Shown: positions 1 through 38,475 of the stretch, piece by piece | Position numbering within the stretch: position 1 is the stretch's first letter | How the letters are laid out: each line of letters starts with the position of its first letter | IMG/VR virus record: IMGVR_UViG_3300010391_001853 | Location: 1 to 38,475 of that record | Strand: one strand, 5' to 3' | DNA: 38,475 nucleotides | Source of the DNA: a virus | Notes under the pieces: generated by a model | Seen by the model: only the letters and a program-made list of their open reading frames with translations | What the model was told of the DNA's origin: nothing | The model's database searches: none | Position numbers and translations under genes: made by a program

Positions 1-210
1 GGATGGTTCCTCGTCGGACTCGTGCTGGCCTACTACTCCCGGACGTTCGGGGTGGATTGGATTCTGTGGGCGCTCTACGTGGGGTTCGCCTTCTTGGACC
101 TCTTGATCCTCTCCCACGCCCTCAAGCTGCTCGGGGGGATTCGGGATGGAGGAGCCCGGAGCGGGTGTGTCCTCCGGACAGATTCGTCCGGTCTCGTTCT
201 TCCACGATAA
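1..210 (+). CDS. Membrane protein, C-terminal fragment
   Basis: The reading frame is open at the left edge, so only the last 69 residues are seen. They contain one or two hydrophobic segments (residues 1-11 and about 18-39, including WILWALYVGFAFLDLLIL), followed by a polar glycine/arginine-rich tail. It is a small membrane protein of unknown role, possibly a holin or another late membrane protein, but nothing specific supports that. The stop at 208-210 lies inside the next gene, which starts at 146, so the two overlap by 65 bases. Confidence 0.55.
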   Translation, partial: GWFLVGLVLAYYSRTFGVDWILWALYVGFAFLDLLILSHALKLLGGIRDGGARSGCVLRTDSSGLVLPR

Positions 211-340
211 GATTCTCGGGGTAGTGATAGAGGCGCGCCCCGGGTGGGTCCGGGTGGCGACAGAAGGAGTGCTACGGGTTAACCATCGACGAGCGTTCGA
301 AGAGGGGGAAGACCATGGGCATGACAAAGGCGACAGATGA
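146..340 (+). CDS. Small hypothetical protein
   Basis: A 64-residue reading frame with the conserved-looking core FFHDKILGVVIEARPGWVRV followed by a charged tail rich in Glu, His and Asp. The core looks like a small beta-barrel or SH3-like strand pattern, but I do not recognise a family. It overlaps the preceding membrane gene by 65 bases and the next gene by 26. That is a lot even for this compact genome, so the start may be the downstream GTG at 167, which has a GGAGC about 8 bases ahead. Confidence 0.45.
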   Translation: MEEPGAGVSSGQIRPVSFFHDKILGVVIEARPGWVRVATEGVLRVNHRRAFEEGEDHGHDKGDR

Positions 341-539
341 GTGTCTGACGAAGGTGAAGGAGGATGAGCCCATTTTCGTCCTACGGGCCCAGGACGAACT
401 CGCTCCTCGAATCGTCCAGGAGTGGGCGTATCTCGCGGCCCGGGCCGGAACGCCGAAGAAGAAAGTGGTCGAAGCGTTCCATCTGGCCGAGGCCATGATG
501 GAGTGGCAACAGCGGAACCCCAGTAAGATCCCGGACTAA
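315..539 (+). CDS. Conserved phage small protein
   Basis: 74 residues, with a strong ribosome binding site (AGAGGGGGAAGACC) before the ATG at 315. The sequence contains DEPIFVLRAQDELAPRIVQEW and a predicted helical second half ending EAMMEWQQRNPSKIPD. Phage genomes often carry small proteins of this layout (a VLRAQD-like motif, a W, then a helix with MxxWQ), and their function is unknown. It sits just upstream of the sugar cassette. I am confident that it is a real gene but cannot assign a role. Confidence 0.7.
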   Translation: MGMTKATDECLTKVKEDEPIFVLRAQDELAPRIVQEWAYLAARAGTPKKKVVEAFHLAEAMMEWQQRNPSKIPD

Positions 540-548
540 CCCGCGCCG

Positions 549-719
549 ATGGATACATGGGGAGGAGTCCAGAGAACACTTGAGACACAGATCGCTGCGT
601 CTACGCTTCGCGCGGATCTACCCCTGGAGGATACTCCCAACCGTCTCATAGTAGAAAACCAGATCATCATCATGCGGGCCCTTGCGCTAATCCTTCGGAG
701 GCTAGCGGCGAAGGTATGA
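549..719 (+). CDS. Small hypothetical protein, 56 aa
   Basis: An ATG at 549 opens a 56-residue frame, beginning MDTWGGVQRTLETQIAAS, that ends in TGA at 717-719. The stop overlaps the ATG of the epimerase gene at 716 in an ATGA arrangement, the junction used between most neighbouring genes here. It fills what would otherwise be a 176-base gap. The C-terminal half (ENQIIIMRALALILRRLAAKV) is amphipathic and probably helical. The Shine-Dalgarno sequence is weak. Function unknown. Confidence 0.5.
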   Translation: MDTWGGVQRTLETQIAASTLRADLPLEDTPNRLIVENQIIIMRALALILRRLAAKV

Positions 720-1690
720 ACATCCTGATTACTGGGGGATGCGGATTTCAAGGGGCCCATCTGGCGTTCTACTGGGCGAAGCAGGGACATCAGGTGACGG
801 TCCTGAATACCCCCTCTACACGAGCTCGGACGATGTGGGAGCGTATCCAGCGTCCTCCCGTGATTTGGGGGTCGGTGACGGAGGGTGAGGTTGTCCGAAA
901 GGCTGTCGAAGGACAGGACGTTGTCGTTCACATGGCCGCGCGGGCCTCCGTGCAGGATTCCATTCAGTCCCCTGAGGCGAATTACTGGGTGAATGCCTAT
1001 GGAACGCTCCAAGTCCTGGAAGCCGTACGCCAGGAGGGATGTCGGCTGATCCTGGCCTCTTCGTGTGAGGTATATGGAACAACCGATGTTGAGTTCTGGT
1101 TCGAGGGGGCTCCTCCGCCAGCCGGCCTTCTTCGATCTCAGTCAGAGGAGCATGCCCTGCGTCCGCATTCTCCATACGCAGCCGGGAAGGTGGCCGGGGA
1201 TCGGTTGGCCTACGCCTACTGGAAGACCTATGACCTTCCGGTGACGATTCTTCGGCCCTGCAACATCTATGGCCCCCGGCAGCGTCCTGGGCCCGAAGGA
1301 GCGGTGATCCCGACATTCGCCCGAGCGGCCCGGGCCGGGGGGACTCTTCGTCTTCATGGGGGGGGAACCCAGCAGCGGGAGTATCTCCATGTGGACGATC
1401 TCGTCCGGGCCTATGACACGGTCCTCCACTGTGATGACGGACGCCTGAACGGGGAAGTCTTGAACGTGGGATCCGGACAGCGCATCTCGATTCGAGCCAT
1501 CGCCGAATTTCTCGTCAACGCGTTGGGGGGTCAGATTGAGTCTGAAGAGGCACGGCCGGGAGCCGTCTCAGCGTTCTTTCTGGACTCTCTCTTGATGCGG
1601 GGGCTCGGATGGGCCCCCCAGGTGGACTTCTGGGAGGGATTGGAGGACTATGTGGTTCGGGTTCGGCAAGGACAGGAGGACTGCTGGTGA
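716..1690 (+). CDS. NAD-dependent sugar epimerase/dehydratase
   Basis: A 324-residue extended short-chain dehydrogenase. The N-terminal Rossmann glycine motif GGCGFQG lies at residues 7-13, a Ser-containing SSCEVYG at 115-121, the catalytic YAAGK (Y154, K158) next, and RPCNIYGPRQ at 180-189. REYLHVDD at 221-228 is the usual substrate-side signature of nucleotide-sugar epimerases and dehydratases such as GalE- and RmlB-type enzymes. Length is typical. It would act in the cytoplasm on an NDP-sugar, supplying a precursor for the glycosyltransferases downstream. The exact sugar cannot be read from the motifs. It overlaps the preceding small gene (ATGA) and the following phosphatase (GTGA). Confidence 0.93.
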   Translation: MNILITGGCGFQGAHLAFYWAKQGHQVTVLNTPSTRARTMWERIQRPPVIWGSVTEGEVVRKAVEGQDVVVHMAARASVQDSIQSPEANYWVNAYGTLQVLEAVRQEGCRLILASSCEVYGTTDVEFWFEGAPPPAGLLRSQSEEHALRPHSPYAAGKVAGDRLAYAYWKTYDLPVTILRPCNIYGPRQRPGPEGAVIPTFARAARAGGTLRLHGGGTQQREYLHVDDLVRAYDTVLHCDDGRLNGEVLNVGSGQRISIRAIAEFLVNALGGQIESEEARPGAVSAFFLDSLLMRGLGWAPQVDFWEGLEDYVVRVRQGQEDCW

Positions 1691-2115
1691 GCACGGAGAT
1701 CCTGCCTAATCTCTACATTGGCACGGTGGAGGATGCGCGGAACTTCAAGAGAGGCGTCTTTCCGTTGGTCGAGGCTCGGCACGATCCGCTGATCATCTGT
1801 GTCCTGAACCAGTGGCCCTGGAACGGGAACCCTGATGCCCTCTGGATTCCTCTCGTCGTGGCGGACGCGGACAATCTGGAGAAACCGATTCAGGTCCTCC
1901 CACAGAATCTCGCCCTAATCACGGCTAAGATTGGAGACGTGTGGGAGCGTGGAGGAATCGTGCTTGTGCACTGTCGGGAAGGCATTGAGCGCTCTCCGCT
2001 TGCTGTGGCGTGGTATCTGCATCGGTATGGAATGATATGTCCCCTGGACGAGGCCTATGCCTTAATTCGGGAGCGGCGACCTGAAGTTGTGGATCGCCGA
2101 GCGTGGCTGCCATGA
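1687..2115 (+). CDS. Dual-specificity/tyrosine-type phosphatase-like protein
   Basis: A GTG at 1687 overlaps the epimerase stop (GTGA) and gives a 142-residue protein. It begins STEILPNLYIG, typical of dual-specificity phosphatases. The P-loop HCREGIERS carries the catalytic Cys (C96) and Arg (R102) in the exact C-x5-R spacing. An Asp in VVADAD around residues 60-62 could be the general acid. Members of this superfamily dephosphorylate proteins, sugars, inositol or RNA. Its place in a sugar operon fits a sugar-phosphate or regulatory substrate, but that is inference. Phage copies are uncommon. A longer frame extends upstream inside the epimerase gene, but GTG 1687 fits homology and spacing best. 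Confidence 0.82.
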   Translation: MSTEILPNLYIGTVEDARNFKRGVFPLVEARHDPLIICVLNQWPWNGNPDALWIPLVVADADNLEKPIQVLPQNLALITAKIGDVWERGGIVLVHCREGIERSPLAVAWYLHRYGMICPLDEAYALIRERRPEVVDRRAWLP

Positions 2116-2738
2116 GCACCTTGAAAGATTTCCCCGTGGCGGAGTACCGACAGACATATGGACTTCAGGTCATGGTCGAAACGGGGACGTATCTCGGAGC
2201 GAGTGTCCTGACCGCCCTGGAGGCGGGATTTGAGACCATTGCCTCCTGTGAGCTAGCCCCCATGTTCACGGCCCGAGCTCGCCAGACCCTGCTTACCAAG
2301 GGGCCTCGGGACTGGGAGAACCGTGTGACATTGTTCACGGCCCGATCGGTAGACTGGCTGCCTGAAATCCTTCCAAAGATCGAAGACCTGGGGCGTGCCC
2401 TGTTCTTCTTCGATGCCCATGTGGACCCTGCGCTGTTCGACGGGAAAATTACCCCCTCCCCCGCCCCGGAAGAACAGTTGCTTCCTCTTCCGAAAGAACT
2501 CGAGATCCTCCTGGGGGCTCGCGACGTGGCCCATGATGTCATCATTATTGACGACCTGCATCTCTATGTCCAGAAGCGGTGGATCGGAATAGAGTGGGCC
2601 GCCAAATGGGGACTCCCCACGACCCAGCCTCCCTACCAGACGGAGATGGATCTCGTCAAGCTCTTCCCTGGCCACGAGTCGTTGATTGTCGATGGGCTGA
2701 GTGCCCTGATCCTTCGCCCGTTGGGGGATGTGGACTAA
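2112..2738 (+). CDS. SAM-dependent methyltransferase-like protein
   Basis: 208 residues, starting at ATG 2112 in an ATGA overlap with the phosphatase (an in-frame GTG lies at 2103). The N-terminal VETGTYLGAS at residues 22-31 is the glycine-rich motif I of a class I methyltransferase of the FkbM/TylF/Methyltransf_24 kind. RALFFFDAHVD and DVIIIDDLHLY supply the acidic strand ends expected around the active site. Such enzymes methylate sugar hydroxyls or small molecules. Three related proteins lie further downstream (10459, 11070, 11806), so the cassette encodes a series of O-methyltransferases. The precise acceptor is unknown. Confidence 0.75.
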   Translation: MSTLKDFPVAEYRQTYGLQVMVETGTYLGASVLTALEAGFETIASCELAPMFTARARQTLLTKGPRDWENRVTLFTARSVDWLPEILPKIEDLGRALFFFDAHVDPALFDGKITPSPAPEEQLLPLPKELEILLGARDVAHDVIIIDDLHLYVQKRWIGIEWAAKWGLPTTQPPYQTEMDLVKLFPGHESLIVDGLSALILRPLGDVD

Positions 2739-3547
2739 TGTTGCGGGTCCTGGTGACAGCGTGTCTGGGTCCGTCAGGAGAATCCGTTGCGCGCCTTCTT
2801 CGGGACGAGCCAGGAGTTCAAGTCATCAGCGTGGATGCCGCAGAGGGCAATATCCCGATGGGCACGGCCCCGGACTATTGTCAGCAGTTGGAGGCCTGCG
2901 GTCGACGAATCTGGCCGGAGGGTCCGGATCTGATTATCCCCGGCTCCGACGAAGAAGCCCTGGCCTTGGCCGAAGATCCGCGATCCTCGACGCGTCCATT
3001 GGAAGGCATCCAGTGGACCCGGGACAAAGCCGCCTTGTATCTTCATCTGAACAATCGTGTCCCTGTCCCCCAATATCTCGTGGGCCCTTTCATCAAACGT
3101 CGGACCGGACGCGGGGGAGCCGGAGCCTATCGAATCGACGAGGATCAGATCGCCTGTGAGTACCTACCTGGGGACGAATACTCGGTGGATTTGCTCCGAT
3201 GGAAAGGAGCTATTCACGCCTGTGTCGTCCGACGGCGAATCCAAGTCATCCGGGGGGCGTGTCTCGTCGGAGAGGTCGTGGAGAACGAGAGGATTGTCGA
3301 GTACGCCACGACGGTCGCTCGCATCCTGCGTTTGGAAGGCCCCCTCTGCATCCAGTTCAAGCGCGACGTCTATGGCACCCCCGTCCTAACAGATGTCAAC
3401 CCCCGATGCGGTGGGGGGGTCTCGATCAGCGCGGCGGCGGGGGTGAACATTCCGAGTCTCCTGGTTCGCTGCTGGCGGGGCGAGAATGTGCCAGAGATCT
3501 ACCCGAAACCTGGTGTCTATTCGTCGTTGATTACGAGGACGCCGTGA
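2738..3547 (+). CDS. ATP-grasp protein, carbamoyl-phosphate-synthase-like
   Basis: Start ATG 2738 overlaps the previous stop (TAATG), giving 269 residues. The N-terminus VLVTACLGPSGESVARLL resembles the Rossmann-like pre-ATP-grasp domain. The lysine and glycine loop FIKRRTGRGGAGAY at 118-131, CEYLPGDEYSVDLL at 140-153 and the metal-binding TDVNPRCGGGVS at 218-229 are the signatures of the ATP-grasp fold as in CarB-like ligases. These enzymes couple ATP cleavage to ligation of a carboxylate with an amine or other nucleophile. In a sugar cassette it might attach an amino acid or acyl group to an amino sugar, but the substrate is inferred only from position. Confidence 0.85.
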   Translation: MLRVLVTACLGPSGESVARLLRDEPGVQVISVDAAEGNIPMGTAPDYCQQLEACGRRIWPEGPDLIIPGSDEEALALAEDPRSSTRPLEGIQWTRDKAALYLHLNNRVPVPQYLVGPFIKRRTGRGGAGAYRIDEDQIACEYLPGDEYSVDLLRWKGAIHACVVRRRIQVIRGACLVGEVVENERIVEYATTVARILRLEGPLCIQFKRDVYGTPVLTDVNPRCGGGVSISAAAGVNIPSLLVRCWRGENVPEIYPKPGVYSSLITRTP

Positions 3548-4083
3548 GCAAGGGAACGCACATCTGCCCGGATTGCCAGCAGGTCTGGGAGTGTGAGAAT
3601 CCATTTCCGTGGACGTGCCATTTACCCGTCCACTTTCCCTGCCCTACCTGTTGTATTTCTATGCCAACGGAGGGTCTTATGCAGCAAGCACGGATCGACG
3701 AGATTGCGATCTATCTCAATCGCCCCCGGAAGTATGGGCGAACGTTCTGGGGGACGGGAGGGAAGCAGGTGGGAAAGGAGCTGTTCATCGCCCTGGGTGG
3801 CTTCATGGGCCGCGGAGGGGGCTACCGACTTAGTAATTCCGGGAAGTTCGAGAAATTCGAGAAAGTTGAGGCACCCCCGAAGGTCCAAAACTGGGCGCCT
3901 CGTTTGGACAAGCAGTTAAGCGATCCGGTCAAGCCTCTGGAGGGGCGGTCGTTTCCAGTCTGGTCGCCTGGAGCAAAACTAAAGGTGATCTTAACCATCG
4001 GAGTAGTTATTCTAGGAGCGCCTTGGGTAGCGGCCCTTCTTACTGCTTACGGGCACTGGGTATATCGCTTCATCGTGCAGTGA
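3544..4083 (+). CDS. Zinc-ribbon protein with C-terminal membrane segment
   Basis: GTG 3544 overlaps the ATP-grasp stop (GTGA). The 179-residue product has a cysteine-rich head (C8, C11, C17, C25, C33, C36, C37, with CPDC and CPTCC pairs) and then a basic region (RPRKYGRTFWGTGGKQVGKE). A hydrophobic segment at about residues 147-169 (LKVILTIGVVILGAPWV) lies near the C-terminus. It is probably a membrane-anchored metal-binding protein of unknown role. An in-frame ATG at 3679 (residue 46) follows a strong GGAGGG, so a shorter form without the zinc head may also be made, or the zinc head may be an extra domain. Confidence 0.65.
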   Translation: MSKGTHICPDCQQVWECENPFPWTCHLPVHFPCPTCCISMPTEGLMQQARIDEIAIYLNRPRKYGRTFWGTGGKQVGKELFIALGGFMGRGGGYRLSNSGKFEKFEKVEAPPKVQNWAPRLDKQLSDPVKPLEGRSFPVWSPGAKLKVILTIGVVILGAPWVAALLTAYGHWVYRFIVQ

Positions 4084-4223
4084 TTGAGAAAGTAGGGGCG
4101 GGTAAGAGAATCAAAATAGGAGGAAAATGGTTGAATCTGTGCTCTTGTGGCCGGTGGAAGGCAGTGTACGCAACACAATGCCGTGCCTGTCATTCACGGG
4201 AGGTAAATCCATGCTTGTCGTAG
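4080..4223 (+). CDS. Tiny zinc-finger protein, 47 aa
   Basis: GTG 4080 forms a GTGA overlap with the preceding stop. The 47-residue product carries CSCGRWKAVYATQCRACH, a C-x-C/C-x2-C zinc-ribbon pattern that is unlikely by chance, and basic residues around it. It ends inside the start of the deacetylase gene (overlap 13 bases). A competing frame from ATG 4127, with AGGAGG very close upstream, would extend the deacetylase instead. The cysteine pattern and the junction type favour this small gene. Function unknown. Confidence 0.5.
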   Translation: MIEKVGAGKRIKIGGKWLNLCSCGRWKAVYATQCRACHSREVNPCLS

Positions 4224-4861
4224 CCGCTCACGCAGACGATGAGACCATCGGGGCTGGGGGCACCCTCTTCCGATATGCCGAGGCTGGGGTCTCGACGTCA
4301 GTCCTCATCTTAACTCATCCGGCCGTGCCTCGATATCCAGAGATAGAATCCCGGGACATCGGAACACGTCGCATGGAGGCAGAGCTTGCCTGTCAGCGCC
4401 TGGGAGTGACGCATCTTCGGTGGGGATCATTCCCGGAAATCCATTTGACGGTCACCCCGTTTCCCCGAGTGGTCGCGGTCATAGAGAAAACCCTTCTGGA
4501 CTTAGCCCCTGATGTCGTCTATACGCATCGGGGAGGAGACTTGAACCAGGATCATCGGGTGGTGGCCGAAGCCGTACAGGTAGCCTGCCGCCCGGGACGT
4601 CGGGGAGCTCCCCGACGCCTGCTCGGGTTCTCCGTCGATGAGTGGATGCTGGAGGGGCACCCCCGGCTGACCTCGTTCTCCGATATCTCCGGGGAGCCGT
4701 TGGAGAGGAAGCTCCAGGCGCTCCAAGCCTACACGTCGGAGGTGCGTCTGTTTCCGCACTCCCGGGCCCTGGAAACCGTAAGAGCCCGAGCGGAATACTT
4801 GGGGGGATGGATCGGGGTCCACGCCGCTGAAGGGTTCGAAGTCCTGTGGGAGGTTACGTGA
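4211..4861 (+). CDS. PIG-L / LmbE-type deacetylase
   Basis: 216 residues from ATG 4211, which has GGAGGT 8 bases upstream and gives the standard family N-terminus. The metal-binding AHADDE at 6-11 (usual AHPDDE, with Ala for Pro) and HRGGDLNQDHR at 106-116 are the hallmarks of the zinc-dependent N-acetylglucosaminyl deacetylase family. Members remove N-acetyl groups from GlcNAc-containing lipids, mycothiol or bacillithiol precursors and antibiotic sugars. Here a nucleotide sugar or nascent glycan with an acetamido group is a reasonable substrate, and the free amine could be the target of the nearby ATP-grasp ligase; both are inference. TGATG overlap with the next gene. Confidence 0.9.
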   Translation: MLVVAAHADDETIGAGGTLFRYAEAGVSTSVLILTHPAVPRYPEIESRDIGTRRMEAELACQRLGVTHLRWGSFPEIHLTVTPFPRVVAVIEKTLLDLAPDVVYTHRGGDLNQDHRVVAEAVQVACRPGRRGAPRRLLGFSVDEWMLEGHPRLTSFSDISGEPLERKLQALQAYTSEVRLFPHSRALETVRARAEYLGGWIGVHAAEGFEVLWEVT

Positions 4862-5193
4862 TGCCCTATGAGAGACTGCTCGACATTCTGTTCCCCCTCG
4901 TCCTCGTTCTGGCCGCTCTCGTCTGGGGGGGAGTGCTCATAGGATTCGCCCACGCATGGATTCGTCATGGATCCTCTCCGTTGGAGATTCTGGGTGACCC
5001 TGAGGGATCGGCCCAGCGAGCCTGGCAGCGGTATCAGGAGTGGCTCAGGACGGAGGCCGCCTGTCAGTATTGTAGGCGACAATACAATGCGCGTCCTCGG
5101 AATGCCGAAGGGAAGTGTACTGATGTCTGGTTAACAGAGACAGATTGCGGATGTCTCGTCAGGGAACAGCGGGGCGGCGTAGGAAAGACATAA
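4861..5193 (+). CDS. Single-pass membrane protein with zinc-ribbon tail
   Basis: ATG 4861 overlaps the deacetylase stop (TGATG). The 110-residue product starts with a hydrophobic span at residues 9-33 (ILFPLVLVLAALVWGGVLIG), then a helix with Trp and Gln residues (AQRAWQRYQEWLRTEA). A cysteine cluster follows at C68, C71, C86, C96 and C98 (CQYC and CGC). It is another membrane-tethered cysteine-cluster protein of this cassette. Function unknown. The stop TAA abuts the ATG of the glycosyltransferase at 5194 with no gap. Confidence 0.65.
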   Translation: MPYERLLDILFPLVLVLAALVWGGVLIGFAHAWIRHGSSPLEILGDPEGSAQRAWQRYQEWLRTEAACQYCRRQYNARPRNAEGKCTDVWLTETDCGCLVREQRGGVGKT

Positions 5194-6057
5194 ATGATCC
5201 CCTACGAGCTGATCATCCCCTCAGCCTCCCGACCCCATCTGCTGGAGCCCACCCTGCGGACGCTCCTGCAGTACGTGGATCAGCCTCCTCAACGCATTCT
5301 GGTCCATGATGACGCAGTGTTTCCAGGACAGGTGGCAGCGGTGCAACGGATCGTGGAGGGGCTGTCGCAGCAGATAGGGGTCTCGAATCATCTGGGATTC
5401 GACGCAGTGCCCATCGGACACGGACCAGCCCTCAAGTGGCTGCTTGATCACGTCCGGACGGAATACGTGCTCTACTCTCAGGACGACTTCGAGACCCTCC
5501 GCCCGTTGCCCATCCAGCAAGCCCTGACGATTATGCACCAGCATGGATTGCACCAGATCCGGTTCAACAAACGAGCGACGATGGAGTTCAAGGAGACGGC
5601 CCAGGGGCGCTGGTATAAGAAGGAGAAGCATTTCGCGCACTCTCCGATAGACGATGCCTGTATCATTCAGCCCCTCACGGTGTCTGATCATTGGTACTTC
5701 CAGACAGGACTCTGGCGGGTGTCGGTCATCAAGCCGATTGTGGACTGGTTCATGACGAACTCTTACGAGTGGCCCTGGTTCCATGAGGGCTGCGAGGACA
5801 AAATCAACCGCGCGATGGATCTAGTCTATCCTCCGGCCTTTACCATTATTTTGTCTGACGGGGCGCCATGGCATCAAACGGATCCGGATGTGCGCGCCCA
5901 GTATCAGCGCACCTTTATCTGGGGTCCGATCGGGGAAGACCGATATATCATACATCTCGGAGGAGACCCGAAGGACTTCGCCCTTCGACGTCCTAGGCAG
6001 GAACTCGGAGGCGGAACGATGAACGAGCTGCGGCAGGAGGATTCGCATGGAACATGA
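5194..6057 (+). CDS. GT-A-like glycosyltransferase, paralogue 1
   Basis: 287 residues. It opens with LIIPSASRPHLLEPTLRTLL, the N-terminal strand-helix of family-2-like (GT-A fold) transferases. The acidic patch YVLYSQDDFETLRPLP at about 91-106 is the probable nucleotide-sugar and metal site, with Q-D-D in place of the usual D-x-D. RFNKRATMEF and RTFIWGPIGEDRYIIH are shared with the protein at 7532. The two are clear paralogues (same start, same core, same C-terminal GGDPKD motif) at roughly half identity by eye. Likely a cytoplasmic transferase building a glycan. The acceptor is unknown. The gene starts immediately after the previous stop. Confidence 0.8.
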   Translation: MIPYELIIPSASRPHLLEPTLRTLLQYVDQPPQRILVHDDAVFPGQVAAVQRIVEGLSQQIGVSNHLGFDAVPIGHGPALKWLLDHVRTEYVLYSQDDFETLRPLPIQQALTIMHQHGLHQIRFNKRATMEFKETAQGRWYKKEKHFAHSPIDDACIIQPLTVSDHWYFQTGLWRVSVIKPIVDWFMTNSYEWPWFHEGCEDKINRAMDLVYPPAFTIILSDGAPWHQTDPDVRAQYQRTFIWGPIGEDRYIIHLGGDPKDFALRRPRQELGGGTMNELRQEDSHGT

Positions 6058-6250
6058 ATGTGTCTATCAGGATGCGGTGCTCTGGTGGAAGGCCGAAGCT
6101 CTGCTCTGTGCGATGGGGAAGGGAACGCCGATTGATCGGCTCGTCATCTGCGCCGTGATCCCGGTCCCCATTCCCCCTGAGGTGGCCCGGGCACACATGG
6201 AACAGGCCCAGACCGCATTGATTGAGACTAAAGCGATCGAGCGCCTATGA
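6047..6250 (+). CDS. Small hypothetical protein
   Basis: 67 residues with a strong GCAGGAGG ribosome binding site before ATG 6047, overlapping the glycosyltransferase end by 11 bases. It includes YQDAVLWWKAEALLCAMGKG and VICAVIPVPIPPEVARAHMEQ. It is mostly helical with no motif I recognise. Its stop overlaps the next ATG (ATGA at 6247). It is the first of four short genes between the two glycosyltransferase paralogues. Confidence 0.6.
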   Translation: MEHECVYQDAVLWWKAEALLCAMGKGTPIDRLVICAVIPVPIPPEVARAHMEQAQTALIETKAIERL

Positions 6251-6519
6251 TCCTCCGCGTGATTCCCTGGGAGCACCCCCCGGCGGACTTCGAGGCGTTC
6301 CTGTGGCATGGGAATCAGGAACAGACGATCCGAGATGCTCCCTCCGCGATTCATCGACCGACGCACGCCTCGTTGTTTCGGTTGGAAATGGATGAGGAGA
6401 CTCGGCGCATGTTGATCGAGGGGAACGATCTCTATCTCTGCATCATTGGCCAGGTCGTTCCCTTCTGCGTGGGGGCGAACCTCGGGGAGATGCTGGAAAT
6501 GGCGCGGCGGGGGGTATGA
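6247..6519 (+). CDS. Hypothetical protein, 90 aa
   Basis: The ATG at 6247 forms an ATGA overlap with the preceding stop, and the gene ends in another ATGA overlap at 6516. The 90-residue product has mixed alpha/beta character (LRVIPWEHPPADFEAFLWHG; LYLCIIGQVVPFCVGANLG). I do not recognise a family. It is tightly coupled to its neighbours, so it should be co-translated with the glycosyltransferase block. Confidence 0.6.
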   Translation: MILRVIPWEHPPADFEAFLWHGNQEQTIRDAPSAIHRPTHASLFRLEMDEETRRMLIEGNDLYLCIIGQVVPFCVGANLGEMLEMARRGV

Positions 6520-6701
6520 AATCGTTGAAGGAGGCCCTGGCCCTCACGGATCCGGAGGCAGTATATCAGGAGATCAAGCAGCGTCGAGCACTCCGGGAGG
6601 GCATGGTTGGTACGTTATATCCGAAGATTATGGCGGAGGAAGAGGATCAACTCACAGCGTATCTGGCTCAGTTGCGGAGGGAGAAGGAGAAAGCGATATG
6701 A
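6516..6701 (+). CDS. Small helical protein
   Basis: 61 residues in ATGA overlaps at both ends (6516 and 6698). The sequence is strongly helical and charged: MKSLKEALALTDPEAVYQEI, then KQRRALREG and a C-terminal QLTAYLAQLRREKEKAI. It could form a coiled coil or bind a partner protein. No family recognised. Confidence 0.55.
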   Translation: MKSLKEALALTDPEAVYQEIKQRRALREGMVGTLYPKIMAEEEDQLTAYLAQLRREKEKAI

Positions 6702-6886
6702 AACGTCAACCATGCCCGGATTGTCAGCGGCCGAGGGGGTTCCGACGATCGTTCGGACTTGGCACCGTTCTCGCTCTCCTCCTGACCGGAGGACTCTGGC
6801 TCGTGGCCCTTCCCTTCTATCCGCTTCGGTGTCGGGAGTGTGGGGCGCGATATCAACCGAAGTGGTGGGAGTTTTCATGGCGGTAA
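6698..6886 (+). CDS. Membrane-spanning zinc-ribbon protein, 62 aa
   Basis: ATG 6698 lies in an ATGA overlap. Two cysteine pairs, CPDC (C6, C9) and CREC (C45, C48), flank one hydrophobic span at about 21-42 (GTVLALLLTGGLWLVALPFY), followed by an aromatic tail (KWWEFSW). The layout of a split zinc ribbon interrupted by membrane span(s) is known from small bacterial membrane proteins of unknown function. Here it repeats a theme seen at 3544, 4861 and 8731. Confidence 0.65.
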   Translation: MKRQPCPDCQRPRGFRRSFGLGTVLALLLTGGLWLVALPFYPLRCRECGARYQPKWWEFSWR

Positions 6887-6923
6887 GGGCCCTCCGCAGA
6901 GGCCAGAGAGGAGGTGAGGAACG

Positions 6924-7244
6924 ATGATGGTATGTAAGTTTCGGTTGTGGGAGAAGTCAGAACGCGCATCGACGTGGGGGACCCCCCCACCGGGGAAGAA
7001 CCTGGCTGAGAGCTCCGTGCCTGGCCCAGAGCAGGAGCCCCGGGTGACGCTGAAGTTCGCGGCGGTGAAGGACGCGGTGTTCGGGCCATACACGCCGTCC
7101 GGCAACCTGGAGATGGCGGTCGTCAAATCGGCGGGCGAGTCCCTGGAGCTTGGAGCGGAGTATCTCCTGACCCTCGTGCCGGCGGAGCAGTTCATCGTCG
7201 AGCCGGTGGAAGGAACGGGCCGGATCACGATTCGCCCGAAGTAG
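6924..7244 (+). CDS. Conserved phage protein, about 100 aa
   Basis: A strong GAGGAGGTGAGG precedes ATG 6924 (a second ATG is at 6927). The 106-residue product has the pattern VTLKFAAVKD, FGPYTPSGNLEMAV and ELGAEYLLTLVPAE. This matches a small protein commonly seen in tailed phages, in which a 'TPSG-x-L' segment and a C-terminal 'G-x-x-Y-x-x-x-x-x-P-A-E' are conserved. Its function is not known to me. The compact beta-rich fold would suit a small accessory virion or nucleic-acid-binding protein. Confidence 0.7.
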   Translation: MMVCKFRLWEKSERASTWGTPPPGKNLAESSVPGPEQEPRVTLKFAAVKDAVFGPYTPSGNLEMAVVKSAGESLELGAEYLLTLVPAEQFIVEPVEGTGRITIRPK

Positions 7245-7271
7245 CGAGAAGGCCTGGACGGGCTGGGTCGC

Positions 7272-7535
7272 GTGGGGGAGGATGGCAAGCCCTTCATAGA
7301 GCGCCCAGGCCAAGGTTCGGGGAGGCGGAAGGGTAAGGTGATTCTCAAAGGGGTCTGCGAATTTTGTGGAGCGACGACGGTCAAGGCGACCCCGGCGGAG
7401 AGGGATACGGTGAAGGCGATGGCAGGGGGAGTGTGCTATCGTTGTAAGCGTCCTATCACGCTTCGCCCCGGTCGGGGACTGAAGGGTCAGATGGAGGCGC
7501 CCGTGAGAAATCGGTTTCATCCGGAGCAGCAATGA
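7272..7535 (+). CDS. Zinc-ribbon protein
   Basis: The 87-residue frame from GTG 7272 contains CEFC and CYRC pairs 29 residues apart, a zinc-ribbon pattern, with basic flanks (GRRKGKVILK; KRPITLRPGRG). No good ribosome binding site precedes 7272. An in-frame GTG at 7338 follows GGAGGCGGAAGGG and may be the true start, giving 65 residues that keep both cysteine pairs. The stop overlaps the second glycosyltransferase start (ATGA at 7532). Confidence 0.6.
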   Translation: MGEDGKPFIERPGQGSGRRKGKVILKGVCEFCGATTVKATPAERDTVKAMAGGVCYRCKRPITLRPGRGLKGQMEAPVRNRFHPEQQ

Positions 7536-8413
7536 TTCCGTACGATCTTATTATTCCTTCGGCGTCTCGCCCCCATCTGCTTCGTCCAGTGTTGACTTCA
7601 TTGCTCTCCTTTGTCGATCAACTCCCGCAGCGGATTTTGGTCCATGATGATGCAGCCTTTCCCGGACGTCGGGCCGCGACCCATGATGCCGTGGGGGAAG
7701 TGTGTGAGGACTTCAAGATTCCAGCCTGGGTCTTTCACCATGATGACCCCCCTCTGCTGCACGGGCCCTCCCTCCACTGGCTTCTCTCCCGAGTGAGCAC
7801 GGAGTTCTGTCTCTACTCCCAGGATGACCACGTGGTCGTGCGCCCGCTCCCTATCTCTCGATGTCTGGAGGTGATGAAGCGGCACGCTCTCCAGCACGTG
7901 CGATTCAACAAACGGGCCACGATGGAATGGAAGGGGAACTGGCAGAAGCGTGAAGCGCGGTTTCCGATGCTGGAGGGGCCAGAGGAGGTCCTGACCGTCT
8001 CGGATCACTGGTACTTCCAGACGTCCCTCTGGCGCGTAGAACGGATTCAATGGATCGTGAACTGGTTCATGGAGTGGCATGGCCCCTCGTTCCGGGAGCA
8101 CTGTGAGTTCAAGATCAACCACGCCTTCAATCGTCGCATCCCCGAACTCAACGCCCTCGACGCCGTCGGACGTCTTCCCTTCCCCTTGCCTCCCTCCGAG
8201 TCGGTGAGTATGAACTCGGAGGTGCGACGGGAGGTACAGCGGACATTCATCTGGGGCCCCATCGGCGACGACAAGTATATCGACCACATCGGGGGAGACC
8301 CCAAGGACTGGGCCCTCCTCCACGGACGGGGGGGCATCGGGATTCGGGACTCCCAGGGACCCAAGGAAGCCAGGTGGTGTGAGATGCATCAGCAAGTCTG
8401 CACGCATATGTGA
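7532..8413 (+). CDS. GT-A-like glycosyltransferase, paralogue 2
   Basis: 293 residues, closely similar to the protein at 5194. It has the same N-terminus (LIIPSASRPHLLRPVL), ILVHDDAAFPGR, the acidic CLYSQDDHVVVRPLP, RFNKRATMEW, VSDHWYFQT and the late RTFIWGPIGDDKYIDHIGGD. The shared residues point to a GT-A nucleotide-diphospho-sugar fold with Q-D-D as the metal-site motif. A tandem duplication that then diverged explains the pair, and different middle and C-terminal segments suggest different sugars or acceptors (inference). Expressed in the same chain of overlapping genes. Confidence 0.8.
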   Translation: MIPYDLIIPSASRPHLLRPVLTSLLSFVDQLPQRILVHDDAAFPGRRAATHDAVGEVCEDFKIPAWVFHHDDPPLLHGPSLHWLLSRVSTEFCLYSQDDHVVVRPLPISRCLEVMKRHALQHVRFNKRATMEWKGNWQKREARFPMLEGPEEVLTVSDHWYFQTSLWRVERIQWIVNWFMEWHGPSFREHCEFKINHAFNRRIPELNALDAVGRLPFPLPPSESVSMNSEVRREVQRTFIWGPIGDDKYIDHIGGDPKDWALLHGRGGIGIRDSQGPKEARWCEMHQQVCTHM

Positions 8414-8431
8414 GGGATACAGGAGGCTCAG

Positions 8432-8734
8432 ATGAACCTGGATCGAGAGATCATTCAATCAGTCCTGGGGCGCCCTTCGTTGACCGGGCCCGAACTCATT
8501 CGGCGGCTGGCTGACGAAGGGTGGCCGAAGGTGGTCGTCCTCCACCCGATCGACTTTATGTCCATCCTGTCGGCGGGGGGCGCCCCCTCCTGCCCCCGCT
8601 CGCCGGAGGGGGTGGCGTATTTCTATCTTGCCAACTGTCGGATTGAGTGCCAAGGGCCGGAGGACAAGACCCTGGACCTATCCCGCCCCGCGCTGATCGT
8701 TACGCCGACGATTGGGGGCATTGTCCCTCGATGA
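8432..8734 (+). CDS. Hypothetical protein, 100 aa
   Basis: An ACAGGAGGCTCAG ribosome binding site precedes ATG 8432. The 100-residue product begins LDREIIQSVLGRPSLTGPEL and contains WPKVVVLHPIDFMSILSAGG and ALIVTPTIGGIVP. It looks like a small alpha/beta phage protein, and no family was recognised. Ends in an ATGA overlap with the following membrane zinc-ribbon gene. Confidence 0.6.
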   Translation: MNLDREIIQSVLGRPSLTGPELIRRLADEGWPKVVVLHPIDFMSILSAGGAPSCPRSPEGVAYFYLANCRIECQGPEDKTLDLSRPALIVTPTIGGIVPR

Positions 8735-9075
8735 GCGTCTATGGCGTCTGTTCAAAATGTGGGGAGTGGCCCAGTCTCTGTCAGTGTAATGGGAAACGCT
8801 CTGTCCTTCATCGAGTGAAATTCCTAATGTTCATGGTGGTGATGCTCGTAGGACTGGCGGGGCTTGTTTGGATTCTGCTCGGCCCCTCCTCACGCTCTCG
8901 GCCAGTGGCGGCTGCTTCTTCTACGCTCTCGTCGAGGACGTTGATCTTCTACACCTCAGGATGTGTGGAGTTGCTCCAGACCCCGGGCGTCGCGCGTCGG
9001 TCCTGGTTTAATGGAACCTCCTGGGTGGAGTGCCCCCGCGAACGGGGGGGTAAGGTCGAGGTGGGGACGCCGTGA
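8731..9075 (+). CDS. Zinc-ribbon membrane protein
   Basis: The ATG at 8731 (ATGA overlap) starts a 114-residue protein with CSKC and CQC pairs (C7, C10, C17, C19), then a hydrophobic span at about 31-51 (FLMFMVVMLVGLAGLVWILL). A Ser/Ala-rich linker leads to an outer domain with two more Cys (YTSGCVELLQ; WVECPRERG). The architecture implies a cytoplasmic zinc finger, one membrane pass and an exported tail. Function unknown. Ends in a GTGA overlap with the Fis-like gene. Confidence 0.65.
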   Translation: MSVYGVCSKCGEWPSLCQCNGKRSVLHRVKFLMFMVVMLVGLAGLVWILLGPSSRSRPVAAASSTLSSRTLIFYTSGCVELLQTPGVARRSWFNGTSWVECPRERGGKVEVGTP

Positions 9076-9425
9076 GTCGGGGCATTCGGAAGATCGAGAT
9101 TGAATTCGGTGTCCGGATTTCCGATGTCAACCCGACAGAGCTTTCCGGTCTGCTGGAACAACTGGCCGCCTTGGCCTCCAACACCCGAGTGCAGCTTGAT
9201 GCATCGACCCAGCAGCTCCTGAAGGAGCACGGCAAGCTTCCCCTTGCTTTGGAGACAGCCTCTAGAACGCGGGAACCTTGGGGAATCCTTCAGCCGGAGC
9301 TTGAACAGGCGCTTCGGGAGTGTGGAGGGAATGTTCGGGCGACGGCCAAGAAGCTCAAGTGCAGTGCGGCCCACATCTATGCCCTCCGCAAGCGGTATGG
9401 GCTCATTCCCAAGGAGACCGTATGA
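9072..9425 (+). CDS. Fis-type helix-turn-helix protein
   Basis: GTG 9072 overlaps the previous stop. The 117-residue product has an N-terminal beta-like segment (IRKIEIEFGVRISDVN), a helical middle and a C-terminal helix-turn-helix at about 77-111 (LRECGGNVRATAKKL, then IYALRKRYGL). This closely follows the Fis/NtrC-type DNA-binding domain (AL-x-x-x-x-G-N-x-x-x-A-A-x-x-L-G-x-x-R-x-x-L-x-x-x-L-x-x-x-G), with HIYALRKRYGL as recognition helix. It may regulate late genes or bind DNA during packaging. Its coupling to the glycosyltransferase at 9422 says little about its targets. Confidence 0.7.
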   Translation: MSRGIRKIEIEFGVRISDVNPTELSGLLEQLAALASNTRVQLDASTQQLLKEHGKLPLALETASRTREPWGILQPELEQALRECGGNVRATAKKLKCSAAHIYALRKRYGLIPKETV

Positions 9426-10462
9426 AGATCTTGTATCTGGTTCCCAAAGACGTGTACGAGAAGAAGATGTCTCGGGTGCGGTTCCAGCAGATGGAAGCCA
9501 TCGACCGGCACTTGCGGGAGAGCACAACTCCGGAGAACCACCTCAATGCGGGTGTGCGCTACTGGGGGCCCGGGTGGGAGCAATGGAGCGAAGGCCAAGA
9601 TGGGGCCAGAAACGTCGCCCGACGGCTGACGTGGGAGCCAGGAGAGGCTCCTCACCTCGTGATCACTTATCAGATCTCCGGGCTGCGAGGGTGCCCCGTT
9701 CCAGTCGGGACTCAGTTCAACGAAGCATTTGATGTCAGCAAGGTGCGGCAATTCGTCTTTGAGAACGACATCCGGTTTGTCGTCTTTCATCATCTGAACG
9801 ACATTCCGCGATATCGGGGATGGCTGGAAGAGGGGGACGGAACGACGCTTGAGATAGATAGCAAGGGCCAAGTACGGGCGCATCGGACCTTGGCTCATAT
9901 TCCCCACTGTGCCGATTCGGGAGTCTACCAGGACTACGGACTCGAGAAGGATATAGATGTTCTCGTGGCCGGCAACATGTCCCAGTATTACTATCCCTTC
10001 CGGAACCGGCTCTCGCGGATCGCCACGCAGATCCTCCGTAAGCGCGGATATCACGTCGTGGTTCTTCCTCATCCCGGCTATACGCTTCCGCCGAAAGATG
10101 GAACTGTCGTGGCGGAGGAATTCGCCCGGATGATGAATCGGTCCAAACTCGTCTTCACCTGCTCCATGCGATATAACTACGCGTTGGCCAAGTACTCGGA
10201 GATTGCCCTCTGCCGAAGTCTCCCGGTGGGGGATCTCCCTGGAGAGCGACAGGAGTTCTTCGAGAAAACCATTCTTCGGATAGATCCCTGGATGCTGGAC
10301 GAGGAGATCCAGCGGATCGTTGAAGGGGTCCTGGATGACCCGGGGGCGCTCGCCTACTTGACGGCTCGGGCGTATGACCTCACCAGCAAGACTTCCACGA
10401 TGGGAGTCTATGCCGACCAGTTCGTTCAGGCCGCAACCCGTTTCCTAGAAGGACAGCGATGA
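9422..10462 (+). CDS. CgeB-like GT-B glycosyltransferase
   Basis: Start ATG 9422 (ATGA overlap), 346 residues. It begins MKILYLVPKDVYEKKMSRVR. HIPHCADSGVYQDYG and DIDVLVAGNMSQYYYPFRNR in the centre, then MNRSKLVFTCSMRYNYALAKYSE, match the pattern of the spore-coat CgeB/YkvP and 'glycosyl transferase family 1' group: a central strand, then a donor-binding helix with a conserved Glu. These proteins use a GT-B fold. The end of the protein (ALAYLTARAYDLTSKTSTM) is the usual C-terminal helix. Likely a cytoplasmic sugar transferase of unknown acceptor. Confidence 0.78.
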   Translation: MKILYLVPKDVYEKKMSRVRFQQMEAIDRHLRESTTPENHLNAGVRYWGPGWEQWSEGQDGARNVARRLTWEPGEAPHLVITYQISGLRGCPVPVGTQFNEAFDVSKVRQFVFENDIRFVVFHHLNDIPRYRGWLEEGDGTTLEIDSKGQVRAHRTLAHIPHCADSGVYQDYGLEKDIDVLVAGNMSQYYYPFRNRLSRIATQILRKRGYHVVVLPHPGYTLPPKDGTVVAEEFARMMNRSKLVFTCSMRYNYALAKYSEIALCRSLPVGDLPGERQEFFEKTILRIDPWMLDEEIQRIVEGVLDDPGALAYLTARAYDLTSKTSTMGVYADQFVQAATRFLEGQR

Positions 10463-11073
10463 TGCTCGAGTATTTGTGGGACGAATGGCGGGAATCCCAG
10501 CGGGGGATGGCGCTACACTATCCCCTGCTCTATGCCATCGTGCGGGGGATGGAAGCCCGCGAGGTGTTCGAGTTCGGGGCGGGGGTCTCGACCCGTGTCA
10601 TCCTGGATGCTCTGGAGGAAACGGGGGGAAGCCTACGTTCGTGCTCGACCGAGGCAGCCGACCAGATCTGTGGGGGGCTGCTGTACCCCTCCTCGCGCTG
10701 GACCCATTTTCAGATGGTGTCGGAAAAAGTGTGGACTCAGATGCCGTCGGACATTATCTTCGATGTCGTGCTTCATGATGGATCGCATGCTGCCCCCGTT
10801 GTCGAGGATGATCTTCGACATATTCTGCCTCGCATGGCGCAATTCGGCATGCTACTCGTCCATGATACCCAACACTCCTATTCCGGGAAGGAAGTCCGCC
10901 GGGGACTTCTCAACGCACTGCAGGAGGTGGAATATTCGATGACCACGCTCCCCTACGGATTTGGACTGACGCTCGTTCGGATCGAAGGGAGTGACCGGAA
11001 TGGAAGAATTCATCCTCGGTGGCGCAAGCAAGGAAGCCCTCACGAAACTCTTCCCGTGCGGGTGGGAGGATGA
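10459..11073 (+). CDS. SAM-dependent methyltransferase-like protein
   Basis: 204 residues, ATGA overlap at 10459. Motif I is VFEFGAGVSTRVIL at 36-49, followed by an acidic strand end and a DVVLHDGSHAAPVVEDDL segment with HD, then MLLVHDTQHS. This arrangement is typical of the Methyltransf_24 (TylF/MycF-like) class, where the Asp/His cluster binds a divalent metal needed for sugar O-methylation. It lies directly before another methyltransferase at 11070. The sugar acceptor is inferred from context. Confidence 0.75.
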   Translation: MMLEYLWDEWRESQRGMALHYPLLYAIVRGMEAREVFEFGAGVSTRVILDALEETGGSLRSCSTEAADQICGGLLYPSSRWTHFQMVSEKVWTQMPSDIIFDVVLHDGSHAAPVVEDDLRHILPRMAQFGMLLVHDTQHSYSGKEVRRGLLNALQEVEYSMTTLPYGFGLTLVRIEGSDRNGRIHPRWRKQGSPHETLPVRVGG

Positions 11074-11801
11074 TCCCTATCCCGCCGCTTGCTCTAGAGA
11101 AGTACCTGAACGAGTTTGTCGCCTTGACGAAGGCCGGTACTTCGGAGTACGCGGTCACGCCGTGCAGCCCCTGGCCGTCGGAGCTCTTCGCCCTCGTCGC
11201 GCTTGGGCGATGGCTGGGAATAGATCGGTGGGTGGAAAGCGGGACCTATCTGGGTCAATCGACCTCCATTCTCGCCCAGGCGATGCCCCAGATTCCGGTG
11301 ATCTCCGTGGAGAAAGACCCAGTGATTGCGCGACAGGCTCGGGCACGCCTCGAACGGTTTCGTGGGCAGGTCTATGTCTGTCTGGGAGATGGAGCAGCGG
11401 AAGTTCCTCGGCTCGTCTCCGTGAATCAGACTCCCGTCGGAGTGTTCATTGATGGACCCAAAGGACTGCCCGCCGTGGTACTGATTCAGAAACTGTGGGA
11501 GGACTATCCCCAGGTCAGGCTGATCGGGCTGCACGATACCTATGGGTCCGTTCCTGGCCGACCGGTCGCGGCCCGGGCGGCGCTGGACTGTTTCGGACTC
11601 TGGAGTAAAGAAGGTCGGGGATGGGCGACCGATGATCCGGAGTATGTCGCGGCCTTCCGGTATCTCGATGAGGGGATGCATGATCGCCATCGCCCTTCGT
11701 CCGGGGTAACGGGATGGCTTCCCTATACCTGGTTCCATGACGGAAAGCCGTGGAGCATGGTCAGTTACGGACCGACCATTACCTTTCTCCTACGGAGATA
11801 G
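11070..11801 (+). CDS. SAM-dependent methyltransferase-like protein
   Basis: 243 residues from ATG 11070, which overlaps the previous stop as ATGA (the frame remains open upstream to 11019). Motif I RWVESGTYLGQST at 53-65 strongly resembles the VETGTYLGAS of the protein at 2112. PVISVEKDP carries the acidic ribose-binding residue, and GVFIDGPKG and LIGLHDTYG the active-site Asp/His. The C-terminus ends in a WSMVSYGPTITFLLRR strand. Likely a small-molecule or sugar O-methyltransferase. Confidence 0.72.
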   Translation: MIPIPPLALEKYLNEFVALTKAGTSEYAVTPCSPWPSELFALVALGRWLGIDRWVESGTYLGQSTSILAQAMPQIPVISVEKDPVIARQARARLERFRGQVYVCLGDGAAEVPRLVSVNQTPVGVFIDGPKGLPAVVLIQKLWEDYPQVRLIGLHDTYGSVPGRPVAARAALDCFGLWSKEGRGWATDDPEYVAAFRYLDEGMHDRHRPSSGVTGWLPYTWFHDGKPWSMVSYGPTITFLLRR

Positions 11802-11805
11802 ACAC

Positions 11806-12387
11806 ATGGCACAATTCGTGCGTACTGAGTGGGCTGGGTTTGAAGCCATCCATCGGTATGAGGACTTAGCCGTCATTGCCTCGGTCCTTCGAGAACAACG
11901 GCCGGAGGTAGCGATTGAGCTCGGGACGGCGAAGGGGGGGTTCGCGGCCTTTCTGGCGCATCATCTCCTGGAATGGGGAGGACAGGTGCTGACCCTGGAC
12001 GTCGCCCCGGACGTAGGGGAGGCCCAACGGCTCGTGCAAACATATCCAAATATCAAAGTCCTGACTGGGGATGTCTTAGCGGTTCCACATCCTGCGGTCC
12101 TGGAAGCCCTGCTCTGGCAGCGTCCCCTGCTCTACTGTGACAACGGAAAGAAAGAGCGAGAACTCCGACTCTATGCTCCCTATCTCCCTGTGGGGGGCAT
12201 GATCGGGACCCATGATTATGGTACGGAGGTGGGGATGGTCTATGCCGAAGCCCTCATGGAGCAACTCGGGTTTACTCCCCATCGGCACGCAGAGTTCGAG
12301 GCCCTGGCTCATCCGGAGTACTATCCCGTCAGCCTGACGCGGTTCTGGCTGCGTCGAACCCTTCCCGAGCCTGAGGAGCCTGTGTGA
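11806..12387 (+). CDS. CmcI-like methyltransferase
   Basis: ATG 11806 follows GGAG 9 bases upstream. The 193-residue product has motif I VAIELGTAKGGFAAFL at 35-50, LTLDVAPDVG, LLYCDNGKKERELRLYAP and GMIGTHDYGTEV. The order matches the cephalosporin hydroxylase/CmcI methyltransferase group used in rhamnosyl O-methylation, with the D-N-G-x-K and H-D residues near the metal site. It is the fourth methyltransferase of the cassette and the only one here not opened by an overlap with its upstream gene. Confidence 0.75.
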   Translation: MAQFVRTEWAGFEAIHRYEDLAVIASVLREQRPEVAIELGTAKGGFAAFLAHHLLEWGGQVLTLDVAPDVGEAQRLVQTYPNIKVLTGDVLAVPHPAVLEALLWQRPLLYCDNGKKERELRLYAPYLPVGGMIGTHDYGTEVGMVYAEALMEQLGFTPHRHAEFEALAHPEYYPVSLTRFWLRRTLPEPEEPV

Positions 12388-13202
12388 TGAGCGTCCTGCG
12401 CGTTATTACGGCGCTCTATGGCACGTCGCACCTGCCCTTTACGCAAGTATTGCTGGAAAGTCTGTATCGGGTCGCGGTGCCGCATGTGGATCTCGTGCAC
12501 TGGGGACTCTCCGAGGGAGAGTTAAGAAGTCTTTACATGCCCTATTCCACTGTTACTCCGATCGCGCTCTCGCCGGAAGTCGGCGAGGAGTTGCTTCGCC
12601 AGACTGGAGATGCTCGGGTCTCGCGAAAACTCCTCGCCTGGGAGTGGGGCCTCGCCCACACTGAGGATGGAGATGGCATCGTTTTTCTGGATGCCGATAC
12701 CCTGGTCCTTCAATATGGAGGGCATCAGAATCCGCTGGGGTTGCCCTTCGCTCTCTCTACGGCCAGTCTCTTCTATACGGTGCGGGAGGGGCGGTGGCCT
12801 TTGAACTCGGGGGTGGTCTTCATGCGGGTCTTGCCGGAGACACGTCTGTTTGTCCGAAGATGGCGAGAGCTTACCGAAGCTATCCTGGCCGGCCCTGAGC
12901 GCGATGCGTTGCGGGGGCGGTATGGGGGAGCGGACCAAGCGGCATTAGAGGCGCTGCGGCAACGAGCGCAGATTTCCATGTATCCGCTCTCCGCTCGCGT
13001 CTGGAACATGGACCGGTGCGTGCTCTCTCTGGAGGAGACCGCTATCTTCCATCTGAAAGGATGTCTTCCGCTCTTGCTTGGGCAGCGCTCGTATGGGACA
13101 GAATATGGGGACGAGCGCACCCCAGAGACATGCGAGCCTTTGTTCACGTTCTGGCGAGAGCTCCGCCGGGATCATCTAGAGCGAGATCGTCAGCCGTGCT
13201 GA
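12387..13202 (+). CDS. GT8-like glycosyltransferase
   Basis: ATG 12387 overlaps the previous stop (TGATG); a GTG three bases earlier is also possible. The 271-residue product starts VLRVITALYGTSHLPFTQVL. It has a textbook GT-A metal motif FLDADTLVL (D102, D104), then NSGVVFMRV, the acceptor-side N-S-G of family 8-like enzymes, and GADQAALEAL, which corresponds to the D-Q motif of that group. Probably a retaining transferase using a UDP-sugar. It is cytoplasmic or membrane-associated, with no transmembrane segment visible. Confidence 0.82.
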   Translation: MSVLRVITALYGTSHLPFTQVLLESLYRVAVPHVDLVHWGLSEGELRSLYMPYSTVTPIALSPEVGEELLRQTGDARVSRKLLAWEWGLAHTEDGDGIVFLDADTLVLQYGGHQNPLGLPFALSTASLFYTVREGRWPLNSGVVFMRVLPETRLFVRRWRELTEAILAGPERDALRGRYGGADQAALEALRQRAQISMYPLSARVWNMDRCVLSLEETAIFHLKGCLPLLLGQRSYGTEYGDERTPETCEPLFTFWRELRRDHLERDRQPC

Positions 13203-13483
13203 GTCATTACCCCCCCATCACGCTTGCCAGCATCTTTGTCGGCGATGCGGACTCTCAAATCTGCTGGCATAATGGGGATGCGCACCCCTGCCGCGTGTGC
13301 GCCAAAAGATGGGGAGGCTACGTCGGCGACAAAGATTTTGACGTTGACGAGATGATGCATGACGAAGTCTATGCTCGCGTGGGATTTGTAGGGCTTGGTT
13401 CTATCGTAAGAGGAGTATCAAAGGAGTATGAATACGAAGATGATCCTGCGAGGGATCTGGACGATGAAAACGATCCAGAGTAA
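13196..13483 (+). CDS. Small acidic protein with cysteine cluster
   Basis: GTG 13196 overlaps the end of the transferase gene by 7 bases and gives 95 residues. It contains CWHNGDAHPCRVCAKRWGGY, a possible metal site with C-x2-C and nearby His and Cys, and a strongly acidic C-terminus (YEYEDDPARDLDDENDPE). The stop TAA at 13481-13483 overlaps an ATG at 13483, but I place the next start at 13499. A longer frame upstream is the shadow of the glycosyltransferase gene. Function unknown. Confidence 0.5.
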   Translation: MLSHYPPITLASIFVGDADSQICWHNGDAHPCRVCAKRWGGYVGDKDFDVDEMMHDEVYARVGFVGLGSIVRGVSKEYEYEDDPARDLDDENDPE

Positions 13484-13498
13484 TGATCGGCTTGACTC

Positions 13499-13636
13499 AT
13501 GCTAGTACAGTGCTTGCGGTGTGGCTGGAAAGGAACGAATCGCCCCGCCCTCTGTCCCCGGTGCCGGTTCGGGTATGGGGTCTATGCAGATCTTCCTCCA
13601 GAAGAGGGTGCTCTAATCAGGAAGCAAATGAAATGA
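13499..13636 (+). CDS. Tiny zinc-ribbon protein, 45 aa
   Basis: A short reading frame from ATG 13499 encodes 45 residues starting MLVQCLRCGWKGT and containing two C-x2-C pairs (CLRC and CPRC) about 11 residues apart, a compact zinc ribbon. It ends in TGA at 13634-13636, giving an ATGA overlap with the glycosyltransferase ATG at 13633. The cysteine pattern and the junction strongly support a real gene. Gene callers with a length cut-off would miss it and start the next gene at 13483 instead. Confidence 0.65.
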   Translation: MLVQCLRCGWKGTNRPALCPRCRFGYGVYADLPPEEGALIRKQMK

Positions 13637-14553
13637 AACGCCCCCTTCGGTCCGTGCTCATCGGAGATTGTGATTACTACCCCTCGGAGTTTATCTTTGG
13701 CGTTGCACAGGGCATGACGCTCTTCGGGCACTGGCATACGACGATCAATCTTCGACATTCGGTCGAAGTGATCGAGAAGCGCATGAACGAGATTCAACCA
13801 GACATTCTCTGGGGGCATATGTTGCTCTGGGCGCCTCGGGAAGCCCCTCCTATCCCCCTGTTGCTGTCCCTCTGTAGTCGGTGGCGGGCTCGGGGGACCA
13901 AGGTGCTTCTCCATGACGGAGACGCTCGGGCGGAGACGCGGTTTCCATATAATATTTCCGGAGCCGTAGATGGAGTCCTATGCAATCACACGCAGGATCG
14001 GTCGGTCTGGGGTGTGCCCCAGCTGCACTGGCCCTACTTCGCCTTCAATCAACCCTCTCGGGCATCTCTAACGGCGGAGTTCCAATGTGACTTGGCGTTT
14101 GCCGGGCGCTTGTCCTTTGAGGGGATTTATGCGGGGCGGACACGCCTCGTCGCGGATCTTAAATCCCGGTTGGGAGAACAGATGAAGCTCTTCTCGGCCG
14201 GGGATGGAAACTTCACTCTGTTCCGAACTCCAGAGGTGGCCGCCTCGGCGGGGGCTATCCTCGGATACGGGCGTCCCGAGGCCAAGGGATGGATGGACGT
14301 TCGCTGTTTTCAGTATCCGGGGGCAGGCGGGGTGCTGCTCTACGATGGACCGACCTTCGGTCTCCTGGAGCCGGAAGTGCATTATCTTCCCTACGAGAGC
14401 GGGAACGTCGAGTCGGTCGTGGCCGCGACCTACCGAGCGCAACAGGTGGGGGATGGGATTCGGGACGAAGCCTTTCGTCATGTGCAAAGTTTTCATTCAT
14501 CCGTCCCTCGAATACGAGAAGCACTCGCTTTTGTCGGAAAGAGGATAGAATAG
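13633..14553 (+). CDS. CgeB-like GT-B glycosyltransferase
   Basis: 306 residues from ATG 13633. The frame remains open upstream to 13483, but that stretch is the zinc-ribbon gene in another frame. RSVLIGDCDYYPSEFIFGVA opens the N-terminal Rossmann domain, and a KVLLHDGDAR segment follows. CDLAFAGRLSFEGIYAGRTR and WMDVRCFQYPGAGGVLLYDG with LEPEVHYLPYE make up the donor-binding half typical of CgeB/YkvP (DUF3880-type) glycosyltransferases. The E-P-E-V-x-x-L-P-Y-E stretch is likely the nucleotide-sugar site. Cytoplasmic. The acceptor is unknown. Confidence 0.78.
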   Translation: MKRPLRSVLIGDCDYYPSEFIFGVAQGMTLFGHWHTTINLRHSVEVIEKRMNEIQPDILWGHMLLWAPREAPPIPLLLSLCSRWRARGTKVLLHDGDARAETRFPYNISGAVDGVLCNHTQDRSVWGVPQLHWPYFAFNQPSRASLTAEFQCDLAFAGRLSFEGIYAGRTRLVADLKSRLGEQMKLFSAGDGNFTLFRTPEVAASAGAILGYGRPEAKGWMDVRCFQYPGAGGVLLYDGPTFGLLEPEVHYLPYESGNVESVVAATYRAQQVGDGIRDEAFRHVQSFHSSVPRIREALAFVGKRIE

Positions 14554-14557
14554 GTCT

Positions 14558-15673
14558 ATGAAGGTGTATCCCGTTCTGGATCTGATGGAGCCAGAGAACC
14601 TGGTGGGGCAGCATGCGATCTGGAACAACAAACTCCAAGTCAAGGTGCCGTTCCAGTGGGGAGGCCTTGTACAGAAGTATCGGAAACTCGATGAGCCTGC
14701 TTATGGGCGAGAGACTATCGGGGAGGAGGTCGCCCTGCTTCAGGCGCTTGCCGCCCGAAAATGGGCGCCCCCCGTGGGAGACTGGGTCTTCTTCGAGACG
14801 GTGATATCGGAGCATCCGGGAGTCCGATGGGCCGATCCGTTGGGGGCGATCGGATACGAGATGACTGATGCCCACACACTTTCGTCTGGAGAGTTCTCGC
14901 TCAGCAACTTTCGGACCTCAGGGCTTGTCGAAGGCTCTCCTGGGGCCTGGGGAGATCTCGATAAGCCCGGGAACATTGTAAATGGGTATCTCGTTGATGT
15001 GCGGCGTTCCTGGTGGGATCATCTTCGATATGTGGGGCCGATTCCCCCGATTCCCTCGCATGTCGAAGATCGAGACGCCCTCGTTCGTGATCTGCAGCGG
15101 AATGGGCAGTTTCCTTTTCATCAGCGCACTCAACCTTACCAAGAATATCTCCTTGACAATGTCTGGCATCTGGCGGAGCGGGACGTTCCTGCCCGAGCGA
15201 TGAAATTAAGCTTCCTTCCAGGACCGGGGGAGTCGGCCCTGGATCTTGGGTGTTGCACGGGGGGATTTCTCCAGTGGGCGGCAGCCCGAGGAGCTGGCCC
15301 TCTTGTGGGGGTGGACGCACAGCCGGAGTTTATCAACTTGGCTCGACGTGTGGCTCGGGCCAACGGATGGAACATTTGCTTTTGGGATCGGGATCTGTCT
15401 CAGAACTTCCATGCCCTCGTCGACTGGCTCCAGGGATATTTTCCCCTGGGGATTGACCACCTGCTCCTCTTGAGTATGGGAAAACATCTTCGGGAAGGGG
15501 CGCTCTGGCGGTGGGTCGATGCGCTAAAGGCTCGACACATCTACTTAGAAACGAATGCCCAGCATGCCGGGGGGCCCTATCATTACTGGGAAGAAGTCCA
15601 GGCGCGCGGAGGGCAGGACCTAGGATTTACCGAAGATCGCAATCTTCGACGAATTTACCGGATTGATCGTTGA
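14558..15673 (+). CDS. Two-domain protein with C-terminal methyltransferase
   Basis: 371 residues. The N-terminal ~200 residues (MKVYPVLDLMEPENLVGQHA; ETVISEHPGVRWADP) have no family I recognise. From about residue 220 a class I methyltransferase domain starts, with motif I SALDLGCCTGGF at 226-237, then LVGVDAQPEFINLA and DHLLLLSMGKHLR. The first half may recognise the acceptor or be a second enzymatic domain. It lies 4 bases after the glycosyltransferase stop and ends in a TGATG overlap at 15673, so it belongs to the same transcription unit as the portal gene. Confidence 0.7.
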   Translation: MKVYPVLDLMEPENLVGQHAIWNNKLQVKVPFQWGGLVQKYRKLDEPAYGRETIGEEVALLQALAARKWAPPVGDWVFFETVISEHPGVRWADPLGAIGYEMTDAHTLSSGEFSLSNFRTSGLVEGSPGAWGDLDKPGNIVNGYLVDVRRSWWDHLRYVGPIPPIPSHVEDRDALVRDLQRNGQFPFHQRTQPYQEYLLDNVWHLAERDVPARAMKLSFLPGPGESALDLGCCTGGFLQWAAARGAGPLVGVDAQPEFINLARRVARANGWNICFWDRDLSQNFHALVDWLQGYFPLGIDHLLLLSMGKHLREGALWRWVDALKARHIYLETNAQHAGGPYHYWEEVQARGGQDLGFTEDRNLRRIYRIDR

Positions 15674-15903
15674 TGAGTGGACCCTCAAGCGCTCGCCCCC
15701 CGTTGATTAAACATCCTGGGTTTCCGAAGGATTTGCCTTGTCTGGGATGGTGCGGAAAGACACGTCGGAGTACGGGACCGGAAGATCGGTACTGTGATCA
15801 TTGCCGAAAGACCAAAGAAGATCGGGCTCAGGACATGCCCGAGGCGGCTCTCTACCAGGCGAACAGTTCACTGAGGAGGAGGAACCACGACGATGCCCCC
15901 TAA
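15673..15903 (+). CDS. Zinc-ribbon protein, 76 aa
   Basis: ATG 15673 overlaps the methyltransferase stop. The product contains LPCLGWCGKTRRST and YCDHCRKTKED, i.e. C-x3-C and C-x2-C ligand pairs about 15 residues apart. The zinc ribbon is followed by a basic tail (NSSLRRRNHDD). It overlaps the portal start by 11 bases. Small proteins of this type with a C-x-x-x-C-G-K motif are common next to phage terminase and portal genes, but no function is established. Confidence 0.65.
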   Translation: MSGPSSARPPLIKHPGFPKDLPCLGWCGKTRRSTGPEDRYCDHCRKTKEDRAQDMPEAALYQANSSLRRRNHDDAP

Positions 15904-17617
15904 GCCACGAGTGCCGAAGCCTCCGTCGCTCCGATCCCTTCGGGAGGAACTCAAGAAGGCGGACATCCAGCTGGCGTTGGAGCAGACTCGGTATGCGGAG
16001 AAGCTTCTTCATTCCGTGCAGGAGCAGACCTCGAACGTGGTGACCGATACGGATACCGATGGACGATGGACCAAGATCTCCGAAGAGGGGAAGCTGGCAA
16101 CGGCCAAAGATCTGGGGGGGCTTCTTCAGGATCGGGATGTTTCGCGTCGGCAGTGCTACCGCGCCTGGCGCTTGGACCCCCATGCCCGGGGCGTCCTACG
16201 GCATTTCCAGAAGTTCATTGTGGGGCGGGGCGTCGGACTGGACTTCGCGGATCAGGTACGGGGTACCTGGGATGATCTCGAAGCCCCTGTGAAAGTCACG
16301 CCGAGTGAGGAGGAAGAGTTCGTCACGAAACTCGTCTGGGATGAGTTTGACCGCCGGAACCGCTTTCGGGCTCGGGTGAAAGAGATCGTTCTCCGACTCT
16401 TTCGAGATGGCGACGTATTCATTCGCAGGTTCACGGGGCCCGGGAAGGGGAAAGTCTCGGTTCGGTTTATCGAGCCTGAGAATATTCAGTCCCCTCCTGG
16501 CAAGACCGAAGGTAAGACGATCCTCCCAGGGGATTCCCTCCAGGTGGAAAAGAAGACGGAGATCCGAGAAGGGATCGAATATCTCCAGGAGGATATCGAG
16601 ACCGTTGTGGCCTATCATGTCAAGATGAGCGGGGACTCGGAACCAAAACGGATCGAAGCCAAAGACATAATCCATCTTAAGTGTCTGGCTGATGCGAATG
16701 ACCTGCGGGGGATTCCGCTCTTGGAGTGCGTGCTCAAAAAGTTCACCAATTATGAACAGTGGGAAGAATATCGCCTCATTCTTAACAAGGTGCGGACCGC
16801 CGTCGCCCTGATTCGGAAGGTCGAAGGCACGGCAACCCAGGCACAGTCCATCATCCAGGGACGTCTCCCCGCTCGCGCGTCCCCGGAAGGCCGAGAGCCC
16901 CAAACCGCCTCGGGGCAACGGGAGGTTATGTTCCGCCCCGGAACGATTCTGACTCCAGGCCCAGGGGTGAACTATGAGTTCACCTCCGCGAACTTGAACG
17001 CGCAGGATGCCGCCCATGACGGACGCAACATTCTTTTGTCCATCGCCGCGGGGTTGGGTATCCCAGAGATGCTCGTGACAGGAGATTGGAGTAACGCGAA
17101 TTACGCTTCCACGGTCGAAGCGCGCTCCCCGGCCGTCCGGGAGTGGGAGGACTGGCAGGAGGTCTTTACTCCTCCCATCGAGCAGATTGCCCGCTGGGTC
17201 TTGGACGAAGCGGTGGAGGGGAAGATCCTTCCCGCCGAGACCGATAAGAAAGTGACCCTTCGGTGGCCTCCCATCATCCACAAGGATGAAGCCGTGCAGA
17301 CCCAGCGCCTGGCCACGCTCAACGCGGCGGGGTTGCTCTCCAAGACGACCTGGGCTGCGCTGGAAGGATTCATCTGGGACGACGAGTTGGAGAACCTGCG
17401 GGACGAGGGAGAGGGAATGGGCGAGGGGCTCCCTCCAGATGATGAAACAAGCATGGAGGCTCGGTCCCAGCGAACGCACAAGGCGCTCAAAGCGCTAGGA
17501 GAACTTGAGGAGACCTTCCGCGCCCTGAAGGCAGAGAATCCCTATCGAGAACTGTTGGAGCAGACAATCAACTATACGCGAAAGTCCTTAGGTCTCTCGG
17601 AAGTCAAGAGCCCGTGA
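15893..17617 (+). CDS. Portal protein
   Basis: 574 residues, preceded by GAGGAGGAACCACGACG. The basic N-terminus is followed by VSRRQCYRAWRLDPHARGVL and FIVGRGVGLDF, then the stem/wing-like VRFIEPENIQSPPG and AYHVKMSGDSEPKRIEAKDI. HLKCLADANDLRGIPLLECV, LSIAAGLGIPEMLVTGDWSN and YASTVEARSPAVREWEDW are features repeatedly seen in lambda/A118-type portals, where a Y-A-S motif and an R-x-W-x-x-W follow the stem. A charged C-terminal helix (LGELEETFRALKAENPYREL) ends it. It would form the dodecameric ring for DNA packaging and tail attachment. Next to MuF and protease as expected. Confidence 0.9.
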   Translation: MPPKPRVPKPPSLRSLREELKKADIQLALEQTRYAEKLLHSVQEQTSNVVTDTDTDGRWTKISEEGKLATAKDLGGLLQDRDVSRRQCYRAWRLDPHARGVLRHFQKFIVGRGVGLDFADQVRGTWDDLEAPVKVTPSEEEEFVTKLVWDEFDRRNRFRARVKEIVLRLFRDGDVFIRRFTGPGKGKVSVRFIEPENIQSPPGKTEGKTILPGDSLQVEKKTEIREGIEYLQEDIETVVAYHVKMSGDSEPKRIEAKDIIHLKCLADANDLRGIPLLECVLKKFTNYEQWEEYRLILNKVRTAVALIRKVEGTATQAQSIIQGRLPARASPEGREPQTASGQREVMFRPGTILTPGPGVNYEFTSANLNAQDAAHDGRNILLSIAAGLGIPEMLVTGDWSNANYASTVEARSPAVREWEDWQEVFTPPIEQIARWVLDEAVEGKILPAETDKKVTLRWPPIIHKDEAVQTQRLATLNAAGLLSKTTWAALEGFIWDDELENLRDEGEGMGEGLPPDDETSMEARSQRTHKALKALGELEETFRALKAENPYRELLEQTINYTRKSLGLSEVKSP

Positions 17618-17802
17618 GCGGGCTCCTCCGAGCCGGTGTCGTTGGGGCGAACGCAGAGTCCTTTCCCCTGTTTCGATGCCCTGGGTGCAAGCTGTCGGGA
17701 CTCATTGACGAGGATCAGTATTACGGACGCGTCAGTATCGAGTGCGGATGTGGCTGGCACGTGACCAAGGATTGGAGCCAGGATGGGGGCCCGCTCCGTT
17801 AA
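17614..17802 (+). CDS. Zinc-ribbon protein, 62 aa
   Basis: GTG 17614 overlaps the portal stop (GTGA). FRCPGCKLSGLIDEDQYYG and VSIECGCGWHVTKDW give a C-x2-C...C-x-C zinc ribbon with the layout 'CPGC-x-x-x-G-x-I-D-x-D-Q', which recurs in phage genes beside the portal. Its role is unknown. A link to the head-assembly step is suggested only by position. It overlaps the MuF gene by 20 bases. Confidence 0.7.
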   Translation: MSGLLRAGVVGANAESFPLFRCPGCKLSGLIDEDQYYGRVSIECGCGWHVTKDWSQDGGPLR

Positions 17803-18916
17803 CGAGCGCCTGCGGAATCTGCTCCTCCGTCGCGCGGTCGAGCGCGTGCGGACGGAGAATGCTTGTGTTCGGGAGGTGTCCAAGGTCTGGCGTCAGATGC
17901 GAAAGGAACTGCCCCTGTATGTCAAGGAGGCAGGACTTTTCTCCGGGGCCAAGTTGGGACAGTCCGGATTCGTCGTGGATTATCGTCAACGCCTCCAACC
18001 GCTTCTAGACAAGATGCAGACGCGGCTCTGGGCCCACATGAAACAGATTGCGGCCTGTGTCGGAGCGGATCTTCCTCGTATCGTGGAATACGAGTTGCGG
18101 ACCCTTCCGAAGGAGATTGACCGGGTCCTTGCCCAGGCAGAACAAGAGGGGCAGGAGGGGGCCACGCGGGTCCCAGACGGGAGTTTTGGGGGGGTCCCCT
18201 TGGGGGAGGCCTCCTTCAAGTCAGGATTCAAGTCTCTGACGTTCGATGCCCCCCCCGTACTTCAAGCGTCAGAGTTGTTGGCCTCTCCTCTGGGAGGGGC
18301 CTTCTACGAAACGTCGTTCGGGGACTTGGCCCAAAGTGTCTACCGGTCCTTGCGGAACACCCTGACGACTGGGCTACTGACGGGGCAGTCCGTCCCCCAG
18401 GTAGCGCGGGGGATCGAGGGGGTCTTGGCCAACAAACGATGGGAGGCGGAGCGGATCGTACGCTCGGAGTTCGTTCGGGCCGGGAACCAAGCCGCCCTCC
18501 TGACGTATCAACAGAATGAGGATCTCTTGTCCGGGGTACAATGGCTCTCCACCTTGGACAAGCGGACCTGTCTTCTTTGTGCCAAACTGGATGGACAAGT
18601 GTGGAAGGACTCGACGAAGGCCAAGATCCCCGTGACAAGCACCCATCCGAACTGCCGGTGTACCTTGATACCGGTCCTCAAGGATGCCGAAGCGTTGGGC
18701 CTACCGACTGATCCTGGCACACGAGCCTCCTTTGATGGACAGGTCGCAGCGACGGTGACATACAAAGACTGGTTCAAGGATCAAGATGCAGCACTCCAGA
18801 AAGAGATTTTAGGCCCATCGCGATACAAATTATTTAAGAAGGGGGACTATCTCCTGAAGGACTTCGCCGGGACGCGAGGTATTACAGCAGTCGCGGATCT
18901 CTTGAAGAAACTATGA
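17783..18916 (+). CDS. MuF-type head morphogenesis protein
   Basis: 377 residues. An N-terminal long helical region (ERLRNLLLRRAVERVRTENA) is followed by a MuF-like domain with LRNTLTTGLLTGQSVPQVAR and EAERIVRSEFVRAGNQA. The characteristic cysteine/histidine signature WLSTLDKRTCLLCAKLDGQ ends at HPNCRCTLIPV. This is the classic SPP1 gp7/Mu gpF family, a minor capsid protein carried near the portal that helps head assembly or DNA ejection. The ~60-residue C-terminal tail (YKDWFKDQDAALQKE) also fits the family. Overlaps its upstream neighbour by 20 bases and its downstream neighbour by 4. Confidence 0.9.
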   Translation: MGARSVNERLRNLLLRRAVERVRTENACVREVSKVWRQMRKELPLYVKEAGLFSGAKLGQSGFVVDYRQRLQPLLDKMQTRLWAHMKQIAACVGADLPRIVEYELRTLPKEIDRVLAQAEQEGQEGATRVPDGSFGGVPLGEASFKSGFKSLTFDAPPVLQASELLASPLGGAFYETSFGDLAQSVYRSLRNTLTTGLLTGQSVPQVARGIEGVLANKRWEAERIVRSEFVRAGNQAALLTYQQNEDLLSGVQWLSTLDKRTCLLCAKLDGQVWKDSTKAKIPVTSTHPNCRCTLIPVLKDAEALGLPTDPGTRASFDGQVAATVTYKDWFKDQDAALQKEILGPSRYKLFKKGDYLLKDFAGTRGITAVADLLKKL

Positions 18917-19131
18917 AACCCGTCTATCGCCCGTCCGAGGTCGCCCGGTTGGCGGGCGTGTCCGTCCATACGATCTACCGTCTGATCGGAGATAAGATTC
19001 TTGTGGCTGTGAACATGCCGGGACGACGAAATTCTCGTCGCCCCACGTATCGAATCTATCGGGTTGATCTCATCGTCTTCCTGAAGGAACGGGGAATGTC
19101 GGATGTTCGGATTCAACAAATCCTCTCGTAA
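18913..19131 (+). CDS. Excisionase-like helix-turn-helix protein
   Basis: 72 residues, ATGA overlap with MuF. MKPVYRPSEVARLAGVSVHT with IYRLIGDKILVAVNMPGRR and TYRIYRVDLIVFL follows the winged helix-turn-helix of the excisionase/AlpA (MerR-like) family: S-E-V-A-x-L-x-G-V-S-x-x-T-I-Y-R-x-I, then a wing with R-R and a Y-R-I-x-x-x-D-L. In a structural module it is more likely a DNA-binding regulator than an excisionase. Three 10-base tandem repeats straddle its 3' end. Confidence 0.75.
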   Translation: MKPVYRPSEVARLAGVSVHTIYRLIGDKILVAVNMPGRRNSRRPTYRIYRVDLIVFLKERGMSDVRIQQILS

Positions 19132-19151
19132 CCTCTCATAACCTTTCCTAG
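19122..19151 (+). repeat. Three 10-bp tandem repeats
   Basis: CCTCTCGTAA, CCTCTCATAA and CCTTTCCTAG stand head to tail across the stop codon of the helix-turn-helix gene, the first two differing by one base and the third by several. They may be a binding site for the protein just encoded, or chance pyrimidine-rich DNA. The 125 bases from 19132 to 19256 hold no gene. Confidence 0.35.
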
Positions 19152-19204
19152 TTTTTAACGAAATCCCTTGTCTCTTCTCTCTATACGTCCGTAGACTGGA
19201 AGAA

Positions 19205-19234
19205 GGGAACAGACTACGATGACGATGTCTTCCC
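19205..19234 (+). promoter_or_regulatory. Hairpin before the protease gene
   Basis: GGGA-ac-AGAC, a 12-base loop TACGATGACGAT, then GTCT-TCCC forms an interrupted 8-base-pair stem within the only sizeable gene-free interval of the head module. A polypurine stretch with the ribosome binding site for 19257 follows. There is no T run, so it is not a standard terminator. No convincing sigma70 promoter was seen in 19132-19256. Confidence 0.3.
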
Positions 19235-19256
19235 TAAAGAGAAAGAGGGATAACGG

Positions 19257-21077
19257 ATGAAGAAAACTCGCCCGTCAGGAACGTCCCTCCTCGAAGCCTA
19301 CCATTCTGGGTCCTTCATTCCCTCTAGTCAAGACGGAGAGTTGTCGGCCGAAGGGCTCATCTGCGCGGCCCAGCACGCCGTCGACGAATACCATAAGATC
19401 GAGCATGGCACGGGAAACGGAATGATGTATTCCCACGCCATGCTGGTCGTCGCCACCTTTTCGGATGCGCTCATCTATGAGTACGAGGGCAAGCTCTACC
19501 GGATCGGCTACGCTCTGGATGGGACGGAGGTCATGCTCGACGAAGATCCGGAAGAGGTTATCGCGGAGTTCGTTCCGGTCGAGGGGAGCGAGGGGCTGTC
19601 TGAGGCGGCCCTGGCGGAAGTCATCCGAAAGACCGGCGAGACCTGGGTGCTTCGCTCCAAGGACGGGACCAAGGTCCTGGGGAAGTTCAAGTCCCGGAAG
19701 GGGGCTGAACGCCGGGAGCGCCAGATTCAGGCCTTCAAGCACATGAAGGAAGCGGGGGAGCCCGAGTCGGTCAATCTGGCCGAGGTTTTCGATGACCTGG
19801 TCGCCATTCGCCAGGGGAAGGTCAAGCTCGAGTTCGTGCCCGGGCTGCTCCAAGAAGCCGATGCCAAGGGGAGCATCGACGCCCTCGTGAAGTGGGCGGG
19901 AGGCGAGGGTTTTCGGGGGTGCGTGAAGCACCTGACGGGGAAGGAAGGAATTTCCGACGTTCCCCGCCTCTGTGGCTGGCTCAAGGCGCGTGCTCGGGAG
20001 GCAGGATACCTCAAGGAGAGTCAGGAGTTCCAGGAAGGCACCCTCCTTCGAGAAGTCCAGGCGACCGGGATCCTTCGCGAGGCGAAGCTCAACAAGACGG
20101 GGCGGGTGATCGAGAATACGGTCCTCATTACCGCGGAGTCGGCCAATGGGCCGCACGGAAAGCGCCGGTACTCGGATGTCGCCCTCAAGCAGATCGCCCA
20201 GATGGCCGAAGGGTTGCCCGCGTACGTGAACCATGTCGAGAAGGACCAAGCCTTTCGTCCGCGGGATGTGAAGGATCTCATTGGGCGACATCGGAACGTG
20301 CGATACGAGCCCACGCGGCACCGCATCGTGTCGGATCTACATGTCTTGGAGCACCAAGCTCCCTGGGTGTTCTCCCTGGCGGAGGACTTGCCGGATGTCG
20401 TCGGGAATTCTCTCGTCTCGCGGGGGTTGGTCCGGATGGATGGAGACACCGAAGTCGTCGAGGAAGTGGTGGCCCTGCGGTCCGTGGATCTCGTGTCGGA
20501 CCCCGGAGCAACCAAAGGCCTATTCGAACATCGAGAGGCGTGGCGGCACCGGGCCGCCCCCATACCCCCTGGAAAGGGAGGAGGAGATGACATGGAGCTG
20601 AAAGAGGTGCAAGAGTATCTGAAGAAGGCCGACGAGGCCGTGCGTGGGGTCCTCATGGAGACCCTGGCCGGACCCCAGCTCAAGGAGAGCGCCGGCAAGA
20701 TCAAGGAGCTTCAGGAAGCCAACCTCGCCCTCACCACGAAGGCTGGGGAGCAAGAGAAGATCGTCGTCGAGCTGAAGGCCAAGGTGTCTGGGTTCGAGGC
20801 GGCCGAAGCGCAGCGCCAGAAGGCTGGTCGGCTGGACAAGGCCCTGAGCGAAAGCGATCTGGGCAAGAAGTACAAGGCCTCCCCCCTGGCCATCTCCGAG
20901 GAGTTCCGGGAGATCCTGCTCGGAACGGACGAGACCAAGTGGACCAAGCTCATCGAGGACCGGGTGAAGATGCTGGACGCGGCCACGGCGACGGGGCCCC
21001 GGTCCGACGGCAAGATCATCCAGGAAGGAACGGTTCCGGCGGACGCGCACGCGCAGATGCTGCAGGCGCTGCGCTAG
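19257..21077 (+). CDS. Prohead protease fused to scaffold
   Basis: 606 residues after AAAGAGGGATAACGG. Residues 1-250 hold accessory segments, including DALVKWAGGEGFRGCVKHL and DVPRLCGWLKARAREAGYL, a small domain often found in phage head proteins. About 280-435 is a protease-like region: GRVIENTVLITAESANGP, GLPAYVNHVEKDQ, DLIGRHRNVRYEP, VVGNSLVSRGLVR and VALRSVDLVSDPGATKGLF, the last a common end-mark of prohead maturation proteases. From residue 446 a helical, charged scaffold-like part begins (MELKEVQEYLKKADEAV; LKAKVSGFEAAEAQRQK). It would cleave and template the procapsid. Gene position between MuF and capsid genes is as expected. Confidence 0.83.
   Translation: MKKTRPSGTSLLEAYHSGSFIPSSQDGELSAEGLICAAQHAVDEYHKIEHGTGNGMMYSHAMLVVATFSDALIYEYEGKLYRIGYALDGTEVMLDEDPEEVIAEFVPVEGSEGLSEAALAEVIRKTGETWVLRSKDGTKVLGKFKSRKGAERRERQIQAFKHMKEAGEPESVNLAEVFDDLVAIRQGKVKLEFVPGLLQEADAKGSIDALVKWAGGEGFRGCVKHLTGKEGISDVPRLCGWLKARAREAGYLKESQEFQEGTLLREVQATGILREAKLNKTGRVIENTVLITAESANGPHGKRRYSDVALKQIAQMAEGLPAYVNHVEKDQAFRPRDVKDLIGRHRNVRYEPTRHRIVSDLHVLEHQAPWVFSLAEDLPDVVGNSLVSRGLVRMDGDTEVVEEVVALRSVDLVSDPGATKGLFEHREAWRHRAAPIPPGKGGGDDMELKEVQEYLKKADEAVRGVLMETLAGPQLKESAGKIKELQEANLALTTKAGEQEKIVVELKAKVSGFEAAEAQRQKAGRLDKALSESDLGKKYKASPLAISEEFREILLGTDETKWTKLIEDRVKMLDAATATGPRSDGKIIQEGTVPADAHAQMLQALR
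20592..21077 (+). CDS. Nested scaffold protein (internal start)
   Basis: Within the protease gene, and in the same frame, an ATG at 20592 is preceded by GGGAGGAGGAG, one of the strongest ribosome binding sites in the window. It would yield the last 161 residues alone, which are almost entirely helical and charged as scaffolds are. Lambda expresses its scaffold Nu3 in the same way from inside the protease gene C. That an independent scaffold is made here is inference. Confidence 0.55.
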   Translation: MELKEVQEYLKKADEAVRGVLMETLAGPQLKESAGKIKELQEANLALTTKAGEQEKIVVELKAKVSGFEAAEAQRQKAGRLDKALSESDLGKKYKASPLAISEEFREILLGTDETKWTKLIEDRVKMLDAATATGPRSDGKIIQEGTVPADAHAQMLQALR

Positions 21078-21099
21078 GTCTACACTCTGGGCGGCAGTA

Positions 21100-21116
21100 G
21101 CGGTACGGCTAACCGC
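21100..21116 (+). other. Small hairpin in protease-decoration gap
   Basis: GCGGT-ACGGCTA-ACCGC makes a perfect 5-base-pair stem in the 69-base gap between the protease and the decoration gene, followed by TGATAAAGGAG. It has no T run. It might protect or process the mRNA ahead of highly expressed head genes, or mean nothing. Confidence 0.25.
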
Positions 21117-21146
21117 GAACCCCGCTGATAAAGGAGAACAAACAAA

Positions 21147-21686
21147 ATGGCCAACGTGATGCGAAAGCGGTGGGACCTGAGGGCCAATCCGGCGTGGATT
21201 CTGGAGTTCCGGGTCCTCGACGCGACGGCCGTGGAAATCGGAGATCTGATGTGGATGGACCCGGGCGCGATCAAAGCGTCGCCCAGCAACGATGTCAAGC
21301 CGGCCTCCCATGCGGACCTCTGGACAGGCTCGCTGGCCGGGACGCAGGGAAAGCTCGCCGAGCACTTCGTCGGCGTGGCGATGGAATCCAAGGTCGCCAG
21401 CGACGGAAAGCTGACGTGTCGGGTGGCCTGTCGCGGGGTCTTCGGACTCCCGGTCACCACGGCGACTACCTTCGACCAGGGGGATCTGATCGCGGGGTCT
21501 CGCAATGGCGGCCTCAACCTGTTGCACGCGCAGCAGGCGGACAAGATCGCCGATACCCCCGTGAACAAGGGGTTGGCCATCGGCAAGGCCACCAAACGGT
21601 ATACTACCAACGTGTCGGTGATCGAGACGGAGATCGGGGGACAGCCGGTCGCCGGCGGCGGGTGGAAAGCCTTCCTGTCGTCCTAG
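21147..21686 (+). CDS. Head decoration protein candidate
   Basis: 179 residues with AAAGGAGAACAAACAAA before the ATG. It contains WDLRANPAWILEFRVLDATA, VEIGDLMWMDPGAIKASPSN, HFVGVAMESKVASDGKLTCR, GVFGLPV and DLIAGSRNGG. Strands alternating with the 'G-D-L-M-W' and 'F-V-G-V-A' patterns fit small beta-barrel proteins encoded between scaffold and major capsid genes, which usually decorate the capsid surface. Position is the strongest argument. No enzyme motif is seen. Confidence 0.65.
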   Translation: MANVMRKRWDLRANPAWILEFRVLDATAVEIGDLMWMDPGAIKASPSNDVKPASHADLWTGSLAGTQGKLAEHFVGVAMESKVASDGKLTCRVACRGVFGLPVTTATTFDQGDLIAGSRNGGLNLLHAQQADKIADTPVNKGLAIGKATKRYTTNVSVIETEIGGQPVAGGGWKAFLSS

Positions 21687-21748
21687 CGACGCCCTGACAC
21701 TAACCCCCCTGTCTGGAGAAGAGAGGGGAAGGAGGAGGAGAGACGCAC

Positions 21749-22984
21749 ATGAGGCGCGAAGACATCAAGTCCATGGTGAAGACGTGGGGGCTCAAGGGGT
21801 TCGTCAGCGTGCTGGCGGATCTCCTGGAGGGCAAGGACCAGCAGGGGAAGACGATTCCCAAGCTCGCCCCCGAACGCGTCTCCCTCCGAGGGCTCTGGGA
21901 GGCGCTGGTCGGACCGGTCGAGGAAACTCTCGATCTGGGGCGGAACACGGGGCGATTCAACTATGTGGAGATCCAGGAAGCGGTCGAGTCCACCGCCTTT
22001 CCCTCGGCGACCGGGGTGCTGATCGCGGCCAAGGTCATCGAAGGCTACGACATGCCGGGCATGATCGGGGACCAGTTGGTCACGGTCATGACCTCCAAGC
22101 TGAAGTCGGAACGGATCGTTGGCATGACCTCGCTGGAGGGCCCCAAGGAAGTCGGCGAGGGGATGCCGTACGATGAATCGTCGTTCGCCGAGAAGTACGT
22201 GACCACCGAGACGGCCAAGAAAGGCCGCATCCTGGAGATCACGGAAGAGGCCATCTACTTCGACCAGACCGGACAGATCCTGCTGCGGGCTGGGCGTCTG
22301 GGGGAGATGACTCGCGAAGAGCGAGAGCTTATCATCCTGGGCGGCGTCGTGGATGTGGCCGGGGCCACCGATCTGGTGGTAGCCGGGGTGAAGTTCCGTC
22401 CCGTGTATCGTCCGGGAGGCGTAGCGGAAGCCCTCTACTCGGCGGGGAACAACAACCTCCTCGCCACGGCTACCCCCCTGGTGGACTGGACCGATCTCGA
22501 CGAGGCCATGCAGTATCATGCAGAGAATGTCCGGGACGATCGGGCGGTCTCTGGGGAGCGGCTCCCCATCATCTTCATGCCGAAGATCCTGCTCACGTCT
22601 CGGAAGAAGGCGGCGACGGGGGCGCGAATCATCAACGCGATGGAGGTGCGGTCCGGAGACATCACCGCCGGGGCCGGGACCCAGACGCTGACCTCGAACC
22701 CCGTGGGCACTCTGGCCCCGGGCCTGAAGCCTCTCTCCTCCCCCTTGCTGGACTATCTCGCCGCGCTGACAGGGGCGCAGTACGACGACTCCGATGACTG
22801 GTTCGTGGGCGATCCCCAGAAGCAGTTCATCTGGCAGGAGATCTGGCCCCTCCAGACCTTCCGGGCCCCGTCGGATGACGAGTCTCGGTTCCGTCGGGAC
22901 GTGGTGGCGCGATACAAGGTACGCTACTACGGGGGCATCGCGGCTATCGAAGAGCGGTACTTCGTCAAGGTCAACGATACATAG
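21749..22984 (+). CDS. Major capsid protein
   Basis: 411 residues, preceded by a very purine-rich GGGGAAGGAGGAGGAG. An N-terminal helix (MRREDIKSMVKTWGLKGFV) leads into an HK97-fold-like body with FNYVEIQEAVESTAFPSATG, VTVMTSKLKSERIVGMTSL, EKYVTTETAKKGRILEITEE, ELIILGGVVDVAG and the C-terminal RRDVVARYKVRYYGGIAAIE. The body resembles the Mu-like/'phage major head' group, where an E-K-Y-V-T-T-x-T-x-K-K-G-R-x-L-E-I-T-E-E stretch marks the E-loop and P-domain edge. Gene order after the decoration protein confirms it. A hairpin follows the gene. Confidence 0.88.
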   Translation: MRREDIKSMVKTWGLKGFVSVLADLLEGKDQQGKTIPKLAPERVSLRGLWEALVGPVEETLDLGRNTGRFNYVEIQEAVESTAFPSATGVLIAAKVIEGYDMPGMIGDQLVTVMTSKLKSERIVGMTSLEGPKEVGEGMPYDESSFAEKYVTTETAKKGRILEITEEAIYFDQTGQILLRAGRLGEMTREERELIILGGVVDVAGATDLVVAGVKFRPVYRPGGVAEALYSAGNNNLLATATPLVDWTDLDEAMQYHAENVRDDRAVSGERLPIIFMPKILLTSRKKAATGARIINAMEVRSGDITAGAGTQTLTSNPVGTLAPGLKPLSSPLLDYLAALTGAQYDDSDDWFVGDPQKQFIWQEIWPLQTFRAPSDDESRFRRDVVARYKVRYYGGIAAIEERYFVKVNDT

Positions 22985-23005
22985 GTCGGCGCTTCCACTG
23001 GGGGA

Positions 23006-23039
23006 ATGGCTCAGGGGAGAAGTTCTTCTCCTGAGTCAT
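23006..23039 (+). terminator. Hairpin after the major capsid gene
   Basis: ATGGCTCAG-(GG)-GAGAA, loop GTTC, TTCTC-CTGAGTCAT: 14 base pairs with one G-T wobble and a two-base bulge, ending 55 bases after the capsid stop. No T run follows. It could be a weak terminator or a 3' stabiliser raising capsid mRNA relative to the genes downstream. Confidence 0.5.
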
Positions 23040-23068
23040 TGTCCTGAGTTAGTTCGAGGGGAGGGCCC

Positions 23069-23920
23069 GTGAGCTTTACGTATACCACCTCGCCCGCTGG
23101 GGCCAAAGACAAGGTCCGAGGTACTTCTTCCTGGGCCAAATCGTCTAGGCACAGGGCGAAAATCTCTGCGTCGAACAAAGCAACGAAAAGGAGCCCTGAA
23201 GGACGCAGGCGCATAGAACAGGCGAAACTGCGCATGCGCGCTTTTTGGCGAAGCCCTGAAGGACGAGCGAAACGAGCGGAAGCAAACAGGAAAACCTGGC
23301 GAGATCCTGCAGCCCGACGGCGGCGGATTGCGGGGATGACAAAAGCCTTACACCGACCAGAGGTTCGCCGTCGGCACCTTTTAGCCATTCGACGAAATGC
23401 TAAAACCGTAAGTAGATTAGTCATCCAGCTGGTCAACGCAAGAAAGAAGGGGGACAAAGCTCTACATGAGTTTTGGCGGACAAGAATCAAAGAAGGAAAG
23501 TCTACCTCAGAATCCAGAAAACGTCACTCAAGGGCTTCTAAAAGGCGATGGAAGAACCCAAAGATTGCGCACCGAATGATTCAAAGTATGCAGCTGGCGC
23601 CTAACCACCTTGAGCGTAAGGTGTTGGGTGTTCTAGTCTCCGCGTTTCCTGAGGCGGGGTGGAAGTTTAACAATGGGCAAGTCATTGCCGGGAAAATTCC
23701 TGATTTTGTTCGGTCTGATGGAGTACCTCTGGTTGTTGACGCATTTGGTGACTACTGGCATAGGAAAGACATCCCATCAACAATTAGAAAGCGCCAAGAT
23801 GTGTTTAGGCGAGCGGGTTATCGCCTAGTTGTTGTGTGGGAGCGGGAACTCCGAGTTGGCTCCCAGAACTTACTCCGCCAGGTGCAGCGCGCAGAAAGAA
23901 AGGTATGCCGTGGGGTTTAG
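23069..23920 (+). CDS. Vsr-like (EDxHD) homing endonuclease
   Basis: GTG 23069 with GGGGAGG 4 bases before it; 283 residues, very basic. The middle carries NUMOD3-like repeats of the form W-x-x-P-E/A-x-R-x-R (RAFWRSPEGRAKRA, RKTWRDPAARRRR, HRPEVRRR). The C-terminal nuclease has HLERKVL (E182), KIPDF, LVVDAFGDYWH (D224, H231), RQDVF (D244) and LVVVWERELR, the pattern of Vsr-type homing endonucleases such as I-Bth0305I. The first 17 residues (SFTYTTSPAGAKDKVR) match the N-terminus of the connector gene directly downstream. The base composition is visibly more AT-rich than in neighbours, so it is a transferred mobile gene. I saw no intron core around it. Confidence 0.85.
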   Translation: MSFTYTTSPAGAKDKVRGTSSWAKSSRHRAKISASNKATKRSPEGRRRIEQAKLRMRAFWRSPEGRAKRAEANRKTWRDPAARRRRIAGMTKALHRPEVRRRHLLAIRRNAKTVSRLVIQLVNARKKGDKALHEFWRTRIKEGKSTSESRKRHSRASKRRWKNPKIAHRMIQSMQLAPNHLERKVLGVLVSAFPEAGWKFNNGQVIAGKIPDFVRSDGVPLVVDAFGDYWHRKDIPSTIRKRQDVFRRAGYRLVVVWERELRVGSQNLLRQVQRAERKVCRGV

Positions 23921-24293
23921 TTATAACTCTGACTCTCCTGGAGCACGTGACAAGGTGCGTCTCGTTATTGGCGATACATCCTCGTCTTCATTTGTTTATG
24001 AAGACAGCGAGATAGATCTCTTCTTGTCTCTCTGGGGCCAAGACGTCCACCTGGCCGCCGTCCAAGCCATCCGCACGCTCGCCGTGGACAAAGCCAAGAT
24101 GGCGATCTACTACTCCGTGAATGGCTTCTCCATGAATCGCACGGGGGTCGCGGACAAGCTTCTGGCCATCGCGGACGCAATCGAGAAACGAGCCGTGGCA
24201 GTCCCGTTCGAGTATGAGAGCGTGCTGGAGTACTTCGTGGATGAATATGGGCGAGACAGTGGAAACTACCTTGACACGGAGGTATCTGGGTGA
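23910..24293 (+). CDS. Head-tail connector protein
   Basis: GTG 23910 (AAAGG about 7 bases before) gives 127 residues. It starts GFSYNSDSPGARDKVRLVIG and has YEDSEIDLFLSLWGQDVHLA and a helical ADKLLAIADAIEKRAVAV. The D-K-V-R-x-x-I-G-D-T start, a D-x-E-I motif and a helical Ala-rich centre are standard for small head-completion/connector proteins after the capsid gene. The start lies inside the last 11 bases of the homing endonuclease gene. Its N-terminus is nearly duplicated at the start of that gene, so the connector has probably lost and regained its 5' end. Confidence 0.75.
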   Translation: MGFSYNSDSPGARDKVRLVIGDTSSSSFVYEDSEIDLFLSLWGQDVHLAAVQAIRTLAVDKAKMAIYYSVNGFSMNRTGVADKLLAIADAIEKRAVAVPFEYESVLEYFVDEYGRDSGNYLDTEVSG

Positions 24294-24949
24294 AGCGCGG
24301 CACCCTGGCCGTCATCAATCGGGGATGGCTGTCGGATGGGCTTGTTGGCTGGCTTTATGCCCAACCGGAGGACTTGCATCTCGTCCGACCCGTCGGACGA
24401 GAGATCGCGGCGCAACGAAATCGCGCGGTCGAGGAGATGCAAGGGGATTGGCTCCTGTTCGTGGACTCCGACTGTATTCCCCCTCCGCGCGCCCGTCTCG
24501 ATCTTCTTCTGCGAGGACTCCCCCTCGTGGGGGGAGTCATCCTGGAACGGTCCTCCGAGTTTGAGGTCTGTGCGGTCAAGACGTTTGAGCCAACGGAGCG
24601 ATACCGCCTGGAGGAGCTTCCTTCTCAGGGGATCATGCCCGTTCTTTCCCTGGGGACCGGATGCCTCCTTATCCGCAGGGAAGTCCTGGAGGCTATCGGA
24701 TCTCCCTGGTTCCGGGTGGGGCAGCTCGTGTCAGATTGCTTGACCGAGGATACGGACTTCTGTCTCCGCGCCGCCGAACGAGGATTCCCTGCCTTCCTGG
24801 ACTGTGGGGTGCGGGTGGGGCATGAAGTCTCTGGCGTCCTCTGGCCGCATGAGGAGGGATCGAAGGCGATTCAATGGGAAGGGGCGCCCTATCGACAAGC
24901 CCTGGAGGTTCCCTCGGAGGTTGAGGCACGTGAATGCGCCAGGAAATAA
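24290..24949 (+). CDS. GT-A glycosyltransferase, neck paralogue 1
   Basis: GTG 24290 overlaps the connector stop; 219 residues. The N-terminal strand TLAVINRGWLSDGLVGWLY and EIAAQRNRAVEEMQGDWLLF lead to the metal motif FVDSDCIPPP (D59, D61). GGVILERSSEF, LGTGCLLIRRE, TEDTDFCLRA (E153, D154) and CGVRVGHEV make up the acceptor and catalytic side of a family-2-like transferase. The same blocks occur in the protein at 25338. Glycosyltransferases are not expected between connector genes, so modification of a virion protein is suggested (inference). Confidence 0.85.
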   Translation: MKRGTLAVINRGWLSDGLVGWLYAQPEDLHLVRPVGREIAAQRNRAVEEMQGDWLLFVDSDCIPPPRARLDLLLRGLPLVGGVILERSSEFEVCAVKTFEPTERYRLEELPSQGIMPVLSLGTGCLLIRREVLEAIGSPWFRVGQLVSDCLTEDTDFCLRAAERGFPAFLDCGVRVGHEVSGVLWPHEEGSKAIQWEGAPYRQALEVPSEVEARECARK

Positions 24950-25338
24950 CAGATTTCTTGAGCACGACCGAAGTCGCGGACATCGAACGGGACGTCAGCG
25001 ATCTGATGGACGATGTGCACCTTTCGGTCGTCCTGACGTATCGGGACTTTCTCTCCATGACGCGGACGGTTTCGACGGGAGCCTTTACCCCCGCGTATCA
25101 GGATACGCAAATCCGGGGCATCCGGAACGAAGTCTCGGCCCGCGAAGTGGCGGCCGGAGCCGGGCTCTATCAAGTCGGGGATATTGCCTTTCTGGTGGCC
25201 CAGTCGGACTTGCCCAATGTGACGGCGCCCGTGCGGGAGGACCGGCTCCAAGTGGAGGGGACGACCTATGAGCTGGTCCACTGGAGCGGGGACCCGATTT
25301 CGAGGCTATGGCGCCTGATCGCACGACGGGTGAAATAG
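24934..25338 (+). CDS. Second connector / head-completion protein
   Basis: ATG 24934 overlaps the glycosyltransferase end by 16 bases. The 134-residue product has an N-terminal acidic helix (TDFLSTTEVADIERDVSDLM), an alpha/beta middle and a late DRLQVEGTTYELVHWSGDP. Beta-strand-rich C-termini with 'x-Y-x-L-V-x-W-x-x-D-P' are typical of head-tail joining proteins that follow the first connector. No enzyme motif is present. Position between connector 1 and the tail terminator fits. Confidence 0.65.
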   Translation: MRQEITDFLSTTEVADIERDVSDLMDDVHLSVVLTYRDFLSMTRTVSTGAFTPAYQDTQIRGIRNEVSAREVAAGAGLYQVGDIAFLVAQSDLPNVTAPVREDRLQVEGTTYELVHWSGDPISRLWRLIARRVK

Positions 25339-26006
25339 TGACCGACATCGGCAAGGGTACGATTGCGGTTCTGCAGCAGGGGAGCATTCACCCGGATCTG
25401 ACCACCTGGCTGGAGCAACTTCGGGAGCGGTATCCCGGACGTCTTTATACCCCCAAGCCCCGAGGCAATCAGATTCCGAGACAACGAAATCTCGCCGTGG
25501 ACCATCTCTGGGGGGATTGGCTTCTCTTCGTGGATGCTGACTGTGTCCCCCCGCCCCACGCGCTGGAGGATTTGCTCGGAGCCGGGGAACTCCTCGTGGG
25601 AGGCGTTGTCCTGGAGCGGTTTGCTCCCTTCTGGGTCGCGGCGATCAAGTCTCTCGATCCTCCGACCAAGTGGACCGTGGAAGAGGTGCCGGCCCGCCTG
25701 GGGCTTATTCCGGCCGAAGCCTTGGGGACGGGGTGTCTGCTCATTCGTCGGGAAGCGTTCACTCGGATCGAGGCCCCCTGGTTCCGATGTGGGCAGATCG
25801 TGCCGGACCTCCTGTTAGAGGACACGGAGTTCTCCTTTCGCGCCAAGGCCCAAGGGATTCAGCCCTGTCTACATTGTGGGGTCCGGGTGGGGCATGAAGT
25901 CCGAGGGATTGTCTGGCCCGGGCGCGACGGGCAGCGCTGGGTGCAGTGGCCCGGACCAATCGACACCCGAGAGCCGATGAACGCGGAAGAGGAATCCCTG
26001 ACGTGA
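25338..26006 (+). CDS. GT-A glycosyltransferase, neck paralogue 2
   Basis: GTG 25338 overlaps the preceding TAG (TAGTG); an in-frame ATG at 25308 is an alternative start. 222 residues. FVDADCVPPP (D66, D68) is the metal motif, and LLVGGVVLERFAPFW, LGTGCLLIRREAF, LEDTEFSFRA and CGVRVGHEVRGIVWP repeat the blocks of the protein at 24290 in the same order. The two are clear paralogues placed one connector gene apart, so the duplication was either spread by recombination or interrupted by connector 2. Likely acceptor: a neck, head or tail protein, inferred from position. Confidence 0.85.
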   Translation: MTDIGKGTIAVLQQGSIHPDLTTWLEQLRERYPGRLYTPKPRGNQIPRQRNLAVDHLWGDWLLFVDADCVPPPHALEDLLGAGELLVGGVVLERFAPFWVAAIKSLDPPTKWTVEEVPARLGLIPAEALGTGCLLIRREAFTRIEAPWFRCGQIVPDLLLEDTEFSFRAKAQGIQPCLHCGVRVGHEVRGIVWPGRDGQRWVQWPGPIDTREPMNAEEESLT

Positions 26007-26347
26007 ACGAGAACAAGAACGGAATGAATGGATGGCTAAGACGGGCGCGGGCCCTCTTGGAGATTGCCCAACAGCCGGGGAACCTCGCCATTGTGCTAAT
26101 GAGCTTCATGCTCGGGATTTTCACCGGATGGATTCCTTCTCCCTTGCTGACGATCAAGACATCGTTGGAACATCATGACTCTCGGGTAGATCGGCTCATC
26201 GAGCAACGCCTGCGTCTGGACAGTAAGCTTGTGGAGGTTCTGGAGGGATTGTCTCGGGAGGTGCGGGATCAGAACCGGCGAGATCGCGTCAAAGAGTGTT
26301 CGCAGTATAAGGACGTCGATCTTAGGAAGAAGTGTCTGGAGCCATGA
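26003..26347 (+). CDS. Membrane/coiled-coil protein
   Basis: GTG 26003 overlaps the glycosyltransferase stop (GTGA). The 114-residue product has one hydrophobic span at about residues 27-51 (LAIVLMSFMLGIFTGWIPSP), then a helical region with heptad-like spacing (RVDRLIEQRLRLDSKLVEVL) and a charged tail with two Cys (KECSQYKDVDLRKKCLEP). Possible roles include a holin-like pore protein or a protein tethering the neck glycosyltransferases to the membrane. Neither is supported by a specific motif. Confidence 0.6.
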   Translation: MNENKNGMNGWLRRARALLEIAQQPGNLAIVLMSFMLGIFTGWIPSPLLTIKTSLEHHDSRVDRLIEQRLRLDSKLVEVLEGLSREVRDQNRRDRVKECSQYKDVDLRKKCLEP

Positions 26348-26865
26348 GCCCCGTCTTCTCTGCCCTGGGCAAGCTCGCGAACATTGAAGGATCACTCCGT
26401 CAGTACATCGTGGATAATCTCAGCGGCACCTTCTCGTCTGGGAACGCGATCGACTTCGGGGGCGGAGAACCCTTCGATGATACTCAGCATGCCGAGTGGC
26501 TTCAGGTGCGACTACTCGAACCGGCCCGCCCGGACGTGATGCTGGGTCCCCGCGACCCGGACGGACTCCTGGCGCGGGAGTATTTCGTCATGGTGAACCT
26601 GAACATCTTCATCCGCCCTGCCAAGGTCGCGATTCCCAACTCCTTGCGCCTCCAGACTCTTCGGGACATTGTCGTACGATACTTTACCCCGAACACGAAG
26701 ATCAGCGTCAAGGACTATGCGGGGGATTCCGCGACCCTGGGGCAACTCCTCTTGGATCGAATCGACGCGGACCGATGGGTGCCGCAGCCGACGCTGCAGG
26801 ATCAACTTCTTCAATGGAACTTCATCTTGTCCTTCCGCTGGATCGAACGATGGGAGACTTTCTAA
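26344..26865 (+). CDS. Tail terminator / tail-completion protein
   Basis: ATG 26344 is in an ATGA overlap; 173 residues. The mid-section LQVRLLEPARPDVMLGPRDP and the late VPQPTLQDQLLQWNFILSF with RWIERWETF follow the layout of tail-terminator proteins: a beta sheet, then a strand near the C-terminus ending with paired aromatic residues. No catalytic motif is seen. It follows the connectors and precedes the appendage genes, the expected place. A gpU-like fold is plausible but unproven. Confidence 0.6.
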   Translation: MSPVFSALGKLANIEGSLRQYIVDNLSGTFSSGNAIDFGGGEPFDDTQHAEWLQVRLLEPARPDVMLGPRDPDGLLAREYFVMVNLNIFIRPAKVAIPNSLRLQTLRDIVVRYFTPNTKISVKDYAGDSATLGQLLLDRIDADRWVPQPTLQDQLLQWNFILSFRWIERWETF

Positions 26866-26866
26866 G

Positions 26867-27361
26867 ATGAAAGACACGGACAGCATCTTCAAAGGATTTG
26901 CCCCAGAAGTCGCCGTACAACCAGGAAACCCCGAAACCTTGAAGTATGGGAAAATCTGGGAGTTTTCAGAGTATCGGAAGATCGCTCCAGGAGAAGAGCT
27001 CGCCCAAGTCTTTCTAGCTCAAGCGCGCCCCCGCGCAGGAGCTTCAGTGATTGACTTCGGGTGCGGCACAGGGCGTGGGGCGCTGATGCTGGCGCTCCTC
27101 GGGCGAATGAAGGTCACCATGATTGATTTCGTCAACAACTCTCTCGACCCTGACGTCCGTGAGGCCCTGACGACCCAGGCGCATGCCCTCCGGTTCGTCA
27201 AAGCCGACTTGGAGAAGCCCATTCCCGTCGCCGCCGAGTACGGGTATTGCACTGATGTCATGGAGCATATCCCTCCTGACAAGGTAGACCAAGTCCTCAA
27301 CGCTATCCTCCATGCCGCACGGCATGTCTTCTTCTCGATCTCCACGATTGAGGATGCCTGA
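26867..27361 (+). CDS. Methyltransferase, N-terminal part of a broken gene
   Basis: 164 residues from ATG 26867. SVIDFGCGTGRGALMLALLG is motif I, and YCTDVMEHIPPDKVDQVL the post-motif with the acidic/His residues of class I methyltransferases. The frame ends at TGA 27359-27361, right after FFSISTIEDA, yet the same frame continues with GALIGEPLHLSIHPYAWWVE. That continuation looks like the usual next segment of this methyltransferase group, where I would expect a Cys or Met at the stop position (TGC or TGT changed to TGA). The gene is therefore either broken, misread in sequencing, or expressed by UGA readthrough. Confidence 0.75.
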   Translation: MKDTDSIFKGFAPEVAVQPGNPETLKYGKIWEFSEYRKIAPGEELAQVFLAQARPRAGASVIDFGCGTGRGALMLALLGRMKVTMIDFVNNSLDPDVREALTTQAHALRFVKADLEKPIPVAAEYGYCTDVMEHIPPDKVDQVLNAILHAARHVFFSISTIEDA

Positions 27362-27415
27362 GGGGCGCTGATCGGAGAACCCCTCCACCTCTCGATTCAC
27401 CCCTACGCCTGGTGG

Positions 27416-28336
27416 GTGGAGAAGTTCAATCAGCGGGACTGCATCATCCACTGGTCCTATGAAGCAGACGGGGTCTGTCTCTTCTATGTAACCGCCTGGC
27501 AGGATGCCCAAGCTGTGGTAGACATCGGGGTGCTCAACATCACCGAAGAGCAGATTCGGACCAACGTTCGCCACAACATTGCCGGAGGGTGGACCCAAGT
27601 CTCCCCCCATGAGAAGAACGAGATCGAGGTGATGATCCTGGGCGGAGGTCCGTCGCTGACGGACTTTGAGACAGACATCCGACAGAAACTGGCGGAGGGG
27701 GTGAAACTCGTCACCCTCAACGGGGCGTACAACTGGGCGGTGGCGCGAGGGCTCGTGCCCCTCAACCAGATCGTCGTGGATGCGCGGCCCTTCAACGCAC
27801 GGTTTACGAAGCCGGTCGTCGAGGGATGCAAGTACTTCATTGCCTCCCAGTGTGACCCCTTGGTGCTGGATGGGCTTCCTCCGGAGCAGACCTATCTCTG
27901 GCACACGACAACCGAGATGATTCGCGACATGCTCCTGGAGCAGTATCCGCTCTGGTGGGGGGTGCCCGGAGGGTCCACCGTCCTCCTCCGAGCCATTCCG
28001 CTCCTGCGCATGCTGGGGTTCTACAAGTTCCATCTCTACGGATGCGACTCGTGCCTCGGGCCGGGAGACATTCATCACGCCTACGCTCAGCCGGAGAACA
28101 ACAGCGAAGCCGTGATCTCCATGGTGCTGAGTGCCAATGGGACGTTGGCACCGGCCGCTCTGAACATTCCGGGGGAGATCTTTTCCTGCTATGCCTGGAT
28201 GGTCTCCCAGGCCCAGGAGATGATGTCCCTGATCAAGTTCTTGGGAGACGAAATCCAACTCGAGATTTACGGAGAAGGGCTCTTGGCGCACATCCTGAGA
28301 ATGGGGGCTACGGTGGCAGAGGAGGCAGAGGAGTAG
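27416..28336 (+). CDS. DUF115/MAF-like glycosyltransferase, C-terminal part
   Basis: Read in the same frame as the methyltransferase. The homologous segment begins at 27362, but the first usable start codon is GTG 27416 (no ribosome binding site). After a methyltransferase end (FYVTAWQDAQ) comes a DUF115-type domain: EVMILGGGPSLTDFETDI, KLVTLNGAYNWAVARGL, LNQIVVDARPF, GVPGGSTVLLRAIPLLRMLG and the acidic YGCDSCLG. Proteins of this family include the motility-accessory-factor glycosyltransferases that modify flagellin. A fusion of a methyltransferase and such a domain next to virion genes again hints at virion protein modification. Without UGA readthrough this half would lack a proper start. 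Confidence 0.7.
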   Translation: MEKFNQRDCIIHWSYEADGVCLFYVTAWQDAQAVVDIGVLNITEEQIRTNVRHNIAGGWTQVSPHEKNEIEVMILGGGPSLTDFETDIRQKLAEGVKLVTLNGAYNWAVARGLVPLNQIVVDARPFNARFTKPVVEGCKYFIASQCDPLVLDGLPPEQTYLWHTTTEMIRDMLLEQYPLWWGVPGGSTVLLRAIPLLRMLGFYKFHLYGCDSCLGPGDIHHAYAQPENNSEAVISMVLSANGTLAPAALNIPGEIFSCYAWMVSQAQEMMSLIKFLGDEIQLEIYGEGLLAHILRMGATVAEEAEE

Positions 28337-28338
28337 CA

Positions 28339-28491
28339 GTGGACCTTCCTGTCTGGGTCCAGGAGGAGATTCGGCAATTCGACCCTCCGGCAACGGGGAA
28401 GGTTGTCATTGTCATCGAACGCTATCAAGGAGGCGTAACTCAGATTGAAATTGGGGGATCAGTGCGGGTCAAACCCCGCAAACCATCATGA
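28339..28491 (+). CDS. Small conserved phage protein, 50 aa
   Basis: GTG 28339 opens a 50-residue frame (VDLPVWVQEEIRQF, then PPATGKVVIVIERYQGGV and GGSVRVKPRKPS). Phages commonly carry a protein of this length with 'D-L-P-x-W', 'F-x-P-P-x-T-G-K-V' and an 'x-I-E-x-x-x-G-G-V' strand, of unknown function. A GAGGAGGCAGAGGAG tract precedes the start. The stop at 28489-28491 overlaps the ATG of the next gene at 28488. Confidence 0.7.
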   Translation: MDLPVWVQEEIRQFDPPATGKVVIVIERYQGGVTQIEIGGSVRVKPRKPS

Positions 28492-28528
28492 TTTTTAACG
28501 GGCAGTTCGCCAACGGCATGAAGCCCCT
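28488..28528 (+). CDS. Minor structural protein, exon 1
   Basis: ATG 28488 overlaps the previous stop (ATGA). It encodes MIFNGQFANGMKP plus two bases of a Leu codon before the group I intron. Without splicing the frame reads on to a TGA inside the intron at 28779-28781, giving a 97-residue product with no sensible second half. The N-terminal 'F-N-x-x-F-A-N-G-x-K' pattern suits small phage virion proteins. The exact splice point (after T 28528) is inferred from a U-G pair in P1. Confidence 0.6.
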
Positions 28529-28839
28529 ACTGAACCCAACTACTCTGTTGGGAGGGAGGACTTCATGGCCGCCGGCACATGGAAGATTTACGCTCGCTTG
28601 GGCTAGCCACACAGCAATGTGTGTCTACAACGGCGTGAATTGCGGGAACCCTACAGCTGAGAGGCCAGGGGAATCCGCAGCCAAGCCGCTCAGGAATGGG
28701 CGGAAGGTTCAGAGACTAGAGGAAGTAGACCAGACCGGTCGAACCCTCCACGAGCGCGCCGCATCCCCATGCAGAGGATGATGAGATAGTCCCAGCCTCC
28801 GTGGAAACGCGGAGTGGCCGGATAAAGAGCCGGTCGAAG
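28529..28839 (+). ncRNA. Group I self-splicing intron, no ORF
   Basis: About 311 bases. The exon-side ATGAAG (28518-28523) pairs with CTTCAT inside the intron (P1). CCCAAC/GTTGGG forms an inner hairpin. TGCGG (28641-28645) pairs with CCGCA (28675-28679) as P4; CCCT (28649-28652) with AGGG (28667-28670) as P5; CCGC/GCGG as P6. GTTCAGAGACTA (28707-28718) and GATAGTCC (28785-28792) give the P7 GACTA/TAGTC pair, the most diagnostic part. CTCCGT-GGAA-ACG-CGGAG is a GNRA-capped P9. The length, 2 modulo 3, brings the exons into frame. Ends are approximate (the 3' end, after G 28839 or 28836, is the less certain). No endonuclease is encoded inside. Confidence 0.88.
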
Positions 28840-29287
28840 TCAAGAGTTGAAAGCGAAGAAGTATATCGGCAACGGCACCATCACCCTGGGGGCGGGCGTC
28901 TTCAAGATGGCCCTGCACCGAGCCTCAGCATCCGCCGCGATTCTCGTCCTCTCGACGCGCTCGACCTGGGCGTCGATTCCGGGCGAGATTTCAGCCGTCG
29001 GAGGCTACGTGGCGGCTGGACGCAACCTCGTCCCGGCCACTGCGCAGTGGACCGTCGGCGCGTCTACCAAGCAGTACAAGTTCACCTATACGACAGCTGG
29101 ACTCGTGTTCACAGCGTCCGGGGCGTCCTTGAGCAACATCAAGTACGCGGTGATCCGGAACTCCACGGGTGCCGGTGCTGGCAAGGTGCTGTGCTTCTGC
29201 ACCCTGTCCTCGGCCGCGTTCACCATTACGTCGCCGAACACGCTGACGATTTTGCCGGCGGCAACAGGAGTGTTCACGCTGGCCTAA
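28840..29287 (+). CDS. Minor structural protein, exon 2
   Basis: Exon 2 continues in frame with exon 1 after intron removal. It encodes the bulk of the protein: KKYIGNGTITLGAGVFKMAL, SAVGGYVAAGRNLVPATAQW and FKMALHRASASAAIL, ending FTITSPNTLTILPAATGVFTLA. Small phage proteins with 'T-I-x-L-G-x-x-x-F-K-M-A-L' and a late beta-rich part are common among minor tail and head-fibre-like proteins. If spliced, the whole product is about 162 residues. A TTG at 28847 would be a poor start on its own, another sign that translation begins in exon 1. Confidence 0.7.
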
Positions 29288-29312
29288 GTAACGCTCTCTT
29301 GGAGAGGCAAGC

Positions 29313-30749
29313 GTGCATGGTAAGTTCCGACGCTTCGTTCTGGTCTGGCTGGGCGGAGTTCTGCTGATGGCCTTCGGGGCAGCGACGGCACAAAATGACG
29401 TGACGAATCAATCTATCCCTGCCGTCACGCAGCCAGCTCAGAGCGGAGACTCCTATACTGATCCGGTGTTCGGTACGAAAATCATCCGTCTCACGGGGCC
29501 TGCACTTGTGGACATGAGCCACGCTCCCTATGCCTACTGGCCGGTCTGGTCAAAGAACTCCGACTTGTTGTGGGTGCAGACGTGGCCCTTGGGCTCGAAC
29601 GGGGGTGGGAGCGCCACGGCTTCTCTTTTTGATTGGGCGAACGACCTCCCATCGAACATGCGGGCGCTCCAGACAAGCGGAGCCACGTTGGTCCAAGAAG
29701 GATTGATCTGGAGCCGCGTGACCAACAACAAGCTGTGGGCCTTCACGATTGCCAACCTCAATCTCTATAGCTTAACTGCGAACGGGGCCGCCGTTGTGGA
29801 TACCGATCTCACGGCTCGCGTACAAGCGGTGTTTCCGACGGCCCATCATTTTTGGCAGATGACGATTGGAGGCAACGACCAGTTCTTCGCCTTCACGGTG
29901 AAGAATGGTCCAGGAACCGATCTTGGTGTGGCCGTCTATGACCGGACGAACGACATTCTCTACCTCCGTAATCTCAGCGGATTGACTGGGTTTGACGAGT
30001 CTCACTTGACCCGTGGTGGGGAGTATCTGCTCCTTTCAGCCAATCCTGGTCCTGCGAAGATGTGGGACTTTGTGAACAACACCATCACGTCGTTCACGAT
30101 TATTCAGGCACACGAGGACTTCGGGCCGAGCGCCCAAATGGTCGGAGGCTCTGTGCCAGAAATCTCTGGCCATAACGATGTGTGGGACTTGGCCGCGTTC
30201 ATCGCCGGAACAAAGACCGAAGATCAGGCCAGCGTGATGGCCTCGAATACGAAGCACTCTACAGCCACGACGACGTGGCCTAACAGACATGCCTCGTGGC
30301 AAAACCTCTCGGACGTCGATGCCCAGCTTGTCTACCTGTCCAACTATCTGAGTTCCGATCAGTCGGGGGCTTGGCGACCGTTCTTTGACGAAATCTGGAA
30401 GATTTGGACGGACGGTTCGACCCCCATCGGCACCTACGGGAAGTACCGTCGTCTCTGCCATCATCGGTCGCATGCGTGGGGGACCTCGGGCGGGATGGAC
30501 TACCGCTCGACGCCCAAGGGGAGCGTGAGTCCCGATGGCCGCTATATGGCCTACTCATCCAACTTTCAGAAATCCACTCTCATCGGTAGCAATACACGCG
30601 TGGATGTCTATATCGTGAAAATCCCCACCGAAGCGGAGTTCGCAGCGGGGGATTATCTGAGTGGTAGCCCAACCCCGTTGGTTGGGGCATTCATACTGGC
30701 AGGAGGAGGATCTGTGCTCGGGTTTGGACTAACCCCAAGGACCCCGTAA
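29313..30749 (+). CDS. Secreted beta-propeller-like protein
   Basis: GTG 29313 after GGAGAGGCAAGC; 478 residues. The N-terminus KFRRFVLVWLGGVLLMAFGA with an A-T-A-Q junction is a good Sec signal peptide (cleavage after about residue 26). The mature part is rich in repeats of the type 'D-x-x-x-W-x-x-D' and contains SPDGRYMAYSSN near the C-terminus, the WD40/PD40-type propeller motif of TolB-like proteins, plus KIIRLTGPALVDMSHAPYAY early on. Export to the periplasm or beyond is expected. It may be a carried host-like gene acting on the cell surface or a receptor-related factor. I know no phage family with this layout. Confidence 0.7.
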   Translation: MHGKFRRFVLVWLGGVLLMAFGAATAQNDVTNQSIPAVTQPAQSGDSYTDPVFGTKIIRLTGPALVDMSHAPYAYWPVWSKNSDLLWVQTWPLGSNGGGSATASLFDWANDLPSNMRALQTSGATLVQEGLIWSRVTNNKLWAFTIANLNLYSLTANGAAVVDTDLTARVQAVFPTAHHFWQMTIGGNDQFFAFTVKNGPGTDLGVAVYDRTNDILYLRNLSGLTGFDESHLTRGGEYLLLSANPGPAKMWDFVNNTITSFTIIQAHEDFGPSAQMVGGSVPEISGHNDVWDLAAFIAGTKTEDQASVMASNTKHSTATTTWPNRHASWQNLSDVDAQLVYLSNYLSSDQSGAWRPFFDEIWKIWTDGSTPIGTYGKYRRLCHHRSHAWGTSGGMDYRSTPKGSVSPDGRYMAYSSNFQKSTLIGSNTRVDVYIVKIPTEAEFAAGDYLSGSPTPLVGAFILAGGGSVLGFGLTPRTP

Positions 30750-31481
30750 ATGGCATTCTCATTTGTTCAGGGTCCGGTAGCAGTTCAGGGCGACGATGCG
30801 ACATCAGTCAACGTGTCATTCGCGTCTTTGCCTGCTATCGGGAGTCTTGTTGTGGTCACGGCAGCGGTCTTTGGTACTCCCACGCTCTCGGTCAGCGACA
30901 ACCAAGGTCATACCTATACAGAGATTGCTCAACTCAACAACGTGCCGAATACGAAACGGCTGGCAGTATGGTATGTTGTTGTAACGGCCTCCTCGGGCAT
31001 ATTCACAGTAACCGTCACCATTAGCGCCACTGATGACTTCTCGGTGGGGATCAATGAGTACAGTGTCGCGGCAGGACAGACACCGACATTAGAACTCTCC
31101 GACACAGCGGCCGCGACCTCTGGAGGAGGAGGCGGAATTATCGGTCCTACTCTGACACCCGCAGGTAATGCACTATACCTGGGCGGGATGACGGTTCGGG
31201 TCACAACGTCTTTAACAGCCGACAATGGGTATACGACGCGACAGCAGATCACATCCGAGGCGATCTGCAATATCAGTGTAGTTGACAAGATCACGTCAGG
31301 GGCACAGAACCCCCACTGGGTCGTTAGCGTAGACGGGCCGTATGTTGTCATCGCGGCTGCATTTAAGGAGGTCGCCGGAGGTACTTCTCTCACCCCCACG
31401 GTGGGGGCTGAAGCCCTTGTTGGAGTTGCCGGAATGATGGGCCTTGGTCTTCCCACCCGAAGTGCAATTCGGGGAACTTAA
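30750..31481 (+). CDS. Beta-rich minor structural protein
   Basis: ATG 30750 follows the previous TAA directly; 243 residues. The sequence is almost entirely beta-like, with GSLVVVTAAVFGTPTLSVSD, NQGHTYTEIAQL, RLAVWYVVVTASSGIFTVTV and a glycine-rich TSGGGGGIIGPTLTP linker. It resembles immunoglobulin- or lectin-like appendage proteins seen in phage and prophage late regions. No enzymatic motif is present. Probably part of the tail appendages encoded from 29313 on. Confidence 0.6.
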   Translation: MAFSFVQGPVAVQGDDATSVNVSFASLPAIGSLVVVTAAVFGTPTLSVSDNQGHTYTEIAQLNNVPNTKRLAVWYVVVTASSGIFTVTVTISATDDFSVGINEYSVAAGQTPTLELSDTAAATSGGGGGIIGPTLTPAGNALYLGGMTVRVTTSLTADNGYTTRQQITSEAICNISVVDKITSGAQNPHWVVSVDGPYVVIAAAFKEVAGGTSLTPTVGAEALVGVAGMMGLGLPTRSAIRGT

Positions 31482-31494
31482 AAAAGGAGATGTG

Positions 31495-31734
31495 ATGGAA
31501 CTTTCTGTGACAGTGACCCAAGCCATCACTATCAAGAATGCTTTGTCGGCACAAGCCCTACTCCTGTATGCGAGAAACGGGAGTGACTTGACGAAGGTCG
31601 GAGGGATTGCGCTTTTGGACGCAAAGGCGGGACAGATATTCCTGCGATGGGCGACAGAGGGGGACGCCCCAACGGTGACGGCATTATTGACCCAGGTCCC
31701 CAATGCAATAGAAGTTGCAGACATTACAGGATAG
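31495..31734 (+). CDS. Small beta-rich protein
   Basis: The ATG at 31495 has an excellent AAAAAGGAGATGTG before it, so I prefer it to the upstream in-frame ATG at 31444. 79 residues with ELSVTVTQAITIKNALSAQA and KVGGIALLDAKAGQIFLRWA. No family recognised. It is likely a small virion or assembly protein. Confidence 0.6.
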   Translation: MELSVTVTQAITIKNALSAQALLLYARNGSDLTKVGGIALLDAKAGQIFLRWATEGDAPTVTALLTQVPNAIEVADITG

Positions 31735-31737
31735 CCT

Positions 31738-32670
31738 ATGCCAGCCAAACAAGTCATCATACTTTCTAAGCAACCAGGTAGCAGTGGTAATCGGTATGAG
31801 TTTGCCCTATGGGCTGATGTGCCAGGAGCAAACCAGCCAGCTTATCGGGACTTCTCGCTTTCCAGCGCACATCGAGGAATTACGCTCACGGAACTGATGG
31901 CTCTTCGCATGGGCCAAGTGTACGAGAAAATCGTGACGATCGAGTACGCCCCTGGAACTCCTCAGACCAGCATAGACGCAGACATACAAATCCGATGGGC
32001 TGAGTTTCAAGCAGAAGTTAGCGTACTTGTTCCGTGGCCAGACTACGGACGCTACTGGAATGGGACGGTTTGGTCTGCGGGAGCTTCCCCGCCTGATGCC
32101 CTTCGTACAGCGGAGGGCATACAACCTACATTCTTTGCGATGACTCCAGTCGTGGGATTCGCAGCTAATCGGTTCCATCTTGTCTTGTTCAATAACTCCG
32201 TTTACACGAAAGTGCGAGTGCTTCTCGTGATCGTAATGCCTCAAGCGACCGCAGTCACGGGGGTTCTTCCTTCGGCGTGGGCGCTCCGACGTCGTATTGG
32301 GCCTACAACCCTCCCAGTAGGAGGTCTCGTAACACCCGTGTCGGCTGATTCCTTTGATATTATTCCAGGCGGCATTATGTTGCATAGTGTACCGACTACG
32401 GCTCCTGCAGGCGGAACCGTACAAGATTTTCTCTCCGTATTTCCACAGCCAGATGAAGTCAAGCTCTCCACGGCTGATGCCCCCACTCTGGCGAGTCAGA
32501 GTGTGTTCGGAGGACAAGCAATTTACGATGCCTCGAAGTTTCGACCGGCTATCCCTCTTCTGCTTCGTCCCAATGAAACTCTTGAATTGCAACAGAGTGC
32601 GACGGGGGGTACAGGAAACTCCAGGATCTTCTGTATCTTTACAATTGCCGATGAAAGGGCAGGAGCGTAA
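31738..32670 (+). CDS. Hypothetical virion protein, 310 aa
   Basis: Starts 3 bases after the previous stop. It begins MPAKQVIILSKQPGSSGNRY and has FALWADVPGANQPAYRDFSL, VLVPWPDYGRYWNG and LRRRIGPTTLPVGGLVTPVS, with beta-rich second half DFLSVFPQPDEVKLSTADAP. Aromatic motifs such as Y-W-N-G suggest sugar or surface contacts, but nothing definite. Like its neighbours it is more AT-rich than the head genes. It is probably an appendage or baseplate-associated protein. Confidence 0.5.
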   Translation: MPAKQVIILSKQPGSSGNRYEFALWADVPGANQPAYRDFSLSSAHRGITLTELMALRMGQVYEKIVTIEYAPGTPQTSIDADIQIRWAEFQAEVSVLVPWPDYGRYWNGTVWSAGASPPDALRTAEGIQPTFFAMTPVVGFAANRFHLVLFNNSVYTKVRVLLVIVMPQATAVTGVLPSAWALRRRIGPTTLPVGGLVTPVSADSFDIIPGGIMLHSVPTTAPAGGTVQDFLSVFPQPDEVKLSTADAPTLASQSVFGGQAIYDASKFRPAIPLLLRPNETLELQQSATGGTGNSRIFCIFTIADERAGA

Positions 32671-33285
32671 ATGGCTACGATTGCGAAGACGCAAGGTACT
32701 TCGCTTATCTCCCTCCAGACACTTGCTTCTGCGGCCGTGATTCTTGGTGCGGCTCAAGATGTGACAACCAAATTGGCCGCGACGGTATTCATCCACGTCG
32801 GGCGGACTATCGCTACTGCTCTCACCAACGGGGTGAAGGTGAGGATCGAAGCCTCTGCTAAGGGCTCGTTGGATGGCTATTGGTTTACCCTCGCTGAATT
32901 TGTGACGGCGGTTCTCGCTTCGACAACTACAGCCACGTTGACGACGGGGACGACAGTAGGGGATATTGTCCTCCCCATGACTGCGACAGCGGGCATCCTC
33001 ATCGGCGATCTCGTCTACATTCGAGAGGCGGGCGGAGAAACGAACAGTGAATTTGGCCGGGTGAAACTCGTAACCGCCAACACGAGCGTCACGATAGAAG
33101 ATGGGACGCTGTTCAACCATACTGTCACAACGACGGGCGTGTGGAGCAAGGCTGAGTTTTTCGCGGCGCAATTAGATTTGACAGGTATCGGACGCATTCG
33201 GGTAGTGGCCGATGCCGCCTACGCGGTGAGCGGGCAGACGGTCGTCGTGGAAGCCCTTATGGTCACGGGCGACAGTATCGGGTAA
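32671..33285 (+). CDS. Beta-rich virion protein, 204 aa
   Basis: Begins at once after the previous TAA and overlaps the next start (TAATG). It contains SLISLQTLASAAVILGAAQD, KVRIEASAKGSLDGYWFTLA, MTATAGILIGDLVYIREAGG and SKAEFFAAQLDLTGIGRIRV. The pattern of alternating small residues suits a small tail-associated protein with a beta sandwich. No specific function. Confidence 0.55.
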   Translation: MATIAKTQGTSLISLQTLASAAVILGAAQDVTTKLAATVFIHVGRTIATALTNGVKVRIEASAKGSLDGYWFTLAEFVTAVLASTTTATLTTGTTVGDIVLPMTATAGILIGDLVYIREAGGETNSEFGRVKLVTANTSVTIEDGTLFNHTVTTTGVWSKAEFFAAQLDLTGIGRIRVVADAAYAVSGQTVVVEALMVTGDSIG

Positions 33286-34166
33286 TGATCCTCTCCCGAG
33301 TCGGGCTGTACACCAAGCCTCCTCCGGGTGTCCAAATCAACTGGTTGCACCCTATCACCAACCAACTGGAGTGGTTGTGGTTATTGAATGAGGGGAGTGG
33401 GAACAGAGTATTTGACAAAATAAAGGGTAACACAGGGTCCTTTGTGAATGCCCCTCTCTGGTTGCCCAATAAAGCCGGATTGGCGATCACGTCCAACGGG
33501 TCGTCGAGTTACGTGAGTGCGGCAAAAGCCTTTGCTGCGTTTGACGATATCACCTTTTCGTTTCTCTTCTCAACGACCAGCGCTGCCACAGTCAAGACGC
33601 TCTTCGGGTGGGTATCAACCGGCACCACGGATGGAGGATGGGTCGAGCTGAACACTAATGAAAGCGGTGCAGCAGCAGCGAACAAGACGTTTTGGTCCAT
33701 TCGCGATGAAGCTGCGGCAGTCCGTAGGGTCGCTATGACGAATGCGGTGTTATACAACGGGGAGCCACATTGGCTCTCTGTGACTCGTGCGGGCACGGTA
33801 TCGCTGATGTATATGGATGGCCGCTCGCAGTCTCTCACAACTGGGAGTGGATCTGGTCCAGTTGGGACCATCACACCAAGCCACGCCGTGTTTGTTGGAG
33901 CCAGAAATTTGCGAGGTACGGCAGATGAGTTTTCCGTCGTCACCGTGAACATTGCGATGATGCATCGTCGAGTGCTAGGGCCTCAGGAGATTAGGGAGCT
34001 TCATAGCCATCCTTACGACCTTCTTCTCTCACAGAGTCCAAGTGTGAAGTATTTCTTGCCGGTGGGGGCGCAAGATAACCCTCGCACACCTCTCGTCGGG
34101 GCCGGAGTCCTGGCTGTGGCTGCATCCCGCATGGACTTGGGTGTTCTGACCCAAACGGAAGTGTAA
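33285..34166 (+). CDS. LamG/concanavalin-like lectin-domain protein
   Basis: ATG 33285 (TAATG overlap); 293 residues. WLWLLNEGSGNRVFDKIKGN, APLWLPNKAGLAITSNGSSS and DDITFSFLFSTTSA followed by EPHWLSVTRAGTVSLMYMDG and FSVVTVNIAMMHRRVLGPQE are the series of strands of a LamG/concanavalin-A-like domain, including the 'L-x-N-P/S-x-x-H-x-V-R-V-T' style ligand strand. Such domains bind carbohydrates in phage tail fibres, so it may bind the host surface or virion glycans. A hydrophobic C-terminal stretch follows (GAGVLAVAASRMDLGVLTQT). Confidence 0.75.
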   Translation: MILSRVGLYTKPPPGVQINWLHPITNQLEWLWLLNEGSGNRVFDKIKGNTGSFVNAPLWLPNKAGLAITSNGSSSYVSAAKAFAAFDDITFSFLFSTTSAATVKTLFGWVSTGTTDGGWVELNTNESGAAAANKTFWSIRDEAAAVRRVAMTNAVLYNGEPHWLSVTRAGTVSLMYMDGRSQSLTTGSGSGPVGTITPSHAVFVGARNLRGTADEFSVVTVNIAMMHRRVLGPQEIRELHSHPYDLLLSQSPSVKYFLPVGAQDNPRTPLVGAGVLAVAASRMDLGVLTQTEV

Positions 34167-34169
34167 AGA

Positions 34170-36896
34170 ATGCAGCTTAATGGTCTTACTCCTGTTGTCA
34201 GCCTTGCAACAATTCTCACTGCGGGAACCGGTGCACTTGGGGTTGCTTCTGGTGCACCGACGCATGATCGTGCTATTGTAAGTGCGGTTGGTACACTGAC
34301 AGTAGTTGAGGTTGCCCCATCAACCACGACGGACTTCCGCTTGACACCCCAAGTAGGGGTACTTGCGGTGACTTCCAACACTGCCAGCGTAGTGCAGTCT
34401 ACGATAAGTACGCCACTGGTCGGAGCCCTAACCTACTCGTTCGAGACCCTCACGATCCTGCAAGACAGTATTCGAGGTCCTCCAGTTGCCACGTTAAGTC
34501 TCACAGGCAGTACTCCCACGCTCGCCGTGACGGGAAATGTAGAGACTACTCCGTTCACTGGGGTCCTTTCCCTTAGCGAGTTCGCTCCTGCTCTTGTAGT
34601 TGGGACACTTCTAACGCCCGAAGCAGGAGAACTGTTCTTTGGGTTAGAGGCAGATGCCAGCCCCTCTCTGATCCCTAACACAGGAGCACTTGCTCTTACA
34701 GGAAGCGCCCCAACTCACGACCGGGGAATTCTTGGCGCATCTGGGAGCCTGAGCCTTGGGGAAGTCGCAGGATCGCTGGCCCACGGGACAATCCAGACAC
34801 CCTCCGCTGGAGGGCTTGGACTCTCAGGAACGACTCCTGGCCTTATCGAGGATGTCCGCGTTACTCCCCTCGTCGTAACTTTGGCGGTGCAGGGGGTTGA
34901 ACCCTCTCCGTCTCAAGGAACACGGCTGGAGTCTGGGATTGGCTCTCTGGTACTTATCGGAGATGCTCCAAGTCCCCAAACTGATTTACGGCTTACTCCA
35001 GCAGTTGGAGTCCTTAGTCTCACGGGAGAAGTCTCTGAGCTCCGGCAAGATAGTCGTCTTACCCCTTCTGTAGGCGCGCTTGTTCTGACTGGGACCGCTT
35101 CCACTCTGGGAGTTACTCCGTTTGCGGGCGTACTCACGCTCGATGGGGTTGTTCCAACTATATTCCACGATACGCGCACCACTTTGGACACTGGAGCACT
35201 TGCCCTCAGCGGAATGGCTCCGGAACTCTCTCGTGCTGTTGAGGCTATCCCCTCGACAGGGGTCTTAGCGCTCGGAGAAAACGCTCCTTCTCTTGTCGTT
35301 GACACTTTCCTTACCCCCTCCTTCAGCACCCTGACGGGGACGGGAGGTAATCCTCCAGTTGGGCTTGGCATTGTCACCTCGGTTGCGACCCATACCCTCA
35401 CGCCTGGGGCGCCGATTATCGGGGTCAACCCCGTACTAGTGCCTTCGACGGGGGCGCTGTCTGCTACAGAAAATCTCTCCTTCGTCTCTGAAGGGCGAAT
35501 CCTCGAACCCCCGGTTGGCGCTATTGCTCTCACAAGCGCGACACCAACACTCATCGAAGGTACGGTTACTCTCCGAACCCCTGATACGGGTACCCTGACA
35601 CTTACGGGGTATGCCCCGACGGTCAGTGAGGGAACCGTTATTGGTCCGGGAACGGACATCTTCCCCGGTACGGGGGCGTTGTGGTTTGGAATCGGTGAGA
35701 TTACGCTTCGCACTCCTGCCACGGGGACTCTCGCCCTTGCGGGGTATGCCCCTGTCGTCGATGAGGTAGGAAGCCCCGAGAAAACTCCTGGCACCGCAGG
35801 ACTCACTCTCACTGGGCAAGCAGCTGAAACCAGCACCGTTATCAACACGTCTATCACCCCCATCACGGGGCAACTCAAACTCTACCGAGACCCGAACCCC
35901 CCAGCGGGGGAAATGGGGCTTCAGGGGCAGCCCTCACTCCTCGCCTTCGGAATCTTCACGCAAGCGGGAGCGCTGGTCGAAACGGGAGGGGCAGCCACCG
36001 TAGTTCTTGGGGCTTCTGTTCTTGTAACCCCATCGGCCGCTGCTTTGACCGTTGTAGAGGGAGTCTCAACCCTCCATCTCAAGATTGGAATTCCTTCGGG
36101 AGCACTTGCCCTTCAGGAAGGCACCTCTCGGCTCGGCCAAGAGATATTCCCTCAGGCCGGAATCCTGGTGGCTCTTGGAGGGCAAGGCAGTGTAGCCATC
36201 ACGGGGGAGATCACTCCTGGAACTGGCGAACTGCTCATTATCGGATCCTCCATTGCCATCTCGGATACTCGAATCCAGCCAGGCGGAGGCAGCGCTGCCC
36301 TTTCTGGTACTGCGCCAAATCTTGACTGGGCAATCGTTGGAGCCTCTGGATCGCTTGCGGTTTCAGGTAATTCGCCGAGTCCCTCCGTAGATGCGCGTCT
36401 GACCCCAGCGGCTGGGGTGCTGGCCTTCACGGGCGAAACGGGCTCTCTCACCCATCAGGCACTGGTAACTCCGGGCACTGGGGGAATAGTAGCTTCGGGT
36501 ACGATCCCGACCTTACAGAAAGAAGGGCTGATAACTCCGAGTACGGGAGTTCTAGTATTTTCAGGGCTTGCCCCAGAAGAGCAAGAGAGCACAAACAGTA
36601 CCCCGGGAACAGGCGCTCTCACATCCGCTTCAGATGCAGGAAGTATTCCACAGGGACAAATAGTTACTTCTCAGAGTGGAAGTTTGGGGGTTGCCTCTGA
36701 AGCCCCCCGTCTCGATTTTGCAATCACTCCGAGTACAGGAGTCACTGCTCTTGTAGGAACTGCCCCAGAGGGCCTAGCCATTGTGACCCGGGCCCAGGCT
36801 GGATACATAATCAAAGGAACCCCATGGCGTCCTGTACGAGGCCAGGAATGGGGAAGGATTCATGGCAAACAATGGCGAAATGTAAGGAGCCCCTAA
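34170..36896 (+). CDS. Repeat-rich tail fibre/adhesin-like protein
   Basis: 908 residues, composed almost completely of a ~22-residue motif, roughly T-P-x-x-G-x-L-x-L-x-G-x-A-P-x-L, which I count about 40 times from residue ~10 to ~880. Examples are TPAVGVLSLTGEVS, TPSVGALVLTGTAS, TPATGTLALAGYAP and TPGTGALTSASDAG. Small residues with alternating hydrophobics suggest a beta-solenoid or fibre. The repeats differ so much at DNA level that they are not a recent expansion. A W/R-rich C-terminus (GTPWRPVRGQEWGRIHGKQW) ends it. It probably forms a fibre or adhesin on the virion. Confidence 0.72.
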   Translation: MQLNGLTPVVSLATILTAGTGALGVASGAPTHDRAIVSAVGTLTVVEVAPSTTTDFRLTPQVGVLAVTSNTASVVQSTISTPLVGALTYSFETLTILQDSIRGPPVATLSLTGSTPTLAVTGNVETTPFTGVLSLSEFAPALVVGTLLTPEAGELFFGLEADASPSLIPNTGALALTGSAPTHDRGILGASGSLSLGEVAGSLAHGTIQTPSAGGLGLSGTTPGLIEDVRVTPLVVTLAVQGVEPSPSQGTRLESGIGSLVLIGDAPSPQTDLRLTPAVGVLSLTGEVSELRQDSRLTPSVGALVLTGTASTLGVTPFAGVLTLDGVVPTIFHDTRTTLDTGALALSGMAPELSRAVEAIPSTGVLALGENAPSLVVDTFLTPSFSTLTGTGGNPPVGLGIVTSVATHTLTPGAPIIGVNPVLVPSTGALSATENLSFVSEGRILEPPVGAIALTSATPTLIEGTVTLRTPDTGTLTLTGYAPTVSEGTVIGPGTDIFPGTGALWFGIGEITLRTPATGTLALAGYAPVVDEVGSPEKTPGTAGLTLTGQAAETSTVINTSITPITGQLKLYRDPNPPAGEMGLQGQPSLLAFGIFTQAGALVETGGAATVVLGASVLVTPSAAALTVVEGVSTLHLKIGIPSGALALQEGTSRLGQEIFPQAGILVALGGQGSVAITGEITPGTGELLIIGSSIAISDTRIQPGGGSAALSGTAPNLDWAIVGASGSLAVSGNSPSPSVDARLTPAAGVLAFTGETGSLTHQALVTPGTGGIVASGTIPTLQKEGLITPSTGVLVFSGLAPEEQESTNSTPGTGALTSASDAGSIPQGQIVTSQSGSLGVASEAPRLDFAITPSTGVTALVGTAPEGLAIVTRAQAGYIIKGTPWRPVRGQEWGRIHGKQWRNVRSP
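34200..36800 (+). repeat. About 40 tandem ~66-bp coding repeats
   Basis: DNA copies of the 22-residue motif described under the gene at 34170, about 66 bases each with variable linkers. Codon choice drifts from copy to copy, so they are old and conserved by protein selection. The boundaries given are approximate. Confidence 0.6.
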
Positions 36897-36897
36897 G

Positions 36898-37197
36898 ATG
36901 AGCGATCTTCCGATTCGGCAAAAGAAGCCCGGGGAAGCCCGGACGATCACGTTTGACTTCACGACAAAACTCTCTGTAGGGGATACTCTCACCGGAACCC
37001 CTCTTATGGCAGTCACTCCTACAGGAGGAGGAGCCCTGACGGCGGGGTCTCCTGCTCTGAGTGGAAACGAAGTCAACGTGCGGTTGTCTAATGGGGTAGA
37101 CGCTACAGACTACACCGTGAAGTGTTCCTGTGCCACGTCGAATGGGGATACCCTTCACCTGAGCGTCCTGGTCGAGGTGCGGGAGGGGGCGAATTGA
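36898..37197 (+). CDS. Conserved structural protein, 99 aa
   Basis: AAGGAG is 9 bases before ATG 36898. The product opens with KKPGEARTITFDFTTKLSVG and contains VSLSNGVDATDYTV-like strands and GDTLHLSVLVEVREGA. The 'K-K-P-x-E-x-R-x-x-x-F-D-F' start with G-x-x-x-x-x-Y-x-V-x-C and a terminal strand recurs in a small family of phage virion proteins around the tail-fibre region. Role unknown. Possibly a linker or accessory structural protein. Confidence 0.7.
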   Translation: MSDLPIRQKKPGEARTITFDFTTKLSVGDTLTGTPLMAVTPTGGGALTAGSPALSGNEVNVRLSNGVDATDYTVKCSCATSNGDTLHLSVLVEVREGAN

Positions 37198-37382
37198 TTC
37201 GTAAGATGTTTCAACGGAAGGGGGAGTCTCTTTCCCTCTCTAAGAGGAGAACATCGAGCCTAGACCCAGGGCACCCCCTTGTTGAGGGGGAAATCCGTAG
37301 GGGTTCGCCCGAGGAATACGAGAAAATGAGGAAAGGAGGGAAACACGGGGTTTCGTGCGGGGAAAGACTTCCCTGCTTCTAG
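37194..37382 (+). CDS. Small basic protein, 62 aa
   Basis: TTG 37194 follows GGGAGGGGG and overlaps the previous stop; ATG 37206 is the next in-frame choice. The product is basic at first (MFQRKGESLSLSKRRTSSLD) and ends with EGEIRRGSPEEYEKMRKGGK. An 'E-I-R-R-G-S-P-E-E-Y-E-x-M-x-K-G-G' stretch is found in small phage proteins before tail-tube genes. Two hairpins lie in the coding sequence, which lowers confidence. Confidence 0.5.
   Translation: MIRKMFQRKGESLSLSKRRTSSLDPGHPLVEGEIRRGSPEEYEKMRKGGKHGVSCGERLPCF
37274..37290 (+). terminator. GC hairpin within the small gene
   Basis: CCCCCT-TGTTG-AGGGGG is a perfect 6-base-pair stem followed by AAATCC, not by a T run. It may be an attenuating structure between the fibre and tail-tube genes. 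Confidence 0.3.
37359..37374 (+). terminator. Hairpin before the tail-tube gene
   Basis: A G-GGGAA-AGAC-TTCCC-T stem (6 pairs including a terminal G-T) is followed by GCTTCTAGGG, a poor T run. It could be a weak terminator upstream of the tail-tube gene. No clear promoter is seen in 37383-37445, only AAAGGAG before ATG 37446. Confidence 0.3.
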
Positions 37383-37445
37383 GGTATTACGCGAAGCGAG
37401 TACGATGGATGTTGCATCGGGTCGACAACGAAAGGAGCTAGTGAA

Positions 37446-38078
37446 ATGGCGTTCAAGAGCTTCACGGTCAAGACCGGGCGGTTGCGGCTCTACAGCGGCA
37501 ACACGCCGACCAAGTTCTTCTTTGAGGTGCCCTTCCGAGGGAACATCGTCGGGCCGGTGGATCGGCCTCGCCCTGCCGAAACGATCATCCTGGATCGGGG
37601 GCGGGGAACGGCGGATGCGCACTATGTGCAAGGGGCGGACGATGTGATCTATCAGCCCCTGCCCTTGACGTTCAACTTCCGTCTGGCCAACACGGAGCCG
37701 AACTTCCTCAAGCTCCTTCAAGCCATTCGGGCCACGGGGGGCACGTCCGCCACCCAGAAGACGATTGGGGGGTGGGCCTGGACCACGACCAAGGGAACCT
37801 CGCAGCTTCGGAACGCTGTTCCGACCGGCGTCGGAGCGGGCCAAGAGCTCCACAGCACCCCCGGGTTTACGGATCCTGAGAAGTGGTGCTGCAATGTGGA
37901 AGTGCTCTGGGAGGACCCGGACAACCAGAACGATCGCGGGTTCCAGTGGGCAGAAGTGTTCTTCCCTCCGGATCGGCAGGTCACGGAAGGCGATCTGGAT
38001 GTAATGGTGGACATGTCGGGAGAGGTCTACGGCGCTATCACGCCGATCACGGCCTTCACCGCTGGGTCAGAGAAGTAA
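37446..38078 (+). CDS. Tail-tube protein candidate
   Basis: AAAGGAGCTAGTGAA precedes the ATG; 210 residues. FKSFTVKTGRLRLYSGNTPT, FFFEVPFRGNIVGPVDRPRP, and a late VEVLWEDPDNQNDRGFQWAE with DLDVMVDMSGEVYGAITPIT show the strands, the acidic turn and the C-terminal 'G-x-x-x-x-I-x-P' of tail-tube proteins. The gene is followed by what looks like a tail assembly chaperone, the standard order in siphoviruses and myoviruses. No sheath gene is seen before it, but I cannot tell the tail type. Confidence 0.7.
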   Translation: MAFKSFTVKTGRLRLYSGNTPTKFFFEVPFRGNIVGPVDRPRPAETIILDRGRGTADAHYVQGADDVIYQPLPLTFNFRLANTEPNFLKLLQAIRATGGTSATQKTIGGWAWTTTKGTSQLRNAVPTGVGAGQELHSTPGFTDPEKWCCNVEVLWEDPDNQNDRGFQWAEVFFPPDRQVTEGDLDVMVDMSGEVYGAITPITAFTAGSEK

Positions 38079-38122
38079 GAAGTCTTTTAACGCTCGGTAG
38101 ATCGAACGAGGAGGAATGCTCT

Positions 38123-38475
38123 ATGGACACGGCGAAGTATCGGGAAGTGGATTTCGACCAGGTAGTGGGGGACCAAGATCCCTTTGCGGCGTGGGGGTAC
38201 TCCCGGCTCAAGGTGCAGCGGGGGGATGAGGTTATCGTGGTGAAAGTGAAGATCCAGTCCATCGGCCACGATGTCCTGGAGGAGCTGCGAAAGCAGGCCC
38301 CGAAGCCGCCCTCGAAGATGGCCTCGCTGGATGGGGAGGGTGTCACACGAGGGGTCGCGGGGGGACGGGGGAAAGCCCTGGTTCCGGATTTCACGGATGC
38401 GAAGTTCCTGGAGCAGATGGAGGAGCACAACTTGCGACTCACCCGCGAGGTGGTCGGGCGGGGGATGGCGACCCC
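38123..38475 (+). CDS. Tail assembly chaperone, N-terminal part
   Basis: ATG 38123 follows ACGAGGAGGAATGCT; the frame is open to the window end (117 residues seen). It reads MDTAKYREVDFDQVVG, then VQRGDEVIVVKVKIQSIGHD, KFLEQMEEHNLRLTREVVGR. The acidic helical region with 'F-x-E-x-M-x-x-H-N-L-x-L-x-R-x-V-V-G-R-G' right after the tail-tube gene is usual for tail assembly chaperones. A programmed frameshift, as is typical for these genes, would lie beyond the window and cannot be checked. Role inferred from position and composition. Confidence 0.65.
   Translation, partial: MDTAKYREVDFDQVVGDQDPFAAWGYSRLKVQRGDEVIVVKVKIQSIGHDVLEELRKQAPKPPSKMASLDGEGVTRGVAGGRGKALVPDFTDAKFLEQMEEHNLRLTREVVGRGMAT

Follow-up and report, generated by a model that had tools for sequence, protein, structure and literature searches.

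A small endonuclease-free group I intron after codon 10 of a late-region phage gene, with close relatives at a second site 7 nucleotides away

Is a late-region gene of this phage split by a group I intron and, if so, what does removal of the intron restore? The window analyzed here comprises 38,475 nt (IMG/VR record IMGVR_UViG_3300010391_001853, positions 1 to 38,475). A first-pass annotation had placed such an intron at 28529-28839, within a virion gene. The intron, its exons, and the elements that flank them are all on the plus strand, and related loci are referred to by L numbers. The cmscan search that the annotation had proposed as a check found one Rfam match in the window above its cut-off, to Intron_gpI (RF00028), at 28580-28814 with a score of 62 bits (cut-off 50 bits) and an E value of 1.6e-13. 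The covariance model detected a P3-P8 core, including P4, P6, and P7, in the expected order. Since P1 is part of the model, the match begins within exon 1.

The borders of the intron were located by comparison with intronless alleles. A search of IMG/VR with the exon 2 protein recovered 80 loci, most of which have an unbroken reading from MAAGTWKIYA (or a close variant) into KAKKYIG. The N terminus and exon 2 are contiguous in the intronless loci L002, L004, L006, L011, and L014, and the gene of intronless relatives, read from its own start, encodes MAAGTWKIYAKAKKYIGNGTITLG.... In the window the same N terminus (MAAGTWKIYA) is encoded by ATGGCCGCCGGCACATGGAAGATTTACGCT at 28565-28594, preceded at 28550-28559 by the Shine-Dalgarno-like GGGAGGGAGG, a good ribosome-binding sequence for exon 1. 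The gene resumes at 28850 with exon 2 (28850-29287; KAKKYIGNGTITLG...GVFTLA, stop), which encodes a phrog_644-like protein. The intron therefore occupies 28595-28849. It is 255 nt long, which is 0 modulo 3 and not 2 modulo 3 as had been calculated, and is inserted in phase 0 after the tenth codon. The borders proposed in the first-pass annotation were displaced, the 5' border by 66 nt and the 3' border by 10 nt, both upstream of their true positions. The last base of exon 1 (28594) is U and the last base of the intron (28849) is G, a rule also kept in five homologous introns. Placing the border one base further to the left would give an identical protein, but neither the U nor the G would then be in place. 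An in-frame UAG, read from 28565, lies in the guide region at 28604-28606 (intron nt 10-12), and unspliced RNA would yield only a 13-aa peptide; an in-frame UAG or UAA, beginning at nt 5 or nt 10 of the intron, is found in all six homologous introns. Removal of the intron gives a 155-aa protein that is collinear with the intronless homologues, with the predicted spliced junction TGGAAGATTTACGCTAAAGCGAAGAAG (...TACGCT/AAAGCG..., the slash marking the junction). The exon-intron junction had no match in the bacterial genomes searched.

Pattern scans and parsing identified five further distinct intron-bearing alleles of the gene, in L090 (identical at the locus to L091-L093), L003 (the same contig as L087), L082, L088, and L089. 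An Rfam check of 30 related records detected an intron in one, L003. The six introns are 233-266 nt in length and 67-87% identical. All six fit one secondary structure of 59 pairs, in which 98.9% of cells are paired and 17 pairs are changed on both sides; none of 500 shuffles was as good, and slid structures were 28-40% paired. This covariation, together with the RF00028 score, bears out the earlier assignment to group I. P4, P5, P6, P7, and P9, all of which the annotation had listed, are present in the window's intron, P7 being formed by GACUA (28714-28718) with UAGUC (28787-28791). P3 pairs CGGCGUG (28631-28637) with 28755-28761; like P7, it is identified by the RF00028 match and by covariation. 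By inspection of the sequence, P1 (28589-28605) pairs the exon bases UA(C)GCU (28589-28594) with the guide GGCUA (28601-28605), with a U.G pair at the splice site. The 5' strand of P10, CGCUU (28595-28599), pairs with AAGCG in exon 2 (28851-28855), and a U-A pair in the window is replaced by C-G in L090 (CGCCU with AGGCG), a compensatory change. The P9.2 hairpin at 28816-28835 (GGCCGG-AUAAAGAG-CCGGUC) has an invariant loop and both-side changes at three of its six pairs. L082 appears to lack P2.

Between P7 and the 3' strand of P3 all six introns carry two extra helices, which in the window occupy 28719-28748: P7.1 (28719-28722 with 28745-28748) is changed on both sides at three of four pairs, and P7.2 (28728-28731 with 28737-28740) at one of four. 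In their core and in P7.1 and P7.2 the introns resemble subgroup IA of Rfam Intron_gpI, and the two helices assign all six to subgroup IA. No endonuclease is encoded among the ORFs of the intron, as had been reported.

We propose that the intron RNA folds into a P3-P9 core in which the guide would hold the 5' exon end UACGCU (P1, with U.G at the cut) and P10 would hold the 3' exon. Two transesterifications would then excise 28595-28849 and ligate exon 1 to exon 2, allowing synthesis of the 155-aa protein. Among U positions in the spliced message the window's true junction ranks fourth of 96 by guide pairing, P1 being short and its pairing modest. Across the six introns the ranks are 4/96, 3/89, 7/106, 1/88, 10/91, and 5/88. 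These values are consistent with the assigned junctions and give them modest support; guide-pairing rank alone does not single out the splice site. The split gene has intact counterparts in relatives, a covarying conserved core, U and G at its borders, and an in-frame stop, features from which splicing in the cell is predicted. It is highly probable that the window contains a small autocatalytic IA-like intron that separates codons 10 and 11 in a late-region gene, with mobility that perhaps involves free-standing nucleases.

Two other readings of the locus were weighed. With exon 1 ending at 28528 and an intron at 28529-28839, as first annotated, the 311 nt removed (2 modulo 3) leave the frame open, and the protein would start MIFNGQFANGMKPL... 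from an ORF beginning at 28488. The intronless alleles rule out these borders and this exon 1: in them MAAGTWKIYA directly precedes KAKKYIG, and the frame of the ORF from 28488 is not that of the gene. Moreover, its MIFNGQ stretch coincides with a covarying hairpin (28500-28526), which in relatives does not share the gene's reading frame. We give this arrangement virtually no chance of being correct. It is also most improbable that the intron is a degenerate one which has kept its core and lost splicing, with exon 2 translated from an internal TTG start at 28847. An ORF from that TTG (28847-29287) does exist, but the catalytic helices are all intact, compensatory changes have been maintained, exon 1 preserves the gene's first 10 codons despite a separation of 255 nt, and an in-frame stop directly follows exon 1.

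The hairpin at 28500-28526, formerly read as part of exon 1, is a conserved leader element, GGGC-AG-UUC-GCC-AAC-GGC-AU-GAA-GCCC, with 10 bp and two 2-nt bulges (AG and AU). It recurs before the same gene in L009, L011, L013, L014, and L082, before other phage genes in L139/L140 and L141, and within an insert in a capsid-like gene in L100. All cells pair in eight distinct hairpin sequences, and four of the 10 pairs are changed on both sides. The hairpin has no match in Rfam and is possibly a translation or late-expression element. Three matches in bacterial genomes were taken as chance, two being inside an open coding frame and none having the inner stem. Hairpin loci also include L098, L099, L116, and L111, and are mostly just upstream of virion-type genes. 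In L100 (5200-5700) the capsid-like gene (MANITTTTAANFIP...) is split by an insert that carries a LAGLIDADG-type ORF (YLAGFIDGEGC), the AUG of which is in a leader-type hairpin. In the window, a small ORF of 50 aa at 28339-28491 has homologues in L009, L011, L014, L082, and L141. Its motif, LPxWVxxxIxxFDAPxTGKVxIxLERYQGGVTKxEIGG, is usually encoded 5' of the hairpin, before different genes.

The protein restored by splicing belongs to phrog_644, a family with no assigned function, and has no Pfam match and no sequence match in the PDB. A distant homologue, gp24 of mycobacteriophage Ogopogo (32% identity, E 0.009), is encoded after minor tail genes and before lysin A. An AlphaFold model of the protein (pLDDT 70, pTM 0.75) had no PDB fold match with an E value below 0.001. 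In BFVD it matched uncharacterized phage proteins, best a Mycobacterium phage Onyinye protein (E 2e-6, TM 0.68-0.72), and then, weakly, tail-collar fiber proteins. The earlier label of virion gene is plausible from the Ogopogo neighborhood and these folds, for a family that itself carries no functional assignment; gene neighborhood and weak fold resemblance make a virion or tail role likely. Upstream in the window are a portal gene (15893-17617), a gene matching phrog_133 (head maturation protease; 21749-22984), and an MptE-like gene (PF01973; 27416-28336) that is syntenic in nearly all relatives. Directly after the phrog_133-match gene, the ORF at 23069-23920, which had been called a homing nuclease, has repeats like nuclease-associated motifs and a C terminus like DUF559/Vsr; the DUF559 match is below the cut-off (E 0.012) and leaves the label unproven.

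The six introns occupy two sites. Site A (after ...TACGCT) is used in the window and L090, and site B (after ...TGGAAGAT), 7 nt upstream and in phase 2, in L003, L082, L088, and L089. Splicing at either site would restore the same protein and an open frame in all six alleles. Alternative placements are excludable because of the flanking bases: in L089 GAT is followed by the intron and the 3' exon begins CTATGCG, while TTACGCT precedes the intron in the window. The guides differ accordingly in sequence, UAGGUCU for AGAU/CUA at site B and CGCYUGGGCUA for UACGCU/AARGCG at site A. The former can pair with AGAU and CUA; the latter can pair with UACGCU (one base bulged) and, via P10, with AAGCG in exon 2. 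L089 (site B) and L090 (site A) encode proteins that are 97% identical and have introns 87% identical end to end. Their coding sequences are 78 and 67% identical in the first two 60-nt blocks (120 nt) and 88-98% identical over the rest; in its first 60 nt, L090 has a higher identity (92%) to the intronless L106. This patchwork suggests exchange around the insertion site.

Free-standing homing-endonuclease genes adjoin most of the introns. In five of the six intron-bearing lineages such a gene, of one of two nuclease families, is directly upstream: directly before exon 1, L082, L088, L089, and L090 encode a protein that combines NUMOD3 with Phage_endo_I (PF05367), and L003 encodes an HNH_3 protein there. 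These neighbors of the gene in relatives bear more on the intron than does the ORF at 23069-23920. The L082, L088, and L003 nucleases pass Pfam cut-offs, and those of L089 and L090 were assigned by similarity; in the PDB, the PF05367-type domain finds a match in T7 endonuclease I. In the window no endonuclease gene adjoins the intron gene; the small ORF at 28339-28491 is the only one there, and between it and exon 1 no endonuclease gene is present. Among 23 intronless clusters two have such an endonuclease gene (L013; L026/L028), compared with five of six intron-bearing lineages (Fisher p 0.001, uncorrected for phylogeny). L135, outside the 23-cluster count, is a third intronless lineage with the endonuclease. 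The link between intron and endonuclease is therefore loose. Most intronless loci have the MptE-like gene immediately next to the counterpart of the split gene, with no room for an endonuclease gene. In L026, L028, and L019 the start-codon region has been replaced and a conserved AAGAWKIYT is fused to new upstream coding sequence; L026/L028 adjoin the endonuclease gene.

How the introns came to two sites, and how they move, can be read in several ways. One intron lineage may have relocated by 7 nt within the gene among closely related phages, its guide having changed to match the sequences on either side of the new site, a history that we regard as possible though doubtful. Because homing does not alter the insertion site, and reverse splicing does not alter the target as long as the guide is unchanged, a 7-nt relocation would be natural short-range retargeting, perhaps aided by nearby endonuclease cuts. 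That two members of an intron family invaded sites A and B independently has nearly an even chance: the guides differ, and introns of the family occur in other genes as well (L083-L086 and L094), but the sampled members in those genes have much longer branches, and the near identity of the L089 and L090 introns and proteins argues for a move within the gene. An intron-core tree did not resolve the order of sites A and B or the direction and number of moves between them (no starred branch), which is compatible with separate invasions. As to the agent of movement, the nuclease-less intron may spread with the upstream enzymes (NUMOD3 plus T7-endonuclease-I-type, or HNH) in the style of collaborative homing, in which case the window would have lost such a gene or never had one. 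This proposal is much less certain than splicing. Ordinary recombination between co-infecting phages might instead account for all movement, with the nucleases as hitch-hikers near a recombination hot spot. Endonuclease genes generally cluster near structural genes (PMC10448857), endonuclease-only and intron-only alleles both exist, and the exons of L089, L090, and L106 form a patchwork; the presence of a nuclease of either family directly upstream in five of the six intron-bearing lineages speaks against this explanation, to which we give some, though lesser, credence.

The first-pass annotation had considered an intron in a structural gene unusual, but introns with and without a nuclease are documented in phage capsid and tail genes (PMC3706429 and references there). 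Mycobacteriophage BAKA (Cluster J) has a 265-bp endonuclease-free intron in tail gene 33, with splicing shown by RT-PCR (PMC3706429). The present intron is likewise short and endonuclease-free, in what is probably a late structural gene, with U before it, G at its end, and intronless sister alleles. It differs in phage and gene, and for BAKA no endonuclease-linked relatives with insertions at two positions of that gene are described. Collaborative homing loci are known from T3/T7-like phages, cyanophage psbA with F-CphI, and the ICP1 terminase with an adjacent T5orf172 nuclease (PMC3984707, PMC6083498, PMC10448857). They share with the present family an ORF-less group I intron and a free-standing homing-endonuclease gene beside the split gene, here in relatives; unlike them, the relatives carry an enzyme of the HNH or of the NUMOD3 plus T7-endonuclease-I type, and no such gene adjoins the intron in the window. 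In rDNA, too, related introns sit at neighboring positions, S1046 and S1052, which are 6 nt apart and have been explained by reverse splicing (PMC1299323). Those introns share a 5' exon target, whereas here the 5' exon ends (GGAAGAU and UACGCU) and the guides differ.

We found no paper on this split gene among open-license papers. The gene, the allele family, and the pair of sites 7 nt apart are new; endonuclease-free introns in virion genes were already known. The borders correct the annotation of a split phrog_644-like gene family in environmental phages. Related genomes include alleles with both intron and endonuclease, with the intron alone, with the endonuclease alone, and with neither, a set of all four states that is useful for testing collaborative homing, and nearly the same intron at two sites 7 nt apart makes target change by a group I intron directly testable.

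Database phages matched the intron core only in part; no match covered 80%, and overall identity to recorded phage introns was low. A looser pattern also picked up L096 and L097, which are merely coincidental sequence matches, and L095, which has a more distant intron-like core. Related introns elsewhere are in genes named by eye: capsid-like (L083 and L084), glycosyltransferase-like (L086), and structural-looking (L094). In L085, a contig of 6974 bases, one major-capsid-like gene contains two group I introns (102.7 and 67 bits), the 3' ends of which share AAGTAAAAGATAAAGAGCTTTTACG.
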